Source: Methanohalophilus mahii DSM 5219 (GTDB taxonomy: Archaea > Halobacteriota > Methanosarcinia > Methanosarcinales > Methanosarcinaceae). Taken from it: a DNA stretch of 64,000 bases. The translations under genes were made by a program, and so were the position numbers. Positions 1 through 64,000 of this stretch are shown piece by piece; within the stretch, counting starts at the first letter, position 1; each line of letters begins with the position of its first letter. The notes below the pieces were generated by a model. The model was not told where the DNA came from and searched no databases. It worked only from the letters and a program-made list of their open reading frames with translations. The DNA lies in assembly GCF_000025865.1 (NCBI RefSeq), contig NC_014002.1, forward strand, positions 1,550,001 through 1,614,000, in the 5' to 3' direction.

Positions 1-1
1 T

Positions 2-706
2 TCATTTTTCATCATAAGTATCCCTTTTATTGTATTTTATGAAATAAAGAGAAGATGGGTTTCAAAAGTTGAAAGTGAAATGCCTGAGTTCTTAAAAAAA
101 CTTGCAAGTATCAATGAAGCAGGAATTCGCCTCTCCAGCGCAATAACCCTGGTTTCACGTTCAAAAATCGGAGTCTTGAATATAGAAATTAAAAAAATGG
201 CCTCCCATCTTTCCTGGGGTGGCAATCTTGAGGAAGTTCTCAAAAAATTTGAATACAGGGTCAGGACTGAATTTAACAGTCGAATTATTACTTTTATCAT
301 AAAAGCCAGCGAATCAACAAGCGATGTTATCAGTGTACTCAATATAGCTGCATCAGAAGCCGAGATGCAGAGTCAGCTTAAAAGGGAACGTTCAGCTGAA
401 ATGACAGTATATGTATTCATAGTTTATGTGGCATTTCTGGTGTTTCTTTTCATCGTTTATGTGCTTGCTGCCTACTTCCTTCCGGCAGTACCCTCTTCTG
501 CAGCAGATGCAGTGGCAGGCATGCCACTGAATATTCAATTTGACATGGAAGCTTATATATTGCTGTTCTTCCATGCATCCCTTATACAGGGCGTGTGTTC
601 CGGGCTGGTTGCCGGGAAGATGGGATCAGGCAGTGTCTTGGCGGGCGTGAAACATTCACTGTTCCTGGTATTGATAGCTTATATCACATTTACGCAATTC
701 ATCTGA
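2..706 (+). CDS. Type II secretion F-domain protein (FlaJ/TadC-like), 5' partial
   Basis: The reading frame is open to the left edge, so this is the C-terminal part of a longer gene; the first ATG inside the window (position 80) lies within the domain and is not the true start. What is visible: a hydrophobic segment at the edge, then a cytoplasmic helical domain containing MPEFLKKLASINEAG and an LSWGGNLEEVL-like stretch typical of T2SSF domains, followed by three hydrophobic segments near the C-terminus. Proteins of this family are the inner-membrane platform of archaeal type IV pilus or archaellum assembly machines and work with a GspE-type ATPase, presumably encoded upstream. The next gene encodes a pilin-like protein, which fits. 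The substrate is not known. Confidence 0.8.
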   Translation, partial: SFFIISIPFIVFYEIKRRWVSKVESEMPEFLKKLASINEAGIRLSSAITLVSRSKIGVLNIEIKKMASHLSWGGNLEEVLKKFEYRVRTEFNSRIITFIIKASESTSDVISVLNIAASEAEMQSQLKRERSAEMTVYVFIVYVAFLVFLFIVYVLAAYFLPAVPSSAADAVAGMPLNIQFDMEAYILLFFHASLIQGVCSGLVAGKMGSGSVLAGVKHSLFLVLIAYITFTQFI

Positions 707-743
707 AAACAGGGTTACATATAATCAGGAGTAATGAAACTAT

Positions 744-1643
744 ATGAATTCAGTAAAACAGTTTTTCAAATCCGAATCTGCAGTATCAACAGTAGTTTCA
801 TTTGTCCTTTTGTTGGGCCTTTTTGTGACAGTCCTGGCTGTTTTTAACGTTCATTACATACCAGAATGGAAAGCAGATGCTGAAAAAGCCCATATGGATG
901 ATGTCTATGATGATATGTCCCAGTTAAAGGCCAGGGCTGATATGCTTTCCCTTGCCAGTCGCCTTTCCAGTTCCCTTAATGAAGATATCACTGTTTCTTT
1001 GAGTATACCCATCAAGATGGGAGGAGGAGATATCCCCATAGTGGGCCCCACCAAATCAAGTGGTGTACTTTCGGTGAATGATAGTATTTACAAGGTAGAT
1101 ATTACGGGAACAAATTCTACAGACTCTTCCATACCACTTGGCTCATATGATCTTGGTACCATTAGTTATACTTCAAATAATGGTTATTACATTGACCAAA
1201 CCTTTACCTATGAAAACGGTGCAGTGATCCTTTCGCAAAGAGACAAATCCCTTATGAAACTGGACCCGTCCATTTCAATAAAAAACCAATCTGGAAACCT
1301 ATTAGTTGATTTAACTTTAATGGAAATTGCCGGGGATAGGGTAGTGATTACCAGCAACGGTCTCGAAGAGATAAAACTTACAAGTAATGATTGGGTAGAA
1401 GAGTTTACTCCAACTAAAAATGAATCACTTACCAACCTTACAATTTCTATGAATACCAGTTATCCTTCAGCATGGGCGAAATATCTCAATAACTCTGCTG
1501 AAGATGCAGATCTTGTTCATTCCGTTGATTACAATATTGATGAAAGAGACGATTATGTAGTCTTTAATCTGAATTCATCAGATGGAAATATCGATTTTTA
1601 TCTTAACAAGGCAACAGTGGATGCAAAGGTTGGAACATTCTAA
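744..1643 (+). CDS. Pilin-like exported protein
   Basis: A 299-aa protein with a short charged N-terminus (KQFFKSESAVST) followed by one long hydrophobic helix (about residues 14-35) and a large extracellular-type domain rich in Ser, Thr, Asn and Gly, with several N-glycosylation-like NxS/T sites. This layout matches archaeal type IV pilin-like proteins (DUF7289-like). It lies 37 bases behind the secretion platform gene, so it is probably part of the same secretion or pilus operon. An AGGAG motif lies about 11 bases before the ATG. The exact family is not certain; membrane-anchored surface protein is the safe description. Confidence 0.65.
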   Translation: MNSVKQFFKSESAVSTVVSFVLLLGLFVTVLAVFNVHYIPEWKADAEKAHMDDVYDDMSQLKARADMLSLASRLSSSLNEDITVSLSIPIKMGGGDIPIVGPTKSSGVLSVNDSIYKVDITGTNSTDSSIPLGSYDLGTISYTSNNGYYIDQTFTYENGAVILSQRDKSLMKLDPSISIKNQSGNLLVDLTLMEIAGDRVVITSNGLEEIKLTSNDWVEEFTPTKNESLTNLTISMNTSYPSAWAKYLNNSAEDADLVHSVDYNIDERDDYVVFNLNSSDGNIDFYLNKATVDAKVGTF

Positions 1644-1700
1644 TCTATTGTCAGATAGTTTTTTATCATTCAAAGTACCCATTTAAACGGGGGTATAAGT

Positions 1701-2729
1701 TTGTTAAAAGAAGCTATGTTCTATGAGCAACTTGAGGATAAAAAGGTACGTTGCAATTTATGTAATCACAGGTGTCATATAGCAGAAGGTAAAACCGGAA
1801 TTTGCAGGGTGCGACAGAATAAGGAAGGAAAACTATATAGCCTGATCTATAATACGATTTCAAGTGAAGCCGTTGATCCGATCGAAAAGAAACCCTTATT
1901 CCATTTTTATCCGGGCACTTACTCATATTCACTCGGAACCATCGGATGTAATTTCCGCTGTAAATATTGCCAGAACTGGACCATCTCGCAGGTCAACCTG
2001 GATGAAGCGCAATCGGTGGAAATCACCCCTGAGCAGGCAATCGATCGAGCTCTTGCAGCAGGTTGCAAGAGTATTGCCTGGACCTATAATGAGCCGACTA
2101 TATGGTATGAATATACATATGACAGTGCAAAACTTGCTAAAGAGGCAGGTATGGCTACGGTTTATGTGACAAACGGCTATATCACACCTGAGGCATTGAA
2201 GCATATATCTCCTTATCTGGATGCTTTCAGGGTCGATATCAAGGCATTTACAGAAAAATTCTATCACGAACTCACTTCTGCACATTTGCAACCCGTTCTC
2301 GATTCAGCCAAACTGGCCCGTGAACTGGGAATGCATGTGGAAGTGGTGTATCTGGTGATTCCCACATTCAATGATTCAAGTGATGAATTGAGGGATGTTT
2401 CCAGATGGGTAGTTGAAAACCTGGGTAAAGAAACACCGGTTCATTTCACACGTTTTCATCCAAACTATAAACTCCAGAATGTTCCTCCAACGCCTCTTGA
2501 GACTCTCGACATGGCCCATGAAATAGCAACGGAAGAAGGTCTGGAATACGTATACCTGGGCAATGTTTTGTCCTCTAAATATGAGAATACATTCTGCCCT
2601 TCCTGCGGTAATATGATTATAGGCAGGGGTGTTTTTGATGTGGAAGAAAACCATCTGACAGAGGATAACAAATGTGAATACTGCGGTGCATCCATTCCTA
2701 TCTCTGGTAAATACGGGGGCTACCTGTAA
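1701..2729 (+). CDS. amrS: AmmeMemoRadiSam system radical SAM enzyme AmrS
   Basis: A 342-aa radical SAM protein. An N-terminal cysteine cluster (CNLCNHRC, residues 18-25, then C35) is followed by the [4Fe-4S]/SAM motif CNFRCKYC (C83, C87, C90). A second Cys set near the C-terminus (CPSCG, CEYCG) suggests zinc or a second cluster. Length and motif arrangement match AmrS, formerly annotated as pyruvate-formate lyase activating enzyme-like and common in archaea. Its partners (AMMECR1-like and Memo proteins) are not in the window. The start is TTG at 1701, about 7 bases behind a GGGGGT ribosome binding site; the first ATG is five codons in. The reaction is not established. Confidence 0.85.
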   Translation: MLKEAMFYEQLEDKKVRCNLCNHRCHIAEGKTGICRVRQNKEGKLYSLIYNTISSEAVDPIEKKPLFHFYPGTYSYSLGTIGCNFRCKYCQNWTISQVNLDEAQSVEITPEQAIDRALAAGCKSIAWTYNEPTIWYEYTYDSAKLAKEAGMATVYVTNGYITPEALKHISPYLDAFRVDIKAFTEKFYHELTSAHLQPVLDSAKLARELGMHVEVVYLVIPTFNDSSDELRDVSRWVVENLGKETPVHFTRFHPNYKLQNVPPTPLETLDMAHEIATEEGLEYVYLGNVLSSKYENTFCPSCGNMIIGRGVFDVEENHLTEDNKCEYCGASIPISGKYGGYL

Positions 2730-2824
2730 AATCCTCTGATGTACCCCCTTTTTGCCGGCTTCAAACAAAAAGTTTAAATCAGATTAATGCATTAGAAGCG
2801 CTCGCGACAAGTCGCATGCAAGGT

Positions 2825-2897
2825 GCCGCCATAACTCAGTTGGTAGAGTGTCTGGCTGTTAACCAGAATGTCACAGGTTCGAGCCCTGTTGGCGGCG
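2825..2897 (+). tRNA. tRNA-Asn (GTT)
   Basis: A cloverleaf of 73 nt. The acceptor stem GCCGCCA pairs with TGGCGGC, the discriminator is G, the anticodon loop is CTGTTAA giving anticodon GTT, and the T arm is GGTTCGAGCC. CCA is not encoded. A TTTAAATC TATA-like box about 50 bases upstream may drive both this gene and the next tRNA. Confidence 0.95.
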
Positions 2898-2917
2898 CTC
2901 CTTTCATCATTTTTTAT

Positions 2918-2995
2918 GGGCCTATAGCTTAGTCTGGTTAGAGCGCTCGGCTCATAACCGAGCGATCACCGGTTCGAATCCGGTTAGGCCCACCA
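2918..2995 (+). tRNA. tRNA with CAT anticodon (Met, or Ile2)
   Basis: The acceptor GGGCCTA pairs with TAGGCCC, the anticodon loop CTCATAA gives CAT, the T arm is CGGTTCGAATCCG, and the terminal CCA is encoded (2993-2995). It could be elongator tRNA-Met or the tRNA-Ile2 whose C34 is modified; sequence alone does not separate them with certainty. Its 3' end is the left copy of a 22-bp direct repeat found again at 8066, so it looks like an integration target. Confidence 0.9.
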
Positions 2996-3002
2996 AAATA
3001 TT
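2981..3002 (+). repeat. Left attachment repeat (attL) in tRNA 3' end
   Basis: This copy overlaps the T-arm end, acceptor 3' strand, discriminator and encoded CCA of the CAT tRNA and extends 7 bases beyond it (AAATATT side). It is identical over 22 bases to 8066-8087. Confidence 0.7.
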
Positions 3003-3550
3003 TTAGATTTTCCTAAACGTTCAAGAAGTATCCACTACAATATTTTTATGAAGTTTGACCGACAGACAGCGGTAGAGCGTATTTTTTAATTTACTGAGGG
3101 TTCTTCATACCTATCAGATAATAAAATGACCACAATGCGCGCCTATGTGTTTTTATGGATGATCTTTTGTCTGCCCAACCCAACTGTGGCAGTCTTCTTT
3201 TTGATATACTGAATATCTCTTTTTTGTGATCATTAAAATCGAAGTATCTCTTTATTTTATCTCTCCTCGTTTTTACAATTTTTTGGCTAAAAATTTGACA
3301 GCCTTTTCAGATCTTCTAACTCGGTACACAATTGTATTTTATATTGTTTTCAAACAAAAGTATCCACAAATATCTTAATGGAATTTGACAGACGAACATT
3401 ATTATTCAAAAAATAAGGCTTCAATAGGTAAATTCAGGCCCAATTTACTTAATTACATCTATTTGAAGCAAAAAGAGAGAATCTCATAGAATGTTATATG
3501 AAATAGTTGATACTGTTCAATGGGGTTTGCTGACAAAAATGCAAAACTTT
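3003..3550. other. Gene-free AT-rich stretch with an imperfect direct repeat
   Basis: No convincing gene is present. The stretch holds two related copies of about 40 bases, at 3026-3067 and 3358-3397, both starting AAGTATCCAC and both carrying TTTGAC(C/A)GAC further on (roughly three quarters identical). It lies between the tRNA and the end of the histidine kinase. It may be a remnant of a lost gene or insertion; no terminal inverted repeats were found. Confidence 0.5.
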
Positions 3551-6500
3551 TTAGGTTGATGAAAGTGGAGATGTTTTCTTTAACAAGGGGTGGATACTGT
3601 CAAACTCGGGTTGTTTCAACGGAATAGTGAACATAAAGGTACTGCCTTTACCAATCTCACTTTCAACCCAAACTTCTCCGCCATGTTTCTCAACATATTT
3701 TTTGACAAGGGCAAGCCCAAGTCCTGTACCCCCGTATTTCCGGGACGTTGAAGCATCCACCTGCATGAAGGGATCAAATATTGTTTCAAACTTATCCTCA
3801 GGAATACCAATCCCCGTATCTTTAACCGCTATTTCCACCCGATCTCTATCAACTTTTCTGGCAGACATGGACACTCTGCCATTTTCATCGGTGAATTTAA
3901 TAGCGTTGCTTAATAGATTGAAAATGATCTGTTTAATCTTACTTTTATCGGCATTGATTTCTATATCCACAGATTTACTTATTTCAAGGTCAATGGATTT
4001 TTTCTGTGCCTGTAGTGAAATGATGGATTCAATATCAGAAAAAACAGAATTCAGTTTGAAATCATCACAAACAAATTCCATTTTACCGGCTTCTATCTTC
4101 GAAAGATCCAGTATTTCATTAATCAGATAAAGAAGATGTTTGCCACTTTTGTTTATGTTGGCTGTATATTTTTCCTGTTTTTGAGTTAACTTCCCGAACG
4201 TTTCACCATTTAATATATCAGAAAAGCCTATTATTGAATTTAAAGGTGTACGCAGTTCATGACTCATATTTGCCAGGAATTCACTTTTGGATTTATTTGC
4301 GTATTCAGCCTGAGCTGCCAATTCGTTGGCTTTTAGAACGGTATCTTCCAACCGTTTATTGGTTCCTTTTAATACATCAAAATTCCTGCTGTTTCGCAGG
4401 GCTATGGCTGCATGTTCTCCAAAAGTTTTTGCAAGCCATGCGTCATGTATTGTGAAATCGCCGTCTTTATAGGCAAATCCCAGTACTCCTACTGTTTTAC
4501 CTTCTATGTTTAATGGAGAGAAAAGAACGTTTGGCAAAACCATATGCCCCTCAGGCATGTATTTGACCCATTCACTTGCCATGAAGTCATTTTCAAAAAC
4601 CACTTCTCCTGTCTCATATGCTTCATTTCGCAAACCTCTGACTGGCATAGGCAAATCGGGATCCACAGAACAAGGCATGCCTCCATCTTCCAGAAACAGG
4701 AGTTCGTTTTCTTCTCCTGTATCTGATAATAGAGCCACATAACCTGCTTTTGCACCTATGACCCGTGCACATGCATCAAATATATGCCGTGCCACCACCT
4801 CGAAATCGTCAATTTCCAGAATAGCCCGGGTAGAATTCAAAAGTTCAGTAATTTCTTTTTCTCTATGTTGGGAACGATTTAGTGCTTCAGAGAGATCTGA
4901 TTCTGTGCTTTTTTGTATGGTTATATCTTTTACAAAACCAATTACCCTACCTTCGGGCAAAGCAGCAGCTGTAACCCTCCACCACTTTCTGTCTCCCTCT
5001 TTAGTCAAATATGGGATTTCAATATCAATTTTACCTTTATTTATTACATCTTCAAATTGATCAATTACATGTCTATGAATATCATGTGGCAGTAGTTCCA
5101 GTAGATTCATTCCAAGTAATTCATCTTTTGAATAACCTGTCATCTCGCAGGCAGCAGGATTGACATCTACATAATAACCATTTTCATCTGCAATGAAAAT
5201 ACCAGCAGGGGCCTGAGTTATATAGCTCTTGAATTTCGCTTCACTTTTTATTAATGTATTTTCAGTTTCTTTACGTTCAGTAACATCACGGGTATTGATC
5301 AGTACCCGTTTTTGACCATTTTCATCAACATAAGAAGTGGCGACAGATTCCAACCAGATATAACCTTTTTCGGGATGCAGATACCGGTATTCAGCATGGT
5401 GTTGCTCTCCGGTTTCAACAATTTCTCCAAATATGCCGGCAACAAAATCAATATCATCAGGATGCAGGTCCTTCATACAGTTTTTTCCCAGTAATTCTTT
5501 GCCCCTGCCAAGAATTCGTTGATGGGAAGGAGAGATGTATGTATAGCGACCTTCGACATCTGTTTCAAGTATAACATCATTCATATTCCGGCTCATCAGA
5601 TGCAGATGGGTTTCATATTGGTCTCTCTTTTTTTCCATTTCGATCTTATAGAGAGCAAAGCCCAGATCATCTGAAACTTCTCGGAACAGGTCGTGTATTT
5701 CATCCATATCGGCATATTTTCGAGGAACTGCAACCGATAATATACCATACACCTTTGAATTATATTGCAGTCGATAACATAAAGATGCACGGTCGGAATA
5801 CTTAAATGAGAGTGGACATTCAAAACAATTTCCAGCAGGATCATCCATAATCAAAATTTCGTCTTTTGCCAAGACTTGCTGCATGCATTGTGGAAATATA
5901 CCTTCTTTTAATTGCCTGTCCAATCGGTCAAAACCACTGGCAAAATCGGAAAAAGAAGATGCTGTTGATATGACATTCTTCTCATCATCAACAAGTGCAA
6001 TCCAGGCACTGTAGTACCCCAGTGTTTCTGTCAGGTTGCTGCAGGCTTTCTGGATAAGTCGCTCCGGATCGTGCTCCTTTACAATCATCTGGTTGATATT
6101 GCGGATTGCAAGAAGGACATTTTTGATATGTTCCTCTCGCTTCTGTGCGTTTTTTATGTCAGTTATATCCCTGCCAATACCCTCCAGTGCAATAAGATCA
6201 CTGTTTCTGTCATAGACAGGGGTATTTCTTTGTTCAATCCATACAACCTGCCCGTCTTTATGGATCCAGCGAACTTGGATTGGTTTGTCTATTGGAGTTT
6301 TACCCTCAATATAATCCAAAAAACGTTGTTTGTCATCCGGATGGATTATTTTTACAGCCAGTTGTGGATCCAGATAATGTTCTTCGGGTGTGTATCCAAC
6401 AAGTTTAGTTGAAGCTTTGTTTACATGTGTAAAACCGGGTGTGGGAGTAAATTCATAACGATAGATCAGGTCAGAAGAACGTTCGGCAAACTCGTAAAAC

Positions 6501-6877
6501 TTGGCTTCGTTTTGCGACAGGACTGAAAAAAGAGTAACAAAATATCCTTTTTCAGAAGATTTAGCATTTATCTGGTACCATTTTCCCAGTGGTTCAGAAT
6601 ACTGAACAAAACTTATATCCTCACCTGTCAATGCCACATGTCCAAAAAGTGCGGCCCAGTCAAAATCATCCTCCACAATTTTAGGAAGCACTTCAGTAGC
6701 TGTTTTGTTGAGAATATGGTCTTTTTTCAGGCCGGTCATATCCTCAAATGCAGAATTTACATCAAGAAACTGGTAATTTACAGGTTTGTCGTTTTCATCA
6801 AGGATGATTTTATGGCGAGCATAGGCGAAAGTATATTCCTCAAAATTTGTATATGCTGGAGTCGGCATGATAATCAT
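3551..6877 (-). CDS. Multi-sensor PAS/GAF histidine kinase
   Basis: A 1108-aa soluble hybrid of sensor modules and a histidine kinase. In order: an N-terminal PAS (about 10-115), PAS/PAC (about 130-245, with YTPEEHYLDP), GAF-like (about 260-420), PAS (about 430-545), PAS (about 550-665), GAF (about 685-850), then HisKA with H873 in SHELRTP, and HATPase_c with N-box NLLSNAIKF (N987, N991), DTGIGIP (D1020) and GGTGLGL (near 1049). There are no membrane segments and no receiver domain, so the signal is probably cytoplasmic and the partner regulator lies elsewhere. Methanosarcinales carry many such kinases. No good ribosome binding site is visible; an ATG three codons later (6868) is an equal candidate start. 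The gene lies inside the tRNA-bounded island with a hairpin repeat just upstream. Confidence 0.9.
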   Translation of the reverse strand: MIIMPTPAYTNFEEYTFAYARHKIILDENDKPVNYQFLDVNSAFEDMTGLKKDHILNKTATEVLPKIVEDDFDWAALFGHVALTGEDISFVQYSEPLGKWYQINAKSSEKGYFVTLFSVLSQNEAKFYEFAERSSDLIYRYEFTPTPGFTHVNKASTKLVGYTPEEHYLDPQLAVKIIHPDDKQRFLDYIEGKTPIDKPIQVRWIHKDGQVVWIEQRNTPVYDRNSDLIALEGIGRDITDIKNAQKREEHIKNVLLAIRNINQMIVKEHDPERLIQKACSNLTETLGYYSAWIALVDDEKNVISTASSFSDFASGFDRLDRQLKEGIFPQCMQQVLAKDEILIMDDPAGNCFECPLSFKYSDRASLCYRLQYNSKVYGILSVAVPRKYADMDEIHDLFREVSDDLGFALYKIEMEKKRDQYETHLHLMSRNMNDVILETDVEGRYTYISPSHQRILGRGKELLGKNCMKDLHPDDIDFVAGIFGEIVETGEQHHAEYRYLHPEKGYIWLESVATSYVDENGQKRVLINTRDVTERKETENTLIKSEAKFKSYITQAPAGIFIADENGYYVDVNPAACEMTGYSKDELLGMNLLELLPHDIHRHVIDQFEDVINKGKIDIEIPYLTKEGDRKWWRVTAAALPEGRVIGFVKDITIQKSTESDLSEALNRSQHREKEITELLNSTRAILEIDDFEVVARHIFDACARVIGAKAGYVALLSDTGEENELLFLEDGGMPCSVDPDLPMPVRGLRNEAYETGEVVFENDFMASEWVKYMPEGHMVLPNVLFSPLNIEGKTVGVLGFAYKDGDFTIHDAWLAKTFGEHAAIALRNSRNFDVLKGTNKRLEDTVLKANELAAQAEYANKSKSEFLANMSHELRTPLNSIIGFSDILNGETFGKLTQKQEKYTANINKSGKHLLYLINEILDLSKIEAGKMEFVCDDFKLNSVFSDIESIISLQAQKKSIDLEISKSVDIEINADKSKIKQIIFNLLSNAIKFTDENGRVSMSARKVDRDRVEIAVKDTGIGIPEDKFETIFDPFMQVDASTSRKYGGTGLGLALVKKYVEKHGGEVWVESEIGKGSTFMFTIPLKQPEFDSIHPLLKKTSPLSST

Positions 6878-6897
6878 ATCTTATGCATAGATAATTG

Positions 6898-6983
6898 GAT
6901 GGGCAAGACATTGTAGAAAAACAGTTAGGATATGGTATGTTGGTGGTGGTACGATATGAAATCTGTTTTCAATCTTGCCCATC
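6898..6983 (+). repeat. Hairpin repeat element, copy A
   Basis: An outer stem GATGGGCAAGA (6898-6908) pairs perfectly with TCTTGCCCATC (6973-6983). An inner stem GAAAAACAG (6916-6924) pairs with CTGTTTTC (6963-6970) with one bulged A. The apical loop (6925-6962) contains GGTGGTGGTACGATATGAAA. Copy C at 12802-12887, read on the minus strand, has the same layout and the same loop core but different stem bases that still pair. It lies directly upstream of the histidine kinase start. It is either a small structured RNA or a MITE-like repeat. Confidence 0.65.
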
Positions 6984-7203
6984 TATATATTATATATAGT
7001 TAATACTATATTAAGATATGTAACCGCGTGAACTATAATTAATAGTGAATATATTTAACAAATAGAAATAATTATATATTTAATATATAAACAATGAATT
7101 ATTGCTTTAAAATATTAAATCCGGTTAAAATTTTCAAGACAAATGTTTTTTATGTTATCATCTATATGCAGTAATTGCAACCCGTGTAGTGGTATACGAG
7201 TAT

Positions 7204-7274
7204 AAGTAGGACTCCAATCAAAAATTCGGTGGTGGTATGAGTGGTACAAAAAACGCGGTATTGGAGTCTTACTT
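7204..7274 (+). repeat. Hairpin repeat element, copy B (divergent)
   Basis: A 15-base inverted repeat (7204-7218 against 7260-7274, one mismatch, AAGTAGGACTCCAAT type) encloses a 41-base loop with GGTGGTGGTATGAGTGGTAC. The loop resembles the core in copies A and C, while the stem sequence is unrelated. No clear inner stem is seen. Confidence 0.5.
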
Positions 7275-7553
7275 GGTCTTTAACATCCCTCAAAAAATAA
7301 AACGATTTTTCTATTTCAGTTTTCTCCAATTTGCTATAAGTAACTGATTCCAATCATAATGCCTTCTGATACGTTATACAATTGAAATTATTAACTTCAT
7401 CCAGTCCCTATGGATTTCTCAAATATCTTATCTCTCCTTTACAAAGCCAACTTTTCTTTCTCTTAATAATTAACATCGATATTTTTAGAGGAAACATGTT
7501 ATATCCATGCCATCCCAATTACTAATAGTCTAATTTGGGCGAGTAGGAGAAAC

Positions 7554-7976
7554 ATGATTCATCATGATAAAGTGTTTGATACAGTTATACGATATGTTAC
7601 TTTTTCCATCCTTTATGTACTATTAATAGCAATAATTGTGGGGTTACTAAATCTTATATATAATGTTTTATATATACTGTATGAATTTCTTGGCGGCAAT
7701 TTTATCCACATAAATTTCATCGAGATAGTTGTTGGCGTTCTTACAATTTTTATCCTTATTGACCTTTTCAAGACTTTCGTTGATTATCGTGAACATAAAC
7801 GAATCAGACTTGTATACATAACAGATGCTACTATTTTGATAGTTATGCGTGAAATAGCAGTGGGTGTTTATGTAAGTCGAATCGAATATGAATTTATTTT
7901 AAGTTTATCAATATTACTACTTGTATTGGGTATAATACGACTATTATCTGTAAAATATCCTACTGATAATGTATGA
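7554..7976 (+). CDS. PsiE-like membrane protein
   Basis: A 140-aa protein with four predicted membrane segments (about residues 15-40, 55-75, 85-105 and 112-132) and a charged stretch VDYREHKRIR between the second and third. The overall pattern matches the PsiE family (phosphate-starvation-inducible in E. coli), whose biochemical role is unknown. The start ATG has AGGAG 6 bases upstream. It sits alone in the right part of the tRNA-bounded island, in strongly AT-rich sequence, so it may be a cargo gene. Whether it responds to phosphate here cannot be seen. Confidence 0.7.
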   Translation: MIHHDKVFDTVIRYVTFSILYVLLIAIIVGLLNLIYNVLYILYEFLGGNFIHINFIEIVVGVLTIFILIDLFKTFVDYREHKRIRLVYITDATILIVMREIAVGVYVSRIEYEFILSLSILLLVLGIIRLLSVKYPTDNV

Positions 7977-8038
7977 TCTTCTATCCCTGTCATTTGCAAT
8001 GAATAGACAAGTATAGAGATTTCCAATTAAATTTCTCC

Positions 8039-8067
8039 GAGTTTCCCACACACGTGGGGATGAAACG
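8039..8067 (+). repeat. Solitary type I-E-like CRISPR repeat
   Basis: A 29-base unit starts GAGTTTCCCAC and ends GTGGGGATGAAACG. It has the length and layout of type I-E CRISPR repeats: a CCCAC/GTGGG hairpin and a GATGAAAC-like 3' tail. Against the E. coli repeat as I remember it, about 21 of 29 positions agree, and the stem differences are paired (CCCGC/GCGGG to CCCAC/GTGGG). No second copy follows at spacer distance and there are no cas genes, so this is not an array. The last bases CG run straight into the right attachment repeat. Confidence 0.5.
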
Positions 8068-8087
8068 GTTAGGCCCACCAAAATATT
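8066..8087 (+). repeat. Right attachment repeat (attR-like)
   Basis: Exact 22-base copy of 2981-3002: a detached piece of the tRNA 3' end including CCA. No other tRNA parts surround it, so it is not a functional tRNA. It marks the right boundary of the putative island. Confidence 0.65.
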
Positions 8088-8161
8088 ATACTAATCCCAA
8101 ACATCCAACGATTTTTAATTATAACATCTTTTTATGTACCCAGGAGCAGACACTTCTTATT

Positions 8162-9562
8162 TCAGGAAACATGCCAGTCACTGTAGACATACTCAACACC
8201 AGTATTTGATCCAACAACCCGGATTCCAATCCGATACGTCTCTCCCACAGGAACCTTCAGGTTCGAAACCTCATAAGAGACTGCTTCATCCACATCAATA
8301 TCGGGGATCTGGTCGCTTGCAACCTGGTCCCAGACCATGCCCTCCTGTGTGGCTTCAAGGGCAGTGTAAATAATGACATCTTCGGCTTTTGCAGAACCAA
8401 CATTCTCTACCTCGATATCAAGGTCAATGTAGGAAAAACGGGAATCGTGTCTTCCACCGCCTGCAAAGTCAACTGCAATTTCTGGATAGCCGGCAGTAAT
8501 GGGAATTATCCGAGCATCGGAATTCCTATATACAGTGGGAATCCTGCCCACTTCCCAGCCTGAATTTGTTGTTTCAAGGTAGAAATATTTCACTCCCAAG
8601 TAATCATAATAACTTCCGGGAAAGTCATCGCTGCCCCTTACCCCCACAGCCATATGACCGGGCAATTCAATCAGCGACACGCCATATCCCATGTCATACA
8701 AAAGTGCCGCAAGGAGGATAGAGGAATCTTCACAATCCCCGCCTCCGTGGTACATTGTTTCAAAAGGGAACCTGGGATATTCATCATAACCTGCAGAAAC
8801 ACTGTCACTGACATAAGGAAGGGACTGGACAAAAAGCATGGTTATGTAAGGAATTTCCTCCCGACCGTAACCTGCCTCCTCTGCCAGATTTTCCATTTGT
8901 AATGTGATCTGTGATATGAATGCGTCATCATAAGGGTCATTTACAAAATGCACCCAGTGACGATAACGGGTTCTCTGTGAATATAATTCATAAGCTTCTG
9001 TGTCATATCTGGCCTGGAGCTGGAATTGCCTGTCGTCATACTCCCATACATAATTCCTGGTGATTGAGTCTTTTTCAATTCTGACCGTTGGTTTCCTTTC
9101 ACTAGCCGGGGCAGGAAAATCTACATCCAGATATATTTCCGGTTTCAAAGTGTATGATAAGTCGATGACAAAGCTGTTATCGTATATACTGTCCAGTTTG
9201 ATTGAATAGATTATGAACTGCTCTTCAGGGTCCCATACATCATAACTGCGGCCAGTAAATATCTTTTTAGTACCATATTCATAGCCATCTTTCCTCAAAG
9301 ATAAGATCGAATAGCCGTCTTTTCGGTTTATATCCAGTACCTTCAAAGAATAACCATTATCAATATCAAGTATCGCAGTTTTCTTCAGGGTTGCATTGTA
9401 CACTTTTACATCAGTTTCCGGTGAATCAGGTGTAGAAACATCATCAACAGAGGTTTGATCCTCTGGAATTTCAACGGTTGAGTTTGCTTCTTCTGTGCAA
9501 CCCATAAAGGAAAGGGACAGAAAGACAATTACAAAAACAGAAGTCAATTTACTTTTTTGCAT
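8162..9562 (-). CDS. Transglutaminase-like lipoprotein
   Basis: A 466-aa exported protein. The N-terminus (KSKLTSVFVIVFLSLSFMGC) is a lipoprotein signal with Cys22 as the likely lipid site, followed by an acidic Ser/Thr-rich linker. The middle has a transglutaminase-like core: the catalytic-type Cys in GGDCEDSS (about 275), His in LPGHMAVGV (about 303) and a downstream acidic position. The C-terminus resembles a beta-rich CARDB-like domain (DLDIEVENVGSAKAEDV). It probably acts on the outer face of the membrane or in the S-layer zone as a protease or isopeptidase-like enzyme. An AGGATGTG site precedes the ATG. A second, non-lipoprotein relative is at 26311. Confidence 0.75.
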   Translation of the reverse strand: MQKSKLTSVFVIVFLSLSFMGCTEEANSTVEIPEDQTSVDDVSTPDSPETDVKVYNATLKKTAILDIDNGYSLKVLDINRKDGYSILSLRKDGYEYGTKKIFTGRSYDVWDPEEQFIIYSIKLDSIYDNSFVIDLSYTLKPEIYLDVDFPAPASERKPTVRIEKDSITRNYVWEYDDRQFQLQARYDTEAYELYSQRTRYRHWVHFVNDPYDDAFISQITLQMENLAEEAGYGREEIPYITMLFVQSLPYVSDSVSAGYDEYPRFPFETMYHGGGDCEDSSILLAALLYDMGYGVSLIELPGHMAVGVRGSDDFPGSYYDYLGVKYFYLETTNSGWEVGRIPTVYRNSDARIIPITAGYPEIAVDFAGGGRHDSRFSYIDLDIEVENVGSAKAEDVIIYTALEATQEGMVWDQVASDQIPDIDVDEAVSYEVSNLKVPVGETYRIGIRVVGSNTGVEYVYSDWHVS

Positions 9563-10117
9563 GACACATCCTGATTGATCTCAAAATTGAAATATACCAT
9601 TGACATTGGTTTACCAAAGCCTAAGATTCAGCTTATTTCAAAAAACCATTCATACCTATGTACTATTTTTCAGACACCATATTCAACCACGCGAAGAATC
9701 GTTCTATTCTATGTGCCTCTATTCTGATATGAGCCATAATCTATTCTTGTAGGTCTGCATCTTTATCCAGGATTTTTATTCCTGATATTTATTGGAATGA
9801 TCAATACCTGACTATTTTTTGAATTATAATTCTTTGCAGAGTCCCGATTTTCTAATGGTAGAATAATCAACTCTAAAGTAAATGAATGCTGCGTTACATC
9901 CATTGGGTATATCCCATGAATATACTTGATATTATGTGATTCAAGGATACATAACGTCCTTATTCTCAAATTTTTCGAGTGGAAACCAAGGTGATGTCGG
10001 ATTTTTCGACCACAATTACCCTCCATTTCATACTGCCAAAAAATCCGATAAAGACATGAGGAGAACTATAATTCCCCCCTCTCCTCAGAATTGCTTTCTG
10101 CTAAAAATAGGCTTATT
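9563..10117. other. Gene-free stretch with a 10-bp inverted repeat
   Basis: No supported gene. A perfect inverted repeat TCGGATTTTT (9997-10006) / AAAAATCCGA (10039-10048) with a 32-base loop lies about 70 bases beyond the AhpD-like gene end and could be a terminator or a remnant. An 87-codon minus-strand frame at 9763-10026 runs through it but has no recognisable content. Confidence 0.4.
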
Positions 10118-10396
10118 TTACTTTTCCTTCTGGTCAACATGTCGCAGTCCTGACCCCAGACGAACCAGTGATGCTACCAGAATTGCTTCTTCGATTTCGG
10201 AATCTTTTAAACCTGCATTGCGAGCAAAATTTTTGTGGTGGGATACACATTCATCACATCCCACAGCCACAGCACTTGCAAGAGCCAGCAGTTTTTTAGT
10301 TTTATTATCGATGGCACCATCCTGCATGATGGTATCTTTTAAGTTCGAGAAGTCCTTTTCCCAGTTCGACTTTTTGTCATCCATAGAAATAGTCAT
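10118..10396 (-). CDS. Carboxymuconolactone decarboxylase/AhpD-like protein
   Basis: A 92-aa protein with the AhpD-type redox motif: an acidic helix, then CDECVSHHKNFARNAG (CxxC followed three residues later by His), then the EIEEAILVASLVRLGSG helix. Family members are small all-helical proteins with alkylhydroperoxidase or thiol-disulfide activity; many small ones are uncharacterised. Its start overlaps the stop of the upstream regulator gene by four bases (ATGA), so the two are co-transcribed and translationally coupled. The role is probably redox or detoxification under control of the regulator. Confidence 0.8.
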   Translation of the reverse strand: MTISMDDKKSNWEKDFSNLKDTIMQDGAIDNKTKKLLALASAVAVGCDECVSHHKNFARNAGLKDSEIEEAILVASLVRLGSGLRHVDQKEK

Positions 10397-10737
10397 TTAT
10401 GTCCTCCGCTTTTTACATTTTCCATATATGCTTCTGCCCGGGGAGAAGGAAAATACACGATAATTCCGTTTTTCTCCTCTTTCTCAACGTAAAGGGCATT
10501 TTCCAACATTCCTATATGGAACTTGGCCTCCATTTTGTTCAGCTCCATTTCATTTTGCAAATCCTCGAGACTCATGGGTGATTCAAGTAAAAGAGATAGT
10601 ATTTTTCTGCGGATGTTATTCTGAAGTGTTTTTAGCCCGGTGCTGTGATCTTCAGTTGGGTTGCGGTTGAGTTTACCTTCTTTTCTGACTTTACTAAGCC
10701 ATTCCTCTTTTCTTTTCTTCAGATCTTCATCAGACAT
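10393..10737 (-). CDS. Winged-helix transcriptional regulator (ArsR-like)
   Basis: A 114-aa protein. After a charged N-terminal helix (DEDLKKRKEEWLSKVRKEGK) comes a winged helix domain, LQNNIRRKILSLLLESPMSLEDLQNEMELNKMEAKFHIGMLENALYVEKEEKNG in outline, with a helix-turn-helix and a wing ending GIIVYFPSPRAEAYME. There are no metal-binding cysteines, so a metal sensor role is unlikely. It shares an operon with the AhpD-like gene (ATGA overlap) and probably controls it. The start ATG at 10737 is preferred; a frame three codons longer exists. Confidence 0.7.
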   Translation of the reverse strand: MSDEDLKKRKEEWLSKVRKEGKLNRNPTEDHSTGLKTLQNNIRRKILSLLLESPMSLEDLQNEMELNKMEAKFHIGMLENALYVEKEEKNGIIVYFPSPRAEAYMENVKSGGHK

Positions 10738-10807
10738 AGCAATCAATCATATGCATCCATCATCAACTATATTTTTTGTGGTATTTTGCATGAAATTAGC
10801 ATTCAGC

Positions 10808-10975
10808 TAATTTTCCCATCTTCTAGATGTCAAGCAGAGTGTATCAAGGATCAGGAATCGTGTTATTGCCAGAGTCTTCAGAGAACTTGACCTAATAGAT
10901 CAGTAGGGTAGTGGTTTCCGCCTTATCCTGAAGGAAGCTGAAGAACCTGGAAGGCCTTATAACCTATCTCTTTGA
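10808..10975 (+). pseudogene. Decayed C-terminus of an AlbA_2/RecG-like ATP-binding protein
   Basis: Reading the plus strand in the frame of 10808 gives SVSRIRNRVIARVFREL, DLIDQ, an in-frame TAG at 10904-10906, then GSGFRLILKEAEEPGRP and a TGA at 10973. Intact relatives read RNxVIARVFRELxLIEQWGSGxRRI, so the TAG sits where Trp (TGG) is expected. This is the C-terminal winged-helix piece of the Schlafen/AlbA_2-type transcriptional regulators often annotated as 'ATP-dependent DNA helicase RecG-like'. The N-terminal part is missing. It is a gene remnant. Confidence 0.65.
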
Positions 10976-11159
10976 CAAATTCAATAATACAGGTCTGCTC
11001 GATCCAAAAGAAGACGATGGTTTTGAAATATTCCAAGACTTATTTATAAGAAATAAACACGAATCGATATACAATGAAGTAAGATATAGATTAAAGAATG
11101 CAACTATCCCTCCACAGAACTTTGATCTAACAACATATAAAATCATAGTCACCAAATGA
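10932..11159 (+). pseudogene. Unassigned gene fragment, no start
   Basis: An open plus-strand frame of 75 codons overlaps the AlbA_2-like remnant in another frame, has no plausible start, and ends FDLTTYKIIVTK then TGA. The composition (ITYLFDKFNNTGLLDPKEDDGFEIFQDL) looks like real protein rather than noise. It may be the tail of the same decayed gene after a frameshift or a different remnant. I do not recognise the family. Confidence 0.35.
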
Positions 11160-11370
11160 ATCAATCTGGTTCTTGATAGGAGTGGAACCAAAAAGTCATA
11201 CATATTCAACTTGCTTATCCGAATGAAAAAGGATTTGATGAAATGAAATCTAAGTAAATGAGCAAAGAATCAGGGAAATACACCTAACCATCACTCCTTT
11301 TCATATTCGTGCTTTCCCTGATTCATGTGGGTTTATTCTTAAAAATATAAGTCCAAGAACTTATACCCCT

Positions 11371-11499
11371 TCAGTCCTTCCGCTTCTTTTCTTCTTCAAG
11401 AACAAACTTCTTTCCACAAAGGTCACATTTCCCATCCTCTGTTACATTTGGTTGTCTTGGTGCATCACCACCACAAACTCCACATTTTACCATTTCCAT
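11371..11499 (-). CDS. Small zinc-ribbon protein
   Basis: A 42-aa protein beginning MEMVKCGVCGG with two CxxC knuckles (KCGVCGG and KCDLCGKK) 16 residues apart, followed by a strongly charged tail (LEEEKKRKD). This is the pattern of a minimal zinc ribbon. The start has a very strong GGGAGGTG ribosome binding site, which supports it being a real gene despite its size. It stands alone between decayed sequence and tRNA-Thr. Function unknown; binding to nucleic acid or a protein partner is only a guess. Confidence 0.7.
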   Translation of the reverse strand: MEMVKCGVCGGDAPRQPNVTEDGKCDLCGKKFVLEEEKKRKD

Positions 11500-11663
11500 C
11501 ACCTCCCACAAACTATATACGGCTAAAAGTTTGGGCGACAATGGATATATAATTGATCATCCTCAAAAAAAGATTATTATGTAGAAGTATATTATGAATT
11601 TGATACATCCATATAAATCTCATTGGACAATGTGTCAAGATATATATTGGCCTGAAAATAGAA

Positions 11664-11735
11664 AGCCTCGGGCGGGATTCGAACCCGCGACCTCGTCCTT
11701 ACCAAGGACGCACTACACCCCTAAGCCACCGAGGC
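11664..11735 (-). tRNA. tRNA-Thr (GGT)
   Basis: Minus-strand cloverleaf of 72 nt: acceptor GCCTCGG/CCGAGGC, anticodon stem CGTCC/GGACG with loop TTGGTAA giving GGT, T arm GCGGGTTCGAATCCCGC. The discriminator is T, as expected for archaeal tRNA-Thr. CCA is not encoded. Confidence 0.95.
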
Positions 11736-11805
11736 ACGCTTTTCTTGACTGCGACCCCTCAATAGGAGTGATACCATAATAAGTTTTCGGTTTTCCGGAT
11801 GTGGT

Positions 11806-12324
11806 TCAGAGCGACCAGCGACCATCTGCAGGGAAGCGTTCTTTGATCCACATGAGTGTGTCATTGTGGTGCACAATACGATAGGTCCTTGAGAGATAAT
11901 CGGGACTGCCGAAAAGAGGGCCATCAGCCTCCATCTGTATGGTATCAAAGTCCCTGCGGGTTTCCATGCCGTAATTGCGCAGGATCTTACCAATCGGTAT
12001 ATCGGCACGCATCATGTCCCTGCGAACCTCTTCTGGCATTCGGCCTATAGGAGAGAGGGAAACCGCATGAACATAAGGGACACCATCCGCCACCAATCGC
12101 ACGGTGCGATGATTCACTTCTTCGCCAATAGCCACATCCAAAAGCCCGGCCATTTCCTCATCTGCTTTTACAAGATGCTGATCCTCGGTAATTACCTCAA
12201 CTTCGTGGCGGGTCATAATCTCCAGCAGGAAGGTGACAGAACCATCGGTACCTGCACAGACACGCAGGCATGTGGGAATCTCAAAAGCCTTGAGATCCCT
12301 GAGAAAGTCACGATTGACAAACAC
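11806..12324 (-). CDS. Chorismate lyase (UbiC-like, DUF98)
   Basis: A 172-aa protein of the chorismate pyruvate-lyase fold: conserved RxxxL and ITEDQHLVKADEEMAGLL, then VNHRTVRLV, SLSPIGRMP and the C-terminal RTYRIVHHNDTLMWIKERFP. In methanogens this family (the MJ0807 type) releases 4-hydroxybenzoate from chorismate, the aromatic precursor of methanopterin, so a role in C1-carrier synthesis is likely. The start appears to be GTG at 12324. It lies 11 bases behind the DUF5611-like gene, so the two probably share a transcript. Confidence 0.75.
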   Translation of the reverse strand: MFVNRDFLRDLKAFEIPTCLRVCAGTDGSVTFLLEIMTRHEVEVITEDQHLVKADEEMAGLLDVAIGEEVNHRTVRLVADGVPYVHAVSLSPIGRMPEEVRRDMMRADIPIGKILRNYGMETRRDFDTIQMEADGPLFGSPDYLSRTYRIVHHNDTLMWIKERFPADGRWSL

Positions 12325-12335
12325 GTATGAACCTA

Positions 12336-12647
12336 TTATTTGGAAACTGCCTTCTTGGCATTCTTAACTCTTTCCTTGGCAGTGTAACCAGTAGCCTTAT
12401 AGAGAAAATTGCGGAATCTCTTGTTAGTATCAAGAATTACCTCATCCGGGACACCTTCAGCTTCAGAATTCGTGTCAACTACAAGTTTCTTACCGTTCAT
12501 CCACACAGAAAGTTCTTTCATGACACCGTATGAAGTAACCAATTTATCCCCTTTTCTGGATATATCGGAAGGGAAACATTCCTCAAGCACTTCATAGATA
12601 CGTTCAATATCAGGTGAATGACCACGTTTTAATTTGTATTCCTGCAT
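12336..12647 (-). CDS. Conserved archaeal protein, DUF5611-like
   Basis: A 103-aa soluble protein (MQEYKLKRGHSPDIERIYEVL at the start, KERVKNAKKAVSK at the end) with alternating short helices and strands and a basic tail. It resembles the DUF5611 family found in methanogens. No catalytic motif is recognisable. It is the first gene of a pair with the chorismate lyase. Function unknown. Confidence 0.6.
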   Translation of the reverse strand: MQEYKLKRGHSPDIERIYEVLEECFPSDISRKGDKLVTSYGVMKELSVWMNGKKLVVDTNSEAEGVPDEVILDTNKRFRNFLYKATGYTAKERVKNAKKAVSK

Positions 12648-12801
12648 GTCAATCGATTAATTACATACCGGCAGACATGGATAAATGTTTTGGTCTAAGA
12701 AAATGATTCGAAGTTGAACCGTATAAAAAACAAACAAATAAAGTATAATCATTCATATATAGAAATAATATTTAAATACTTTAATATCATAGGTCCATTT
12801 C

Positions 12802-12887
12802 GTAATGAGCAAGGCTGAAAAGCAGCTTTCATATCGTACCACCACCATACCACCAATCTGCTTTTTTTACGATACCTTGCTCATTAC
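12802..12887 (-). repeat. Hairpin repeat element, copy C
   Basis: The outer arms GTAATGAGCAAGG (12802-12814) and CCTTGCTCATTAC (12875-12887) are perfect complements over 13 bases. The inner arms AAAAGCAG (12818-12825) and CTGCTTTT (12858-12865) are perfect over 8. On the minus strand the loop reads TGGTGGTGGTACGATATGAA, as in copy A. Stem bases differ from A at several positions but pairing is kept. It starts about 14 bases past the stop of the radical SAM gene at 12901, so on the minus strand it lies in that gene's 3' region. Confidence 0.65.
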
Positions 12888-12900
12888 CTGATCGTAAAAA

Positions 12901-13599
12901 TTACCCATTAGCAATTATCTTGCGCCCTTTTTCTCCCACAATTATTACACGGGGCACCTGTTCTACAATAATATTGGCAAGGCTTTCCATATCCTCCCAT
13001 GCAGGCACAGGCGAGGTGTATCCTGCAAAAGGAAGATCAAATTCAGGATTGCTTAGGAATTGATAAAGAAGTACCTCAGAAGCTCCTTCCATAACAGGCA
13101 ACATCCTCTTCACGGATTCTTCAGTAACATAGCCGGGAATTACACGAACCCAGAGCCGCAACCATCTGGTTTTAGCAATATCTATCGATGTTTTGAGATT
13201 TTCAACATATTGTTTTACCCTTTTGGAGGAAAGTCCTGTAAGTTCCTCAAGTGCAGCCGTATCTTCAAGTGGAGCTTTTAATTCCAGAACAAAACCTTTT
13301 ACAAAGGGAAGTGATTGTTCCATTACTTCAGGTTTCATTCCATCTGACTTTAGAATAATCTCCACTCCCATTGAATACAACCGCTCAAGCAACGGGATTA
13401 GATCCTTCTGGAGAGTGGGTTCGGCCCCTCCGATAAAAACCTTCTTTACAGCCGAATTGCTAACAAAGTCCACAACTTCATCTATACTGTATTCCTCAAA
13501 GGGTTGCCTGATATGAATACAATAGGGGCATTTCAGGTTACATCCAAAAAAATCCAGATGTACCTGTTCTCCCTTTAAACTCATATTAATAAGGCGCAT
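12901..13599 (-). CDS. Radical SAM protein
   Basis: A 232-aa compact radical SAM enzyme with the CNLKCPYC cluster motif (C20, C24, C27), a GGAEPTLQKDLIPLL segment matching the GGE-type SAM-binding motif, and the ELKAP strand. It is short and lacks extra cysteine clusters at the C-terminus, resembling archaeal activating-enzyme-like proteins of unknown substrate. It stands apart from its neighbours; hairpin repeat C follows its stop. The reaction is not known. Confidence 0.75.
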   Translation of the reverse strand: MRLINMSLKGEQVHLDFFGCNLKCPYCIHIRQPFEEYSIDEVVDFVSNSAVKKVFIGGAEPTLQKDLIPLLERLYSMGVEIILKSDGMKPEVMEQSLPFVKGFVLELKAPLEDTAALEELTGLSSKRVKQYVENLKTSIDIAKTRWLRLWVRVIPGYVTEESVKRMLPVMEGASEVLLYQFLSNPEFDLPFAGYTSPVPAWEDMESLANIIVEQVPRVIIVGEKGRKIIANG

Positions 13600-13734
13600 T
13601 TTATATTCCCACTAATAACAATAAATGTGAATATATATCAAACTTTCTAAAATCGAATTACGCCCGTAACCATGGACAAATTATAATACCAGAAAAACCA
13701 ATTTAGCCTCAAGATATGCGTTACGGGTGAACTT

Positions 13735-14031
13735 ATGGTAAAAAAACTGACCATCGAAGACCTAAAACTGAGCAAGGAGAAAATGGAAGATGAGATGGGA
13801 GCTGAAATCGAAGGGCTGTATGACCTAGTAATCCCTCCGGGCACTCCTTCATACCTGGTCTATGACCTTGTTGAAGAATTCGATCTTGAACCCCTTGAGA
13901 GAAAGATAGGTGTAAACATTGTTGAATGTGATGAAAGGGAAGTTATAGTACTCAGGGGAGAATTGGAAGCCGTTCAGGCAGCAGAACAGTATCTTTATGA
14001 TGAATTGAAAGCCTACGTGGGATCCGAATGA
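13735..14031 (+). CDS. Conserved small archaeal protein
   Basis: A 98-aa acidic protein without cysteines or membrane segments. The middle (IPPGTPSYLVYDLVEEFDLEPLERKIGVNIVECDEREVIVLRG in outline) and the C-terminal helix VQAAEQYLYDELKAYV suggest an alpha/beta fold. It has a GGGTGA ribosome binding site 5 bases before the ATG. It converges with the methanogenesis marker 2 gene, the two stops being two bases apart. I do not recognise the family; function unknown. Confidence 0.65.
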   Translation: MVKKLTIEDLKLSKEKMEDEMGAEIEGLYDLVIPPGTPSYLVYDLVEEFDLEPLERKIGVNIVECDEREVIVLRGELEAVQAAEQYLYDELKAYVGSE

Positions 14032-14033
14032 AA

Positions 14034-15011
14034 TTACTCTTTGATCCCCGTTATTAAATCCTTGCTGAAATCAAAAACATCTGCTAAATCTTTACCATCG
14101 GTTACTTTCACACAACAACTATCATCAATTTTCCCGATGACTGCAGCAGTGATACCCACTTCTTCGAATACATTCAGGCATTCATCAACATTTTCCGTTT
14201 TTGCGGTCACAATGTAACCGGTTGCGGGATAAATCATCAGCCACTGGTCCAGGGCAACATCTGCAGGTTTAGGGATTTGCCGCAGGTCTACCTCTGCACC
14301 CACCATGCTGGTCTCACAAAGCATTCCAAGTGTACCTATGGTTCCCGGATTACTGATGTCCTTGCCGGCGGTCACAAGGTGCTTTTCGCCGATCTTTTGC
14401 ATTATCATGAACCGGGAGCGAACGGTTTCAGAATCCTTGAAAGAAGTTGTATCCCAGCTATAAGGAGAATTTTTCCCCACACGACCATCCATATCATAGC
14501 CGACAATAACTGTATCACCCACACAGGCGGTGTCACTGCGGATGACACAATCCTTCTTTGCGATTCCTATAATGGAGACTGACAGTGAATTGTAAGGTGT
14601 GTCAGGATGCAGATGGCCTCCAACCATAGGCACACCAAATTTTCTCACACCGTCTTTCATACCTTGCAACATACCGTCACATACATCCTTGTGAGAAGAA
14701 GACATCACATTAACCATGGCAAGCGGCCGTGCCCCCATAGCAGATATATCGTTAATATTTACAACAACAGAAGTATAACCCGTCCACCACGGACTTGCTT
14801 CTGTGATCCTGCCCCATATCCCATCAGCCGCAAACAGGATGACTTCATCGCCACCAATATCAATTATTGCAGCGTCATCACCCATATCAACGACAGTACC
14901 CCCATAACTTTCCCTCACGTCATCAAACATACGTGCAATGTCTGCGATAGGTGCTTTGCGGGATACACCCTCAAAGTCGTGCAACTTTTGGGCAAGGGTA
15001 TGTACATCCAA
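14034..15011 (-). CDS. Methanogenesis marker protein 2 (AIR-synthase-like)
   Basis: A 325-aa protein of the PurM/ThiL/SelD superfamily: an N-terminal IADIARMF, the phosphate-binding DMGDDAAI motif (about residues 42-49), NINDISAMGARPLAMVNV, GGHLHPDTPYNSLSV, and a C-terminal AIRS domain with NPGTIGTLGML. Length and motifs match methanogenesis marker protein 2, which occurs across methanogens and whose product is unknown; superfamily members use ATP to make acyl- or seleno-phosphates. The start is TTG at 15011 with GAGGAG about 9 bases before it. It lies 12 bases behind nifB and is probably co-transcribed. Confidence 0.8.
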   Translation of the reverse strand: MDVHTLAQKLHDFEGVSRKAPIADIARMFDDVRESYGGTVVDMGDDAAIIDIGGDEVILFAADGIWGRITEASPWWTGYTSVVVNINDISAMGARPLAMVNVMSSSHKDVCDGMLQGMKDGVRKFGVPMVGGHLHPDTPYNSLSVSIIGIAKKDCVIRSDTACVGDTVIVGYDMDGRVGKNSPYSWDTTSFKDSETVRSRFMIMQKIGEKHLVTAGKDISNPGTIGTLGMLCETSMVGAEVDLRQIPKPADVALDQWLMIYPATGYIVTAKTENVDECLNVFEEVGITAAVIGKIDDSCCVKVTDGKDLADVFDFSKDLITGIKE

Positions 15012-15023
15012 TTGAAAAACTCC

Positions 15024-15992
15024 TCATTTATTCAGACGCATCATCAGAAGATTTTTTTTGACGGATTCGGCCTTTTTAAGAGCATCGACTTTAACCATAT
15101 TACGACGTTCCTCGCTCATTTGAGAAAGATCTTTACCCAGAAGCCCATAAGCATCGGACCGACACTGGCGACAGTGGCGCATTTGTTGAACATATGGTTC
15201 ACAGGAATCCTGTACAGCTTTGCGTTCCTGTGGAGTAGGAGCAGTCCAGTCAGCAAAATCGGCCTGACATATAAGAGGCATAACATTCATGATATACACA
15301 CCCATGTCATTGAGTTTCTGTGCAATCTCGATAATATGATCCTCATTGATACCCGGAACAAGCACCGTGTTGATCTTAACAACCAGTCCTGCTTCCACAG
15401 CCTTGCGGATACCTTCAAGCTGGTTTTCAAGAAGAATGCTGGCTCCTTCGACACCCCGGTAGGTTTTACCATTATAGTTTACATGATCCACAATTTTTGC
15501 CCCTATTTCAGGGTCAATGGCATTCAAAGTAACAGTTAATGTGGAAACGCCGGAATCCAGGACATCCTGTATCCTGGCAGGCAGAGCCAGACCATTGGTA
15601 CTCAGGCAGAGAGTGACATCCGGGAAATGTTGTTTTATAAGTTTGAAAGTCTCAAAGGTTTCCTCATTTGCAAGAGGATCACCCGGACCGGCGATACCCA
15701 CGACTTTAATGAAAGGATATTCTTCCAATACCTTTTGTGTTTTTTCAAGTGCCTGTTGTGGATTTAAAACTTCACTTGTGACTCCGGGCCGACTTTCATT
15801 TACGCAATCATATTTACGGTCACAGTATTTACATTTAATATTGCATTTAGGAGCCACCGACAGATGAATCCTTCCAAATTTATGTTGTGCATCCTTGTTA
15901 TAGCAGGGATGCTGGGCAATAAGCCTCTTTATCGAGTCCCGGTCTTCTTCCGACAGACATTCCTCAGGGTCCTTTCCGCTCTCTGTGGCCAA
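15024..15992 (-). CDS. nifB: NifB radical SAM cofactor maturase
   Basis: A 322-aa NifB: HPCYNKDAQHKFGRIHLSVAP, then the radical SAM motif CNIKCKYC (C50, C54, C57), the extra Cys in the KYDCVNESRPG segment, GIAGPGDPLAN, and the C-terminal HCRQCRSDAYGLLGKD that binds a further cluster. NifB builds the carbide-centred NifB-co precursor of nitrogenase cofactors. It lacks the NifX-like domain of bacterial proteins, as is usual in archaea. No nifHDK is in the window; here nifB sits upstream of methanogenesis marker 2. The start is TTG at 15992 behind GTGGAGG. Confidence 0.85.
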   Translation of the reverse strand: MATESGKDPEECLSEEDRDSIKRLIAQHPCYNKDAQHKFGRIHLSVAPKCNIKCKYCDRKYDCVNESRPGVTSEVLNPQQALEKTQKVLEEYPFIKVVGIAGPGDPLANEETFETFKLIKQHFPDVTLCLSTNGLALPARIQDVLDSGVSTLTVTLNAIDPEIGAKIVDHVNYNGKTYRGVEGASILLENQLEGIRKAVEAGLVVKINTVLVPGINEDHIIEIAQKLNDMGVYIMNVMPLICQADFADWTAPTPQERKAVQDSCEPYVQQMRHCRQCRSDAYGLLGKDLSQMSEERRNMVKVDALKKAESVKKNLLMMRLNK

Positions 15993-16065
15993 AATATTTC
16001 CTCCACTCTAGACAAATCTTATGTTGCTATTGAGTCACATCTAGATATAGGTTTTGGAATTCTGC

Positions 16066-16416
16066 TCAGTCAATCTCACTTAACTGGCACCACTTGCCGT
16101 GTCCTTCCCAGACCTTCACAGAGAGAGGGAAATCCAGCTGCTGGGATAGGCGGTTATAGATATGCTCACAGAGATTTTCCGAACTTGGATACTCCAGGAT
16201 ATCATTGAGCATGCAATGATCATACTCTTTCAAAGTCGAACGGACAGTCTGTTTTACGTCATAGAAATCAATGACCATCCCGGATGGCTTTTTCTCTCCT
16301 TCAAGGACAACTTCCACTTTATAGGTATGACCGTGAACTATACCACAACTTTCATGCCCGGGCAGATAATGGGCACTGTCAATATATTCCTCTACTCCAA
16401 GTTTCATTTTTGTCAT
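16066..16416 (-). CDS. queD: 6-pyruvoyl-tetrahydropterin synthase family QueD
   Basis: A 116-aa QueD/PTPS-family protein: zinc ligands in IDSAHYL and GIVHGHTYKVEV (HGH), DFYDVKQTV, YDHCMLND, and the C-terminal VWEGHGKWCQ. QueD converts dihydroneopterin triphosphate to 6-carboxy-tetrahydropterin for preQ0, the precursor of archaeosine. The ATG at 16416 overlaps the queE stop as TAATG with a GGGGGTG site just ahead, which is preferred over a GTG five codons upstream. It is the last gene of the preQ0 operon. Confidence 0.85.
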   Translation of the reverse strand: MTKMKLGVEEYIDSAHYLPGHESCGIVHGHTYKVEVVLEGEKKPSGMVIDFYDVKQTVRSTLKEYDHCMLNDILEYPSSENLCEHIYNRLSQQLDFPLSVKVWEGHGKWCQLSEID

Positions 16417-17135
16417 TATAGGCACCCCCACATTTTGTGAGTCTGAGGGATTATTAGAGTGTTTTTGATCTCGAGTAAATTTTCCTGCAGGGAAAGTATT
16501 GTCCGTATATCTGTAGCCCCTGTGTGCTGTGTGACCGGCTGTAATACCACACAGCTTATGTAATCGGATATCTGCTCTACAACATCCATCACTTCAGCCG
16601 GTTTAGTTGAAGAAGTTACTACTATTTTACAGAAACAATCCCTGTGTTGATTGCTTTGAAGTGTGCGGAAACACTTGTATGTACGTTCGAGGTGTTCAAC
16701 AAAATTACTCCCTTCAAATTCTTCGGGTAATTTCACATCCCCGGCCACATAATCCACCGAGTCCTTCACAATCGCCGCTTTTTCAGGCAGGGTCATGTTA
16801 GTTTCAAGATAAACAGGGGCAGGCAGATCCAGACCCCTGATGAATTCTGCATGTAAAAGAGGTTCCCCTCCTGTCAGGGATACCGAATGCAGATTAACAA
16901 ATGCTCTAGTCCTCTCCTCAATGTCTGAAGCGCAAAGCATGGGTGAGAGTTTCTCAAATTCACCGCTTCCAGGCACTTTTTCAAAAAGACAATGATCCGG
17001 CTCATCGAGAGGAGTATCACAGTAAGAGCAATCCAGATTACACCCAACAAATCTGACAAAGGCCTGCCGCACCCCTACATAAGGACCCTCTCCCTGTACC
17101 GCACAGAATATCTCGGACACCGGTTTCGTTTCCAC
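16416..17135 (-). CDS. queE: 7-carboxy-7-deazaguanine synthase QueE
   Basis: A 239-aa radical SAM enzyme with the N-terminal EIFCAVQGEGPYVGVRQAFVRFVGC signature of QueE and the CNLDCSYC cluster motif (C32, C36, C39), followed by SLTGGEPLLH. It rearranges 6-carboxy-tetrahydropterin to 7-carboxy-7-deazaguanine. It starts with GTG at 17135 immediately after the DUF366 stop and ends overlapping queD, so the genes are translationally coupled. Confidence 0.85.
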   Translation of the reverse strand: METKPVSEIFCAVQGEGPYVGVRQAFVRFVGCNLDCSYCDTPLDEPDHCLFEKVPGSGEFEKLSPMLCASDIEERTRAFVNLHSVSLTGGEPLLHAEFIRGLDLPAPVYLETNMTLPEKAAIVKDSVDYVAGDVKLPEEFEGSNFVEHLERTYKCFRTLQSNQHRDCFCKIVVTSSTKPAEVMDVVEQISDYISCVVLQPVTQHTGATDIRTILSLQENLLEIKNTLIIPQTHKMWGCL

Positions 17136-17699
17136 TTAAACCACATCCAGAGGCCGGGATTTGCGAAGATCTCCTTCGATATCCTCCATCTCTTTAATGT
17201 ATCTGCCTGTGATAGCTTCCAGCAATTGCCGGGTATTTTCTGCAGCAATACCACATTCTTCCAGGTTGCCATAAAAATCATGGGATACGTTGATGCCAAA
17301 ATGTATCTTCTGTGAGACAGCAGATGTGCTTGCAATGGATACCGTCAGTTTTTTCCCATTGAAAAAAAGATCATCCCCTTCCCTGTTAGTCATGATTCCC
17401 ATAGAAGAAAGAGTTTCAGCAACAAGAGCTGTGAAAAGCCGCTGCCTGTTGTAGATCAATTTAAGGTCGGTGGAATCGAAATGCTCAATGATGAAATGAA
17501 GCATGTCCGCAGATACAATGGATTCGTTTTCCCTTTTGTCCTCAAGATCTATCATGTGTGCTAGTTGCACATCACATTGTCCTCTGAATGCCACCACAGA
17601 ATCGGCCTGTATCCCGAACATCTGGTAAGCCCAGAGAGAGGATATCTGGCTGCCGTCATAATCATAAGTCTCATCCATTATATGCGCTTCAATTCCCAT
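17136..17699 (-). CDS. DUF366 family protein
   Basis: A 187-aa protein (MGIEAHIMDETYDYDGSQ at the start) with SLWAYQMFGIQADSVVAFRG, a DLEDKRENESIVSADMLHF stretch and KIHFGINVSHDFYGNLEECG. This matches DUF366 (COG2029), an archaeal family of unknown function. The ATG at 17699 overlaps the queC stop as TAATG and the gene ends directly against queE, so it is embedded in the preQ0 operon. A role in archaeosine/preQ0 synthesis or insertion is inferred from that position only. Confidence 0.75.
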   Translation of the reverse strand: MGIEAHIMDETYDYDGSQISSLWAYQMFGIQADSVVAFRGQCDVQLAHMIDLEDKRENESIVSADMLHFIIEHFDSTDLKLIYNRQRLFTALVAETLSSMGIMTNREGDDLFFNGKKLTVSIASTSAVSQKIHFGINVSHDFYGNLEECGIAAENTRQLLEAITGRYIKEMEDIEGDLRKSRPLDVV

Positions 17700-18379
17700 T
17701 ATATGTCCTCCACTGCCGGATCCTGTACACCTGCTTTCTGGAAAGCCCGTGCCCGCCTGACACAACTTTCACACAATCCACAGGGTTTTTCTTTGCCCTG
17801 GTAGCAGCTCCAGCTTAAACCTAGAGGAGCCTGCGCCCGCACTGCTTCCTTTACAATGGCCACTTTATCCATTTCAAGCACAGGAGATATCAGTCGTACT
17901 CCATTGAGAGTGGAATAAGAAAAAGCCCTGTTGATACAGTCCACAAATTCCGGGGAATTGTCCGGGAAAGTAGCGGCTTCCTCGGCATTGAAACCGGCAA
18001 CAATATAGCCACAACCCAGGGCTTCGGCAAAAGAGGCAGCAATATTTGCCATCAAGCCGTTCCTGTTGGGAACCCAGACATTTGCGGCAGATTCAGAAGT
18101 CACTTCCCTCTTCCCAAGGTCTGCCCCGGCCATATCCGGTAAACACCCTTGCCGGTTTACCAGGGATGTTGTAGTAATATCTTTCATCCAGTCCAATGAA
18201 ATTACACGATGTGGAATGCCATAATGAGCACATATCTGCCGGGAGTGGTCAATCTCTGCATCCGCAGCCAGCTGCCCATAATCAAAGGTCAGACCAATCT
18301 GTACATCGTATTTTGCAGAAGCTATCGCAAGGGATGCGAGAGAATCCAATCCACTGCTGAGTAAACAAACCGCTTTCAT
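17699..18379 (-). CDS. queC: 7-cyano-7-deazaguanine synthase QueC
   Basis: A 226-aa PP-loop ATPase: MKAVCLLSSGLDSLASL gives the SGxDS ATP-binding loop, then FDYGQ, NVWVPNRNGLMANIAASFAEALG and the zinc site WSCYQGKEKPCGLCESC. It converts 7-carboxy-7-deazaguanine to preQ0 using ATP and ammonia. It is the first gene of the queC-DUF366-queE-queD operon. The ATG at 18379 has GGTGT ahead of it; an ATG two codons upstream (18385) is also possible. Confidence 0.88.
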   Translation of the reverse strand: MKAVCLLSSGLDSLASLAIASAKYDVQIGLTFDYGQLAADAEIDHSRQICAHYGIPHRVISLDWMKDITTTSLVNRQGCLPDMAGADLGKREVTSESAANVWVPNRNGLMANIAASFAEALGCGYIVAGFNAEEAATFPDNSPEFVDCINRAFSYSTLNGVRLISPVLEMDKVAIVKEAVRAQAPLGLSWSCYQGKEKPCGLCESCVRRARAFQKAGVQDPAVEDI

Positions 18380-18571
18380 TAACATACACCGGTATTCTTC
18401 CAGTACTCCCGGAGTATTATTTATAGATATCCCGTCGGAAATAAAAAATATAATACATATAATATAATATTATATAATATAATAATATAAAGGGTGAATT
18501 TTGTGACCGGCTTTAAAGATAAAGAAACTCTGAAATCCCAATTACAGAAAATGTACTGGATAGAAACATAA

Positions 18572-18994
18572 ATGGAACAACTTGTCATATGGGAGTCATG
18601 CATCGAACTCATGGGAGAAGATCTGGATGCCCTTGAAAGACTTGCAAATGATTCAAACAAACACGGCCTGAAACTCAAAAACTGGATGGAAAAGACAGAT
18701 ATCCCACTTCCAGATAAAATACCAAGAGGGCTTCCTCAAAAAATATTTGATTTTGAGAATATGGATAGTCCCGAAATGTTCAAAGCAATAATGAAATATG
18801 AAATCCTTGCACGAGATGTTTACAAGAATATCACTGAGACCGAGCCCCATATAATTGAAGAACTGCTTCCTGATGAAAATGACCAGAAGGCTTTCATCAA
18901 GGACATGGAACATATCTCTAAAGAGGAAGAACGTCACAGGCAGATCTGTGAGGAAAGAGTCGGCGGATTTAAGACAATAAGGGGCAAAAGGTGA
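18572..18994 (+). CDS. Ferritin-like helical protein, apparently split by an in-frame stop
   Basis: A 140-aa mostly helical protein with ExxE/H pairs spaced as in ferritin-like four-helix bundles (WESCIELMGEDLDALER, NDSNKH, MKYEILARDVYKNITE, MEHISKEEERHRQICEE). The same frame continues upstream: GTG at 18503, with AGGGTGA 8 bases ahead, encodes 22 residues (FKDKETLKSQLQKMYWIE) ending in TAA at 18569, directly before the ATG used here. The upstream piece looks like the missing start of the first helix and has the better ribosome binding site. So the intact gene may have been 18503-18994, now interrupted by a stop or by a sequencing error. Metal binding is inferred. Confidence 0.55.
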   Translation: MEQLVIWESCIELMGEDLDALERLANDSNKHGLKLKNWMEKTDIPLPDKIPRGLPQKIFDFENMDSPEMFKAIMKYEILARDVYKNITETEPHIIEELLPDENDQKAFIKDMEHISKEEERHRQICEERVGGFKTIRGKR

Positions 18995-19021
18995 GGGGCT
19001 ACCTGCCCTTACCAGACATAA

Positions 19022-20002
19022 TCAGAACAATTTTGCCTTCGAGCCTATACCTTTATTTTTTGCTTTTTTATAAACCAGATTGGCGGTCACAATATCCTGT
19101 ATCGCAAGTCCCGTTGAATCAAAAACTGTGACCTGAGAATCCGATTCACGGCCCTCATGCAGACCGGCAACTATCTGACCCAGCTGGGTGAAGATATCTT
19201 CTTGTCGGATGTAACCCTCTGAAAGGGGAACATTCACTTCCCCGGAATGGGTAGCCTGTGCCATATCATCGACCACAACCCTTGATTTCCGGAGGATGCA
19301 GGGATCCAGCTCTTCCTTGCCCCTGGCATCAGCCCCGATAGCATTGATGTGGATACCCTCCGCCAACCATTGTGCTTTGATGATTGGCTGTCTTGAAGGA
19401 GTGGTGGTTACCAGAATATCCGCATTGCAGGCTTTCTGGATACTATCAACCACTGTTATGTCACAGCATGCAACTGGTTCCATTCCTTCTTTGAATTTTT
19501 CCGCCCTTGAAGTGTCCAGATCAAACACATATACCTGCTCAAGATCGAAAACATTCGATATAGCCTCTAATTGTGTCCTGGCTTGGTTACCTGCTCCCAC
19601 CATCCCCACGACACTGCTGCTTTCACGTGCAAGATATCGAGCTGCCACACCTCCTGCTGCGCCGGTGCGTATATCCGTGAGGTATGTACCATCCATCATG
19701 GCAAGGGGCGCACCAGTAGACGTGGAATTAAGTATAACAGTCGCCATAACCGTAGGCAAGCCTACCTTACGGTTTTCAGGATGAACATTTACTACCTTGA
19801 CACCTGCAACATCCTCTTCCTCCAGAAAGGCGGGCATTGTGCGTAAATCACCATTATGTTCGGTAAAATAAAGATAGGATTTGGGTGGCATCTGTACCTT
19901 ATTCCTGCCATGCTGGGCAAAGGCCATTTCCACTGCCTCCAGAGCTGAAGGCATGTCCAGCAGGGATTTCACATCATCCTGATCAAGCCATAGTATTTCC
20001 AA
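19022..20002 (-). CDS. ala: Alanine dehydrogenase (ornithine cyclodeaminase family)
   Basis: A 326-aa protein of the OCD/mu-crystallin family, closest by memory to the archaeal NAD-dependent alanine dehydrogenase. Motifs: MPPKSYLYF, DLRTMPAFL, AGVKVVNVHP, TGAAGGVAARYLA, the Rossmann loop VGMVGAGNQARTQLEA, TTTPSRQPI, HINAIGADARGKEELD and FDSTGLAIQD. It interconverts alanine and pyruvate with NAD(H). The start is taken as TTG at 20002 (LEILWLDQDDV), with GGTGAT just ahead, because family members start there; a longer frame to 20089 would overlap the divergent gene. Confidence 0.78.
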   Translation of the reverse strand: MEILWLDQDDVKSLLDMPSALEAVEMAFAQHGRNKVQMPPKSYLYFTEHNGDLRTMPAFLEEEDVAGVKVVNVHPENRKVGLPTVMATVILNSTSTGAPLAMMDGTYLTDIRTGAAGGVAARYLARESSSVVGMVGAGNQARTQLEAISNVFDLEQVYVFDLDTSRAEKFKEGMEPVACCDITVVDSIQKACNADILVTTTPSRQPIIKAQWLAEGIHINAIGADARGKEELDPCILRKSRVVVDDMAQATHSGEVNVPLSEGYIRQEDIFTQLGQIVAGLHEGRESDSQVTVFDSTGLAIQDIVTANLVYKKAKNKGIGSKAKLF

Positions 20003-20064
20003 AAAATCACCATTAAAGGGTGGTTGCCAACAGGTATAAAACTTATCGAAAGAGATTTTCAGGT

Positions 20065-20760
20065 ATGACATCTGCCGCAGGTAGCGCATCAGTCGAAAAA
20101 CTCAAAAATAAACTGAAGGAACCTGCAGCCGACATAAGGTACCTTCTCTGCCGGGGATACAGGAGAAAAGGTGCAATCAGGTTTGTCAGCAACCATTACC
20201 GCCTGGCAGAGGAAGAAAGACACATCCTCACAAGACTTGTATTTGACCCGGAGACCGCAGCCAAGCGCAATGAGAAAAGGCTCACATGCTCTCAACTTAA
20301 AGGATGTGATATCTTCATAGACGGATACAATGTACTGATAACAATGGAAAGCGTGCTTCAGAATGAGACAGTATGGTTTGCAGACGATGGATTCCTGCGT
20401 GACACCCGCGGAATTTTCAAGAACCACACCAATACAACTACAACCTATCAGGCGGTCGATGAGATGCTGACCACACTCTCGGTACTGGCAGTAAATTCTG
20501 CAACAATCCTTCTTGACAGCCAGATGAGCAACAGCGGTAAACTTGCACAATATATCCGCAGGAGAGCAACAAAATACCCTTTCACGGTAGAAGTCAGGAC
20601 ATCAAAAAATGTGGATTTCGACCTCAAACAGGCAGGCCATCTTGGAGTTATCGCAACCGCTGACAGCGTCATTGTGGATGCCGTGGAAAGGGCGGCCGAC
20701 CTAACTGCATGCTGGATGAAGATAAAAGGCATCCAGGGAGAGAGCATTGGGGATAACTGA
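20065..20760 (+). CDS. DUF434 family protein
   Basis: A 231-aa protein: an N-terminal helical part (SVEKLKNKLKEPAADIRYLLCRGYRRKGAIRFVSNHY) then a DUF434-like alpha/beta domain with DIFIDGYNVLITMES, ADDGFLRDTRG, ATILLDSQMSNSGKLA and GVIATADSVIVD. The pattern of conserved Asp residues recalls NYN/PIN-like nucleases, so an RNA-processing role is possible but unproven. It is divergent from the alanine dehydrogenase. The ATG at 20065 is preferred; the frame is open to 20020. Confidence 0.65.
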   Translation: MTSAAGSASVEKLKNKLKEPAADIRYLLCRGYRRKGAIRFVSNHYRLAEEERHILTRLVFDPETAAKRNEKRLTCSQLKGCDIFIDGYNVLITMESVLQNETVWFADDGFLRDTRGIFKNHTNTTTTYQAVDEMLTTLSVLAVNSATILLDSQMSNSGKLAQYIRRRATKYPFTVEVRTSKNVDFDLKQAGHLGVIATADSVIVDAVERAADLTACWMKIKGIQGESIGDN

Positions 20761-20850
20761 TGATTTGATCGCAACAAAATATTGTGATTATATACCCAAA
20801 AGTAGCCTCAAATAGAATACAAATATAAACTTAATTTCATATTATGTATT

Positions 20851-22284
20851 ATGTATGAATTGGTATCTCCCATCAACACCTATGCTGTAGCCAAATACAT
20901 AGGTTACCTGTTGATGATATTTGCCTTGGTTTTAACCGTACCGGTGGGAGCGGCATTACTGCTGGGCGATTTTTCATCTGCCTATTATTATGCACTCACA
21001 TCTATCATTACAGGAATGTTAGGGTTTGCAATCTATAAGGTACTCCCGGAATATGAGCTGGAAACAAAGGATGCCATTGTACTTGCAGCTCTTGCATTCC
21101 CACTTATATCTGTCGTTTCATCCATACCAATGTCCCTTACAACGGGTATGCCTTTTATTGATGCATTCTTTGAGAGCGTTTCCGCAACTACCACCACAGG
21201 ACTCAGTGTGGCCCCCACTGATGCAGGACCTGTTTTCCTGTTTAGCCGGGCATGGTCCCAATGGGTAGGTGGTATAGGCATCATACTGATAGCCCTCTCG
21301 GTATTTGTCAACCCCGGAGCCTCTGCTTTCAGGATATACAAAGCATATTCCGGTGAAAAACCGATAAAACCAACCGTGGTTTCAACCACACGCCTGATTG
21401 GGAAAATCTATGTGGCAATAACGGTTATTGCAACAGCCATTCTTCTGCTGAGTGGTATGTCACTGTTCGACGCGATAGCACACGGCCTGAGCAGTGTCTC
21501 AACAGGTGGCTTTTCCACAAGACCAGGCAGTGTCGGGGAATTCGGGCATATTCTAGTCCCCCTGACTATCGCCATAGCCTGTATAATGGGGGCAATCAAT
21601 TTTGAACTGTACCCAGAGGTCCTCAAAAATCCCAAAAAAATAGCAGAAAACCTTGAACTCAGGTATTTTTTCATCATTGCGGGCATAGGGACTCTTATCT
21701 TCACTTTTTCTATTTTGCAAGACCCTGGAATACAGCTGGGGACTACTGAAATCGCCTTTCAGGTCATATCTGCCCTCACAACAGCAGGTTTTTCAACCCT
21801 TGACATGTCGGTTTTGCCCGATTCATCAAAGGCAGCCCTAAGCGGTCTTATGTGGATAGGAGGAAGCATAGGTTCCACAGCTGGCGGAATCAAGATATTC
21901 CGACTAATAGTACTTGCGGGGCTTATCCGGTTTGTATTCCTGCGCTTCTTTCTGCCCAAAGAAACGGTCACACCATTCAGGATCAGAGGCCGCATTATAG
22001 AAAACGATGAAATGTACCAGATAACAGTTTTCGTGGCCCTTTATGTGGTCATCGTTATTGTTTCAACATATATCCTGATGCTTCATGGCATTGGTACGGA
22101 AAATGCCATATTTGAGGTTTCAAGTGCACTTGGTACAGTCGGCCTTTCTGCAGGGGTAACAGATGCAACTATGCCTTCAATACTTAAACTTGTGTTGTGT
22201 TTTGACATGCTTCTTGGAAGGATTGAAATCATACCAATACTAATATTGTTTATGCCGAGGACCTGGATACAGGGAGCAAGATAA
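20851..22284 (+). CDS. trkH: TrkH potassium uptake membrane subunit
   Basis: A 477-aa TrkH/KtrB-type ion channel subunit with about ten membrane segments. The four pore-loop repeats with the selectivity glycine are visible, for example SATTTTGLS, GLSSVSTGGFST, ISALTTAGFSTLD and SALGTVGLSAG. It imports K+, gated by the cytoplasmic TrkA encoded 12 bases downstream. A TATA-like AAATATAAA about 25-30 bases before the ATG and the absence of a ribosome binding site suggest a leaderless transcript. Confidence 0.88.
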   Translation: MYELVSPINTYAVAKYIGYLLMIFALVLTVPVGAALLLGDFSSAYYYALTSIITGMLGFAIYKVLPEYELETKDAIVLAALAFPLISVVSSIPMSLTTGMPFIDAFFESVSATTTTGLSVAPTDAGPVFLFSRAWSQWVGGIGIILIALSVFVNPGASAFRIYKAYSGEKPIKPTVVSTTRLIGKIYVAITVIATAILLLSGMSLFDAIAHGLSSVSTGGFSTRPGSVGEFGHILVPLTIAIACIMGAINFELYPEVLKNPKKIAENLELRYFFIIAGIGTLIFTFSILQDPGIQLGTTEIAFQVISALTTAGFSTLDMSVLPDSSKAALSGLMWIGGSIGSTAGGIKIFRLIVLAGLIRFVFLRFFLPKETVTPFRIRGRIIENDEMYQITVFVALYVVIVIVSTYILMLHGIGTENAIFEVSSALGTVGLSAGVTDATMPSILKLVLCFDMLLGRIEIIPILILFMPRTWIQGAR

Positions 22285-22296
22285 GGAGTAATATAA

Positions 22297-22953
22297 ATGA
22301 GAGTCATAATAGTAGGCGGTGGGGCGTTGGGACAACATTTGACCAAGAACCTGATCGAGCAGGGATACGAAATCATCCTGATAGAACGGGATGCTGAACA
22401 TGCCAAAAAACTTGCCGAGTCATTTGATTGTACGATCATCAATGCCGAAGGAACCAAGCCCGACATACTTGAAAAAGCAGAAATCGAGAAAGCTGATGCT
22501 GTTGTCGCCTGTACAGATAACGACCAGAACAATATCCTGATAGGCTTGATAGCCAGAAGTTCCAATACTGAAAAAATTATTGTCAAAACAAATGAAGAGC
22601 AGTTCATGGCAGTGGCAAGGAAACTGGGATTCCGTCATATCATTAATCCTTCGAACACTTCTTCCATGATAATATCGGATGTACTAAGAGGTGTGGACAC
22701 AATGGAACTAAGTAACCTTGTACGTTCCAATGTACGTTTCATCAGTACAATCATAGGCGATAAAACTGCTGGAAAGCATCTTTCAGAACTCTCCCTTCCC
22801 TCAGAAAGTGCATTTGTAGGCCTCTACCGAGAGTCAAATTTTATTCTGGCAGGAGAGGATCCCAAAATTAAGAAGGGAGACGAGTTAGTGGTAGTCACAA
22901 ATAGTGACCAGATGAACACAATATATGACCAGTTCGATGAAAGCGGGGTATGA
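22297..22953 (+). CDS. trkA: TrkA potassium channel regulator (single RCK)
   Basis: A 218-aa TrkA: an N-terminal Rossmann RCK_N (VIIVGGGALGQHLTKNL, VACTDNDQNNILIG) and a C-terminal RCK_C (DKTAGKHLSELSLPSESAFVGLYR). It binds NAD(H) or ATP and gates TrkH. AAGGAG precedes the ATG. Together with trkH it forms a two-gene operon. A larger two-RCK TrkA is at 53075. Confidence 0.88.
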   Translation: MRVIIVGGGALGQHLTKNLIEQGYEIILIERDAEHAKKLAESFDCTIINAEGTKPDILEKAEIEKADAVVACTDNDQNNILIGLIARSSNTEKIIVKTNEEQFMAVARKLGFRHIINPSNTSSMIISDVLRGVDTMELSNLVRSNVRFISTIIGDKTAGKHLSELSLPSESAFVGLYRESNFILAGEDPKIKKGDELVVVTNSDQMNTIYDQFDESGV

Positions 22954-23054
22954 TAATTTACTTTGTTATACATTTTTCAGAGGCAACAGTTAGATACATA
23001 AGAGACATAGATCATATATTCTATGATTATAAAATATAATAGGGAGTGTAATGA

Positions 23055-23312
23055 ATGCCAGAAGAAATGAGTCCTGAGGAAATGGAACAAAAGAAAGAAA
23101 TGGTAATATCCATGTGCATATGCCCAAGCTGTCCCTCGTGGGTCGAATGCGGGGAAAAGGGAGGCTATTGCTTCCCAACCATCGGCAAAAGTGACTGTAT
23201 TAATGAAGAGAGTGGCTGTATCTGCGGAGGATGTCCGGTAACCGAAGAGATGGGGCTTACTAACGTCTATTACTGTACCAGGGGATCCGAGAAGGAACAG
23301 CTTGGGAAGTAA
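23055..23312 (+). CDS. Cysteine-rich DUF2769 protein
   Basis: An 85-aa protein with eleven cysteines, in the pattern CICPSCPSWVECGEKGGYCFPTIGKSDC and GCICGGCPV, ending CTRGSEKEQLGK. This matches DUF2769, a family frequent in methanogens and thought to bind metal or an iron-sulfur cluster. GGGAG lies upstream; an overlapping ATG four bases earlier is out of frame. Function unknown. Confidence 0.75.
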   Translation: MPEEMSPEEMEQKKEMVISMCICPSCPSWVECGEKGGYCFPTIGKSDCINEESGCICGGCPVTEEMGLTNVYYCTRGSEKEQLGK

Positions 23313-23460
23313 TCCTTCCATAATATCTTTTTTTGAACATACATATTCCGTGCAGTACGTCAGGGAAAATATATTGTAATTTTATATGTGCCCACATTGA
23401 ACCTGCATATCCCGCAAATCCCTCCTGGAAAACAAAAGTAAGATAGCAAAATGTGATACA

Positions 23461-24945
23461 ATGTCCAAATACCGATGCGAGATCTGTAATGTTTTTGAGT
23501 ACGACGACGATAGGGGAAATTCACTTACGGATATCAAGCCGGATACAAAACCCGAGGATTTCCCTGATGACTGGGAATGTCCTATCTGTAAAGCGAATAA
23601 GACCCACTTAAAACCCATAAAAGAGAAGAAGGCTCAGACCCATGTCGATGAAGTTGTAACCTGTCCCCACTGTGGTGCAAAAAGCAGGATGTCAATAACC
23701 ACCCTCGACAAGGAGCTGGGTGGGTATCTGGGGGAGTGGAAAAGGGAATCAGATGAACTGGAAAGCCATATGTCAGATATCCACCAGATATCCGTCACAG
23801 GTGAATCCATAATCGAACCCATGAGAACAAAAATGGACGTGGTCTCCTGGGACGATATACTTATAAAAGGGGCCCAACTTGCAAAACTTCCTTTAAACCA
23901 CGAAGAAGCAGTGAATACTGGTACAACAATCGGTCCAAAAGCAAAACAACCCCCTATGATAGATACTCCTCTTTACATTACCCATATGTCATACGGAGCA
24001 CTCTCCAGGGAGGTCAAGATCTCCCTGGCAACCGGGAGTGCTGCTGTGGGAACCGCCATGTGTTCAGGGGAAGGCGGAATCCTGCAGGAATCTTTTGAAA
24101 AGGCACACAAATACATATTCGAATACGTACCCAACAGGTACAGTGTCACTGATGAGAATCTCAAAAAAGTGGATGCCATCGAAATAAAGATCGGCCAGTC
24201 AGTAAAACCCGGGATGGGAGGACAATTGCCGGCCGAGAAAGTAACTCCTGAAATTGCAAAAGTCAGGGGATTTCCTGAAGGAGTGGATGTTATATCTCCG
24301 TCCCGGTATGAGGACATTAAGAACAAAGATGACCTCAAGAACAAGGTTTCATGGCTCAGGGAAAAATCCGGGGGCAAACCAATCGGCATCAAGATAGCAG
24401 CAGGCAATATCGAAGCAGATCTTGAGGTTGCAATCCATGCAGAACCTGATTTTATTACAATCGACGGGAGACCAGGAGCAACCGCGGCTGCAAAGAAGTT
24501 TGTCAAACAGGCAACCTCAATGCCTACACTGTTCGCCCTGTACAGAGCCAGGAAATTTCTGGATGACAGGAACATAAAGGACATCTCACTGGTAATCACA
24601 GGTGGCCTGAGGGTTTCCTCTGATTTTGCAAAGGCACTTGCAATGGGAGCCGATGCCATAGCAATAGGTACTGCCGCTCTTATGGCATGTGCATGCCAGC
24701 AATATCGTTTGTGTGACACCGGACAGTGTCCTGTAGGGGTTACCACCCAGGATCCGGAGCTTCGAAAGAGACTGAAGATCGAATATTCGGCTAAAAAACT
24801 GGAGCATTTCCTGAGAGTTTCAACGGAGGAACTGAAGGATTTTGCCCGGTTGACTGGCAACGATGATGTCCATAAATTAAGCACAGAGGACCTGTGCACC
24901 ACAAACACGGAAATTTCAGGAAATACTGATATCGGGCATGTCTGA
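23461..24945 (+). CDS. Rubredoxin-fused glutamate synthase-like FMN enzyme
   Basis: A 494-aa protein. Residues 1-50 are a rubredoxin-like domain (CEIC, CPIC knuckles); residues 60-75 hold another CPHC pair; from about 110 on comes the FMN-binding central domain of glutamate synthase (TPLYITHMSYGALSREVK, MCSGEGGILQES, IEIKIGQSVKPGMGGQLP, TIDGRPGATAAAKK, ITGGLRVSSDFAKALAMGADAIAIGTAAL) with a 3Fe-4S-type Cys set in CACQQYRLCDTGQCPVG. The amidotransferase domain is absent. It probably makes glutamate with reduced ferredoxin or rubredoxin as donor. The gene stands alone. Confidence 0.82.
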   Translation: MSKYRCEICNVFEYDDDRGNSLTDIKPDTKPEDFPDDWECPICKANKTHLKPIKEKKAQTHVDEVVTCPHCGAKSRMSITTLDKELGGYLGEWKRESDELESHMSDIHQISVTGESIIEPMRTKMDVVSWDDILIKGAQLAKLPLNHEEAVNTGTTIGPKAKQPPMIDTPLYITHMSYGALSREVKISLATGSAAVGTAMCSGEGGILQESFEKAHKYIFEYVPNRYSVTDENLKKVDAIEIKIGQSVKPGMGGQLPAEKVTPEIAKVRGFPEGVDVISPSRYEDIKNKDDLKNKVSWLREKSGGKPIGIKIAAGNIEADLEVAIHAEPDFITIDGRPGATAAAKKFVKQATSMPTLFALYRARKFLDDRNIKDISLVITGGLRVSSDFAKALAMGADAIAIGTAALMACACQQYRLCDTGQCPVGVTTQDPELRKRLKIEYSAKKLEHFLRVSTEELKDFARLTGNDDVHKLSTEDLCTTNTEISGNTDIGHV

Positions 24946-25019
24946 TAAAAGACATGTCACTTTTTTCCCACTTACGGGACAAAAACATAATTATCCGATC
25001 AGGATTACATTAAATCCGG

Positions 25020-25925
25020 ATGAAAAAAATAGGAATACTCATAACCGATCCTGAAGACTGGACCACAAAATCTCTAATAGAAGCCGCGTCTAGCAACCGC
25101 ATTAATCCTATCCCGATTAATCTTGCAGATGCAGAAGTGACTATCGGGACAAACATAACCTATCACGCAGGTAAAATTAACCTGCATGATCTTGATGCCA
25201 TCATTGTGAGGGATGCCGGCGGAGGCAATGGGGAAGGAGTCATTTTCAGGTTTGACATTTTACGCCAGTTGGAAAGCTGTGGGATACCTGTTATCAATTC
25301 ACCGGCATCAATCCAGAATGCAGCAAACAAATATCATGCTACATACCTTCTGGCAGAAGCAAATATACCGGTACCTCCTACAAAAGGTGTTCAGGATATA
25401 GAAAATGCCATGAATGCCCTGGAATCATTCGGGGATGCTATCATCAAGCCCTTATTCGGGTATAAAGGCATGGGAATATCCAGAATCAAGAATGGACAAC
25501 TAATCCTTCCTGATGGGAATTTGGATGATACACCGGCAAGGGAATTTGTGAGCAGGATGATGAATGAGAGGAAGATGTTATACATCCAGAAATATATAGC
25601 AAATCCCGGCAGGGACATACGTGCCTTTGTTGTTGGGGATGAAGTAATCGGGGCCATCTACAGAAAAGCGGAAAAGGGATGGTTAAACAATCTCAGCCAG
25701 GGTGGAAATACTGAAAAATGTATGCTGGAAAAAGAGCAGGAAGAACTCTGTATCCGTGCATGTGAAAAAATAGGGGCCGAATATGCAGGAGTGGACCTGA
25801 TAGAAGGAAAAGACGGTAACATGGTGCTGGAAGTCAATGCAACTCCTTCCGGGGCAGGTATTTATAGAACATGGGGAATAAATCCGGCAGAGAAGATAAT
25901 AGACCACCTTATGGAAAGACTCTGA
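25020..25925 (+). CDS. mptN: RimK-type ATP-grasp ligase, probably H4MPT:glutamate ligase
   Basis: A 301-aa ATP-grasp enzyme of the RimK family: NSPASIQNAANKYHATYLLAEANIPVPPT, the lysine loop AIIKPLFGYKGMGISR, the metal-binding DLIEGKDGNMVLEVNATPSG. Methanosarcinales add glutamate to tetrahydromethanopterin with MptN, a RimK relative of this length, so that role is the best guess; CofF-type F420 ligase is the alternative. No ribosome binding site is seen at the ATG. It is followed closely by pth2. Confidence 0.65.
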   Translation: MKKIGILITDPEDWTTKSLIEAASSNRINPIPINLADAEVTIGTNITYHAGKINLHDLDAIIVRDAGGGNGEGVIFRFDILRQLESCGIPVINSPASIQNAANKYHATYLLAEANIPVPPTKGVQDIENAMNALESFGDAIIKPLFGYKGMGISRIKNGQLILPDGNLDDTPAREFVSRMMNERKMLYIQKYIANPGRDIRAFVVGDEVIGAIYRKAEKGWLNNLSQGGNTEKCMLEKEQEELCIRACEKIGAEYAGVDLIEGKDGNMVLEVNATPSGAGIYRTWGINPAEKIIDHLMERL

Positions 25926-25951
25926 CCTGATTTCCTAAAGAGGACGTTGAA

Positions 25952-26299
25952 ATGTTTACCTACAAACAATGTATTGTGATCCGACAGGACCTGAAATTAT
26001 CAAAGGGAAAACTTGCAGTACAGGTGGCCCATGCAGCAGTGTCAGCATCCGAGAAGGCAGATTCCAGAATATATTCAAAATGGAAAGCCGAAGGACAGAA
26101 GAAAGTAGTGCTCAAAGTGCCCGCCGAAAGGGACCTTTATGAGTTGAGGGAAATCGCCCGGGCCCAGAACATTCCAACCGCCCTGATACAGGATGCCGGC
26201 CTGACCGAGATAAAGCCGGGCACTGTCACTGCTCTTGGCATAGGGCCCGCAACAAACGAAGATATAGAACGTATTACCGGTTCCCTGAAATTGCTTTAA
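25952..26299 (+). CDS. pth2: Peptidyl-tRNA hydrolase, archaeal type
   Basis: A 115-aa Pth2: KQCIVIRQDLKLSKGKLAVQVAHAAVSA, then GQKKVVLKV, and the C-terminal DAGLTEIKPGTVTALGIGPATNEDIERITG, all diagnostic. It releases peptides from stalled peptidyl-tRNA. AGAGGAC precedes the ATG. It heads a tight run with the transglutaminase-like gene and truD. Confidence 0.95.
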   Translation: MFTYKQCIVIRQDLKLSKGKLAVQVAHAAVSASEKADSRIYSKWKAEGQKKVVLKVPAERDLYELREIARAQNIPTALIQDAGLTEIKPGTVTALGIGPATNEDIERITGSLKLL

Positions 26300-26310
26300 A
26301 GGATGATACA

Positions 26311-27453
26311 ATGGGGAAAAAGGGGTTCATTTTACTGGTAGCCCTGATTGGCATACTTGTCTATATCGGCGGCCAGAATCCGGAAATTCTGCAGGAAAAA
26401 ATTCCTATACCCGCTGACAGGAGTATGGAAACTGCCTACGAACTCGATACACAAACCCTGACATACCCACAGGTAAACATTCTTGATCAAAAATATGACG
26501 AAAAACCCACCCAAAGTAATATACTGTCCCCGGGCTACAGCATATCAAGTGCTTACAGTTATGGTGAACCTGTCCGGAAAAATACCGGTATGCTCAAAAT
26601 GACCATCACAAATACGGGAAATAGTGAAATTTACGTATATGGATACGGCCTCCGGCCGGCAAGTGGAAGTGGCATATTCGATTTTGAAAGTGGATACCTG
26701 ATACCTCCGGGAGAACAAAAAGAACTGGGATATGCCTGTTTTGACGTACCCGACAAAATGACAATAAAACTAGAGCCTTTTATAAAGATAATGGCAGCTT
26801 CCGAATCGGGTAAATGGCACGATTATGGGATGCAGAATTTTGACACAATTGAAATCAAAACCCGGGCGGCTGCAGCAGAAGTGAATCCACAATATACGTA
26901 CAACCCGGCCTATCTTTTCGAAAAGATAAACTCCCTTGTCAATTCATCCGATCCACAGGTCAGAAGCAAAGCTGCAAAAGCAGCAAAAGAATATCCCGGC
27001 AAATACAATATTTACCAGGTATGTGCCCTCTATGATAATTTAATAGAAGATGTGGATTATATCAGCGATCCAAGGGGATCGGATTACTGGGTCGGGCCGG
27101 GTGAGACCCTGGAAATCGGGGCAGGAGATTGTGATGATTACGCCATCACAATGGCTTCCCTGGTAGAAGCAATTGGGGGCACATCCCGGATATACCTGAC
27201 CGAAACACATGCCTATGCGGCAGTTTACATAGGAACAGAGGAAGACCTCGATCGTATCTCGGGGGCCATGGAGCAATACTACGGATGTGTGCCCATATAT
27301 TATGCAACCGACAAATATGGTTGCTGGTTACTTCTTGACCCCTCGGCAGGCATGTATGCAGGAAGCCTGCCGGTGGAAACCGCTCCCACAGAAAACGGCT
27401 GGACATACACCAGGCAAACAAATGTAACAGTAATAGATATTGCCGCAAGATGA
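26311..27453 (+). CDS. Membrane-anchored transglutaminase-like protein
   Basis: A 380-aa protein with an N-terminal signal anchor (FILLVALIGILVYIGG), a beta-rich domain (about 80-190) and a transglutaminase-like domain with the catalytic triad: Cys in GAGDCDDYAI, His in TETHAYAAV and Asp in LLDPSAG. It probably acts outside the cell. It sits between pth2 and truD with gaps of about ten bases, so it is co-transcribed with RNA genes although its role looks unrelated. AAGGATGAT precedes the ATG. Confidence 0.75.
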   Translation: MGKKGFILLVALIGILVYIGGQNPEILQEKIPIPADRSMETAYELDTQTLTYPQVNILDQKYDEKPTQSNILSPGYSISSAYSYGEPVRKNTGMLKMTITNTGNSEIYVYGYGLRPASGSGIFDFESGYLIPPGEQKELGYACFDVPDKMTIKLEPFIKIMAASESGKWHDYGMQNFDTIEIKTRAAAAEVNPQYTYNPAYLFEKINSLVNSSDPQVRSKAAKAAKEYPGKYNIYQVCALYDNLIEDVDYISDPRGSDYWVGPGETLEIGAGDCDDYAITMASLVEAIGGTSRIYLTETHAYAAVYIGTEEDLDRISGAMEQYYGCVPIYYATDKYGCWLLLDPSAGMYAGSLPVETAPTENGWTYTRQTNVTVIDIAAR

Positions 27454-27462
27454 GGATTATCC

Positions 27463-28779
27463 ATGCAAGTGCCTGATATAGAAAAACAAACCGGTATCGA
27501 CCTTTATGTGACCGAAACAGAAGGTATCGGCGGAAAGTTGAAACAAATTAGTGAAGATTTTGTTGTTGAGGAAGTCACGGAGAGGGAGGAAGGCAAGGAA
27601 GGTAAATACCTGATCCTCGAACTTACGAAAAAGAACTGGGAAACCCACCACCTGATAAGGGACATGTCCCGAATTATGGGAATCAGTTCCAAAAGGTTTG
27701 GTTTTGCCGGTACCAAGGATAAAAGGGCACTTACCACCCAGCGTATAAGTATATACGACCTTGAGGCTGAAGATATTGAAAGGATAAAACTTAAAGATGT
27801 GAATTTGAAAGTACTGGGCAGCTCCAACAAAGATGTGGGATTGGGAGACCTTGTGGGAAATAAATTCAAAATCATTGTCCGGGATATTGACCTGCCAGAG
27901 GAGGAACTTGATAGCAGACTCCTGAGTATCACTTCCACAATAAGAAAGCTTGATGGAGTACCCAACTTTTTCGGGATCCAGAGATTTGGCTCCCGCCGTC
28001 CCATCACCCACCTTGTGGGAGAATCGATAGTAAGGGGAGATATTGAGAAAGCTGCAATCGATTATATTGGTTTGAGTTTTCCAGATGAGCATGAGAAAAC
28101 AAGGCTTGTGCGAGACCGTTTCTATAAGGAGCGCAACTATATTGAAAGCCTGAAAGAATATCCGGTTCAGTTGCGCTACGAAAGGGCAATGATGCACTAT
28201 CTTGTGAACAATCCGGACGATTTTGCAGGAGCATTCGGAGAATTGAGTTCCAATATGCGGAATATGTTTGTCCATGCCTACCAGTCATATATCTACAATC
28301 GGATAATCTGCAGGAGAATCCGGGAAAAACTGCCCCTCAATGAAGCAATTGAAGGTGATATCGTGTGCTTTAAGAATAAACAGGGGCTGCCCGATACCTC
28401 CCGGCTTGAAACTGTAACATTCTCCAAGGTAAAAGGAATCAATAATCTGATTCGCAGAGGCAGAGCTTTTGTGACAGCCCCACTGATCGGCACATCCACC
28501 GAATTTACGAACAGCGCACCGGGCAATATAGAAAAAGAAATACTCCATGAGACAGGTGTTGAACAGAAAGATTTCCGTATTCCCGAAATCCCTCGTATCA
28601 CCTCAAAGGGCAGGCGAAGGGAAATCCTGTTGAATGTCAAACCGGCTTACACAATTGAAGATGATGAATTAAATGAAGGGAAGAAAAAAGTTATACTGGA
28701 GTTCTGCCTGCCCAAAGGAAGTTATGCGACCACCATCCTCAGGGAATACATGAAAGCAGAACCCGCAGATATGAGTTAA
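27463..28779 (+). CDS. truD: tRNA pseudouridine(13) synthase TruD
   Basis: A 438-aa Tru[17 protein letters not shown], the catalytic region [14 protein letters not shown] (Asp in TKD), [31 protein letters not shown], and [11 protein letters not shown]. It makes pseudouridine 13 in tRNA. GAGGAT precedes the ATG. Its end overlaps the convergent pyrG end by four bases. Confidence 0.92.
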
Positions 28780-30365
28780 TTATTTTTCTTAAACATTGCT
28801 TCCACAAAGGCCCTGAAAGGAGGAGAGGGCCTGCCGGGTCTTGAACGAAATTCGGGATGGAACTGGGAAGCAAAGAAAAAACTATGGGAAGGTATTTCGG
28901 CTATTTCCATACGATTGCGATTCTTGCCTGAAAATACCATTCCCTTCTCCTCCAGCCGATCTACAAAATTGGGATTTACCTCATAGCGGTGACGATGGCG
29001 CTCGACTATGGTATCTGTTCCATAGATTTTTTCTGCCAGTGAACCTTTTTTGAGAATGGCTTCATAATCCCCCAGTCTCATTGTGGCACCCATATTTACT
29101 ATATTCTCCTGTTCCGGCAAGAGATCGATTACAGGATATGGGGTATTTTCATCGAATTCGGAACTGTTGGCGTTTTCCATATCCGCTACATTACGTGCAA
29201 ACTCAATCACACACAGTTGCATGCCAAGGCACAGTCCCAGGAATGGAATATCATTTTCCCGGGCAAACTTTACCGCCTGGATCTTGCCTTCTACACCCCG
29301 TTCTCCGAAACCACCAGGAACAAGCACACCATCATACTCCTGAAGTGTATTGATTGCCGCGGGATCTTCATCAAAGGATTCCGAACTTACCCAGTCTGTC
29401 CTTACCTTGCATCCAACTTCTATTGCTGCATGTTTCAGGGATTCCCTAATGCTTAGATAGGAATCCTCAAGATTGGTATATTTCCCAACAATTGCAAGCC
29501 TGACATCCCCGGTCCCGGCATTCATTCTTTTGACCATATCTTCCCAGGCATGATCTTGCTGTTTGGCGACCAGATCGAGTCTTTGCATCATGTAACCTGT
29601 AAGTCCCTGTTCTTCCAGCAGGAGAGGGACATCATAAATATCATTTGAATCATGGGCACTTACTACAGCTTCCTTTGGAACATCACAGAAGAGGGATACT
29701 TTAGCACGGGTACTTTCATGCAGAGGGTTTTTACATCGCGCAACAATTACATCGGGAGATAAACCAAGCTGGCGCAGGTCTTTGACCGAGTGTTGTGTGG
29801 GTTTTGTTTTCTGATCACCCTGAGCATCAATAGGAACAAGGGTTACATGAAGGAATATAATGTCCTCCTCAGCTTCCTCCCTGTGCATCTGCCTGACCGC
29901 TTCAAGGAACGGCATACTTTCAATGTCACCCACTGTACCTCCGACTTCAATCAGACAGATATCAGCACCACTTTTGGCTGCAACCCTACGAATACGGTCC
30001 TTTATTTCATTGGTTATATGAGGAATGATCTGCACTGTCTTACCAAGATATTCACCCCTTCTTTCCTTTTCAATAACAGACTGGTATATCTTACCGGTAG
30101 TCAGGTTATGGTCCCATGTTAGTTCAGTATCAAGATACCGTTCGTAGTTACCCAGATCAAGATCTACTTCACCGCCGTCTTTCAGCACATAAACTTCACC
30201 GTGCTGGAAAGGACTCATAGTACCAGCATCAATATTGATATAAGGATCTATTTTGATGGCGGTTACCTTATGTCCCTTGTTTTTCAGGTTCCGTCCTACA
30301 GAAGCAGCAGTAATCCCCTTACCGAGACCACTCATAACACCGCCTGTGATTATAATATATTTCAT
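28776..30365 (-). CDS. pyrG: CTP synthase
   Basis: A 529-aa CTP synthase: [25 protein letters not shown] synthetase loop, [18 protein letters not shown], and the class I glutaminase domain [21 protein letters not shown] (nucleophile Cys) and the C-terminal [12 protein letters not shown] His/Glu pair. It converts UTP to CTP with glutamine. GAGGT lies ahead of the ATG. Convergent with truD. Confidence 0.95.
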
Positions 30366-30378
30366 TCTGAATACCTCG

Positions 30379-31035
30379 TTATTTCCTGAAAACAGGTAGT
30401 TTGGTTAACATATAAGCAAATAATAAAGTCAGAAGAATAGCTATCGCCAGAGATGTATAAAAACTGGTTGAAAAACCAGCAGGATTTAGGTTAACAGATG
30501 ATATTACATAATAGGCACCAAAGAGGAAACCAATTAACATGAACAGAAGGATGACTAATTTAATATCATCTGGAGTGATGGATTTCTTAAGGAACTGGCC
30601 AAAATCCATGCTCCATTTAGCCTTTGATGCAGAAGAAGGGGGTGAAGGAATATGGACAGATTCAATTTTCGATTCTTCCTCTACCGGAATTCGTACGTTG
30701 TCCTTCTGTCCTATGTTTATAGCAAATGATTCTGTTTTGGAGCCATATCCCATGGTAACAAAAATTGTGCCACTACTGAATACCCGGCCATCATGAGGAA
30801 TCCTGACAACAACGGGCACGTATTCTTCATGGGTCACATAAGGATTGTCATCAAGGAAAGTTACATAACCATCCAGATTTTCTGAAATGGAAAAATTGAC
30901 ATGGGTAGGCGAACCATAGTTGATTATCACAATCTCAAAACTCTGTTCCCCACCGGGAGAGAGGGAAACCTCAACAGAAGGAATATCAAATTCAATGGAA
31001 TTTACACCAAGTCTGTTGATATGTATCTGTTGCAA
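30379..31035 (-). CDS. Membrane protein with extracellular-type beta domain
   Basis: A 218-aa protein: an N-terminal beta-rich domain ([51 protein letters not shown]) resembling archaeal Ig-like/CARDB domains, a Ser/Pro linker, then two membrane segments (about 157-178 and 187-208). The start is TTG at 31035 with GGTGAATCC ahead. It lies 15 bases behind the Trm112-like gene. A DUF7524-like family is possible; function unknown. Confidence 0.6.
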
Positions 31036-31050
31036 TGCGGATTCACCTGT

Positions 31051-31233
31051 TTAGTCTCTCATTTCAGGAGGAAGCATATTGGGAATACCTTTCTCGATGG
31101 GATAATATTCGTCACATGCAGCACAATAGAGGGTACCACTAATAACCTCTTCCCCTTCATCACTACTTATATTTAGAACTAGCTCCCCTTTGCACAGGGG
31201 ACAGGCAAGGATGTTCATCATTTCTTTTTTCAT
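31051..31233 (-). CDS. Trm112-like zinc-finger protein
   Basis: A 60-aa protein (MKKEMMNILACPLCKGELVL) with CPLC and CAAC knuckles and the C-terminal YYPIEKGIPNMLPPEMRD typical of Trm112. In archaea Trm112 activates several RNA and protein methyltransferases. The ATG at 31233 follows GGAGATGTGA and matches the family start; a 13-codon longer frame is less likely. Confidence 0.8.
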   Translation of the reverse strand: MKKEMMNILACPLCKGELVLNISSDEGEEVISGTLYCAACDEYYPIEKGIPNMLPPEMRD

Positions 31234-31337
31234 GACATTCACATCTCCAGATATTATTACTAATAATATCAAACTTCTGGTATTAATACAAACGGAGATA
31301 AATAGATTAATTTACAGGGATTCCTATCTAAAGTGAT

Positions 31338-32276
31338 ATGATTGACCTGCTATTAAGGGTTCTTGATTTTGCATTTCCCATACTTATAATGATCTTTATA
31401 GGATTATGGGGTGCCGGACTCCTTATAGAACTGGGGCTGATGAAAAAATTATCCCGCCTCGCAAGACCTCTGCTCAAGCACACCAATCTGCCCGAGTCCT
31501 GTGGAAGTGCTTTTTTAGTTGCTATCGGATCAACTGCTGCTGCGAACAGCATGGTAGTCCAGGCAAAGGATAAAGGGTGTGTTAATGACAGGGAAGCAAT
31601 ACTATGTGCCATCCTCAACAGTACACCTGCTTATGTAAGAGGGATCATAACGTATCAGATCCCCATAATAATACCTGCACTGGGACCTGTAGTCGGTGGA
31701 TTCTACGTGATGGTATTCATTATATCAGCCGTTGTGAAGTTTTCAGTTGTTATAATCCTGAGTAAATTCTGGATAAAGGAACAAAATAACTGTACACTGG
31801 ATGACGAACACAACGGGAATAGACCTCCGCTAAAGGAGGCAATGAAAACAAGTTTCAAAAAAGAAAAGAAACTTTTCTTCAAGATCGCCACAATATACCT
31901 GGGCATGACCACCCTTGTTTTTGCACTGAGGAAAAGAGGCTTTTTTGAAATATTCAGTGTGCTGCCTCTGGCTGACCTATTTGGTATACCCTCAGAAAGC
32001 ATCATCCCCCTTACAACTTATATTGCCAGTCCAATATTGGGAGTGTCATTGCTTGGTCCCATGATAGGGGAGGGTAGTATATCCTACCTGCAGGCCATGA
32101 TCGTCATAATGCTTGGAAGTATGTTCATGCTGCCGATATTCAGTATAAAGACTCTGCTGCCAAGATATATTTCTATATTCGGCCCGAAACTTGGCGTGAA
32201 AATAGTAACAATATCAACCGGAATGAGTATTCTAATACGATTTACGATACTGATTATACTACTCAGTATAGTTTAA
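31338..32276 (+). CDS. Nucleoside-recognition (gate) domain membrane protein
   Basis: A 312-aa membrane protein with about eight hydrophobic segments and two gate-type repeats (FIGLWGAGLLIELGLMKKLSRLARPLL; SFAFLVAIGSTAAANSMVV region; PILGVSLLGPMIGEGSISYLQAM). These domains occur in nucleoside transporters, FeoB and SpmA-like proteins; the substrate here is unknown. It converges on the fpo operon with a shared terminator-like hairpin between. Confidence 0.72.
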   Translation: MIDLLLRVLDFAFPILIMIFIGLWGAGLLIELGLMKKLSRLARPLLKHTNLPESCGSAFLVAIGSTAAANSMVVQAKDKGCVNDREAILCAILNSTPAYVRGIITYQIPIIIPALGPVVGGFYVMVFIISAVVKFSVVIILSKFWIKEQNNCTLDDEHNGNRPPLKEAMKTSFKKEKKLFFKIATIYLGMTTLVFALRKRGFFEIFSVLPLADLFGIPSESIIPLTTYIASPILGVSLLGPMIGEGSISYLQAMIVIMLGSMFMLPIFSIKTLLPRYISIFGPKLGVKIVTISTGMSILIRFTILIILLSIV

Positions 32277-32288
32277 AAAAAAGAAGAG

Positions 32289-32308
32289 AAAGGGGAAGAT
32301 TCCCCTTT
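32289..32308. terminator. Bidirectional terminator-like hairpin
   Basis: A perfect stem AAAGGGGAA / TTCCCCTTT (32289-32297 and 32300-32308), with T runs on both sides (TTTT on plus, TTTTTTTT on minus), sits between the convergent gate-protein gene and fpoO. It probably ends both transcripts. Confidence 0.6.
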
Positions 32309-32670
32309 TAATGGTGTTCTCCAAAACACTCATCTTTTCTGTCATAGGCCTCATTGCAGCTTTCAAGACATCGCCTGCAGAGATGTCTTACCTCTTCATC
32401 GTATACATTCTTGAAAGAGGGAACAAAAACCTCTACATCATAGAGCTGGCATGTGGTTCCGCACAGGTCACATTTCTCGAATTTATTGCCGGGAACGCAT
32501 TTACCTTCCTCATCACTTTTTTCGTCAAATGTGCCTTTTGCAGAATCAAGACATTTTTCGCATAGACCCTTCCAGATTCCTTCGGGATAAGAGTGTTCGA
32601 ACCGGGGTTCAAACACTTTTACCGGACAAACGGTGGGTATTGACACACCACATAGATCACAATCTGCCAT
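32308..32670 (-). CDS. fpoO: F420H2 dehydrogenase subunit FpoO
   Basis: A 120-aa cysteine-rich protein with CDLCG and CxxC pairs in two similar halves (CDLCGVSIPTVC, CEKCLD; CDLCGTTCQLYD, CRRCLES). FpoO is the last gene of the Methanosarcina fpo operon, proposed to bind a [2Fe-2S] centre, and has no counterpart in bacterial complex I. The ATG at 32670 follows the fpoN stop by one base, with GGAGG inside the end of fpoN. It ends at the terminator hairpin. Confidence 0.85.
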   Translation of the reverse strand: MADCDLCGVSIPTVCPVKVFEPRFEHSYPEGIWKGLCEKCLDSAKGTFDEKSDEEGKCVPGNKFEKCDLCGTTCQLYDVEVFVPSFKNVYDEEVRHLCRRCLESCNEAYDRKDECFGEHH

Positions 32671-32671
32671 A

Positions 32672-34123
32672 TTAGATACCTCCGACAAGTACACTGGCTG
32701 CTTGCATTGCAATTTCAACGAATGGCTCCGGCCATAAACCAATAGCCAGTACACCCACAAGGGAAATCAGAAGAGCTGCTACATAGGGAACAGGTTCAGA
32801 TACTTTTTCACCTTCATGGGGCATTGCATACATGTATCTTACAAGCCTTGCATAATAATACAGGGAAAGCGCACTATTCAAGATTGCGATTACCGCAAGC
32901 CATACCATTCCTGACTGAATGGTCGAGGAGAACAGGATGAACTTGCTCATGTAACCTGCTGTTGGCGGAATTCCTGCAAGTGCAAATACAAATACAGTAA
33001 GACACAGTGCAGTTATTGGCATTTTCTTACCCAGTCCCTTGAAGTTGTCAAGGTGGTCCGGGATTTCAGTATCCCTCTTTTCCTTTATAACCATGTAGAC
33101 TACAGCAGCAACAGCTATGAAAGCACCGGCCTTCATGAAACCGTGAGCCAGGGTATAGAGTATACCTCCGGTCAGTGCCATTGGGGTGAGGACCACAAAT
33201 GCCATTGAAATGTAGCCTGCCTGTGCAATAGAGGAGTAAGCTAGCATACGTTTTACACTTCTCTGGGACAGGGCCACTACATTACCATATGTCATGGTAA
33301 TTACTGCCAGTATCGCAAAAGCCATCCTCCAGTCCGCCTGGAGTGCCAGAAGGGCTATTATGAATACCTTGAATGCGGCAACGAATGCCATCTTCTTGGA
33401 GCCTGCGGCCAGAAGGGCCGATACAACAGAAGGTGAACCCTGGTAGGTATCCGGAGCCCACATGTGGAATGGTACAAGAGCAATCTTGAAACCAAAACCT
33501 GCTATCAGGAGTACTATTGCAAGTAATCCGATTGCGTTAGAGGTCAATACATCCATGTTCTGTGCGATACCCGGAATGGAAGTGGTACCGGTTGCACCGT
33601 AAACAAAGGATATTCCCATAAGCAACAGGGCCGCTGAGAGAGCACCCATAAGCAGGTATTTCATTGCGGCTTCGACAGAGCGGGGATTCTTCTTCTCAAA
33701 CCCGGCAAGCGCATAGGTTGCTATACTTGCCAGCTCAAAGGCCACAAAAAGAACCATGAGGTCATTGGCAGATGCCACAAACATCATACCGAAGGTGGCA
33801 AACAGCACAAGGCAATAGAAGATTTCCGTGTCTGTATTGTTTTCAATGTACTTGATAGATGCAATGGATACAATAAGAGCAACCACCAAAAACACCAGTT
33901 TAAAGAACTGGGAAAGGGGGTCTACACTCAGGGTATCGGAAAACATCAATGCTGAGGCACTGAAGTTGCCGAGCACCATTGCAAGGGCTGCCAAACAGCC
34001 CGCTGTTGCGATATAACCTAGTATGTTTTTGGATGATGAACCCATAAAAATACCAATCGTGAGTACGATCAATCCAGTCAATGCAATTATAATCTCAGGT
34101 GCAAGTAACATCAAATCTACCAT
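32672..34123 (-). CDS. fpoN: F420H2 dehydrogenase subunit FpoN
   Basis: A 483-aa NuoN-type antiporter-like subunit with about fourteen membrane segments and the conserved charged helices (ASIATYALAGFEKKN with Glu and Lys; MWAPDTYQGSPS). It forms one of three proton-translocating channels of the Fpo complex, which oxidises F420H2 and reduces methanophenazine. It lies two bases downstream of fpoM. Confidence 0.93.
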   Translation of the reverse strand: MVDLMLLAPEIIIALTGLIVLTIGIFMGSSSKNILGYIATAGCLAALAMVLGNFSASALMFSDTLSVDPLSQFFKLVFLVVALIVSIASIKYIENNTDTEIFYCLVLFATFGMMFVASANDLMVLFVAFELASIATYALAGFEKKNPRSVEAAMKYLLMGALSAALLLMGISFVYGATGTTSIPGIAQNMDVLTSNAIGLLAIVLLIAGFGFKIALVPFHMWAPDTYQGSPSVVSALLAAGSKKMAFVAAFKVFIIALLALQADWRMAFAILAVITMTYGNVVALSQRSVKRMLAYSSIAQAGYISMAFVVLTPMALTGGILYTLAHGFMKAGAFIAVAAVVYMVIKEKRDTEIPDHLDNFKGLGKKMPITALCLTVFVFALAGIPPTAGYMSKFILFSSTIQSGMVWLAVIAILNSALSLYYYARLVRYMYAMPHEGEKVSEPVPYVAALLISLVGVLAIGLWPEPFVEIAMQAASVLVGGI

Positions 34124-34125
34124 TC

Positions 34126-35613
34126 TTACACCCCCATTGCAGCCATAAGGCTGACTATTTCATTCGAACCTGTAATCATCATATCCAGCACCGGACTTGG
34201 GTTCAATCCGAAGTACAGTACCAGCAGGGCTATAACTGCCATGGAGAAGGTCTGTACATTGGACAGATCAAAGACCTCTCCGATCTTTCCATTATAGACA
34301 CCAAACATAGTTCTTTGCATTGCCCAGAGATGGTAACCAGCAGTTATGACTACACCAAACAGTGCGAGTATTACAAACGTTGGCACATTTACATAACTGA
34401 AAGTGAAAACCATGAATTCGGCGATGAAACCGGTCAAACCTGGCAATCCGAGAGATGCCATGAAAGCCAGCATCATTATAACCGCCAGTTTGGGCATTTT
34501 TGTAGCAAGACCCCCAAGATCATTGATGACCCTAGTACCGGTGGATGCCTGAATTACTCCTACGGACATGAACATTATGCTCATTATCAAACCGTGGGAA
34601 AACTGCTGGAACATTGCTCCGGAGATAGACAATGCAACAAGTCCTGCAGCTCCCAGGGCCACAAATCCCATGTGACTTACACTGGAATAGGCAACCATTC
34701 TCTTGAGATCCTTCTGGGACAGTGCCAGGAATGCACCGTACACAATACTTACAGCACCAAGCAATCCCAGGATTGTAATCATCATATCCGGGGTTCCTGT
34801 AGCAGGAAGCATTGGCAGGATTACACGGAAGATACCGTATCCGGCGATCTTGAGCAGGATGAACAGTACACTTCCGGCAGTCGGTGCCTCTGCATAAGCA
34901 TCCGGTAGCCAGGAGTGGAATGGCACTATCGGAAGTTTGACCAGGAAACCGAAGAGAAGTGCAAGGAAAATTGCATCTCTGGCAATACCTGATCCAATCA
35001 TCGGGAAATGGCTCATGAGATGGGCAATGCCCATATTTGCCACACCGGTCTGATCCCAGGCAGCAAAGTAAAGTCCGAAGATACCCAGCAGCATCACAAG
35101 GGAAGCTACATGGGTGTAAATAAAGAACTTGATTGAAGCATGCCTCTTATTCGGACCGCCCCAAATGTTCACCATGAAGAACAGTGGGATCAGTGTAAGT
35201 TCCCAGAATACATAGAAGAGGAAGAAATCCAGGGAAACGAATACACCGATAACTGCCCCCTGCATTGCCAGGATCAAGCCATAAAACCTGTTGGGAGTTG
35301 ATCTGACATCATCCCAGGTGAACAGTATTAGCAGTGGAATTACTATTGCATTGAGCAATATAAGAGGCATTGAGATACCATCGACACCAAGATGGTAATT
35401 TATACCAAGACTTGGAATCCAGCTTGCCAATTCCTCAAACTGCATCGCAGCTGATGAGCTGTCGAAGCTGAAGTACATGTAAAGGGTCAGTATCAGGGTG
35501 ATAAGTGTACCCATAAGGGCCACCACACGAGCTTGCTCCCTTGTTTTCGTAAGGAATGCAAATGCTGAGAACAATAGCGGAATCAGCACTATTAGGGATA
35601 ATACCGGCAACAT
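34126..35613 (-). CDS. fpoM: F420H2 dehydrogenase subunit FpoM
   Basis: A 495-aa NuoM-type antiporter-like membrane subunit; the conserved FWELTLIPLFFM and PFHSWLPDAYAEAPTAGS motifs are present. The start overlaps the fpoL stop by one base (TAATG). Proton translocation channel of Fpo. Confidence 0.94.
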   Translation of the reverse strand: MLPVLSLIVLIPLLFSAFAFLTKTREQARVVALMGTLITLILTLYMYFSFDSSSAAMQFEELASWIPSLGINYHLGVDGISMPLILLNAIVIPLLILFTWDDVRSTPNRFYGLILAMQGAVIGVFVSLDFFLFYVFWELTLIPLFFMVNIWGGPNKRHASIKFFIYTHVASLVMLLGIFGLYFAAWDQTGVANMGIAHLMSHFPMIGSGIARDAIFLALLFGFLVKLPIVPFHSWLPDAYAEAPTAGSVLFILLKIAGYGIFRVILPMLPATGTPDMMITILGLLGAVSIVYGAFLALSQKDLKRMVAYSSVSHMGFVALGAAGLVALSISGAMFQQFSHGLIMSIMFMSVGVIQASTGTRVINDLGGLATKMPKLAVIMMLAFMASLGLPGLTGFIAEFMVFTFSYVNVPTFVILALFGVVITAGYHLWAMQRTMFGVYNGKIGEVFDLSNVQTFSMAVIALLVLYFGLNPSPVLDMMITGSNEIVSLMAAMGV

Positions 35614-37625
35614 TAGAAGACCTCCATGACGAGCTTGATCAATATTACCAGGAGACTTACTCCTGTAATGACAGCCATCGAGTAGTGTTGTATAACTCCT
35701 GTCTGTATCTTCCTGAAGGAATCCCCTGCCTCTATTGTCAGGTAACTGATGACATTGACAATACCATCAATAAACCTGTCTATGTGATAACCTGCCATGG
35801 CAAGACCTTCATAGACAAACTTGACAGCAAAGAGCTGGGTGAATATCTCATTCTGATAATAGCGGTTGTAGAGGAGTTTGTACACAGAGTTGTCTTTTGA
35901 AACAAACCTGCTCATGTCTATTGCTTTCTGATAGTAGATCACAAAGGCGATCAACAGACCGATCACTGCCACGATAACAGGCATCCACAGTATGAGCAAT
36001 GGTTCGTGGCCTGCATGATGGGCAAGTTCATAGTTACCCACCTCTGCCAAAGCAGGGATGTCCATGTTAACAAAGTTGTTCACAAAGGTACCGCTTACAA
36101 ACTTGTTGAATGGTTCAACAACGATAGCTCCGAAGATCAGGGCAAGTATACCCAGTATGGAAAGCGGAACTGTCATTGATGCAGGAGATTCATGCCCACC
36201 ATAATTGGTCCTGGGCTTTCCGGCAAATGTCATGAACAGCAACCTGAATATGTAAAGTGAAGTAAGCAGTGCTGCCACGATTGCAAAGAGATATGGGAAC
36301 CAGTTTCCTGCATGTTCCCCGAAGAGATATGCATTTTCAATTATTGGATCTTTACTGAAGAAACCTGTACTTCCTATAGAGGTTCCGGGTATACCGAAGC
36401 CTGCAAGAGCAAGAGATGCGGCTACCATTGTTGCAGCTGTTATAGGCATGACCTTTGCAACGCCACCAAGTTCCCTCATATCATGGGTTCCCACAGCATG
36501 GATCACACTACCGGCACAAAGGAAAAGAAGTGCCTTGAAGAATGCATGGCTGACCAGGTGGAATATAGATACACCGACTGCTTCTGCACCGATGACCGCT
36601 CCCATACCCAATCCCAGCATCATGTAACCAAGCTGACTGATGGTAGAATAGGCAAGTACCCGTTTCAAATCGTTCATCACAATTCCCATTGTTGCGGCAA
36701 ACAGTGCGGTGAAGGCACCCACATATGCCACTATAATGAGGGATTGTGGTGCAGCGATGAACATCGGGAAGGTTCTTGCAACCAGATAGACACCGGCTGT
36801 AACCATTGTTGCAGCATGGATAAGAGCCGAAACAGTTGTTGGACCTTCCATTGCATCAGGCAGCCACACATGTAGCGGGAACTGACCGGATTTACCAACG
36901 GCCCCTCCAAAGAACAGGAGAGTGATTATCGTAAGGTGGCTTACCTCAAAGCCAAGAATCGTTGCATTCATGGCAGCTATTTCGGGGATGTAGGAGAAGA
37001 TCTCATCGAACCGGAGCAGGTAGACACCTTCGGGGATACTGCCGTTTACCAGTTTGAAAAGATCGGCAAACAGGACAATAATACCTGCAAGGAACATCAC
37101 ATCTCCAATCCTAGTGGTGAGGAAAGCCTTCTTTGCCGCTGAAGCAGCGCTGGGTTTCTGGTACCAGAAACCAATTAGCAGATAAGAACACAGACCCACA
37201 AGTTCCCAGCTTATGAACAACTGGAGAATATTGTCGGACAAAATCAGACTCAGCATAGACGCAGTGAAAAGAGAGGTCTCTGCAAAGTACCTTGATTTGG
37301 CCGGGTCATGTGACATGTAGCCTACTGAATAGATGTGAATAAGCAGACTTACAAAGGTCACCATTGTGAGCATTACCGCTGCAAGCGGATCTATCAGAAT
37401 ACCCAGATTAAGAATTGCGAACCAGTGGTAGGACTGGCTAATTACCTGATCCGGGTTCTGCAGCAATCCTATAGTGATCAGTAGAGAGATCAAAAATGAT
37501 GCTGCTATTGCAAATATCGGAATTAATGCACCGCCATATGGGGTTTTCTTACCTACAAAGAAGGTAATTACAAAGGCGAGTGCGGGTAAAAGTGGTATTA
37601 AAAACGCTAAATTTTCATAAGCCAT
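35613..37625 (-). CDS. fpoL: F420H2 dehydrogenase subunit FpoL
   Basis: A 670-aa NuoL-type subunit, the longest antiporter-like one, with LFISWELVGLCSYLLIGFW, FPLHVWLPDAMEGPTTVSALIHAATM and an extended C-terminus for the lateral helix. It forms the distal ion channel of Fpo. It lies 4 bases behind fpoK. Confidence 0.95.
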   Translation of the reverse strand: MAYENLAFLIPLLPALAFVITFFVGKKTPYGGALIPIFAIAASFLISLLITIGLLQNPDQVISQSYHWFAILNLGILIDPLAAVMLTMVTFVSLLIHIYSVGYMSHDPAKSRYFAETSLFTASMLSLILSDNILQLFISWELVGLCSYLLIGFWYQKPSAASAAKKAFLTTRIGDVMFLAGIIVLFADLFKLVNGSIPEGVYLLRFDEIFSYIPEIAAMNATILGFEVSHLTIITLLFFGGAVGKSGQFPLHVWLPDAMEGPTTVSALIHAATMVTAGVYLVARTFPMFIAAPQSLIIVAYVGAFTALFAATMGIVMNDLKRVLAYSTISQLGYMMLGLGMGAVIGAEAVGVSIFHLVSHAFFKALLFLCAGSVIHAVGTHDMRELGGVAKVMPITAATMVAASLALAGFGIPGTSIGSTGFFSKDPIIENAYLFGEHAGNWFPYLFAIVAALLTSLYIFRLLFMTFAGKPRTNYGGHESPASMTVPLSILGILALIFGAIVVEPFNKFVSGTFVNNFVNMDIPALAEVGNYELAHHAGHEPLLILWMPVIVAVIGLLIAFVIYYQKAIDMSRFVSKDNSVYKLLYNRYYQNEIFTQLFAVKFVYEGLAMAGYHIDRFIDGIVNVISYLTIEAGDSFRKIQTGVIQHYSMAVITGVSLLVILIKLVMEVF

Positions 37626-37629
37626 ATCA

Positions 37630-37932
37630 TTACCACCTCAACAAGTTAAGCTCGTCAAGATTGATAGCATCCCGCATCCTGTAAATGGACACCATGATTG
37701 CGAAACCTATTGCTGCTTCTGCTGCTGCCAGTGCTATCGAGAAGAGAGCAAATACCTGGCCGCTCATATCATCATTGTAAGTGGAAAAAGCTACAAGATT
37801 AATGTTTGCTGCATTTAGCATAAGTTCCACACACATCAGGATACGAATACCGTTTTTCTGTGAAATGAAACCATAGAGACCTATGGCAAAGACTATCGCA
37901 GAAAGTGCAAGATACCAATTAAGGGGAATCAT
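37630..37932 (-). CDS. fpoK: F420H2 dehydrogenase subunit FpoK
   Basis: A 100-aa NuoK-type protein with three membrane segments and the conserved acidic residue in [17 protein letters not shown]. Its ATG overlaps the end of the second fpoJ by four bases. Part of the membrane arm. Confidence 0.94.
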
Positions 37933-38282
37933 TGGTTATCCTCTCCTTTTGCCATGTAAATAGCACCCATGAGTGAAGATAGCAGCACAATTGAAAGAAC
38001 TTCGAATGGTACTACGAAATCAGTGAATATCAGGGTACCGATGGCTTTAATGTTACTCTGGTCTTCCATGTTCTGGGGCAGCTGATCAACTGTTGTCCAG
38101 GATGTTCCGTAAAGGGATACAAGAACCACCGCAAGGAACAAACCTACAATTGACGCTCTTAAAATGGCCCTTCCAATTACTTCCAGTGGAGGGATTTCCA
38201 TGTGTGCAAGACGGATAAGGAACCTGCGGGGATTGAACTGATGTACAAATGAATCCCAGATGTCTGGCTTATCAGTTGCCAT
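37929..38282 (-). CDS. fpoJ: F420H2 dehydrogenase subunit FpoJ, C-terminal half
   Basis: A 117-aa protein ([16 protein letters not shown]) with two membrane segments ([20 protein letters not shown] and [21 protein letters not shown]) corresponding to the C-terminal half of NuoJ. In Methanosarcina FpoJ is likewise encoded as two genes. ATG at 38282 preferred (GGAAGTGATG ahead), overlapping the first fpoJ by 11 bases; GTG/ATG codons slightly upstream are possible. Confidence 0.88.
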
Positions 38283-38544
38283 TATCATCACTTCCCATTG
38301 TATTCTTTGTCAGCATCACGGCAAAGAGGATCAGCACACCGATTGCACCCACATAGACCAGGATCTGTACGACACCCAAAAACTGGGCATTCAGCGTGAT
38401 AAACAGGCCGGCGACTGTAAACATTGAAAATACAAGTGCTAGTGCCGCCCTGACTATATCCTTAGACAGCACTGCTGCCAGGGAAAAGAAAATTACCACG
38501 GCTGCTAATATGAAAAAGACCAAAGCTTCTCCTATTCCAATCAT
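38272..38544 (-). CDS. fpoJ: F420H2 dehydrogenase subunit FpoJ, N-terminal half
   Basis: A 90-aa membrane protein with three segments and the NuoJ motif VQILVYVGAIGVLILFAVML. It is the N-terminal half of a split NuoJ. It overlaps fpoI by four bases. Confidence 0.9.
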   Translation of the reverse strand: MIGIGEALVFFILAAVVIFFSLAAVLSKDIVRAALALVFSMFTVAGLFITLNAQFLGVVQILVYVGAIGVLILFAVMLTKNTMGSDDNGN

Positions 38545-38954
38545 TGTTCAGCCTCCGGGGCGTCAATAGGTTCTTCCCTTGCCAGTTGATCTGGTGTAAA
38601 GAGAAGATCCTCATGTTTCCACGTGATTATACCATCTGTATAAATCTTTGAACTTGAGAGGGCATCCTGTGGACACTGGTCAATACAAAGACCACAAAAC
38701 AGGCAGTGCCCGACATCTATTTCGGGGAACCACCGGGTCTTGGTACTATCTTTACTTACCCTGGCCCTCACAATCTTAATTGCACAGTTGGGACAGGTAT
38801 TTGCACATATTCCACACCCGATGCATTTACTTTTATCAAGTTTTTGCAGCCCTCTGAACCTTTCAGGCAATTCCGAGCGTATTTCAGGATACATTCTGGT
38901 AACACGGGGCTTTCGGATGTTCTTTAAAGCTCTTGTGATATTTTTCAGAACCAT
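38541..38954 (-). CDS. fpoI: F420H2 dehydrogenase subunit FpoI
   Basis: A 137-aa NuoI-type ferredoxin-like subunit with two [4Fe-4S] motifs, CIGCGICANTCPNC and CLFCGLCIDQCPQD. It passes electrons to the quinone-like site at FpoB/D. It lies 4 bases behind fpoH. Confidence 0.95.
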   Translation of the reverse strand: MVLKNITRALKNIRKPRVTRMYPEIRSELPERFRGLQKLDKSKCIGCGICANTCPNCAIKIVRARVSKDSTKTRWFPEIDVGHCLFCGLCIDQCPQDALSSSKIYTDGIITWKHEDLLFTPDQLAREEPIDAPEAEQ

Positions 38955-38958
38955 CTAA

Positions 38959-39987
38959 TCACGCTCCCAGATACAAACCTAATGCAATAGCCCATCCAAG
39001 GTTCAACAGGGAGAGGGGCAGGAGTTTTTTCCAGCTAAGATCAACCACCTGGTCGATCCTGAACCTCGGAACAGCCCAGCGCAGCATGATAATAAACATC
39101 ATAACGATCGTTGCCTTGGCTATGAGGAACAGTGTTGGAAGGATTATTCCGAGTACAATATTATCAGTTACAAATCCAGGGAGATTCCATCCACCCAGGA
39201 AAAGCAGTGAAATCAAGAATGAACCGAGAATCAAATGGAAGTATTCTGCGAAGAATCCCAGACCGAACCTCATGCCACTGTATTCAGTAAAAACACCAGC
39301 CTGAAGTTCTTCTTCGGCCTCATTCTGGTCGAAAGGAAGACGACCCATATCAGCCATCATAGCAATGAAGAATACTATGAAACCAATCGGTTGCAGGAAT
39401 ACATACCATATGGGACTCTGGGCATGGACGATCTCAACCACATCAAGAGAGCCTGCCATCACGGCAACACTTACAATGGTAATTCCCAGAGGAATCTCAT
39501 AACCGATCATTCTTGCAAAGTTACGGAAAGTACCCATCATTGCATACTTGTTATTCTGTCCGTATCCAAGTACAAATATACCGATAACGGCGATCGCAGA
39601 AACGGCCTCAATGTAGAGAATACTTATGTCCATCTGGGTTGCTGCCAATACATACTCGACACCGTTTATGTAAACAGCCCCGAAGGGAATAGCAACAAGC
39701 ATCAAAAAGACCGACATCATAATTACAATCGGTGCACCGATATACAGAATCTTGTCTACTTTTGCAGGAATTATATCTTCTTTTGTAAACAATTTGATTG
39801 CATCCGCAACAAGCTGCAGCAGACCCATTGGACCTACCCTGTTGGGACCATATCTTTCCTGTATATCACCGGCAAGTTTACGCTCAATCCAGATAGCGGC
39901 CATTCCGGCTCCGAAAAGAGCTCCTATAAGCGCAAGACCAACGATTGCTTTTACCCATGGAAAAATGTTTGCTGGAATATCGAACAT
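38959..39987 (-). CDS. fpoH: F420H2 dehydrogenase subunit FpoH
   Basis: A 342-aa NuoH-type membrane subunit with eight or so membrane helices, WIERKLAGDIQERYGPNRVGPMG, and RLPFDQNEAEEELQAGVFTEYSG. It forms the methanophenazine-binding base between peripheral and membrane arms. The ATG at 39987 follows AGGTGA and lies just after the fpoD stop; a longer frame runs into fpoD and is rejected. Confidence 0.93.
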   Translation of the reverse strand: MFDIPANIFPWVKAIVGLALIGALFGAGMAAIWIERKLAGDIQERYGPNRVGPMGLLQLVADAIKLFTKEDIIPAKVDKILYIGAPIVIMMSVFLMLVAIPFGAVYINGVEYVLAATQMDISILYIEAVSAIAVIGIFVLGYGQNNKYAMMGTFRNFARMIGYEIPLGITIVSVAVMAGSLDVVEIVHAQSPIWYVFLQPIGFIVFFIAMMADMGRLPFDQNEAEEELQAGVFTEYSGMRFGLGFFAEYFHLILGSFLISLLFLGGWNLPGFVTDNIVLGIILPTLFLIAKATIVMMFIIMLRWAVPRFRIDQVVDLSWKKLLPLSLLNLGWAIALGLYLGA

Positions 39988-39991
39988 GTTT

Positions 39992-41116
39992 TCACCTATC
40001 CGCCTCACTGGTACATGCGTCCATACTTCCCGCAATCGCTACAACATCTGCAAGCTGAGTGCCTTTTATAAGGGGTGGCAGTGCCTGCATTGTGGGATAT
40101 ACGGGACCTCTGATCTTTACACGATAGGGTTTGTCTGAACCATCGGAGATCATATAGAATCCCATTTCTCCTCTTGGATCTTCAACCCTGTAGAACACCT
40201 CGCCTTTTGGAACCCTCATGACAGGGGACCTGCGATCATACGGCAGGTTCTCCGGGAACAGGGGGCCGGAAGGCATCTGATCAAGCGCCTGCTCGACAAT
40301 ATACATACTTTCGTATATTTCTGCGATACGCACCCAGATACGTGCGTCAATATCTCCTGCAGTTTCGGTACAAACCTTGAAATCCAAGTCATCATAAACA
40401 AGATAGGGATCATCCTTCCTTATATCAAAAGCAACGCCTGTTGCACGCAATGGCGGACCGGAAACTCCAAGGTCGCTGGCTATATCAGGTGTGAGTACAC
40501 CAACACCTACAGCACGTTCCCTATATATCATGTCAGTTTTCATCAACTCGCCCCATTCCTCAACACCTTTTCTGACGTAGTCGAATGTTTCCTTGCATTT
40601 TGCCTCGAAACCTTCCGGCAGATCATCACGTACACCACCAAAACGAAGGTATGAGTGCGTAATCCTTGCACCGGTGGTCATTTCAAGAAGTTCCAGGACT
40701 TTTTCCCTAACAGCTATCGGGTACATGAACATTGATACAAATCCAAGGAAAGAAGCGTATTCCGCATATCCAAGCAGATGGCTCTGTATCCTGGAAAGTT
40801 CTTCAACTATAACCCTGATATACTGTGATCTTTCAGTCGGCTCGACTCCGGCCAATTTTTCGACACAACCTACAAAAGCTTCCTCATTGGTAAGAGCTGC
40901 AAGATAACATGCCCTGTCAACCACAGGAATACCTTGAAGGTAGGTCTTGTTTTCCAGTATTTTTTCAATGCCCTTATGGATGAAACCAATCTCGACCTCA
41001 GAGTCCTGCACAGTCTCACCTTTCACTTTGACATTCAGCCTGAAAGGTCCGGGTTGTGCAACATGCTGAGGGCCCAGGTGGATAAGCATCTCATCAGGAC
41101 CAACATTAGTATCCAT
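39992..41116 (-). CDS. fpoD: F420H2 dehydrogenase subunit FpoD
   Basis: A 374-aa NuoD/49-kDa-type subunit: DEMLIHLGPQHVAQPGPFRL, VDRACYLAALTNEEAFV, ELSRIQSHLLGYAEY, and the C-terminal MGFYMISDGSDKPYRVKIRGP. It forms the quinone-type site with FpoB. The ATG at 41116 is preferred; a GTG directly after the fpoC stop (41125) is possible. Confidence 0.93.
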   Translation of the reverse strand: MDTNVGPDEMLIHLGPQHVAQPGPFRLNVKVKGETVQDSEVEIGFIHKGIEKILENKTYLQGIPVVDRACYLAALTNEEAFVGCVEKLAGVEPTERSQYIRVIVEELSRIQSHLLGYAEYASFLGFVSMFMYPIAVREKVLELLEMTTGARITHSYLRFGGVRDDLPEGFEAKCKETFDYVRKGVEEWGELMKTDMIYRERAVGVGVLTPDIASDLGVSGPPLRATGVAFDIRKDDPYLVYDDLDFKVCTETAGDIDARIWVRIAEIYESMYIVEQALDQMPSGPLFPENLPYDRRSPVMRVPKGEVFYRVEDPRGEMGFYMISDGSDKPYRVKIRGPVYPTMQALPPLIKGTQLADVVAIAGSMDACTSEADR

Positions 41117-41125
41117 ATTTATCAC

Positions 41126-41602
41126 TCACACCAGGTTTTTAGCAGTATTTTGGGGGAATCCTTCGTAATCCTTACGCAGAGGCCAGTCTCCCAGCAATTC
41201 ATCCGGAAGGACAAGGTTTCTCAGGTCCGGATGATTCTTGTACTGTACACCGAATAACTCATAGGTTTCCCTTTCATACCAGTTGGCATTCCAGTAAACC
41301 GGCACCACAGATTCAATCTGAGGGTTATCCCTAGGAAGTCTTGCTTTCAATGTCAGTACTACCGGATGGTCATAGGAACCTATGTGATACACCACATCAA
41401 TTTCGTTTTTCTGAATCAGATCTACCGCTGTTTCAGAACAAAGATGTCCAAACTCGAGTTCCTCTTTTAGATACTGGCATACTTCCACAATGCTATCAGC
41501 ATCAGCATATGCAGAAATGCGTCTTTCAGACTCGGTAGTTGTATCTGAGATTGCTTCCGGGAATTTACTGCTCAGTGAATCAATAATCTTTTCCGCATCC
41601 AT
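41126..41602 (-). CDS. fpoC: F420H2 dehydrogenase subunit FpoC
   Basis: A 158-aa NuoC/30-kDa-type subunit with VPVYWNANWYERETYELFGVQYKNHPDLRNLVLPDE in outline, the hallmark of this family. The ATG at 41602 has GGGTGAT just ahead, overlapping the fpoB stop; a frame extending 21 codons upstream lies inside fpoB and is less likely. Confidence 0.92.
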   Translation of the reverse strand: MDAEKIIDSLSSKFPEAISDTTTESERRISAYADADSIVEVCQYLKEELEFGHLCSETAVDLIQKNEIDVVYHIGSYDHPVVLTLKARLPRDNPQIESVVPVYWNANWYERETYELFGVQYKNHPDLRNLVLPDELLGDWPLRKDYEGFPQNTAKNLV

Positions 41603-41606
41603 GATA

Positions 41607-42182
41607 TCACCCGTCATATCCTGATCCTTTATCTTCCCTGGCTTCAATCTTTTTCTGGATTTCAAGGAAGCCCTGAATTAATGCTTCAGGCCTGGGAGGA
41701 CAGCCGGGAATGAAAACATCAACCGGGAATATCTCATCTATATTCTGTACAGTACTGTAGGACTCGTAGAAGGGACCGCCACTTATAGAACAGTCACCCA
41801 TGCAGATTACCCATTTAGGAGAAGGCATCTGATCATATAATTTCTTGAGAGCGGGGAGATATTTCTTTGTAACATACCCACTGATTATCATAACATCTGC
41901 CTGTCGGGGGGAGTTCCTGGGAATGATACCAAAACGATCGGTATCCATAGGAGACATACCTGTTACAATAATCTCTACACCACAGCATCCCATTGCCTGG
42001 GCCATAAACCATAGAGAGTTCTTACGACCCCAGTTTATGAAGTCCTGAGCCTTTGTCTTCTGAAGGAATTTGTTTATTTCCTGAGAAGTGGTAGTTACCA
42101 CACCGGGGATATTTTCTTCCTCTGCAACCTGTTCTTCAACAGCGGGCTGTTCATAGGATTTTTCCTTTAATTCTTCAGCCAT
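41607..42182 (-). CDS. fpoB: F420H2 dehydrogenase subunit FpoB
   Basis: A 191-aa NuoB/PSST-type subunit carrying the N2 cluster: AMGCCGVEIIVTG (adjacent cysteines), CMGDCSISGGPFYE and FIPGCPPRPEALIQG. The first 35 residues are acidic and absent from most bacterial NuoB. The start overlaps fpoA by 16 bases. Confidence 0.95.
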   Translation of the reverse strand: MAEELKEKSYEQPAVEEQVAEEENIPGVVTTTSQEINKFLQKTKAQDFINWGRKNSLWFMAQAMGCCGVEIIVTGMSPMDTDRFGIIPRNSPRQADVMIISGYVTKKYLPALKKLYDQMPSPKWVICMGDCSISGGPFYESYSTVQNIDEIFPVDVFIPGCPPRPEALIQGFLEIQKKIEAREDKGSGYDG

Positions 42183-42565
42183 TTAAGGGCCCCCTTCTTC
42201 CATAAGAATGCATAACCGAACAGGAAAACAGATATGAATACAAACATTTCGACTATCGCTACCGTCGGATCCACTCCTGTGCTACCTCTGTATATCATAG
42301 CCCACGGATAAAGGAAAAGGACTACGACATCAAACAATACGAATGCGATCGCATAGAGGTAATACTCCACATTGAACTGAATACGTGCAGGGCCGGTAGG
42401 AACCGATCCTGATTCATAAGTGGAATATTTCTCCGCACCCTTGCTCCTTGGACTGAGCAATTTAACGATCAGCATCGTCATTGGTGGCATCAGTAGTGAG
42501 ACGACAAGAAACACCGCAACCGGGATGTAACTATATATTATATCACTATTGACAATTCCTGACAT
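42167..42565 (-). CDS. fpoA: F420H2 dehydrogenase subunit FpoA
   Basis: A 132-aa NuoA-type subunit with three membrane segments, YESGSVPTGPARIQFNVEYYLYAIAFVLFD being the family signature region. First gene of the thirteen-gene fpo operon; the electron-input subunit FpoF is not in the window. CAGGTGA lies ahead of the ATG. Confidence 0.94.
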   Translation of the reverse strand: MSGIVNSDIIYSYIPVAVFLVVSLLMPPMTMLIVKLLSPRSKGAEKYSTYESGSVPTGPARIQFNVEYYLYAIAFVLFDVVVLFLYPWAMIYRGSTGVDPTVAIVEMFVFISVFLFGYAFLWKKGALKWLKN

Positions 42566-42594
42566 ATACTCACCTGATTATGAATATCAATAAA

Positions 42595-42650
42595 AGTGGA
42601 CCAATTGACTTTATGTAACGTCACTGCATTTGTATAATAAATGGTCCACT
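42595..42650 (-). promoter_or_regulatory. Putative fpo promoter flanked by a perfect inverted repeat
   Basis: On the minus strand upstream of fpoA, AGTGGACCA (42642-42650) is followed by a TTATTATACA TATA-like box (42631-42640) and, 38 bases after the first arm, by the complementary arm TGGTCCACT (42595-42603). The two 9-base arms are exact complements and bracket the expected transcription start, like an operator pair. The regulator is unknown. Confidence 0.45.
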
Positions 42651-42811
42651 GGATTTTATTTTGAATCTTCTAATGAATCATCACATAAAAACATATTGGA
42701 TTTATCACGCTTTATAATCAAAATTGAAATTAAAAAAGGCATTACACAAGACGTAAGAAAAACAAAACACAAATATGACTAAAATAAAAAAAATAGTTAG
42801 AAAGGTATACA

Positions 42812-43318
42812 TCAAAGAGTTTTTGGAGCGAAGTATTTCTTAATCAGCTCACCGCATTCAGAACAGGAAATAATGATCCAATCCCCTACTTCCTCTTTTA
42901 TATACCTTTCAAAGATAGAAGCTCCGCAAGCAGGGCAGACATAATATTTCTTAAAATAATAATGGTAAAATGCCGGGTTATCCTCCAGCCATTTTACAAC
43001 AGCCTGCATTCTTTCAAAATATCGCTGCTTTGAAGGGACTTCCACGTTTTCAATTGCATCCGAAGCTTTTTCAGAAATATGCCTTTCATATTTTTTTGAA
43101 CGGGATGTGATTTTCTTGTAATCAGAAATGTACCTTGATGTACTATTTAAATAACTAAAATATGTTTCGTGGGACTGGGGCTTGGAACAATTGCAAATTG
43201 TACGGAGGAAAAATTCCCCCATCACATCTTCCATAACATCAGCACAGGTCGTGCAGATATTGTAATTACCATAATGTTTGTGATCCTGAACCTCACCACA
43301 AATCAAACAGGTCTCCAT
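42812..43318 (-). CDS. Zinc-binding protein of unknown function
   Basis: A 168-aa protein with an N-terminal zinc knuckle pair (METCLICGEVQDH, CTTCAD), a central helical, basic region (YISDYKKITSRSKKYERHISEK) and a C-terminal zinc ribbon (CPACGASIFERYIKEE, CSECGELIKKYF). No family recognised. It lies upstream of the fpo operon on the same strand but with its own 240-base gap, and 11 bases behind the DUF22 gene, with which it may be co-transcribed. Confidence 0.65.
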   Translation of the reverse strand: METCLICGEVQDHKHYGNYNICTTCADVMEDVMGEFFLRTICNCSKPQSHETYFSYLNSTSRYISDYKKITSRSKKYERHISEKASDAIENVEVPSKQRYFERMQAVVKWLEDNPAFYHYYFKKYYVCPACGASIFERYIKEEVGDWIIISCSECGELIKKYFAPKTL

Positions 43319-43329
43319 TTGAATACCCC

Positions 43330-43749
43330 TCAGTCAACTTCAGTGGGAGTCATTGCTTCCCTGGTAAACATTATCGGGAAAACATTCAAGACACCAAGCA
43401 GGTCGCCTTCCCTGATTTTTCCATTTGTCTGGCCGAATACATATGCATACCTGACAGTGCGCTCCTTATCCACCGGACATGCTCCCTCAGTGGAAGCAAT
43501 CTTGAGAACAGAAGCAACTGCATGATATGTGAAAGCGCATGGCATGGCAAGAGTATCGGGGTCAAGAGTGATTTCCCTGACAGGAATCTTTTTGTATTCC
43601 CCTGCCCTGATTTCCAGGTCGTTATCCGCAATCACCATTTCCCACCTTGCACGGGTTGCGATAGTAAATTCATAGGGCGCTGCCTTAACTTTTTTTGAAA
43701 CAATTTCCCCTTTTTTCCGGGAAACTACCTGTATTACCTCTGCAGACAT
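43330..43749 (-). CDS. DUF22 family protein
   Basis: A 139-aa protein (MSAEVIQVVSRKKGEIVSKK) with RARWEMVIADNDLEIRAGEYKKIPV, MPCAFTYHAVASVLKIAS and GKIREGDLLGVLNVFP, matching the archaeal DUF22 family of unknown function. The ATG at 43749 has GGTGAT ahead. Upstream of the zinc-binding gene on the same strand. Confidence 0.65.
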   Translation of the reverse strand: MSAEVIQVVSRKKGEIVSKKVKAAPYEFTIATRARWEMVIADNDLEIRAGEYKKIPVREITLDPDTLAMPCAFTYHAVASVLKIASTEGACPVDKERTVRYAYVFGQTNGKIREGDLLGVLNVFPIMFTREAMTPTEVD

Positions 43750-43942
43750 CCAATCACCATTTAAGCATATATGAACAAGGAGATATATAACTACCACCAT
43801 TGATAATTAACAATAATCCATTTCCACCATTACTACTTTTAAAGTAACGAAAACTAAATATTAATAAATTGTGTATTCATCCCATCCCGATTCACACCGG
43901 AAGTCAAAATATAGTACACCTACCTGAATAGCGGAGAATCAT

Positions 43943-44104
43943 ATGCGAGTCAATGAAAAATGTGTCGGATGCGGACAATGTACCGCTTTCTGCAAACAGG
44001 ACGCCATTGTAGTTAAAGGAAATGCATACATTACAGAAAAATGTACCAACTGTGGCGTATGTGCATTTTACTGTCCCCTTAAGGCTATTGAGGCTGAAAA
44101 ATGA
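43943..44104 (+). CDS. Small two-cluster ferredoxin
   Basis: A 53-aa ferredoxin with two [4Fe-4S] motifs, CVGCGQCTAFC and CTNCGVCAFYCP. The stop overlaps the ATG of the following flavoprotein gene (ATGA), so it is the likely electron donor or acceptor of that enzyme. It is too short for ordinary gene calling. Confidence 0.85.
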   Translation: MRVNEKCVGCGQCTAFCKQDAIVVKGNAYITEKCTNCGVCAFYCPLKAIEAEK

Positions 44105-45381
44105 AAATCAATATAATCGGAGCAGGGCTTGGCGGCCTTTTAAGCGCGGCTTCACTTGCAATCGAAGGACATGAAGTAGAGGTCTTTGAAAAATTACCCA
44201 TTACAGGTGGCCGTTTTACGAACATCGAATATCACGGTTTTAGCCTGTCCACGGGAGCATTGCACATGATACCTCATGGTTCTACAGGCCCTCTGGGCAA
44301 CCTGCTCAGGAAAATAGGTGCAGATGTGGAAATCGTACCCTGTAAACCAATGGCCATGATCCGTATACCTGCAAATGGGGCAAATGATTACAAATCCGGA
44401 TTTAAAGATATATCTTTCAATCAGTATGGCTCGCAATTCTCCATGTGGAACAGGCTCAAGCTTTCAATCCTTTTAATTACCACCAGAAGGTGGCCTCCTA
44501 AAAATATTTCTTTTGAAAACTGGATTCGTAAATACCTGAATGAAGATAGCGCACACAAAACCGCCAACTCCTTCTGCGGCTGGGCACTGAGCCTGACAAA
44601 CAGGGATGTACCTGCAGAGGAAGCTTTTGAAATATTTGAGAATCTCTACCGCTATGGAGGAACAGGCATCCCAATGGGTGGATGTAAAGGAGTTACGGAT
44701 GCTCTTGTAGAAATAATTCGTTCAAATGGCGGGATAATCCATAAAAATACCGAAGTGAGCCGGATAATTGTGAAAGACAACACTGCCCGGGGAGTAATAG
44801 CAAATGGGAAAAAACATTACTCTGACATTGTAATAAGCAATATTGGCCACCCATTTACAAGAGATCTTTATGAATCAGGTACCATAGATAACGCTTATGA
44901 AGAAAAGATAAACAATGCCAAACCTTCTGCAGGAATTAAGATATGTCTGGCCGCAGATAAGCCATTGATTGGTCACAACGGGATTCTCCTGACACCTTAC
45001 TGTCGCCGGATCAATGGAATCAATGAAGTGACTAACACAGACCCAAACCTTGCCCCCAGCGGGAAACATTTGGTAATGGCACACCAAAGTGTCCAGCAGG
45101 AAAATATCGATAAACTTGAAGAGGAGATCGAAATTGGCCTGCAGGATCTTAAGGAAGTCTTCCCCAATAACAAATATGAAGTAATCCTTACCCAGTCATA
45201 TTATGACGGATGGCCCGTAAACAGGGCATCCTCTGGATCAGATATAGGCAATATCACTCCCATTGATAACCTTTACGTAGTTGGTGACGGGGCAAAAGGA
45301 GAGGGAGGTATCGAAGTCGAAGGTGTCGCCCTGGGGGTTATGAACACACTGGATATTATAAAGCAACTATATGTGGAGTGA
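44101..45381 (+). CDS. FAD-dependent oxidoreductase, phytoene desaturase-like
   Basis: A 426-aa flavoprotein with the N-terminal dinucleotide loop INIIGAGLGGLLSAASLAIEGHEVEVFEK, the GGR segment ITGGRFTNIEYHGF, and a C-terminal FAD motif NLYVVGDGAKGEGGIEVEGVALGV. The layout is that of CrtI-type carotenoid/isoprenoid oxidoreductases. Translational coupling to a ferredoxin suggests a ferredoxin-dependent reductase or desaturase of isoprenoids; the substrate is unknown. The pair parallels the ferredoxin-geranylgeranyl reductase pair at 51589. Confidence 0.72.
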   Translation: MKINIIGAGLGGLLSAASLAIEGHEVEVFEKLPITGGRFTNIEYHGFSLSTGALHMIPHGSTGPLGNLLRKIGADVEIVPCKPMAMIRIPANGANDYKSGFKDISFNQYGSQFSMWNRLKLSILLITTRRWPPKNISFENWIRKYLNEDSAHKTANSFCGWALSLTNRDVPAEEAFEIFENLYRYGGTGIPMGGCKGVTDALVEIIRSNGGIIHKNTEVSRIIVKDNTARGVIANGKKHYSDIVISNIGHPFTRDLYESGTIDNAYEEKINNAKPSAGIKICLAADKPLIGHNGILLTPYCRRINGINEVTNTDPNLAPSGKHLVMAHQSVQQENIDKLEEEIEIGLQDLKEVFPNNKYEVILTQSYYDGWPVNRASSGSDIGNITPIDNLYVVGDGAKGEGGIEVEGVALGVMNTLDIIKQLYVE

Positions 45382-45430
45382 ACAGTGTTCCTTAAATAAC
45401 TCTTCAACCAATCATTAAAGGGGTTATTAT

Positions 45431-46507
45431 ATGCAGATCAGAAGGTTCTCTGTCCTGTTACTGTTATGTGTACTGTTGAGCATCCAACCTGCTTTTGCCT
45501 TCACATCATACGATGGCGAAGGGGATATGGAAATCTTACAACAGATAGATGATGACGTTTATGCTGCAGGAGGTAATCTGCAGATTAACAGTGATATAAA
45601 CGGTGACCTGGTGGTTACCGGCGGCACCATTACCATCAACGGAGATATTTCCGGAGACCTGATAGCTGCGGGCGGTACAATAGCAATACGAGGAAATATA
45701 GCCGATGATGTCAGGATAGCAGCCGGGAAACTGACCATATCAGGAAATATCGGAGATGATGTCATTGCAGGTTGCGGCCAAATAATCCTGGAAGAAAATG
45801 CAACAATCGGAGGAGACCTGACAGCAGGCACGGATAAGGCATACCTCTACGGGGATGTTGCGGGCGATGTGTCAGGAAACTTCGGGAATATAATACTTGG
45901 CGGAAATGTCGCAGGAGAAGTGGATGTTGATACCAATAAAATACAAACCTTACCTGACGCCACCATCCAGGGGGAAACTATCACCTCTACAGATAGATAC
46001 GCGGGGCAAACCGAATCCGATGAAAATGGATACGGATTCATGGATACTGTATTCTGGTTATTGCGTTACATAATGTTACTATTGACCGGCTGGATAATTC
46101 TCTACCTGGCAACAAATAGCATTGAGGACATGACCTTTCACCTCACGGATAAACCGATTCACAAGACTATAGCCGGCCTTTTATCATTGCTGGGAATTGT
46201 CATGGGATCAATTGCACTTACAGTAACAGTGATCGGGATACCTCTGGCACTGCTTCTATTCCTGATACTGGTGTTTATGCTTTACTGTGCAAGGATAATA
46301 GCCGGCTTATGGCTGGGAAAAAAACTATTCGAGTTGCTGGGCAGGACTACCACACGATGGAGGGAGATGGCAGTCGGCATATTCATACTACTGCTACTGG
46401 GAAGTATCCCATACATTGGCTGGATAGTCTATATGGTCGCCACTCTCCTATCAACAGGTGCAATCTATTATCTATTAAAGGAAAAGGTCAGGCATCGGCC
46501 TGCATGA
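45431..46507 (+). CDS. Exported bactofilin-like beta-solenoid membrane protein
   Basis: A 358-aa protein: a cleavable signal (LLLLCVLLSIQPAFA), then about 140 residues of short glycine-rich repeats (INGDLVVTGG, ISGDLIAAGG, IADDVRIAAG, IGDDVIAGCG) typical of polymer-forming bactofilin-like beta helices, then four membrane segments in the C-terminal half. It may polymerise at the cell surface. AGGGGTT precedes the ATG. Its end overlaps the convergent maf gene by 20 bases. Confidence 0.72.
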   Translation: MQIRRFSVLLLLCVLLSIQPAFAFTSYDGEGDMEILQQIDDDVYAAGGNLQINSDINGDLVVTGGTITINGDISGDLIAAGGTIAIRGNIADDVRIAAGKLTISGNIGDDVIAGCGQIILEENATIGGDLTAGTDKAYLYGDVAGDVSGNFGNIILGGNVAGEVDVDTNKIQTLPDATIQGETITSTDRYAGQTESDENGYGFMDTVFWLLRYIMLLLTGWIILYLATNSIEDMTFHLTDKPIHKTIAGLLSLLGIVMGSIALTVTVIGIPLALLLFLILVFMLYCARIIAGLWLGKKLFELLGRTTTRWREMAVGIFILLLLGSIPYIGWIVYMVATLLSTGAIYYLLKEKVRHRPA

Positions 46508-47087
46508 GTCCAAATACATCTACACCTTTATTTTTTAACATCTGCGAAAGCCTGAAAAGGGGAAGTCCAACCACATTACAGAAATCCCCTTCAATTTTTT
46601 CCACAAGCACTGCACCAAGCCCCTGTATGGCAAAGGCACCAGCTTTACCCATTGGTTCACCGGTTTTCACATACGCTATTATTTCTTCCCGGGAGAGATT
46701 CGTCATCTCAACTTGAGTGGATATTATGTCACTTTCCTCAATCCCATTTTCCGAATCGATAACAACAATACCGGTTAAAACTTCCACAGTTCTGCCACTC
46801 ATCATACCCAGCATTGATATGGCATCTTCTTTACCTGCAGGCTTGCCCAGAAATTTCCCGCCACATGATATACCCGTGTCAGCTGCGATTATCACAGAAT
46901 CCGGATATTTTGCCGCAACATCACGGCCTTTTTCCAGAGCGTGCTGAAGTACCCGGGATGCAGGGTCCAATCCCTCAACCATGAGCTCATTGTAAGCAGA
47001 AGGAATTACCTGAAAGTTATCCCCGATGAGCTGTGTAAGCAACTCCCTGCGCCGGGGAGAGGTAGAAGCCAGAATTATCCTGCGCAT
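46488..47087 (-). CDS. maf: Maf family nucleotide pyrophosphatase
   Basis: A 199-aa Maf protein: IILASTSPRRRELLTQL, DPASRVLQHALEKGRDVA, VIIAADTGISCGGKFLGKP and TGEPMGKAGAFAIQGLG. These enzymes hydrolyse non-canonical or modified nucleoside triphosphates (dTTP/UTP type). Convergent with the bactofilin-like gene. Confidence 0.9.
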   Translation of the reverse strand: MRRIILASTSPRRRELLTQLIGDNFQVIPSAYNELMVEGLDPASRVLQHALEKGRDVAAKYPDSVIIAADTGISCGGKFLGKPAGKEDAISMLGMMSGRTVEVLTGIVVIDSENGIEESDIISTQVEMTNLSREEIIAYVKTGEPMGKAGAFAIQGLGAVLVEKIEGDFCNVVGLPLFRLSQMLKNKGVDVFGLMQADA

Positions 47088-47334
47088 GATAAGGTCTCAC
47101 TGCTGATTATAAATAAACCGTCTCTTTGCATAGCCTCTGTAACCACAAACTATGTAAATGCAGTCCACCTTCACAAAGTCTTCACAAGAGCGACACTCCG
47201 AATACAGTACATTCTTCCTGCCTGCACGGGGACAGTTTTCAATCCATGCTTCAAGCAATTATCCGGACCTCCCTGAAAAGAAATGTACATTCCATGATAT
47301 AAACCCGTATTTGTGTTGCATTAATCTTATGTAG

Positions 47335-47344
47335 GATATATATC
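47335..47344 (+). promoter_or_regulatory. TATA box for cofG
   Basis: GGATATATATC lies about 17-26 bases before the cofG ATG, and no ribosome binding site is present between, so the cofG operon is probably transcribed as a leaderless mRNA. Confidence 0.45.
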
Positions 47345-47360
47345 ATTTCATTCTCCATCC

Positions 47361-48344
47361 ATGCCAGAGTATGTCACATTCGCACGTAATGTATTCATTC
47401 CTGTCACAAACATCTGCAGGAACAATTGCCATTACTGTACCTTCCGTCGTGAACCGTCCCATCCTGATGCACAATTGATGGGGGAAAACGAGATAGGTGA
47501 TATTCTAAGCCTCGGAAAAAAGGCAGGTTGTACGGAAGCCCTGTTCGTGTTTGGAGAATATGCCGAGGAAGTGCCCGAATACATGGAGTGGCTTGGACAA
47601 AGAGGCTATTCTTCAACTGTGGATTATGTCTACAAGTTGTGCGAAATGGCAATTGAAAGAGGACTGTTGCCCCATACAAATGCCGGTATACTGACCTATG
47701 AAGAAATGGAGTTCCTCAAACCTGTAAACGCAAGTATGGGCCTCATGCTTGAAACCACTGCACGCTTGTCTGCCCATGAGCTGTCACCTGGCAAGGAACC
47801 AGACATCCGCCTTGCCATGATAGAAGATGCAGGCAAACTACATATCCCGTTCACAACAGGCATCCTTGTAGGTATCGGTGAAACCCGCAAAAATCGTATA
47901 AATTCCCTTGAAGCCATTGCAGAGCTGCAATTCAAATATAGGCATATCCAGGAAGTAATTATCCAGAATTTCATGCCCAAACCTGGCACCCGGATGGAAA
48001 ACATTCGTCCACCATCAAAGGAAGAGATGCTCGATACTGTACAACTGGCAAGAAATATCCTGCCTGCAGATGTAGAAGTGCAGGTAGCTCCAAACCTGAT
48101 TGATCCTTACCTGTTGATAAAAGCCGGTGCCAAAGACCTGGGAGGAATATCCCCCACAACAATTGACTGGATAAATCCTGAAGCTGAATGGCCGGATGTT
48201 GAAAAATTGAAAACTATGGCAAGAGACATCCCATTAAAGGAAAGATTACCCATCTACCCGCAATACATAAGAAGTGAATGGTATAGTAAGCAACTTGATG
48301 GATTGATAAATTCCCTTGCAAATTCCGAAGGATATCGAAAATAA
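47361..48344 (+). CDS. cofG: FO synthase subunit CofG
   Basis: A 327-aa radical SAM enzyme beginning MPEYVTFARNVFIPVTNICRNNCHYCTFR (cluster motif C19, C23, C26) with GLMLETTARL, HIPFTTGILVGIGET and QNFMPKPGTRM. With CofH it makes 7,8-didemethyl-8-hydroxy-5-deazariboflavin (FO), the chromophore of F420. First gene of cofG-cofH-cofH-cofC. Confidence 0.93.
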   Translation: MPEYVTFARNVFIPVTNICRNNCHYCTFRREPSHPDAQLMGENEIGDILSLGKKAGCTEALFVFGEYAEEVPEYMEWLGQRGYSSTVDYVYKLCEMAIERGLLPHTNAGILTYEEMEFLKPVNASMGLMLETTARLSAHELSPGKEPDIRLAMIEDAGKLHIPFTTGILVGIGETRKNRINSLEAIAELQFKYRHIQEVIIQNFMPKPGTRMENIRPPSKEEMLDTVQLARNILPADVEVQVAPNLIDPYLLIKAGAKDLGGISPTTIDWINPEAEWPDVEKLKTMARDIPLKERLPIYPQYIRSEWYSKQLDGLINSLANSEGYRK

Positions 48345-48357
48345 CAGAAGGATCCCT

Positions 48358-49446
48358 ATGAAAAACACGATACCTGATGATATAATACAGCAGGCATATG
48401 AAGGAAAAGTTACCAAAAAAAATGCCCTCAGGTTGCTGGAAGTTGCCCCTTTGCAACTGTTTAACCTTGCCGACAAATTACGCAAGCAGGCCGTCGGCGA
48501 TGATGTGACATATGTTGTCAACAGAAATATCAATTTCACAGACCGATGCATAGGCAACTGTGGTTTCTGTGCTTTCAGGAACCAGGAAAATTACCTTCTG
48601 GAAAAATCGGATATACTCAAAAAAACAAAAGAAGCTATTGATTTGGGTGCTACAGAAGTCTGTATCCAGGGCGGGTTACTTGAAGATGCAAACTTGGAAT
48701 TTTACCAGAATATTCTCAGTTCCATCAAAGAAAATTACCCCGACATACATGTTCACGCCTATTCCCCGATGGAAATTTTCCACCTTGCAAATAAAAATAG
48801 GCTTTCTATCGAATCCACAATAAAAAGGCTCAAAAACAGCGGCCTAGAAACTATGCCCGGTACTGCTGCAGAGATTCTTTCTGACAGGGTGCGCGAAATA
48901 ATATGTCCCGGAAAACTGAACACCCTGCAGTGGGAAAATGTAATCACTACAGCCCACAGGCTTGGAATTGCAACTACTGCGACCATGATGTACGGGCATG
49001 TGGAAACAAAGGAAGAAAGGATAGATCACATACTGAAAATAAGGGAGATCCAGCAAAAAACCTCTGGTTTTTCCGAATTTGTACTTTTGCCGTTCATGCC
49101 CTACAACAACCCCATCGGCGAGAAGATGATACAGGAAGGCAAATATGCCACCGGTGGCATGGAGGATTTACAGTTTTATGCGCTCTCCCGGATCCTCCTG
49201 CATACCCACATCCCCAATATACAGGCAAGCTGGGTCAAGCTCGGAAAGAAACTTGCACAGGTAGCTCTTGCCTGTGGTGCCAACGATGTTGGAGGCACAT
49301 TGATGGAAGAGAAAATCTCCAGCTCTGCAGGTGCAAAAAACGGGGAAAATATGGAAGTTTCCGAAATAAAATGGTTGATTCACACTGCCGGCCGCAAACC
49401 CGTACAAAGGAATACGCTCTATGAAACCATTGAGGCAGGGAAATGA
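48358..49446 (+). CDS. cofH: FO synthase subunit CofH, copy 1
   Basis: A 362-aa radical SAM enzyme with [24 protein letters not shown] (C64, C68, C71), EVCIQGGLLEDANLEFY, HAYSPMEIFH and the C-terminal GGTLMEEKISSSAGA. CofH makes the tyrosine-derived precursor of FO. The ATG at 48358 follows AGAAGGATCC; a longer frame reaches back into cofG and is rejected. It overlaps the second cofH by four bases. Confidence 0.92.
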   Translation: MKNTIPDDIIQQAYEGKVTKKNALRLLEVAPLQLFNLADKLRKQAVGDDVTYVVNRNINFTDRCIGNCGFCAFRNQENYLLEKSDILKKTKEAIDLGATEVCIQGGLLEDANLEFYQNILSSIKENYPDIHVHAYSPMEIFHLANKNRLSIESTIKRLKNSGLETMPGTAAEILSDRVREIICPGKLNTLQWENVITTAHRLGIATTATMMYGHVETKEERIDHILKIREIQQKTSGFSEFVLLPFMPYNNPIGEKMIQEGKYATGGMEDLQFYALSRILLHTHIPNIQASWVKLGKKLAQVALACGANDVGGTLMEEKISSSAGAKNGENMEVSEIKWLIHTAGRKPVQRNTLYETIEAGK

Positions 49447-50513
49447 TTAATGAAGAGATTGAAAATCGGGCTGAAAATGGGTTGGCCACCAAAGAAGATG
49501 CCCTGCAACTCCTGAAAGAAAACCCCTTTGAACTTTTTGGCCTGGCAGACCGGCTTCGTAAGGAATCAGTCGGTGACGATGTAACCTATGTTGTGAATCG
49601 CAATGTGTACATCACCAATATGTGCAGGGGCAAATGTAATTTCTGTTCATACAATCAGCAGAACGGTTACATATTAACAATACAGGAAATCCTTGAAAGG
49701 GTGGAAACAGCATATCTTGCAGGCGCCACCGAAATTTGCATACAGGGAGGTTTCCTTCCAGAACTCAAACTTGATTTTTATCTTGATATCGTACGAGCAA
49801 TCAAGGAAAAATATCCAGATATAAGCATTCATGGATATTCCCCCATGGAAATCAACCACGCTGCCAGAGTTGACGGTCTCTCTCTGGAAGAGGCATTCTC
49901 AAAATTGCTGGAAGCCGGATTGGGAACCCTTACAGGGACCTCTGCGGAAATCCTCTGCGAAAGGGTGCGAAATATTATTTGCCCTGAAAAGATTACTACA
50001 GAAGAATGGATTGATACAGTAACATCAGCACATAACGCAGGCCTAGTCACAAATTCAACCATCATGTATGGCCATGTGGAAACCTGGGAAGAAAGAATCG
50101 ACCACCTACTTATACTCAGGGACATCCAACAAAAAACGGGCAAATTCACAGAACTTGTCCCTCTTCCATTTCTGCCCTACAATAACAAGTTGGGTGAAAA
50201 AATGATTAAAAAAGGAATATATGGCCCGGGAGGAATAGAAGATCTGAAATTCTATGCTATTGCACGCGTTCTTCTCAATAAACATATAACCAATATACAG
50301 GCCAGCTGGGTAAAGCTTGGAAATAAGCTTGCACAGGTAGCCCTGAATTGTGGTGCAAACGATTTGGGTGGTACACTTATGGAAGACCAGATCACCGTTG
50401 CATCAGGGGGGATAAATGGTGAATACCTGCACCCCGAAGAAATGCAATGGATCATCAAAGGAATCGGGCGCAGGCCTGTCAGACGTGATACATATTACAG
50501 GGAATGTAAATGA
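49443..50513 (+). CDS. cofH: FO synthase subunit CofH, copy 2
   Basis: A 356-aa paralogue of the preceding protein with the same architecture ([24 protein letters not shown] with C61, C65, C68; [32 protein letters not shown]). The two copies are clearly homologous but well diverged, so this is an old duplication, also known in Methanosarcina. ATGA overlaps at both ends show tight coupling. Both keep the cluster cysteines, so both may be active. Confidence 0.92.
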
Positions 50514-51154
50514 GAGCAGTGATACCCTACAAAAAGGAAAATGCCAAATCCAGGCTTTCAACCGTTATGACAAGGGAACAGAGGGAGACCTTTGTCGAAA
50601 AAATGCTCCTGGATGTTGTTGCAACCTTAAAGGAAGGCGGAATCCGGAATATAGATATAATCACCACCAACGCCTGTGACGTGAAAAAGGAAGTAAAAGC
50701 AAATATAATTGAGGATGACACAGACCTCAACGACTGCTTGAATAAATATCTCTCTCAAAAGGAAGAGCCGATACTGATCATTATGGCTGACCTGCCCCTT
50801 GTGAAATTCAGTCATATAGAAGACATAGTAGCAGGTAAAGCGGATGTAACAATCGTCCCCGGCAAGGGAGGTGGCACAAATATATTGTTTATCCGCAAAC
50901 CTGAGAATTTCAGGGTCAAATACTACGGTTCAAGTTTTGAGAGCCACTGTATGATTGCCGCACAACAAAATCTCTCTATTCGAGTATACGATTCATTCCT
51001 TGCAAGTACAGATATTGATGAACCACAGGATATTACAGAACTCATATTACATGGACACGGAATTGCAAAGGATTATGCCGAAAAAAGATTCGGAAAAAAG
51101 GAAGGTAAAGGAAGGGTGAAAATAAGCCCCTTCAATGAGATACCGATGTACTGA
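50510..51154 (+). CDS. cofC: 2-phospho-L-lactate guanylyltransferase CofC
   Basis: A 214-aa nucleotidyltransferase: [61 protein letters not shown] and [17 protein letters not shown]. It activates 2-phospholactate with GTP for attachment to FO. It overlaps cofH copy 2 by four bases and its end overlaps the convergent cutA gene by 23 bases. Confidence 0.93.
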
Positions 51155-51443
51155 TCCATTCCAGGAATTCAGAATCGCCTTCAATATTCCATGAAACAAT
51201 TGCAGGCAATTCATAACTGTGTATGCTGCGCACAAGTTTTCTTATAGGTTCAAAATTGTTCTTGGTAGTTTTGGCAAAAAGGACGACTTCATCATCCTCG
51301 TTTACTTCTCCCTCCCACATAAAAACCGACCTGATAGGATACATATTCACACAGGCTACAAGACCCTGGGAAACCAACTCGGAGGCTATATTGCGTGCCT
51401 CAACTGTATCTGAAGTTGTGATATAAACAATAATAAATTCCAT
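51132..51443 (-). CDS. cutA: CutA1 divalent cation tolerance protein
   Basis: A 103-aa CutA1 ([76 protein letters not shown]). It forms trimers and is linked to metal tolerance. The ATG at 51443 is the usual family start; a TTTATAAAT TATA-like box lies about 30 bases ahead, so a leaderless transcript is possible. Convergent with cofC. Confidence 0.92.
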
Positions 51444-51588
51444 AATGAATGATAACATACAATAATTTATAAATCTCCTCCATATATGATACTACAGGTA
51501 AATTGTAATAATTTTAAACCCTTACTGACAAAATATATATCTTTACATGTGTTATTAGGGTCAATTCATATCTTATTTCGGTGATTGG

Positions 51589-51762
51589 ATGAGCATTAAT
51601 ATAAATCGGTACAAGTGCGGATACTGCGGTGCATGTGTGGGTGTATGCCCCAGCGGAGCCCTCGAGCTTGTAGAAACCTGGGTGGAAGCTAATGATTGCT
51701 GCACAAGTTGTGGTCTCTGTGCTAAGATCTGCCCGGTAGGAGCTATTGAGGTGAATAAATGA
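51589..51762 (+). CDS. Ferredoxin partner of geranylgeranyl reductase
   Basis: A 57-aa ferredoxin with two [4Fe-4S] motifs, [14 protein letters not shown] and [23 protein letters not shown] lies just ahead of the ATG. The stop overlaps the reductase ATG (ATGA). In Methanosarcina the corresponding ferredoxin donates electrons to the archaeal lipid geranylgeranyl reductase, which supports the assignment. Confidence 0.88.
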
Positions 51763-52991
51763 AAGAAATGTATGATTTGATAGTTGTAGGTGGTGGACCC
51801 GGGGGAGCAATCGCCGCAAAAAATGCTGCAGAACTCGGACTTGATGTACTCCTTATCGAAAAAAGACAGGAAATCGGAGACCCTGTGCGCTGTGCAGAAG
51901 GGGTTTCTAAAATCAGCCTCAGCGACCACATCGAACCTGACCCACGATGGATATGCGCAGATCTTACAGGTTCTCGCATATATTCCCCGGATGGAACAAT
52001 GATCGAAATGAGTGAAGAAATGTCAGGAGGGGAAGTAGGTTATGTCCTTGAAAGAAAAATTTTCGACCGTGCCCTTGTGGACCAATGTGCCAAAGCAGGT
52101 GCAGAAGTTAGAGTCAAGACCCGGGCAACCGGACTTATAATGGAAAAGGGTGTTGTATGCGGAATTTATGCAATGCACCTGGGTGAGGAATACAAAATAC
52201 GCTCAAAGATCGTGATCGGCGCTGACGGAATGGAATCAAAGGTTGGCAGATGGGCAGGAATCGATACATCCCTGAAACCAAGTGATATGGAAACCTGTGT
52301 GCAGTATCTTGTTACTGATATTGATATTGATCCAAATTTCTGTGATTTTTATCTCGGAAACGAAATTGCACCAGCAGGCTACCTCTGGGTATTCCCTAAA
52401 GGTGAAAATATGGCAAACATAGGCGTTGGCATCTTGGGAAGTAAATCAGGTGACAAGAGAGCTATCGACTATATTAATAAATTTATAGAAGATGTTTATC
52501 CCGATGGAAGGATTATCGAAATGGTCTACGGAGGAGTACCCGTTCGTGGCCCCATCGAGAAAACAGTTAGTGATGGTTTAATCCTTGTGGGTGATGCCGC
52601 ACGCCAGTCTGATCCAATTACAGGAGGAGGCATTATCAATGCAATGGAAGCTGGAAAGATTGCTGCAGAAGTCACTGCAGATGCCATCAAAAGAGGAGAT
52701 TACACCACAAATACCCTTAACGAATATGAAACTCTCTGGAGATCCACCATCGGGAAAGAAATTGAATATAGCCTGGTAGTAAAAGAGACATTTGTCAAAT
52801 TTACAGACAAAGATCTCAATCACCTTGCACAATCCCTGTCCAATGTCAATTTTTATAGCCTCAGTCTCAAGGACTTGCTTTATGCTTTATTCAAAGCAAA
52901 CAAGAAATTATTATGGGATCTGCGGGGCCTTTTCAGAGATGTTGTCAACAACAACTTTGACTTCAAATATAAAAAGAATCAGTTTGACTGA
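51759..52991 (+). CDS. Digeranylgeranylglycerophospholipid reductase (geranylgeranyl reductase)
   Basis: A 410-aa FAD protein of the archaeal geranylgeranyl reductase family: [30 protein letters not shown], the RCAEGVSK cysteine segment, [34 protein letters not shown] and [26 protein letters not shown]. It saturates the isoprenoid chains of membrane lipids using reduced ferredoxin, presumably the partner encoded directly upstream. Confidence 0.88.
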
Positions 52992-53074
52992 TTATTTTAT
53001 TTTTTCCAGAAGGCTGGAGTTTTCGACTTCTTTATCCCCTGGATAACTGAGTATGGAAATCCATAAATGTACCC

Positions 53075-54409
53075 TTACTTGAACAGTTTTTCTACAGCCT
53101 GATGTGCCCTGGGCAGGGAAAATATAAGCAGGTGATCTCCCTCCCTTATCCTGTAGTTACCCCGAGGGATAATAGTTACTCCTCCGTGTACTACCATGCT
53201 TACGAGGGAATCATCCGGGAAATTCACATCCTTTAGAAGTTTTCCCGCCACTTTTGATTTGCGAGACACGGTATATTCAATTATTTCTGCCTTTTCGCCT
53301 TCAATGGTCGTCAGGGCTTCGATTCCCGTTCCCATTGAAAGTTTGAGTACTTCATTAACTGTGGCTTCCCTGGGACTGACAGCACGGTCCACACCCACCA
53401 TTTCGAAAAGTGGCACATAATCAAAGTGATCAGCTCTGACAATTACCTTCTTTGCCCCCAGCTGTTTGGCCATCAGCGAACACAATAAATTCTTTTCATC
53501 ACTGTCTGTGACAGAGATAACTACATCCATCTCACCGACATCTTCTTCCTTTAGAAGATCCAGGTCGGAACCGTCCCCACGCAAAACAAGTGCCTTTTGA
53601 AGATTATCGGCTATCATTTCAGATCTCTGGCGACCTTTTTCGATGATCTTTACGTTCAGACGTGTATTTTCAAGCAACTGTGCCAGATAAAATCCGACTA
53701 CCCCCCCGCCAATTATCATCACGCGGCTGCGTGACTTATTGATCCCACCAAAAAAGGAAGAAATATCCTTCATTGCATCTGCTTTACCAATAATTACGAT
53801 GTGGTCGCCAGCCTGAATCATGTCTTCACCATGAGGAATGATCAGTTGCGAACCCCTGAAAAGAGCACTTACGATACAGCAATCGAGCAAATCTATATCC
53901 CGAAGATGTTTGCCTGCAATACTACTATTGTCCTTGACAACAAACTCCATCATTTTTACTTTTCCGTCTGCAAAGGATTCAGAATCAATAGCAGAAGGAA
54001 TTGATAAAATCTCAGCAACTTCAGACGCAAGGGCAAGTTCGGGACACACCATTACATCAATACCAACCTGTGTACGCTTGGCTACCGGCCTATCTATATA
54101 ATCAGGATTACTGACCCTTGCCATGGTCTTGAAGTTCGTGCTGGACTGCTTTATCAACTTAGCAGCCATACATGAAACGATGTTTATTTCGTCATCACCG
54201 CTTACAGCCACAAGAAGATCTGCACCGATCAAAACTTTTTCAAGAATTGCAGCATTTGCTCCGTTGCCCTGAATGACCTGAACGTCGAGTTCATCGACCC
54301 TCAGGCAAGCATCTTCATCTTCATCAATGATAACAAGATCATTTTCCAGGTACAGTGATTTAGCTATATGATAACCAACTTCACCTGCACCTATGACAAC
54401 GATTTTCAT
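53075..54409 (-). CDS. trkA: Trk potassium system regulator TrkA (two RCK domains)
   Basis: A 444-aa TrkA with two tandem RCK units: KIVVIGAGEVGYHIAKSLYLENDLVIIDED and MIIGGGVVGFYLAQLLENT, each with a C-terminal RCK_C part. It binds NAD(H) and controls TrkH-type K+ uptake. No trkH lies beside it; one is at 20851. GAGGTGCC precedes the ATG. Confidence 0.9.
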   Translation of the reverse strand: MKIVVIGAGEVGYHIAKSLYLENDLVIIDEDEDACLRVDELDVQVIQGNGANAAILEKVLIGADLLVAVSGDDEINIVSCMAAKLIKQSSTNFKTMARVSNPDYIDRPVAKRTQVGIDVMVCPELALASEVAEILSIPSAIDSESFADGKVKMMEFVVKDNSSIAGKHLRDIDLLDCCIVSALFRGSQLIIPHGEDMIQAGDHIVIIGKADAMKDISSFFGGINKSRSRVMIIGGGVVGFYLAQLLENTRLNVKIIEKGRQRSEMIADNLQKALVLRGDGSDLDLLKEEDVGEMDVVISVTDSDEKNLLCSLMAKQLGAKKVIVRADHFDYVPLFEMVGVDRAVSPREATVNEVLKLSMGTGIEALTTIEGEKAEIIEYTVSRKSKVAGKLLKDVNFPDDSLVSMVVHGGVTIIPRGNYRIREGDHLLIFSLPRAHQAVEKLFK

Positions 54410-54504
54410 AAAGGCACCTCAATCAAGCTAAATAATTAGACAGGATTAAACGGTAATCTATGCCATGGTTGTTAAAGCTTACTAAAAAAGAAAAACAAGG
54501 AGAA

Positions 54505-55701
54505 TCAGGCAGGAGAATCACTCGGGGAGTCGTCAGGAGAGATTACAGATTCAAAAGCATTTTTGAATTTATCAAAAACTCCACCTTTACCTGAGCCGGC
54601 GGATCCTCCACCCAAACTGTCAAATTCCTTGAGGAGCTTTTTCTGTTCCTCATTGAGCTTTGTAGGGGTCTTTACGATGACCTTTACGAGCTGATCGCCC
54701 TGTCCATGCCCATGCAGATGGGGCATCCCCTTGCCTTTCAGACGCAATACTGAGTGTGTCTGTGTCCCGGGTTTAATGTTCATCTTTACATCACCGTAAA
54801 GAGTGGGAACCTGTATGCTGTCACCCAGAGCAGCCTGTGCAAATGAGATGGGAATTTCGCATACTATGTCATCACCCATTCTTTCAAAGCGTTCATGGGG
54901 TTTTACATGAAGTACAATGTAAAGGTCCCCCGGCGGAGCCCCTGGACTTCCGGCCTCCCCTTCTCCGGACATTTTCAAACGCAGACCGGTTTCCACACCT
55001 GTAGGGATGTTTACCTCAATAGTCTTTGTCTTTCTGACTTTACCGCTACCATTACAGGTTTCACAGGGTGATTCGATGATCTGCCCCATACCATGGCATT
55101 TGTCACAGGTTGTAGCTGTCACAAAATTACCAAGGGGAGTACGACGGGCATGGGTTACCTGCCCACTACCACCGCAGTTAGAACATTTGACCGGTTCTGT
55201 ACCGGGTTTGGCCCCTGTCCCACCACAGGTGTCACAAGTATGGGCCCGCGGAACATCGATGTTAACCTTGTCTCCGAATGCAGCCTGTTTGAGAGTAATA
55301 TCCAGGTCATACCGCAAATCCGCACCTCTCTGTGGCCCCCGGCGTGTGCTGCGTGAACCGCCGAATCCGCCAAAGCCACCGAAACCACCGAATCCGCCGC
55401 CAAAGATATGCTCGAGGATATCCTCGAAACCACCGAAATCGGCTGTGCGGAATATATCTTCTTCCGAATACTGGTTATCAATTCCCGCATGTCCGAAGCG
55501 ATCATATTGTGCTCTCTTTTCCTCATCAGAAAGGACGGCGTAGGCTTCGGATATCTCCTTGAACTTATCTTCAGCATCCGCTTCCTTATTTTTGTCCGGA
55601 TGGTATTTCATTGCAAGCTTTCGATAAGCTTTCTTTATATCACTGGCTGATGCGTCCTTGGAAATACCCAGTATTTCGTAGTAATCACGCTTTGTAGACA
55701 T
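54505..55701 (-). CDS. dnaJ: Chaperone DnaJ
   Basis: A 398-aa full-length DnaJ: the J domain with HPD (34-36), a Gly/Phe-rich linker ([13 protein letters not shown]), four CxxCxGxG zinc repeats ([32 protein letters not shown]) and the C-terminal substrate domain. It stimulates DnaK. AGGTTTTTCC precedes the ATG. It follows dnaK with a 70-base gap holding a hairpin. Confidence 0.95.
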
Positions 55702-55744
55702 GGAAAAACCTGTAAAGATGTCTTTTGTTTATAAAATATAAAAA

Positions 55745-55761
55745 GCAGGAAGGAATCCTGC
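55745..55761 (-). terminator. Hairpin with T run between dnaK and dnaJ
   Basis: On the minus strand GCAGGA (pairing with TCCTGC, 5-base loop) is followed by TTTTTATATTTTAT, i.e. a terminator-like structure and at the same time a TATA-rich segment, between dnaK stop and dnaJ start. It may lower read-through into dnaJ or precede a separate dnaJ promoter. Confidence 0.4.
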
Positions 55762-55771
55762 CTGAATACGA

Positions 55772-57643
55772 TTACTTCTTGTCGTTGTCGTCTACTTCTT
55801 CAAAGTCAGCATCGACAACATCTTCATCTGATCCACCTTCAGAATCAGATGCAGAAGCACCTTCTCCACCTGCTGCCTGTCCGGAAGCTTCAGCTTCTTC
55901 CTGTGCCTTCTGGTAAAGGAGGGCAGATATTTCATACATTGCTTCCTGCAGGGTCTCGGTTTTACTCTTGATTGCTTCAATGTCACTGCCTTCAAGAGCA
56001 GTATTGAGATCTGAAATAGCAGATTCTACCTTGGTTTTCTGCTCCTCAGAAGCAATGTCTCCTGCATCCTTGAGAGCCTTCTCGGCAGAACTTACCAGGG
56101 TTTCCGCATTATTCCTTGCTTCAACCTCTTCTTTCTTTGCCTTATCCTCTTCAGCATGTGCCTCGGCATCCTTGACCATCTGGTCGATCTCCTCATCGGA
56201 AAGACCACCTGGTTTCTCGATGGTTATAGACTGCTCTTTGCCGGTTCCCTTGTCCTTTGCAGAAACATGGAGGATACCATTGGCATCAATATCGAAGGTT
56301 ACTTCAATCTGTGGCATTCCCCGCGGTGCAGGAGGTATTCCGTCAAGGACAAAACGTCCTAGGGTCTTATTTGCAGAAGCGATGCCTCTTTCACCCTGCA
56401 ATACGTGAATTTCCACAGAACTCTGGTTATCCGCAGCTGTCGAGAACACCTGACTCTTACGTGTGGGAATTGTGGTATTCCTCTCAATCAATGGTGTTGC
56501 GACACCACCCATTGTTTCGATACCAAGTGTAAGAGGAGTGACATCCAGCAGCAATACATCTTCAACTTCTCCTCCCATTACACCGGCCTGAATGGCAGCA
56601 CCTACAGCAACCGCTTCATCAGGATTGATATTCTTGTACGGATCCTTACCAATGAATTCCTTCACAGTCCTGACAACTGCAGGCATCCTGGTAGAACCAC
56701 CGATAAGCAGCACCTTTTCGATATCTGAAGTCTTAAGGTTTGCATCCTTTAGCGCCTGTTTCATGGATTGGAGGGTCTTATCGATGAGATCCTCGGTCAT
56801 CTTTTCAAATTGTGCCCTTGTAATATCGATATCGACATGTTTTGGCTGACCGTTAGAATCGGCTGTAATGAAAGGAAGGTTGATGTTTGTGGTACCAACG
56901 CCTGAAAGTTCAATCTTGGCCTTCTCCGCAGCATCCTTGAATCTCTGCATTGCTGCCTTGTCACCGGAAAGATCGATACCTTCTTCCTTTTTGAATTCGC
57001 TTATGATGTGATTGACAATCCTGTCATCAAAGTCATCTCCTCCAAGATGGGTATCACCACTTGTGGAAAGTACTTCAAAAACCCCGTCTCCCAACTCAAG
57101 GATGGAAACATCAAAAGTACCGCCTCCAAGATCGTAAACAAGGATTTTGTGGTCACCTGTTTCCTTGTCCAGTCCATATGCCAGAGAAGCTGCTGTGGGC
57201 TCATTTATAATTCTCTTAACTTCAAGCCCTGCAATCTTACCGGCATCCTTTGTAGCCTGCCTCTGGGAGTCGTTGAAATAAGCAGGGACTGTGATTACAG
57301 TATCGGTAATTGTTTCACCGATATAACTTTCTGCATCCTCCTTGAGTTTGCGCAGTATCATTGCAGAAATTTCCTGTGGCGTATACTCCTTATCGTTGAG
57401 AGTTACCTGATAGTCCCCTTCGCCAATATGACGTTTGATTGAGCTTACCGTATTATTCGGATTTGCTACCATCTGTCTTTTGGCTACCTGACCCACAAGT
57501 TTCTCCCCCTTCTTTGAGAATCCCACTACTGAGGGAGTAGTCCTGCTGCCTTCTGCATTTGGTAATACAGTTGGTTCGCCACCTTCAATCACTGCCATGC
57601 AGGAATTTGTAGTTCCCAGATCAATTCCAAGTATTTTACCCAT
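55772..57643 (-). CDS. dnaK: Chaperone DnaK (Hsp70)
   Basis: A 623-aa Hsp70: [76 protein letters not shown], and an acidic Gly-rich C-terminal tail ending [12 protein letters not shown]-driven protein folding with DnaJ and GrpE. The bacterial-type set is known in Methanosarcinales. GAGGTAATC precedes the ATG. Confidence 0.97.
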
Positions 57644-57712
57644 ATAGATTACCTCTTTGTAATATTATCAGATTTATAGTTAATATTTCTTATCAATTCG
57701 TTTCAATGAACT

Positions 57713-58264
57713 TCACTTCTCCTCTTTGTCAGAAGAAGTGTTTTTGGAAACCGCCACCATAGCGGGCCGAATTACCCTGGAATTTAACTTGTATCCAGGT
57801 TTGCAAACATCAATGATAGTATTGTCAGGATGATCCGCGTGTTCAACGTGCATCATGGCTTCATGTTTGGAAGGGTCAAATTCCTCGCCTTCACATTCAA
57901 TCCTTTTGAGACCCTCTTTTTCCAGGATCGATACAAATTGCTTGAACACCATTTCTACACCTTCGACCACCGAATTCACATCATCAGTATTGTGAGCTGA
58001 CTCTATGGCCCTCTCGAAGTTATCATAGACATCAAGCAATTCCACCATTAGGTTTTCCACCGCAAAATTGCGGAATTCTTCCTGCTCCTTGCGGGTACGT
58101 TTGCGGAAATTATCAAATTCTGCTCTCTTACGTAAAAGGTCTTCCTTCAGAGATGCAATTTCCGCCTCCTTTTCCTGAACCAGCTGTTCCAGCTCTTCAG
58201 GAGAATTTCCCGCGTCTGAGGAGTTATTATCTTCTTGTTTATCTTTACCTACCATCACTGACAT
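57713..58264 (-). CDS. grpE: Nucleotide exchange factor GrpE
   Basis: A 183-aa GrpE: a coiled-coil N-terminus (EELEQLVQEKEAEIASLKEDLLRKRAEFDNFRKRT) and the beta domain with EGVEMVFKQFVSILEKEGL and GYKLNSRVIRPAMVAVSK. It drives ADP release from DnaK. First gene of grpE-dnaK-dnaJ. An ATG three codons in (58255) is an alternative start. Confidence 0.93.
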   Translation of the reverse strand: MSVMVGKDKQEDNNSSDAGNSPEELEQLVQEKEAEIASLKEDLLRKRAEFDNFRKRTRKEQEEFRNFAVENLMVELLDVYDNFERAIESAHNTDDVNSVVEGVEMVFKQFVSILEKEGLKRIECEGEEFDPSKHEAMMHVEHADHPDNTIIDVCKPGYKLNSRVIRPAMVAVSKNTSSDKEEK

Positions 58265-58365
58265 CTCCGCCTTTGTATTGAGCGGTCCAACTTATAATAG
58301 AAATTGCAAAGAATTGGATTGTATGAGGTTCTATAAATAATTTGCGTATGCCAAGTGGGATCTAA

Positions 58366-58779
58366 TCAGGAATATTGATTCTGAACCCTGTAAGAGAAGA
58401 ACTTGACAACCAGCATACTAACAATCATACAAATCGCCAGTGCGGAAACTAGCCTATTCCATCCTATGGAAAAAAGACCATCGTTAAAAGCAAAACTCAG
58501 TCCACCCAGAAAAGAGATGATTGAAAAGGTACTTACCGAGGAAACAAGAGCTGCACCCACAATTGATCCCACTTCGTCGGCCCCTCTCTTTTCAAAGAAA
58601 ACAGAACCAAGAATGAATATGATGGCGAATACCAAGAGTATAATAGCATAAGGTACGGGGTTCGAACCGGTGGTTACTATTTGCATTATACCCATGGCCA
58701 TACCTACCATAAAAATTGCCATTGCAAAAGATATTAACAGTGCCTGAATAAAAGGATTTTCTGACATTTCCAAATCCAT
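58366..58779 (-). CDS. Four-helix membrane protein of unknown function
   Basis: About 137 aa with four membrane segments (roughly 12-34, 44-64, 75-98 and 108-128) and short loops, no charged catalytic residues. The start could be ATG 58779 or 58767. It stands between grpE and mfnD without a clear operon partner. No family recognised. Confidence 0.55.
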   Translation of the reverse strand: MDLEMSENPFIQALLISFAMAIFMVGMAMGIMQIVTTGSNPVPYAIILLVFAIIFILGSVFFEKRGADEVGSIVGAALVSSVSTFSIISFLGGLSFAFNDGLFSIGWNRLVSALAICMIVSMLVVKFFSYRVQNQYS

Positions 58780-58872
58780 CCCTCTCTGCAAAAAAGAGGT
58801 CCTGATAGTATATATTTATTGTCTCGTTGATATAAACCCAAAGCATATATTAAATAAAACATTTCTCGAAAT

Positions 58873-59796
58873 ATGAACATCTTAATTTGCGAATATGCCA
58901 CAAGTACGGGAATGGGAGGTACCTTCCTGCTTGAAGGTAAAGCCATGTTAAAAAGCCTTGCAGAAAGCTTTGCCGCAGGCCATCATGAAATCAAATATAC
59001 GACATCTGCAACCGAAATTCAGATCGGCACACCTGTATATTGTAACCATGAAAACATAAAGACGGTATTACAGGCCGAGGCCAATAAATGTGATTGCGCA
59101 TTGATAATCGCTCCCGATGACCTGCTTGCAGGGCTTGTGGAAGAAATAGTAGAACATACCTCTAATATGGGATCATCCCCAGAGGTCATCCGCAAGTGTG
59201 CGGATAAATTCAAGTGCGGAAAAATTCTTGAAAGCAATGGCATACCTGCACCCCAACTTGTTGAAACGGTGGAAGATATCAAAAAAGATACCAATTATGT
59301 TGTCAAACCCCGTTATGGATGTGCTGCGGAAAACACGATCATTACATCTAATCCTTCAATATCCCAGGACATGGTTGTAACCGAATATGTGGAAGGAGAA
59401 CACCTGAGTGTGAGTCTTGTCTGTGCCGATGTGCCCCTCCCACTGACAATCAATCGCCAGTACATAGAAATTACAGGAAGAGGAGATAAAACTGTCATCG
59501 ATTACAGGGGAGGGATAACCCCCTATGAAACACCTGACAGGGAACTGATTATCGATACTGCAAAAAGGGCAGCCCAGGCGCTTGGATGCAGGGGGTACAC
59601 AGGTGTTGATATTGTAATGGGTGACAGCCCCTATGTAATAGACATAAATCCCAGGCCAACCACTTCGCTTGTGGGCATCTGCAAAATAATCAAACCCCAA
59701 ATAGGAGAATTGTTAATCGATGCCCTGGAAGAGAACCTACCACCAACAGTACATATTACAGGCAATTATGAATTCCGAAAGGAGGACCTTTTATGA
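58873..59796 (+). CDS. mfnD: Tyramine-L-glutamate ligase MfnD
   Basis: A 307-aa ATP-grasp protein: MNILICEYATSTGMGG, RKCADKFKCGKILESNGIPAPQLVE, YVVKPRYGCAAENT, VTEYVEGEHLSVSLV and DIVMGDSPYVIDINPRPTTSL. This matches MfnD, which joins glutamate to tyramine in methanofuran synthesis. It overlaps mfnF by four bases. TATATTAAAT about 20-28 bases upstream and no ribosome binding site suggest a leaderless transcript. Confidence 0.85.
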   Translation: MNILICEYATSTGMGGTFLLEGKAMLKSLAESFAAGHHEIKYTTSATEIQIGTPVYCNHENIKTVLQAEANKCDCALIIAPDDLLAGLVEEIVEHTSNMGSSPEVIRKCADKFKCGKILESNGIPAPQLVETVEDIKKDTNYVVKPRYGCAAENTIITSNPSISQDMVVTEYVEGEHLSVSLVCADVPLPLTINRQYIEITGRGDKTVIDYRGGITPYETPDRELIIDTAKRAAQALGCRGYTGVDIVMGDSPYVIDINPRPTTSLVGICKIIKPQIGELLIDALEENLPPTVHITGNYEFRKEDLL

Positions 59797-60755
59797 AAAA
59801 ACTCGGGATAGATATCGGAGGGGCAAACACAAAAATTGCCTCCTCAGACGGCTCTGTCTGTGAACTCTACTATGTACCTCTCTGGAAAGGAACAAAACTT
59901 CCAACGGTTCTGAAAATTATCTCTGAAAAACACAATCCTTCTCATGTGGGTGTTGTAATGACCGGAGAACTTGCTGATTGTTACGATAACAAAAAAGCAG
60001 GGGTTGTCGGCATTATGGATATTGTAAGAGACAGTTTCGACTGTGAGATTGATTTTCTGGACCAGGAAGGCAATTTTGTAAAGCACACACAAAATCCCGC
60101 CTCCCTTGCCGCAGCAAACTGGATGGCTTCTGCAAGTCTTGTTGCCAGAAAAATGAAAGATTGTCTTTTTGTGGATATGGGCAGTACTACAAGTGACCTA
60201 ATCCCTGTCAAAGGCGGGAGGATCGTTGCACACAATACCGATACACAACGTCTTGCAAACAACGAATTATTGTATCAGGGTGTCCTGAGGACAAATATAG
60301 CGGCCCTGCTGGACAGTGTGGCGATAAGTGCGGGGAATTGTCGAATCGCCTCTGAACTATTTGCCACAAGCGCGGATGCTTACCTTCTCCTTTCAGATAT
60401 CGATGAAGATGCATACACATGTGAAACTGCTGACGGGAATGGGAAATCAGAAAAAGAAGCTTCTAGGAGACTTGCAAGGATTGTCTGCGCGGACCTGAAT
60501 GAAATTGACATGGCTGATGTTAAAAAGATAGCAATGGCTGTTAAGGATAAACAGAAAGAAAGGCTTGCAGAAGCAATCTCAGAACTTTGCCACAAACATG
60601 ACATAAATACCGTCCTGGCAGCAGGACTTGGGGAATTTTTGATCAAAAATACATGTGAAGAACTGGGTATTGAATGCATTTCACTTGCAGGCCAATGGAG
60701 TCAGGATATATCAAAGGTATTCCCTGCCTATGCAGTAGCCAATCTGCTGGAGTGA
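59793..60755 (+). CDS. mfnF: Methanofuran biosynthesis protein MfnF
   Basis: A 320-aa protein of the hydantoinase/ASKHA-like fold: KKLGIDIGGANTKIASSDG, VVMTGELADCYDNKKAGV, DCLFVDMGSTTSDLIPVKGG, AGLGEFLIKNTCEELG. It matches MfnF, which couples the furan unit to gamma-glutamyltyramine. Second gene of mfnD-mfnF-mfnE; GGAGGAC precedes the ATG. Confidence 0.85.
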   Translation: MKKLGIDIGGANTKIASSDGSVCELYYVPLWKGTKLPTVLKIISEKHNPSHVGVVMTGELADCYDNKKAGVVGIMDIVRDSFDCEIDFLDQEGNFVKHTQNPASLAAANWMASASLVARKMKDCLFVDMGSTTSDLIPVKGGRIVAHNTDTQRLANNELLYQGVLRTNIAALLDSVAISAGNCRIASELFATSADAYLLLSDIDEDAYTCETADGNGKSEKEASRRLARIVCADLNEIDMADVKKIAMAVKDKQKERLAEAISELCHKHDINTVLAAGLGEFLIKNTCEELGIECISLAGQWSQDISKVFPAYAVANLLE

Positions 60756-60768
60756 AACTAAAGAAAAC

Positions 60769-61398
60769 ATGAAAGAAAAGGTCGTACTAAAACTGGGCGG
60801 AAGCCTGATAAAGCAGGGGCCTGAATTACTGCTGTCACTGAAAAATTGGGTCAAGGATAGAAAAATACAGTTGCTAGTGGTACCCGGCGGAGGACCCTTT
60901 GCAAATCAGATAAGGGACATGGAAGAGACGACAGGTTTTGATGATGATACCGCTCACTGGTTGGCAATCCTATCCATGGAACAATACGGCATATATCTCA
61001 GGGAAAAGACAAAAATTGAAACAACTGCTACCCTCAGTTCTTTTGAAGGGGTACGAATCCTGCTACCCTACAGGTTTCTTACAGATAACGACGATCTGCC
61101 CCATTCATGGGGTGTCACATCCGACACGATCGGTGCTAAATTTGCCCAAATGTCAGGAGCAAACTATATAAAAGTAACAGATGTTGACGGAATCCTGCAA
61201 GAGGGAAATTTGTTACGGGAAATTACTGCTTCTGATATCATAAAAATGGGACAGAGTTGTGTGGATACCTGTCTTCCAAACTATCTTATAAAACATGAAA
61301 TGAATTGCACAATAGTAAACGGCAACTATTTTTCCAGAATAACAGAGACTATTATGGGAAACAGAGACACAGGTACCTACATCAGGGGGAAATTTTAA
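60769..61398 (+). CDS. mfnE: Aminomethylfuran phosphate kinase MfnE
   Basis: A 209-aa amino acid kinase-fold protein: [66 protein letters not shown], and [11 protein letters not shown]. In methanofuran synthesis MfnE phosphorylates the aminomethylfuran phosphate to the diphosphate used by MfnF. Third gene of the operon, 13 bases behind mfnF. Confidence 0.85.
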
Positions 61399-61463
61399 AT
61401 TATATACGGATTATGTACTCAATCCGTCATACTTATAGTAAAATCACAATAAGGAGAAATACA

Positions 61464-61628
61464 ATGGAGAAGGTCAATTACTGTACCTCCTGCGGTGTAC
61501 ATCTTTCGGACAAAGGTTTTGCACGTTTTGCATGCCCCGAATGTGACACCGAACTTGGAAGATGCATAAAATGCAGACAGCAGAGTAACAATTACGTCTG
61601 TCCTAAATGTGGATTTATGGGTCCATGA
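61464..61628 (+). CDS. Zinc-ribbon protein upstream of aEF-1beta
   Basis: A 54-aa protein with four CxxC pairs: CTSCG, CPEC, CIKC, CPKCG. This small zinc ribbon (DUF1610-like) commonly precedes the archaeal EF-1beta gene, as here (9-base gap). AAGGAG precedes the ATG; a longer frame upstream has no support. Confidence 0.85.
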
Positions 61629-61637
61629 GGTGTAAAT

Positions 61638-61907
61638 ATGGGAGATGTTGCAGCTACTATTAAAATAATGCCCGATGGCGTAGAAAGAAATCTTGAAGAG
61701 ATAAAAGAAAAGATTGCAGGTGTTTTACCTGAAGGTTCAGAACTCTTCGGAACTGTCGAAGAACCTATCGCATTTGGCCTCAAGGCCATTAAAGCTACAG
61801 TTCTTGTAGGCGATCTGGAAGGCGGTACAGAGCCTGTTGAGGAAGCCATAGCAACTATCGAAGGCGTCGAAAGCGTACAGGTAGAGGAAGTAGGAAGACC
61901 TGTCTGA
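61638..61907 (+). CDS. ef1b: Elongation factor 1-beta (aEF-1beta)
   Basis: An 89-aa aEF-1beta: MGDVAATIKIMPDGVERNLEEIKEKI, EEPIAFGLKAIKATVLVGDLEGGTEPVEEAIATIEGVESVQVEEVGR in outline. It exchanges GDP for GTP on EF-1alpha. GAGGTG precedes the ATG. Confidence 0.95.
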   Translation: MGDVAATIKIMPDGVERNLEEIKEKIAGVLPEGSELFGTVEEPIAFGLKAIKATVLVGDLEGGTEPVEEAIATIEGVESVQVEEVGRPV

Positions 61908-61929
61908 AGGTCTTCAAATTTCTTTTTTT

Positions 61930-62001
61930 GGGCTTGTAGATCAGGGGAAGATCGTTACGTTCGCAACGTAAAGGCCGCGGGTTCGAATCCCGCCAGGTCC
62001 A
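61930..62001 (+). tRNA. tRNA-Ala (CGC)
   Basis: A 72-nt cloverleaf with acceptor GGGCTTG/CAGGTCC containing the G3:U70 pair that identifies alanine tRNAs, anticodon loop TTCGCAA giving CGC, T arm GCGGGTTCGAATCCCGC and discriminator A. CCA is not encoded. A T run lies directly before the 5' end. Confidence 0.95.
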
Positions 62002-62019
62002 TCCCTTCAAGCCTTATTT

Positions 62020-63195
62020 TCACTCAAACTCATACAATATATTGGCATTTGCCAGGGAATCGGCAATAAGACCATCAATATCCAGTTTTGCTTCTTCTTC
62101 GACTACAGCATCATACATGGCCCTTACCTCCGGACGTTCCGGAACTGCTCCACATTCTGCAGAACTCAGAGTGGAAATTTCAAATGTACCTATCTTCCTG
62201 GCCATATCGATAATCTCAGTTTTATCAAAACTTATCAGGGGGTGGTATATAGGAAATCCCAGGCCATAAATTTCAGCATGCAGGTTGTAGGTTGTCTGGG
62301 AAGCCACCTGACCCAGGGATGACCCGGTAATAATGCCTGATGCTTTTTCTTTTTCCATAACTTCAAAAGCGATCCTGTACATCGTCCTCTTACACAATAT
62401 ACATGTATTTTTAAGTGAACAGTTGTCCCGAATTGCCTGCAGATTTTTCCCATTGGGAACTTCATACATTTTCATGGGGGTGCCGGCAGACCAATCGTTA
62501 AGCACTTTCACACATTTGATGGCTTTCTGCCGTGTTGCCTCATCGGAAAAGGGCTCATTGTTGCAGAATACAGGAATGACCTTTACACCCCTTCTCATCA
62601 GCAACCAGGCAGCAACCGGGGAATCGATCCCCCCTGATAGCAGAACTACCATTTTCCCCTGAGTACCTAACGGAAGACCACCCACACCTTTGGAGATACC
62701 AGTAAAGACATAAGCGGCGTTTTGCCTCATTTCCACAAAGATCTCTTTATCAGGGTTATCAAGATTCACTGAAGGGTTCCTTCCCAGTGATTCAAGTTTC
62801 TCATAAACTGCATCGCCACAAATTCTTCCTAAATCCGCGGAGGTAAAGGAATGATTTCCCGAGCGACGTGGACGGATTGCAAATGATTCGGATTCTGCGA
62901 TGAAATCACCGGCCATTTCAGCACATTCCTCTGCGGCTGATTTCAAATTTGAATCTACTTTACGGGCAAAAGAGGTAGAGACTACCCCGAAAACATTCGA
63001 ACACACCTCTGCGGCTACTGGATCATCGGATTCGACAAAAATACGGCCCCTGTCCCTGATAACCCTATTATATGAAACCGCCTCCTGCTCAAGCATTGCT
63101 TTAAGGTTATTAACCAGTGTACGTTCGAAAAAATTGCGCACACCCATACTTTTCAGGGACAGTTCACCGTATCTTATGATTACTACATTGCTCAT
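62020..63195 (-). CDS. thiI: tRNA 4-thiouridine synthase ThiI
   Basis: A 391-aa protein with an N-terminal THUMP domain (VVIIRYGELSLKSMGVRNFFERTLV, SFAIRPRRSGNHSF) and a C-terminal PP-loop domain (VVLLSGGIDSPVAAWLLMRRGVKVIPV). It thiolates U8 of tRNA; the C-terminal rhodanese domain of bacterial enzymes is missing, as usual in archaea, but a Cys pair NTCILCKRT is present. Convergent with tRNA-Ala. Confidence 0.9.
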   Translation of the reverse strand: MSNVVIIRYGELSLKSMGVRNFFERTLVNNLKAMLEQEAVSYNRVIRDRGRIFVESDDPVAAEVCSNVFGVVSTSFARKVDSNLKSAAEECAEMAGDFIAESESFAIRPRRSGNHSFTSADLGRICGDAVYEKLESLGRNPSVNLDNPDKEIFVEMRQNAAYVFTGISKGVGGLPLGTQGKMVVLLSGGIDSPVAAWLLMRRGVKVIPVFCNNEPFSDEATRQKAIKCVKVLNDWSAGTPMKMYEVPNGKNLQAIRDNCSLKNTCILCKRTMYRIAFEVMEKEKASGIITGSSLGQVASQTTYNLHAEIYGLGFPIYHPLISFDKTEIIDMARKIGTFEISTLSSAECGAVPERPEVRAMYDAVVEEEAKLDIDGLIADSLANANILYEFE

Positions 63196-63555
63196 AGGGA
63201 AGAAAATTCACATATGTTAATTAAAGCTATTCCATAAAATATAACAATACATATTTAATAGGGAAGATGTAAAAACAGGTTGATGCTCAGAAAGGTTCGC
63301 AGACACAGCAACCAATGAATTGGGAATCGCCGGATTTGTAGTAACCATCCTGCTTTTTGGATATTCATTCATGCGAAATGCCTGACAGTTCAAGGATACA
63401 TGAAAAAAGTATTTGTGGAAAACAAGTTGAATTGTTCCACTACGTTTAAATACAAAAATAATCCTATATGTACAAACGGGATTTACTAAAAAGTGGGGTA
63501 CAAATAATTTACTTTTAGTATAATCCTTTTTCAAAAATGTATGGGGAGATTAAAT
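63196..63555. other. Gene-free stretch with a short degenerate frame
   Basis: No supported gene. Around 63290-63390 a plus-strand frame without a start reads FADTATNELGIAGFVV then TILLFGYSFMRNA and a stop, a membrane-like tail that may be a gene remnant. The rest is AT-rich promoter-type sequence for thiI and the small zinc gene. Confidence 0.4.
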
Positions 63556-63693
63556 ATGACAAGACTGAACATATGTCCAAAATGTCATTCTGAAATGGAA
63601 GTCAATGAAAATGGAATAGAATACTGCAATGTATGCGATTACTGGACAGTCAAGGGAACAGCACGCCTTGATTCGATAACTATACTTGCCTGA
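63556..63693 (+). CDS. Small zinc-finger protein
   Basis: A 45-aa protein (MTRLNICPKCHSEMEVNENGIEYCNVCDYWTV) with two CxxC knuckles 17 residues apart. GGGGAG precedes the ATG by about 10 bases. A second mini zinc protein follows 9 bases downstream, so the two form a tandem operon. Function unknown. Confidence 0.7.
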   Translation: MTRLNICPKCHSEMEVNENGIEYCNVCDYWTVKGTARLDSITILA

Positions 63694-63702
63694 GGAGGTA
63701 TT

Positions 63703-63834
63703 ATGATGCAAGCAGCCTCCTCTAAGACATGCACCCAATGCAGGGAAAAGTTAAAAATAATGAAGATGAAATCCAATGTCCTTTACTACTGCCGCAAATG
63801 TGGCAGGACAACTTCTCGGGAATTACTTCACTAA
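63703..63834 (+). CDS. Small zinc-finger protein
   Basis: A 43-aa basic protein with two CxxC knuckles (CTQCREK and CRKCGRT). The start has a very strong GAGGAGGT site. The stop codon overlaps the stop of the convergent gene at the right edge. Tandem with the preceding zinc protein. Function unknown. Confidence 0.7.
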   Translation: MMQAASSKTCTQCREKLKIMKMKSNVLYYCRKCGRTTSRELLH

Positions 63835-64000
63835 TACTGTTGTAAAACAGTATCTTTCATTTTTTTCATGTGGCTGTCAAGACTTTCAACATCTTTTATA
63901 TCCTTCTGAACAAGGGACACCAATCTATTTCTGATAGAAGTATCCACAACGACATCCATATATTCCAGATCTGTAGAAATCTTATCCGCAAGCATGTTTC
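63831..64000 (-). CDS. Helical protein of unknown function, partial at right edge
   Basis: A minus-strand frame is open from the edge to a TAG at 63831. The visible 55-56 residues (LADKISTDLEYMDVVVDTS, LVSLVQKDIKDVESLDSHMKKMKDTVLQQY) are strongly helical, probably a coiled coil. An ATG at 63995 could be the start or an internal Met. No family recognised. Confidence 0.5.
   Translation of the reverse strand, partial: NMLADKISTDLEYMDVVVDTSIRNRLVSLVQKDIKDVESLDSHMKKMKDTVLQQY

Follow-up and report, generated by a model that had tools for sequence, protein, structure and literature searches.

Three hairpins in the stretch of the Methanohalophilus mahii genome analysed here (the window: 64,000 nucleotides, G000:C1:1550001-1614000 of the complete 2,012,424-base genome) appear to belong to a multi-copy family of trans-acting small RNAs that would block translation by covering ribosome-binding sites, a reading to which we give a probability of roughly 0.7. 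Elements A, C and, less certainly, B would be genes for small RNAs of about 85-110 nt, transcribed from the strand with CACC in the loop under an archaeal TATA box that precedes the stem by about 30 nt. Each RNA is predicted to fold into a long hairpin whose stem varies in sequence while remaining paired. The hairpin loop, UUUCAUAUCGUACCACC, would be largely unpaired, and its sequence is the reverse complement of a translation start, GGUGGUACGAU-AUG-AAA. This loop would pair in trans with the GGUGGUACGAU-AUG of target mRNAs, mainly those of secreted and surface proteins, and would thereby prevent translation initiation. We infer repression as the outcome from the position of the pairing and from three precedents in Methanosarcina mazei, where loop 2 of sRNA154, sRNA41 and a linker of sRNA162 mask the ribosome-binding sites of target mRNAs (PMC5867862, PMC3510493). 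That the family comprises structured, conserved RNA genes with their own promoters is very likely from the comparisons below; that these RNAs function by pairing with start sites is probable.

The original prediction placed all three hairpins exactly, and their parts are collected in Table 1. As it had claimed, A and C have an outer stem, an inner stem and a loop in common and their stem differences are compensated; judged by sequence, both are firm members of the family. Its inclusion of B held in so far as the loop is related, but B represents a subtype of its own and is a probable member; the one relative found is a B-like hairpin that lies next to an A-like copy in another genome (L047 in G007). 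On the strand that had been assumed at the outset, the fold energies of A, B and C each beat 200 of 200 dinucleotide shuffles (z = -5.0, -3.8 and -6.1, respectively).

Table 1. Hairpin elements of the window and their predicted parts (positions are those of the window).
Feature	Position	Strand	Basis
Element A, predicted hairpin sRNA gene	6898..6983	-	Stems; homologues in own genome and genus
Stems of A: outer GATGGGCAAGAT/GTCTTGCCCATC, inner ACAG/CTGT	within 6898..6983	-	Sequence, fold
Loop of A, TTTCATATCGTACCACC, complement of GGTGGTACGAT-ATG-AAA	6945..6961	-	Exact 17-mer match
Candidate TATA box of A, TTAATATA, starting 31 nt before the stem	7007..7014	-	Sequence and family-wide position
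Element B, second-subtype hairpin, weaker member	7204..7274	- (probable)	Stem, loop, one relative
Stem of B, AAGTAAGACTCCAA/TTGGAGTCCTACTT; loop contains GTACCACTCATACCACCACC	within 7204..7274	- (probable)	Sequence, fold
Element C, predicted hairpin sRNA gene	12802..12887	+	Stem GTAATGAGCAAGG/CCTTGCTCATTAC; six-species identity
Loop of C, TTTCATATCGTACCACC, with a second motif, CATACCACC, after it	12827..12843	+	Exact match; 100% identity over six species
TATA box of C, TTTAAATA, starting 31 nt before the stem	12771..12778	+	Sequence, six-species alignment, family-wide position

The proposal that the stems covary under selection for an RNA structure was borne out on a larger set. Since a MAFFT alignment of 28 whole elements lost the register of the 3' arm, stems were aligned by register instead. 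In 39 distinct stems of the GCAAG/CTTGC type (10 bp), 93.3% of the cells are paired and seven of the ten stem pairs have changed on both sides. Cells with a double change number 62, as against 18.5 +/- 7.5 in shuffled stems and at most 18 when the stem was slid; kinship among the sequences inflates the comparison with shuffles, and the slid controls, which preserve kinship, give the same outcome. Loops of the same kind are also carried by other stems, namely GGTGAATAAAGTT/AACTTTATTCACC and, for the B type, CAAGTAAGACTTCT/AGAAGTCTTACTTG.

In six Methanohalophilus species element C occupies the same orthologous position, and it can be recognised there in a seventh species too. Mean pairwise identity across the six is 98.6% for the element and 100% for its loop. 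The values are lower for the flanking coding DNA (95.8 and 93.3%), for the TATA segment (88%), for the remaining intergenic DNA (82-85%) and for the spacer between TATA box and stem (64%). These figures bear on the suggestion that the hairpins are MITEs or other single-stranded-DNA elements moved by a transposase or recombinase. Copies are dispersed and locally tandem, as such an element would be, and the original prediction took them to spread; nevertheless, conservation above that of coding DNA, a fixed spacing from the promoter, unrelated stems bearing the same loop and the stable position of C in seven genomes make mobility highly improbable, and the viral contigs, phages and plasmids that were searched hold no copy. 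A cis-acting role, as a 5' UTR switch or terminator of adjacent genes, is also very unlikely. It would suit A, which ends about 21 nt ahead of the start codon of a histidine kinase gene on the same strand, but C has only convergent or divergent neighbours, other members stand beside unrelated genes, and the loop matches start sites elsewhere.

The original prediction was right in expecting further copies in relatives: related elements are present in all eight Methanohalophilus genomes and in other genera, so that the hairpin family spans Methanohalophilus, Methanolobus, Methanococcoides and Methanomethylovorans. In M. mahii itself, a search with A returned five further places with E <= 4e-6, and the 12-mer core TCGTACCACCAC occurs nine times, eight of them on one strand (reversed control, 0). 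The pattern GCAAGN{5,30}TCATATCGTACCACC matched 43 stretches in 84,980 species genomes, 41 of which are from Methanosarcinaceae (Methanolobus, Methanococcoides, Methanohalophilus, Methanomethylovorans and MAGs); the remaining two probably arose by chance. An Rfam search gave no family matching the hairpins, in agreement with the earlier statement that no named family fits, and the family is previously unnamed. A Methanococcoides-type genome carries three hairpin copies 363 bases apart with a fourth nearby (L081, G063:C1:986923-989166), which by its sequence is a recent tandem duplication of a whole predicted sRNA gene with its promoter. Two M. mahii copies (L012 and L004, G000:C1:122546 and 128283) have downstream flanks that are alike past the element (TTTCCTTCCGTTTACGGTGGGAGAGGAATGTGTTCAT), and some copies therefore arose by duplication of a larger segment.

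The strand assumed in the original prediction was rejected for the hairpins on the position of the promoter, and the opposite one, with TACCACC in the loop, is most likely read. Among 44 loci whose upstream sequences are dissimilar, 34 have a TATA-like box ahead of the hairpin on the CACC strand, where shuffles predict 22, and these boxes cluster at -29 to -37 before the stem, which makes UUUCAUAUCGUACCACC the likely RNA loop; on the other strand there are five and no cluster. Runs of at least five T follow 25 of 65 elements on the CACC strand and 11 of 65 on the opposite one. Read on the CACC strand, the stem pairs include 31 G-U and 7 A-C, in a count with two rows off register, and this excess favours that strand as the RNA.

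Transcription of the GGTGG strand, yielding decoy ribosome-binding sites, leader peptides or RNAs that present a ribosome-binding site, is accordingly quite unlikely. Its appeal is that GGTGGTACGATATGAAA, when read, is a Shine-Dalgarno (SD) sequence with a start codon, and that Methanolobus leader RNAs and an array in genome G006 carry the motif in the GGTGG sense. Apart from the promoter position and the G-U counts, the ATG is missing in some members and the peptide that would follow it is not conserved. Leader peptides from this ATG were rejected as candidates, the frames being short and not conserved, and the peptide VVRYE (leader frame MVRYE in L118) was dropped on account of its absence elsewhere.

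With the CACC strand as the RNA, the loop is an antisense of translation start sites: TTTCATATCGTACCACC is the reverse complement of GGTGGTACGAT-ATG-AAA. This complementarity to a ribosome-binding site together with a start codon was missed by the original prediction. The loop that it described as fixed is conserved, but the part that stays constant across genera is CATATCGTACCACC or its complement and not the repeat GGTGGTGGTA. Across 186 genomes of the order, this 14-mer is matched exactly about 130 times (reversed control, 1), never in a genome of g8, which we take to be Methanosarcina; matches outside Methanosarcinaceae in the same scan (L151-L155) did not resemble family members and were set aside.

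Outside hairpins, the sense 14-mer GGTGGTACGATATG forms the ribosome-binding site and start codon of unrelated secreted or surface proteins. At ten examined non-hairpin places, with one-base spacer variants allowed, its ATG on the GGTGG strand begins a long frame. All ten frames have a signal-peptide-like start, and they fall into at least five unrelated families, among them PKD proteins, a CYLNDV-type fasciclin-domain protein and families without a model such as that of L190/L204; two of the set end in a PEF-CTERM sorting tail. At two more places the 14-mer ATG starts a zinc-ribbon protein. Because the bases flanking the 14-mer differ, homology of the genes does not explain the 14 bases that they share. 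The loop that the hairpins would expose is complementary to ribosome-binding sites in several mRNAs; within M. mahii itself the candidates are imperfect matches only. In three M. mahii paralogues (at 73, 104 and 128 kb) the loop has CGT instead of CAT and so covers no AUG.

The same loop could instead serve a protein, with its UACCACC motifs titrating or recruiting an RNA-binding protein as CsrB does with CsrA and the match to start sites being secondary. Such sponges usually take the form of multi-copy hairpins with a fixed loop, several elements contain at least two UACCACC motifs, and conservation of the loop would be expected here too. We consider this reading unlikely, since the conserved loop extends beyond ACCACC and complements SD sequence, spacer and AUG jointly, and no protein is known for the loop.

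Masking of start sites by pairing, the reading that we prefer, has parallels in both archaea and bacteria. Like sRNA154, sRNA41 and sRNA162, the hairpins are intergenic, come from the same family of archaea and, as predicted sRNAs, would mask ribosome-binding sites. Each of those three, however, is by description a single RNA conserved within Methanosarcina, whereas the hairpins are multi-copy, lay one loop over SD sequence, spacer and AUG, and have a 14-mer absent from the presumed Methanosarcina. Among bacteria, a parallel exists in LhrC of Listeria and the sibling sRNAs of Neisseria, in which several like hairpins per genome expose an anti-RBS motif; the present family differs from them by its archaeal promoters, by the lack of any sequence relation and by a loop that reaches through the start codon. 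To our knowledge, targets are known for few archaeal sRNAs. In this case, sequence comparison by itself yielded a predicted sRNA family together with its pairing site, with candidate targets and with a common promoter operator in several genera, one of which has published dRNA-seq data that make the prediction directly testable. If it is true, a single RNA controls unrelated surface-protein genes in archaea through a common ribosome-binding-site word, much as sibling sRNAs do in bacteria.

No mRNA start in the M. mahii genome carries the exact 17-mer, and targets in this genome would therefore be imperfect matches. The best candidate encodes a 217-amino acid secreted protein (C1:961930-962581, minus strand), with a leader that contains both TGGTACGATAGGA and AGGTGGTATGAGATTATGAAAC and shows conservation across the genus; the second loop motif of C fits the GGTGGTATG form. 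When start sites were ranked by duplex in about 464 kb of the genome (20 stretches and the window), secreted-like proteins made up 7 of the top 18 compared with 60 of 495 overall, a modest enrichment that is suggestive only; the ranking includes one artefact, a hairpin read as an ORF.

Hairpins also share an upstream operator with a second set of putative RNAs. About 18 more sense copies of the 14-mer belong to putative RNAs that have no long frame and are preceded by a TATA box and a palindrome. The palindrome, close to TCATCATNATGATGA, precedes 17 of 18 of these leader RNAs with at least 11 of 14 bases matching, and 20 of 65 hairpins at a fixed distance; shuffles gave 1-2% in both cases. A scan of Methanohalophilus with one mismatch located it mostly at hairpins and leader RNAs, with a few matches inside coding sequence. 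Many Methanolobus hairpins without TCATCATNATGATGA (L192, L199, L201, L209 and others) have a different palindrome, near ATGTATGTTCATACAT, which lies about 10-40 nt before the stem, overlapping the TATA box or following it, and suggests another regulator in that genus. In one locus of the leader type (L065, G006:C3:431338-431499), a TCATCATAATGATTA palindrome is followed by a tandem array of four sense motifs. Every motif has a short frame to itself (MKAA or MNAA, then stop), and the array ends in the start site of a gene for a PKD/PEF-CTERM surface protein.

With the sense 14-mer under the shared operator, the leader RNAs are probably co-regulated targets or sponges. A three-part regulon of multi-copy hairpin sRNAs, surface-protein mRNAs with the 14-nt word and operator-sharing leader sponges, perhaps switched by cold or envelope stress, can be put forward only tentatively.

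A link to cold is offered by dRNA-seq of Methanolobus psychrophilus, which revealed nine conserved cold-induced sRNAs with a common upstream "cold box" (PMC5378194). Genome G144 is very likely that of strain R15, as the gene spanning its position 26,651 has the PAS/HisKA/REC layout given for Mpsy_0031 (PMC5378194). It contains hairpins (L187 and L188), with predicted loci at 1,428,468 on the minus strand and 887,927 on the plus strand. Promoter and palindrome also precede four leader RNAs in this genome, one of them at 2,696,038; in three of the four, the sense motif occurs as a variant that differs by one or two bases. L234, L235 and L236 (G144:C1:212731, 594325 and 2065404) are closely similar leader RNAs with palindrome, TATA box and RGGTACGATATGTAAC-like motifs, and on their sequence are good candidates for cold-box sRNAs; the nine cold-induced sRNAs may include leader RNAs. 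Beside its hairpins, R15 has GGTGG leader RNAs with a conserved palindrome upstream of the TATA box, a likeness to the cold box; the main text of PMC5378194 carries neither sequences nor proposed targets.

Two further observations concern M. mahii. An intergenic, RNA-like stretch at G000:C1:1216651 (L036) is possibly another sRNA with a related motif; it has three hairpins and a T-run, and CAAAATATCATACAACCACC is single-stranded in it. At 8041-8067 the window contains one copy of GTTTCCCACACACGTGGGGATGAAACG, which resembles an orphan CRISPR repeat and has no second copy in the window or the other loci examined.

What the first reader, a model, noticed from the sequence alone, without database searches (positions are those of the whole stretch)
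8039..8087. Lone type I-E-like CRISPR repeat fused to the attachment repeat
A 29-nt unit with the length, hairpin (CCCAC/GTGGG) and GATGAAAC tail of type I-E repeats ends exactly where the tRNA-derived repeat begins (CGG shared). There is no array and no cas gene. Possibilities: relic of an array end, a repeat carried by the element, a Cas1-type integration event at a tRNA copy, or a tRNA-derived 'spacer' matching 2983-3002. The contact of the two signals is striking.
Basis: partly seen in the sequence, partly recalled or inferred. Interest (0 to 1): 0.55.

Follow-up and report, generated by a model that had tools for sequence, protein, structure and literature searches.

The report
Last CRISPR repeat of lost array
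A single CRISPR repeat beside a tRNA-derived repeat in a salt-loving methanogen is a genuine type I-E repeat, most likely the last surviving piece of a CRISPR-Cas module that once sat at the edge of a tRNA-linked genomic island.

Summary
Window 8039-8067 matches, at 27 of 29 positions, the repeat of I-E arrays in the same genus (Methanohalophilus). The host (2,012,424 bp, M. mahii by size) has no other copy and no I-E effector genes. The repeat touches the right copy of a 22-bp direct repeat of the tRNA-Met 3' end. Five relatives have an empty site there, so 3003-8065 is an inserted island. It carries a histidine kinase and a PsiE-like gene, and no integrase was detected. The same kinase/PsiE pair stands beside a CRISPR-cas module at the tRNA-Thr(tgt) hotspot of one relative. 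There, arrays of two types end with their terminal repeat at the island's distal edge, and one relative keeps almost only that repeat. Terminal repeats of clade I-E arrays lose the canonical tail, as this one does. Best reading: the leader-distal terminal repeat of a deleted I-E module on a tRNA-integrated island. Other solitary repeats were found: a type I-B one in this same genome, fused to a truncated terminase gene, and an I-E one cutting a photolyase-like gene in two relatives. Their junctions are exact to the repeat edge, so a recombination-scar origin stays open. A tRNA-derived spacer and a Cas1 integration event are not supported.

The parts
2918..2995 (+). tRNA-Met (CAT), integration target
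   Evidence: ARAGORN
2981..3002 (.). left copy of 22-bp direct repeat CGGTTAGGCCCACCAAAATATT (attL-like), spanning tRNA 3' end
   Evidence: direct reading
3003..3550 (.). left end of island, non-coding; first ~60 bp resembles trailers of tRNA-Ala (G060, G048) and tRNA-Gln (G048)
3551..6877 (-). PAS/GAF histidine kinase (1108 aa), paralogue of kinase at the genome's tRNA-Thr(tgt) hotspot
7554..7976 (+). PsiE-family membrane protein (140 aa); 7438-8022 is homologous to the segment beside CRISPR-cas at the tRNA-Thr(tgt) hotspot of relatives
8039..8067 (+). solitary type I-E CRISPR repeat (27 of 29 identical to genus array repeat), terminal-type tail AACG
8066..8087 (.). right copy of the 22-bp direct repeat (attR-like), followed by native tRNA-Met trailer
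8088..9562 (.). native right flank (ORF 8162-9562 on the minus strand), contiguous with tRNA-Met in relatives without the island

Best explanation
The lone repeat is the leader-distal (terminal) repeat of a type I-E CRISPR array that has otherwise been lost. The array formed the distal end of a CRISPR-cas-bearing island of the kind found downstream of tRNA-Thr genes in this genus. A derivative carrying kinase, PsiE and the module integrated at the tRNA-Met 3' end, giving the 22-bp direct repeats; a deletion from just behind PsiE into the array then removed cas genes, leader and spacers and left the terminal repeat against the right attachment copy. Shown: the repeat's identity, the island with an empty site in relatives, absence of I-E effector genes, the kinase/PsiE/CRISPR order at tRNA-Thr in a relative, terminal repeats at the island's distal edge in relatives, and a parallel reduction in M. 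halophilus. Inferred: that this island once carried the I-E module, that its arrival used a tyrosine integrase, and the order of deletion and transfer. The residue probably has no function here; with no I-E Cascade it is a scar.
For: Repeat match and solitary state. Cse1 and Cas7e families absent from this genome, present in 2 of 8 genus genomes, G033 and G055. Empty site in 5 of 5 relatives whose tRNA-Met was read. At tRNA-Thr(tgt): G033 has tRNA, integrase fragment, I-E cas, array and terminal repeat ending at T=10504, with homology to this genome's flank starting at T=10505 (T = bases after tRNA-Thr); G008 has kinase, PsiE, a 55-repeat I-B array and the conserved flank; G022 has PsiE, a partial repeat, a spacer, the terminal repeat and the flank. 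That is the same reduction as proposed here. Terminal repeats deviate in the tail in 10 of 11 I-E arrays whose distal end was visible (one of the 11, L119, is only); the window copy deviates too (AACG, as in L143).
Against: No genome examined has an I-E module at tRNA-Met. No integrase was found in the island. In G033, G055 and G006 no copy of 12 bases or more of the tRNA-Thr 3' end was found elsewhere in the read stretches, so an integrase-defined edge at the terminal repeat is not shown there. The I-E arrays of G020, G027 and G046 have no tRNA in the fetched stretch, so a tRNA address is not universal. The other solitary repeats (I-B here; I-E in G060/G048) have canonical tails and exact gene fusions that this reading does not explain. 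The tail difference of the window copy is one base, and could be a point mutation.
Confidence: 0.58

Rival explanations
1. Scar of spacer-protospacer recombination: an I-E array with self-derived spacers (PsiE downstream region; tRNA-Met 3' end) recombined with the chromosome, leaving one repeat between two chromosomal segments.
For: In G060 and G048 a canonical-tail repeat is followed at its exact edge by a photolyase-like gene; the intact gene in this genome, G022 and G033 reads AAG directly 5' of that point, as expected if the last G of the repeat came from an AAG PAM (I-E PAM and the origin of the repeat's last base from recall). The lone I-B repeat of this genome abuts a truncated terminase gene with no gap. 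The PsiE homology runs close to the window repeat.
Against: At tRNA-Met the triplet is CCG, not AAG. The expected second repeat about 32 nt after the left copy is absent. Upstream triplets at spacer length 32-33 are TAG (window), AGG (G048, 33 nt) and none of the known I-E kind in G060. None of these flanks occurs as a spacer in the G008, G033 or G055 arrays.
Confidence: 0.22
2. Solitary repeat unit carried by a mobile element as an RNA anti-CRISPR (Racr).
For: Solitary I-E-like repeat on an integrated element; SRUs are widespread in viruses, proviruses and plasmids (PMC10651486, passages).
Against: No I-E effector genes in the host, no virus or plasmid genes recognised on the island, no match to the degenerate core pattern in viral contigs nor to the 191-bp region in phages.
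Confidence: 0.07
3. Delocalised crRNA of a CRISPR-associated transposon homing to the tRNA.
For: An atypical repeat followed by sequence matching the tRNA, at an element end next to a tRNA (compare PMC11656645, passages).
Against: No Tn7-type genes: the only large ORF of the island is the kinase. The supposed guide is the target site itself, not a separate copy at the insertion distance.
Confidence: 0.02
4. Ectopic Cas1-Cas2 (or casposase) integration event at the tRNA copy.
For: The junction is at a repeat edge, where Cas1 acts; the genome encodes one Cas1, near a PolB.
Against: Spacer integration duplicates the repeat, and only one copy exists. The Cas1 stands with PolB as in casposons. The direct repeat is tRNA sequence.
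Confidence: 0.05

Closest known systems
Terminal (leader-distal) repeat of a type I-E CRISPR array, as in Methanohalophilus sp. RSK (G033)
   Same: 28-29 nt, same palindrome, GATGAA core, altered last bases, sits at the distal edge of an island downstream of a tRNA
   Different: no other repeat, no spacer, no leader, no cas genes; at tRNA-Met rather than tRNA-Thr
Reduced I-B locus of M. halophilus (G022) at tRNA-Thr(tgt)
   Same: PsiE followed by a terminal repeat and the native flank after loss of the module
   Different: type I-B repeat; a partial second repeat and one spacer remain
Solitary repeat units / Racr
   Same: single repeat without cas genes on an element
   Different: host lacks the matching effector; the element is not recognisably viral
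tRNA-integrated genomic island
   Same: direct repeat of tRNA 3' end, empty site in relatives
   Different: no integrase detected

Membership tests
type I-E CRISPR repeat | sequence matches a bona fide I-E array repeat of the clade | tested here: met
   27 of 29 to the G055 array repeat; Cse1 and Cas7e beside the G033 and G055 arrays
type I-E CRISPR repeat | array of two or more repeats with spacers | tested here: not met
   single copy in genome at up to 3 mismatches
type I-E CRISPR-Cas system | effector genes present | tested here: not met
   PF09481 and PF09344: no match in this genome
terminal (leader-distal) repeat | conserved body, divergent last 3-4 bases | tested here: met
   body 1 mismatch, tail 1 mismatch; weak, since one base only
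tRNA-integrated island | direct repeats of tRNA 3' end flanking the insert | tested here: met
   22 bp, 2981-3002 and 8066-8087
tRNA-integrated island | empty site in relatives | tested here: met
   5 of 5 relatives read
tRNA-integrated island | integrase gene | tested here: not met
   PF00589 match in this genome only at C1:480116-480616; tblastn with the G060 integrase finds none in the island
SRU/Racr | host carries the matching CRISPR subtype (usual, not universal) | tested here: not met
SRU/Racr | promoter directly upstream and small RNA expressed | not tested
   no archaeal promoter scan was run; expression data not available
CRISPR-associated transposon | Tn7-like transposition genes | tested here: not met
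   no such ORF in the island

The most novel reading that the evidence does not exclude
Solitary CRISPR repeats in Methanohalophilus are exact breakpoint scars: a repeat edge joined to chromosomal or viral DNA by spacer-protospacer recombination (or by Cas1-Cas2 joining), with CRISPR arrays acting as recombination partners that reshape tRNA-linked islands, in at least three independent cases (window I-E/tRNA-Met, I-E/photolyase, I-B/terminase).
Probability: 0.22. Interest if true: 0.7.

Novelty: new variant of a known kind. Interest (0 to 1): 0.42.

Why it matters
Published annotation counts zero CRISPR repeats in M. mahii (PMC3017947, PMC6491703; passages). Two solitary repeats of different types (I-E here, I-B at C1:449388-449424) suggest that the lineage once had two CRISPR-Cas systems and lost both. 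Single repeats can serve as fossils for mapping CRISPR-Cas gain, swap and loss at tRNA hotspots, and their exact edges make it testable whether arrays themselves take part in rearrangement.

Tried and rejected
Rfam search of 7900-8200: no match. Phage collection and viral contigs: none for the region or the core pattern. Comparison of the 30 nt before the repeat with I-E leaders of G033 and G055: AT-rich partial likeness only, and no conserved AACA before GAGTT; not taken as a leader. PAM derivation from array spacers: not achieved (see below). Search for tRNA-Thr 3'-end duplications at the I-E array ends: none of 12 or more bases. Viral relatives of the G060 fragment upstream of its lone repeat: none confirmed; a likeness to DUF3800 proteins is from recall and found no Pfam support. 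Other genomes' solitary I-E repeats (L088, L095, L108, L131, L133, L138) have no tRNA in the fetched stretch; L138 looks fused into a cas1 gene by eye, not tested. Literature searches gave no description of this case among the titles and abstracts listed. Chance likeness is rejected.

Full report
Observation. The 29-nt unit at 8039-8067 reads GAGTTTCCCACACACGTGGGGATGAAACG and is followed by the 22-bp copy of the tRNA-Met 3' end at 8066-8087. It differs at 2 of 29 positions from the I-E array repeat of genus member G055, and the window holds one such site against none in each of 100 shuffles. In the genome, 2,012,424 bp in one contig, it is the only copy at up to 3 mismatches. This size equals that given for M. 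mahii in PMC6491703 (passages read), which lists 0 CRISPR repeats for it, as does PMC3017947 (one passage read).

Is it a CRISPR repeat? A second lone relative copy is in G060 (M. profundi). Cse1 and Cas7e families are found in G033 and G055 only, 2 of 8 genus genomes. This genome has one Cas1 family match; a DNA polymerase B gene lies nearby, the layout of a casposon (recall), and no CRISPR-type array was seen in that 20-kb stretch.

The island. In G008, G022, G048, G060 and G033 the tRNA-Met 3' end runs directly into the sequence that follows 8087 in the window (5 of 5 read; G040 and G055 not read). The insert 3003-8065 carries a histidine kinase and a PsiE-family gene. No integrase was found in it; the genome's one PF00589 match is elsewhere. 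Its left end resembles trailers of tRNA-Ala in G060/G048 and tRNA-Gln in G048.

Where the island's genes come from. Segment 7438-8022 is 86-87% identical to sequence at other sites in G022, G008 and G048, all downstream of tRNA-Thr(tgt); a 92% paralogue of part of it lies elsewhere in this genome, at C1:1084597. The kinase has a paralogue after tRNA-Thr(tgt) in this genome. A tyrosine integrase, complete in G060 and fragmentary in this genome, G033 and G008, follows tRNA-Thr. At this hotspot G008 has kinase, PsiE and a 55-repeat I-B array; G022 has PsiE, a partial repeat, one spacer and a degenerate terminal repeat; G033 has the I-E cas module and array. The label I-B for the second repeat type rests on recall, not on a typed cas operon. 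In G033 the terminal I-E repeat ends at T=10504 and homology to this genome's right flank begins at T=10505; in G008 and G022 the terminal I-B repeat lies within about 45 bp of the same gene start. So two different CRISPR types occupy the same slot, each with its terminal repeat at the distal edge, and G022 shows the reduction to nearly the terminal repeat alone.

Why a terminal repeat. Of 11 I-E arrays whose distal end could be read, 10 have a terminal repeat that departs from the canonical last four bases; the exception is G055 (L119 was not in the table). The window copy departs by one base there. I therefore read it as the distal end of a deleted I-E module on a tRNA-integrated island, confidence 0.58.

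What does not fit neatly. This genome has a second solitary repeat, type I-B, perfect over 37 nt, at C1:449388-449424, whose upstream neighbour is a terminase large-subunit fragment (PF17289, 1.6e-9; phrog_38, 3.1e-17). Comparison with a 74%-identical viral homologue shows the terminase homology reaching the codon next to the repeat. In G060 and G048 the lone I-E repeat has a canonical tail and joins a photolyase-like gene (family by eye; not searched) at codon 30 or so; the intact gene in this genome, G022 and G033 reads AAG just 5' of that point, the I-E PAM known from E. coli (recall). Upstream, G048 has a galE-like gene start and G060 an unrelated fragment. These exact edges suggest recombination through spacers, or joining at repeat edges. 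At tRNA-Met the triplet is CCG and no second repeat follows the left copy, so I hold this reading at 0.22 for the window copy. No array examined carries these flanks as spacers.

Other readings. An RNA anti-CRISPR (solitary repeat unit; PMC10651486, passages) lacks a present target in the host. A delocalised crRNA of a CRISPR transposon (PMC11656645, passages) lacks transposition genes. Integration through CRISPR homology has been envisaged for viruses (PMC8616872, one passage).

Verdict. Real, explained at moderate confidence as a CRISPR relic at a tRNA island edge; of modest interest alone, of more interest as one of several solitary repeats marking lost or swapped CRISPR-Cas modules.

Noticed in passing
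L064:8389-8425 (G000:C1:449388-449424, minus strand): Second solitary CRISPR repeat in the genome, type I-B, identical to the repeat of the 55-copy array of G008, fused without gap to a truncated terminase large-subunit gene.
   Followed up: partly
L062:9806-9834 (G060) and L045:708-736 (G048): Lone I-E repeat truncating a photolyase-like gene at codon ~30; intact relatives read AAG immediately 5' of the junction; upstream neighbours differ between the two species.
   Followed up: partly
L044:9260-10477 and 12820-15198: Cas1 with a nearby DNA polymerase B gene, near tRNA-Leu(caa): a casposon-like locus, the only Cas1 of the genome.
   Followed up: partly
tRNA-Thr(tgt) locus: L064/L165 (own), L042/L160 (G033), L059/L166 (G022), L060/L167 (G008), L062/L168 (G060): Integration hotspot where I-E and I-B CRISPR-cas modules, histidine kinases and integrase remnants alternate between species.
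   Followed up: partly
L138:5012-5037: Desulfobulbaceae MAG: solitary I-E-type repeat directly after sequence that looks like an interrupted cas1 gene.
   Followed up: no
L043:15266-15291 (G055): A single I-B-like repeat about 60 bp beyond the last I-E repeat of the G055 array.
   Followed up: no
window 3003-3061; L062:9126-9192; L079:1499-1565; L084:80-140: Similar AT-rich trailers downstream of different tRNA genes, possibly arms of one integrating element family.
   Followed up: partly
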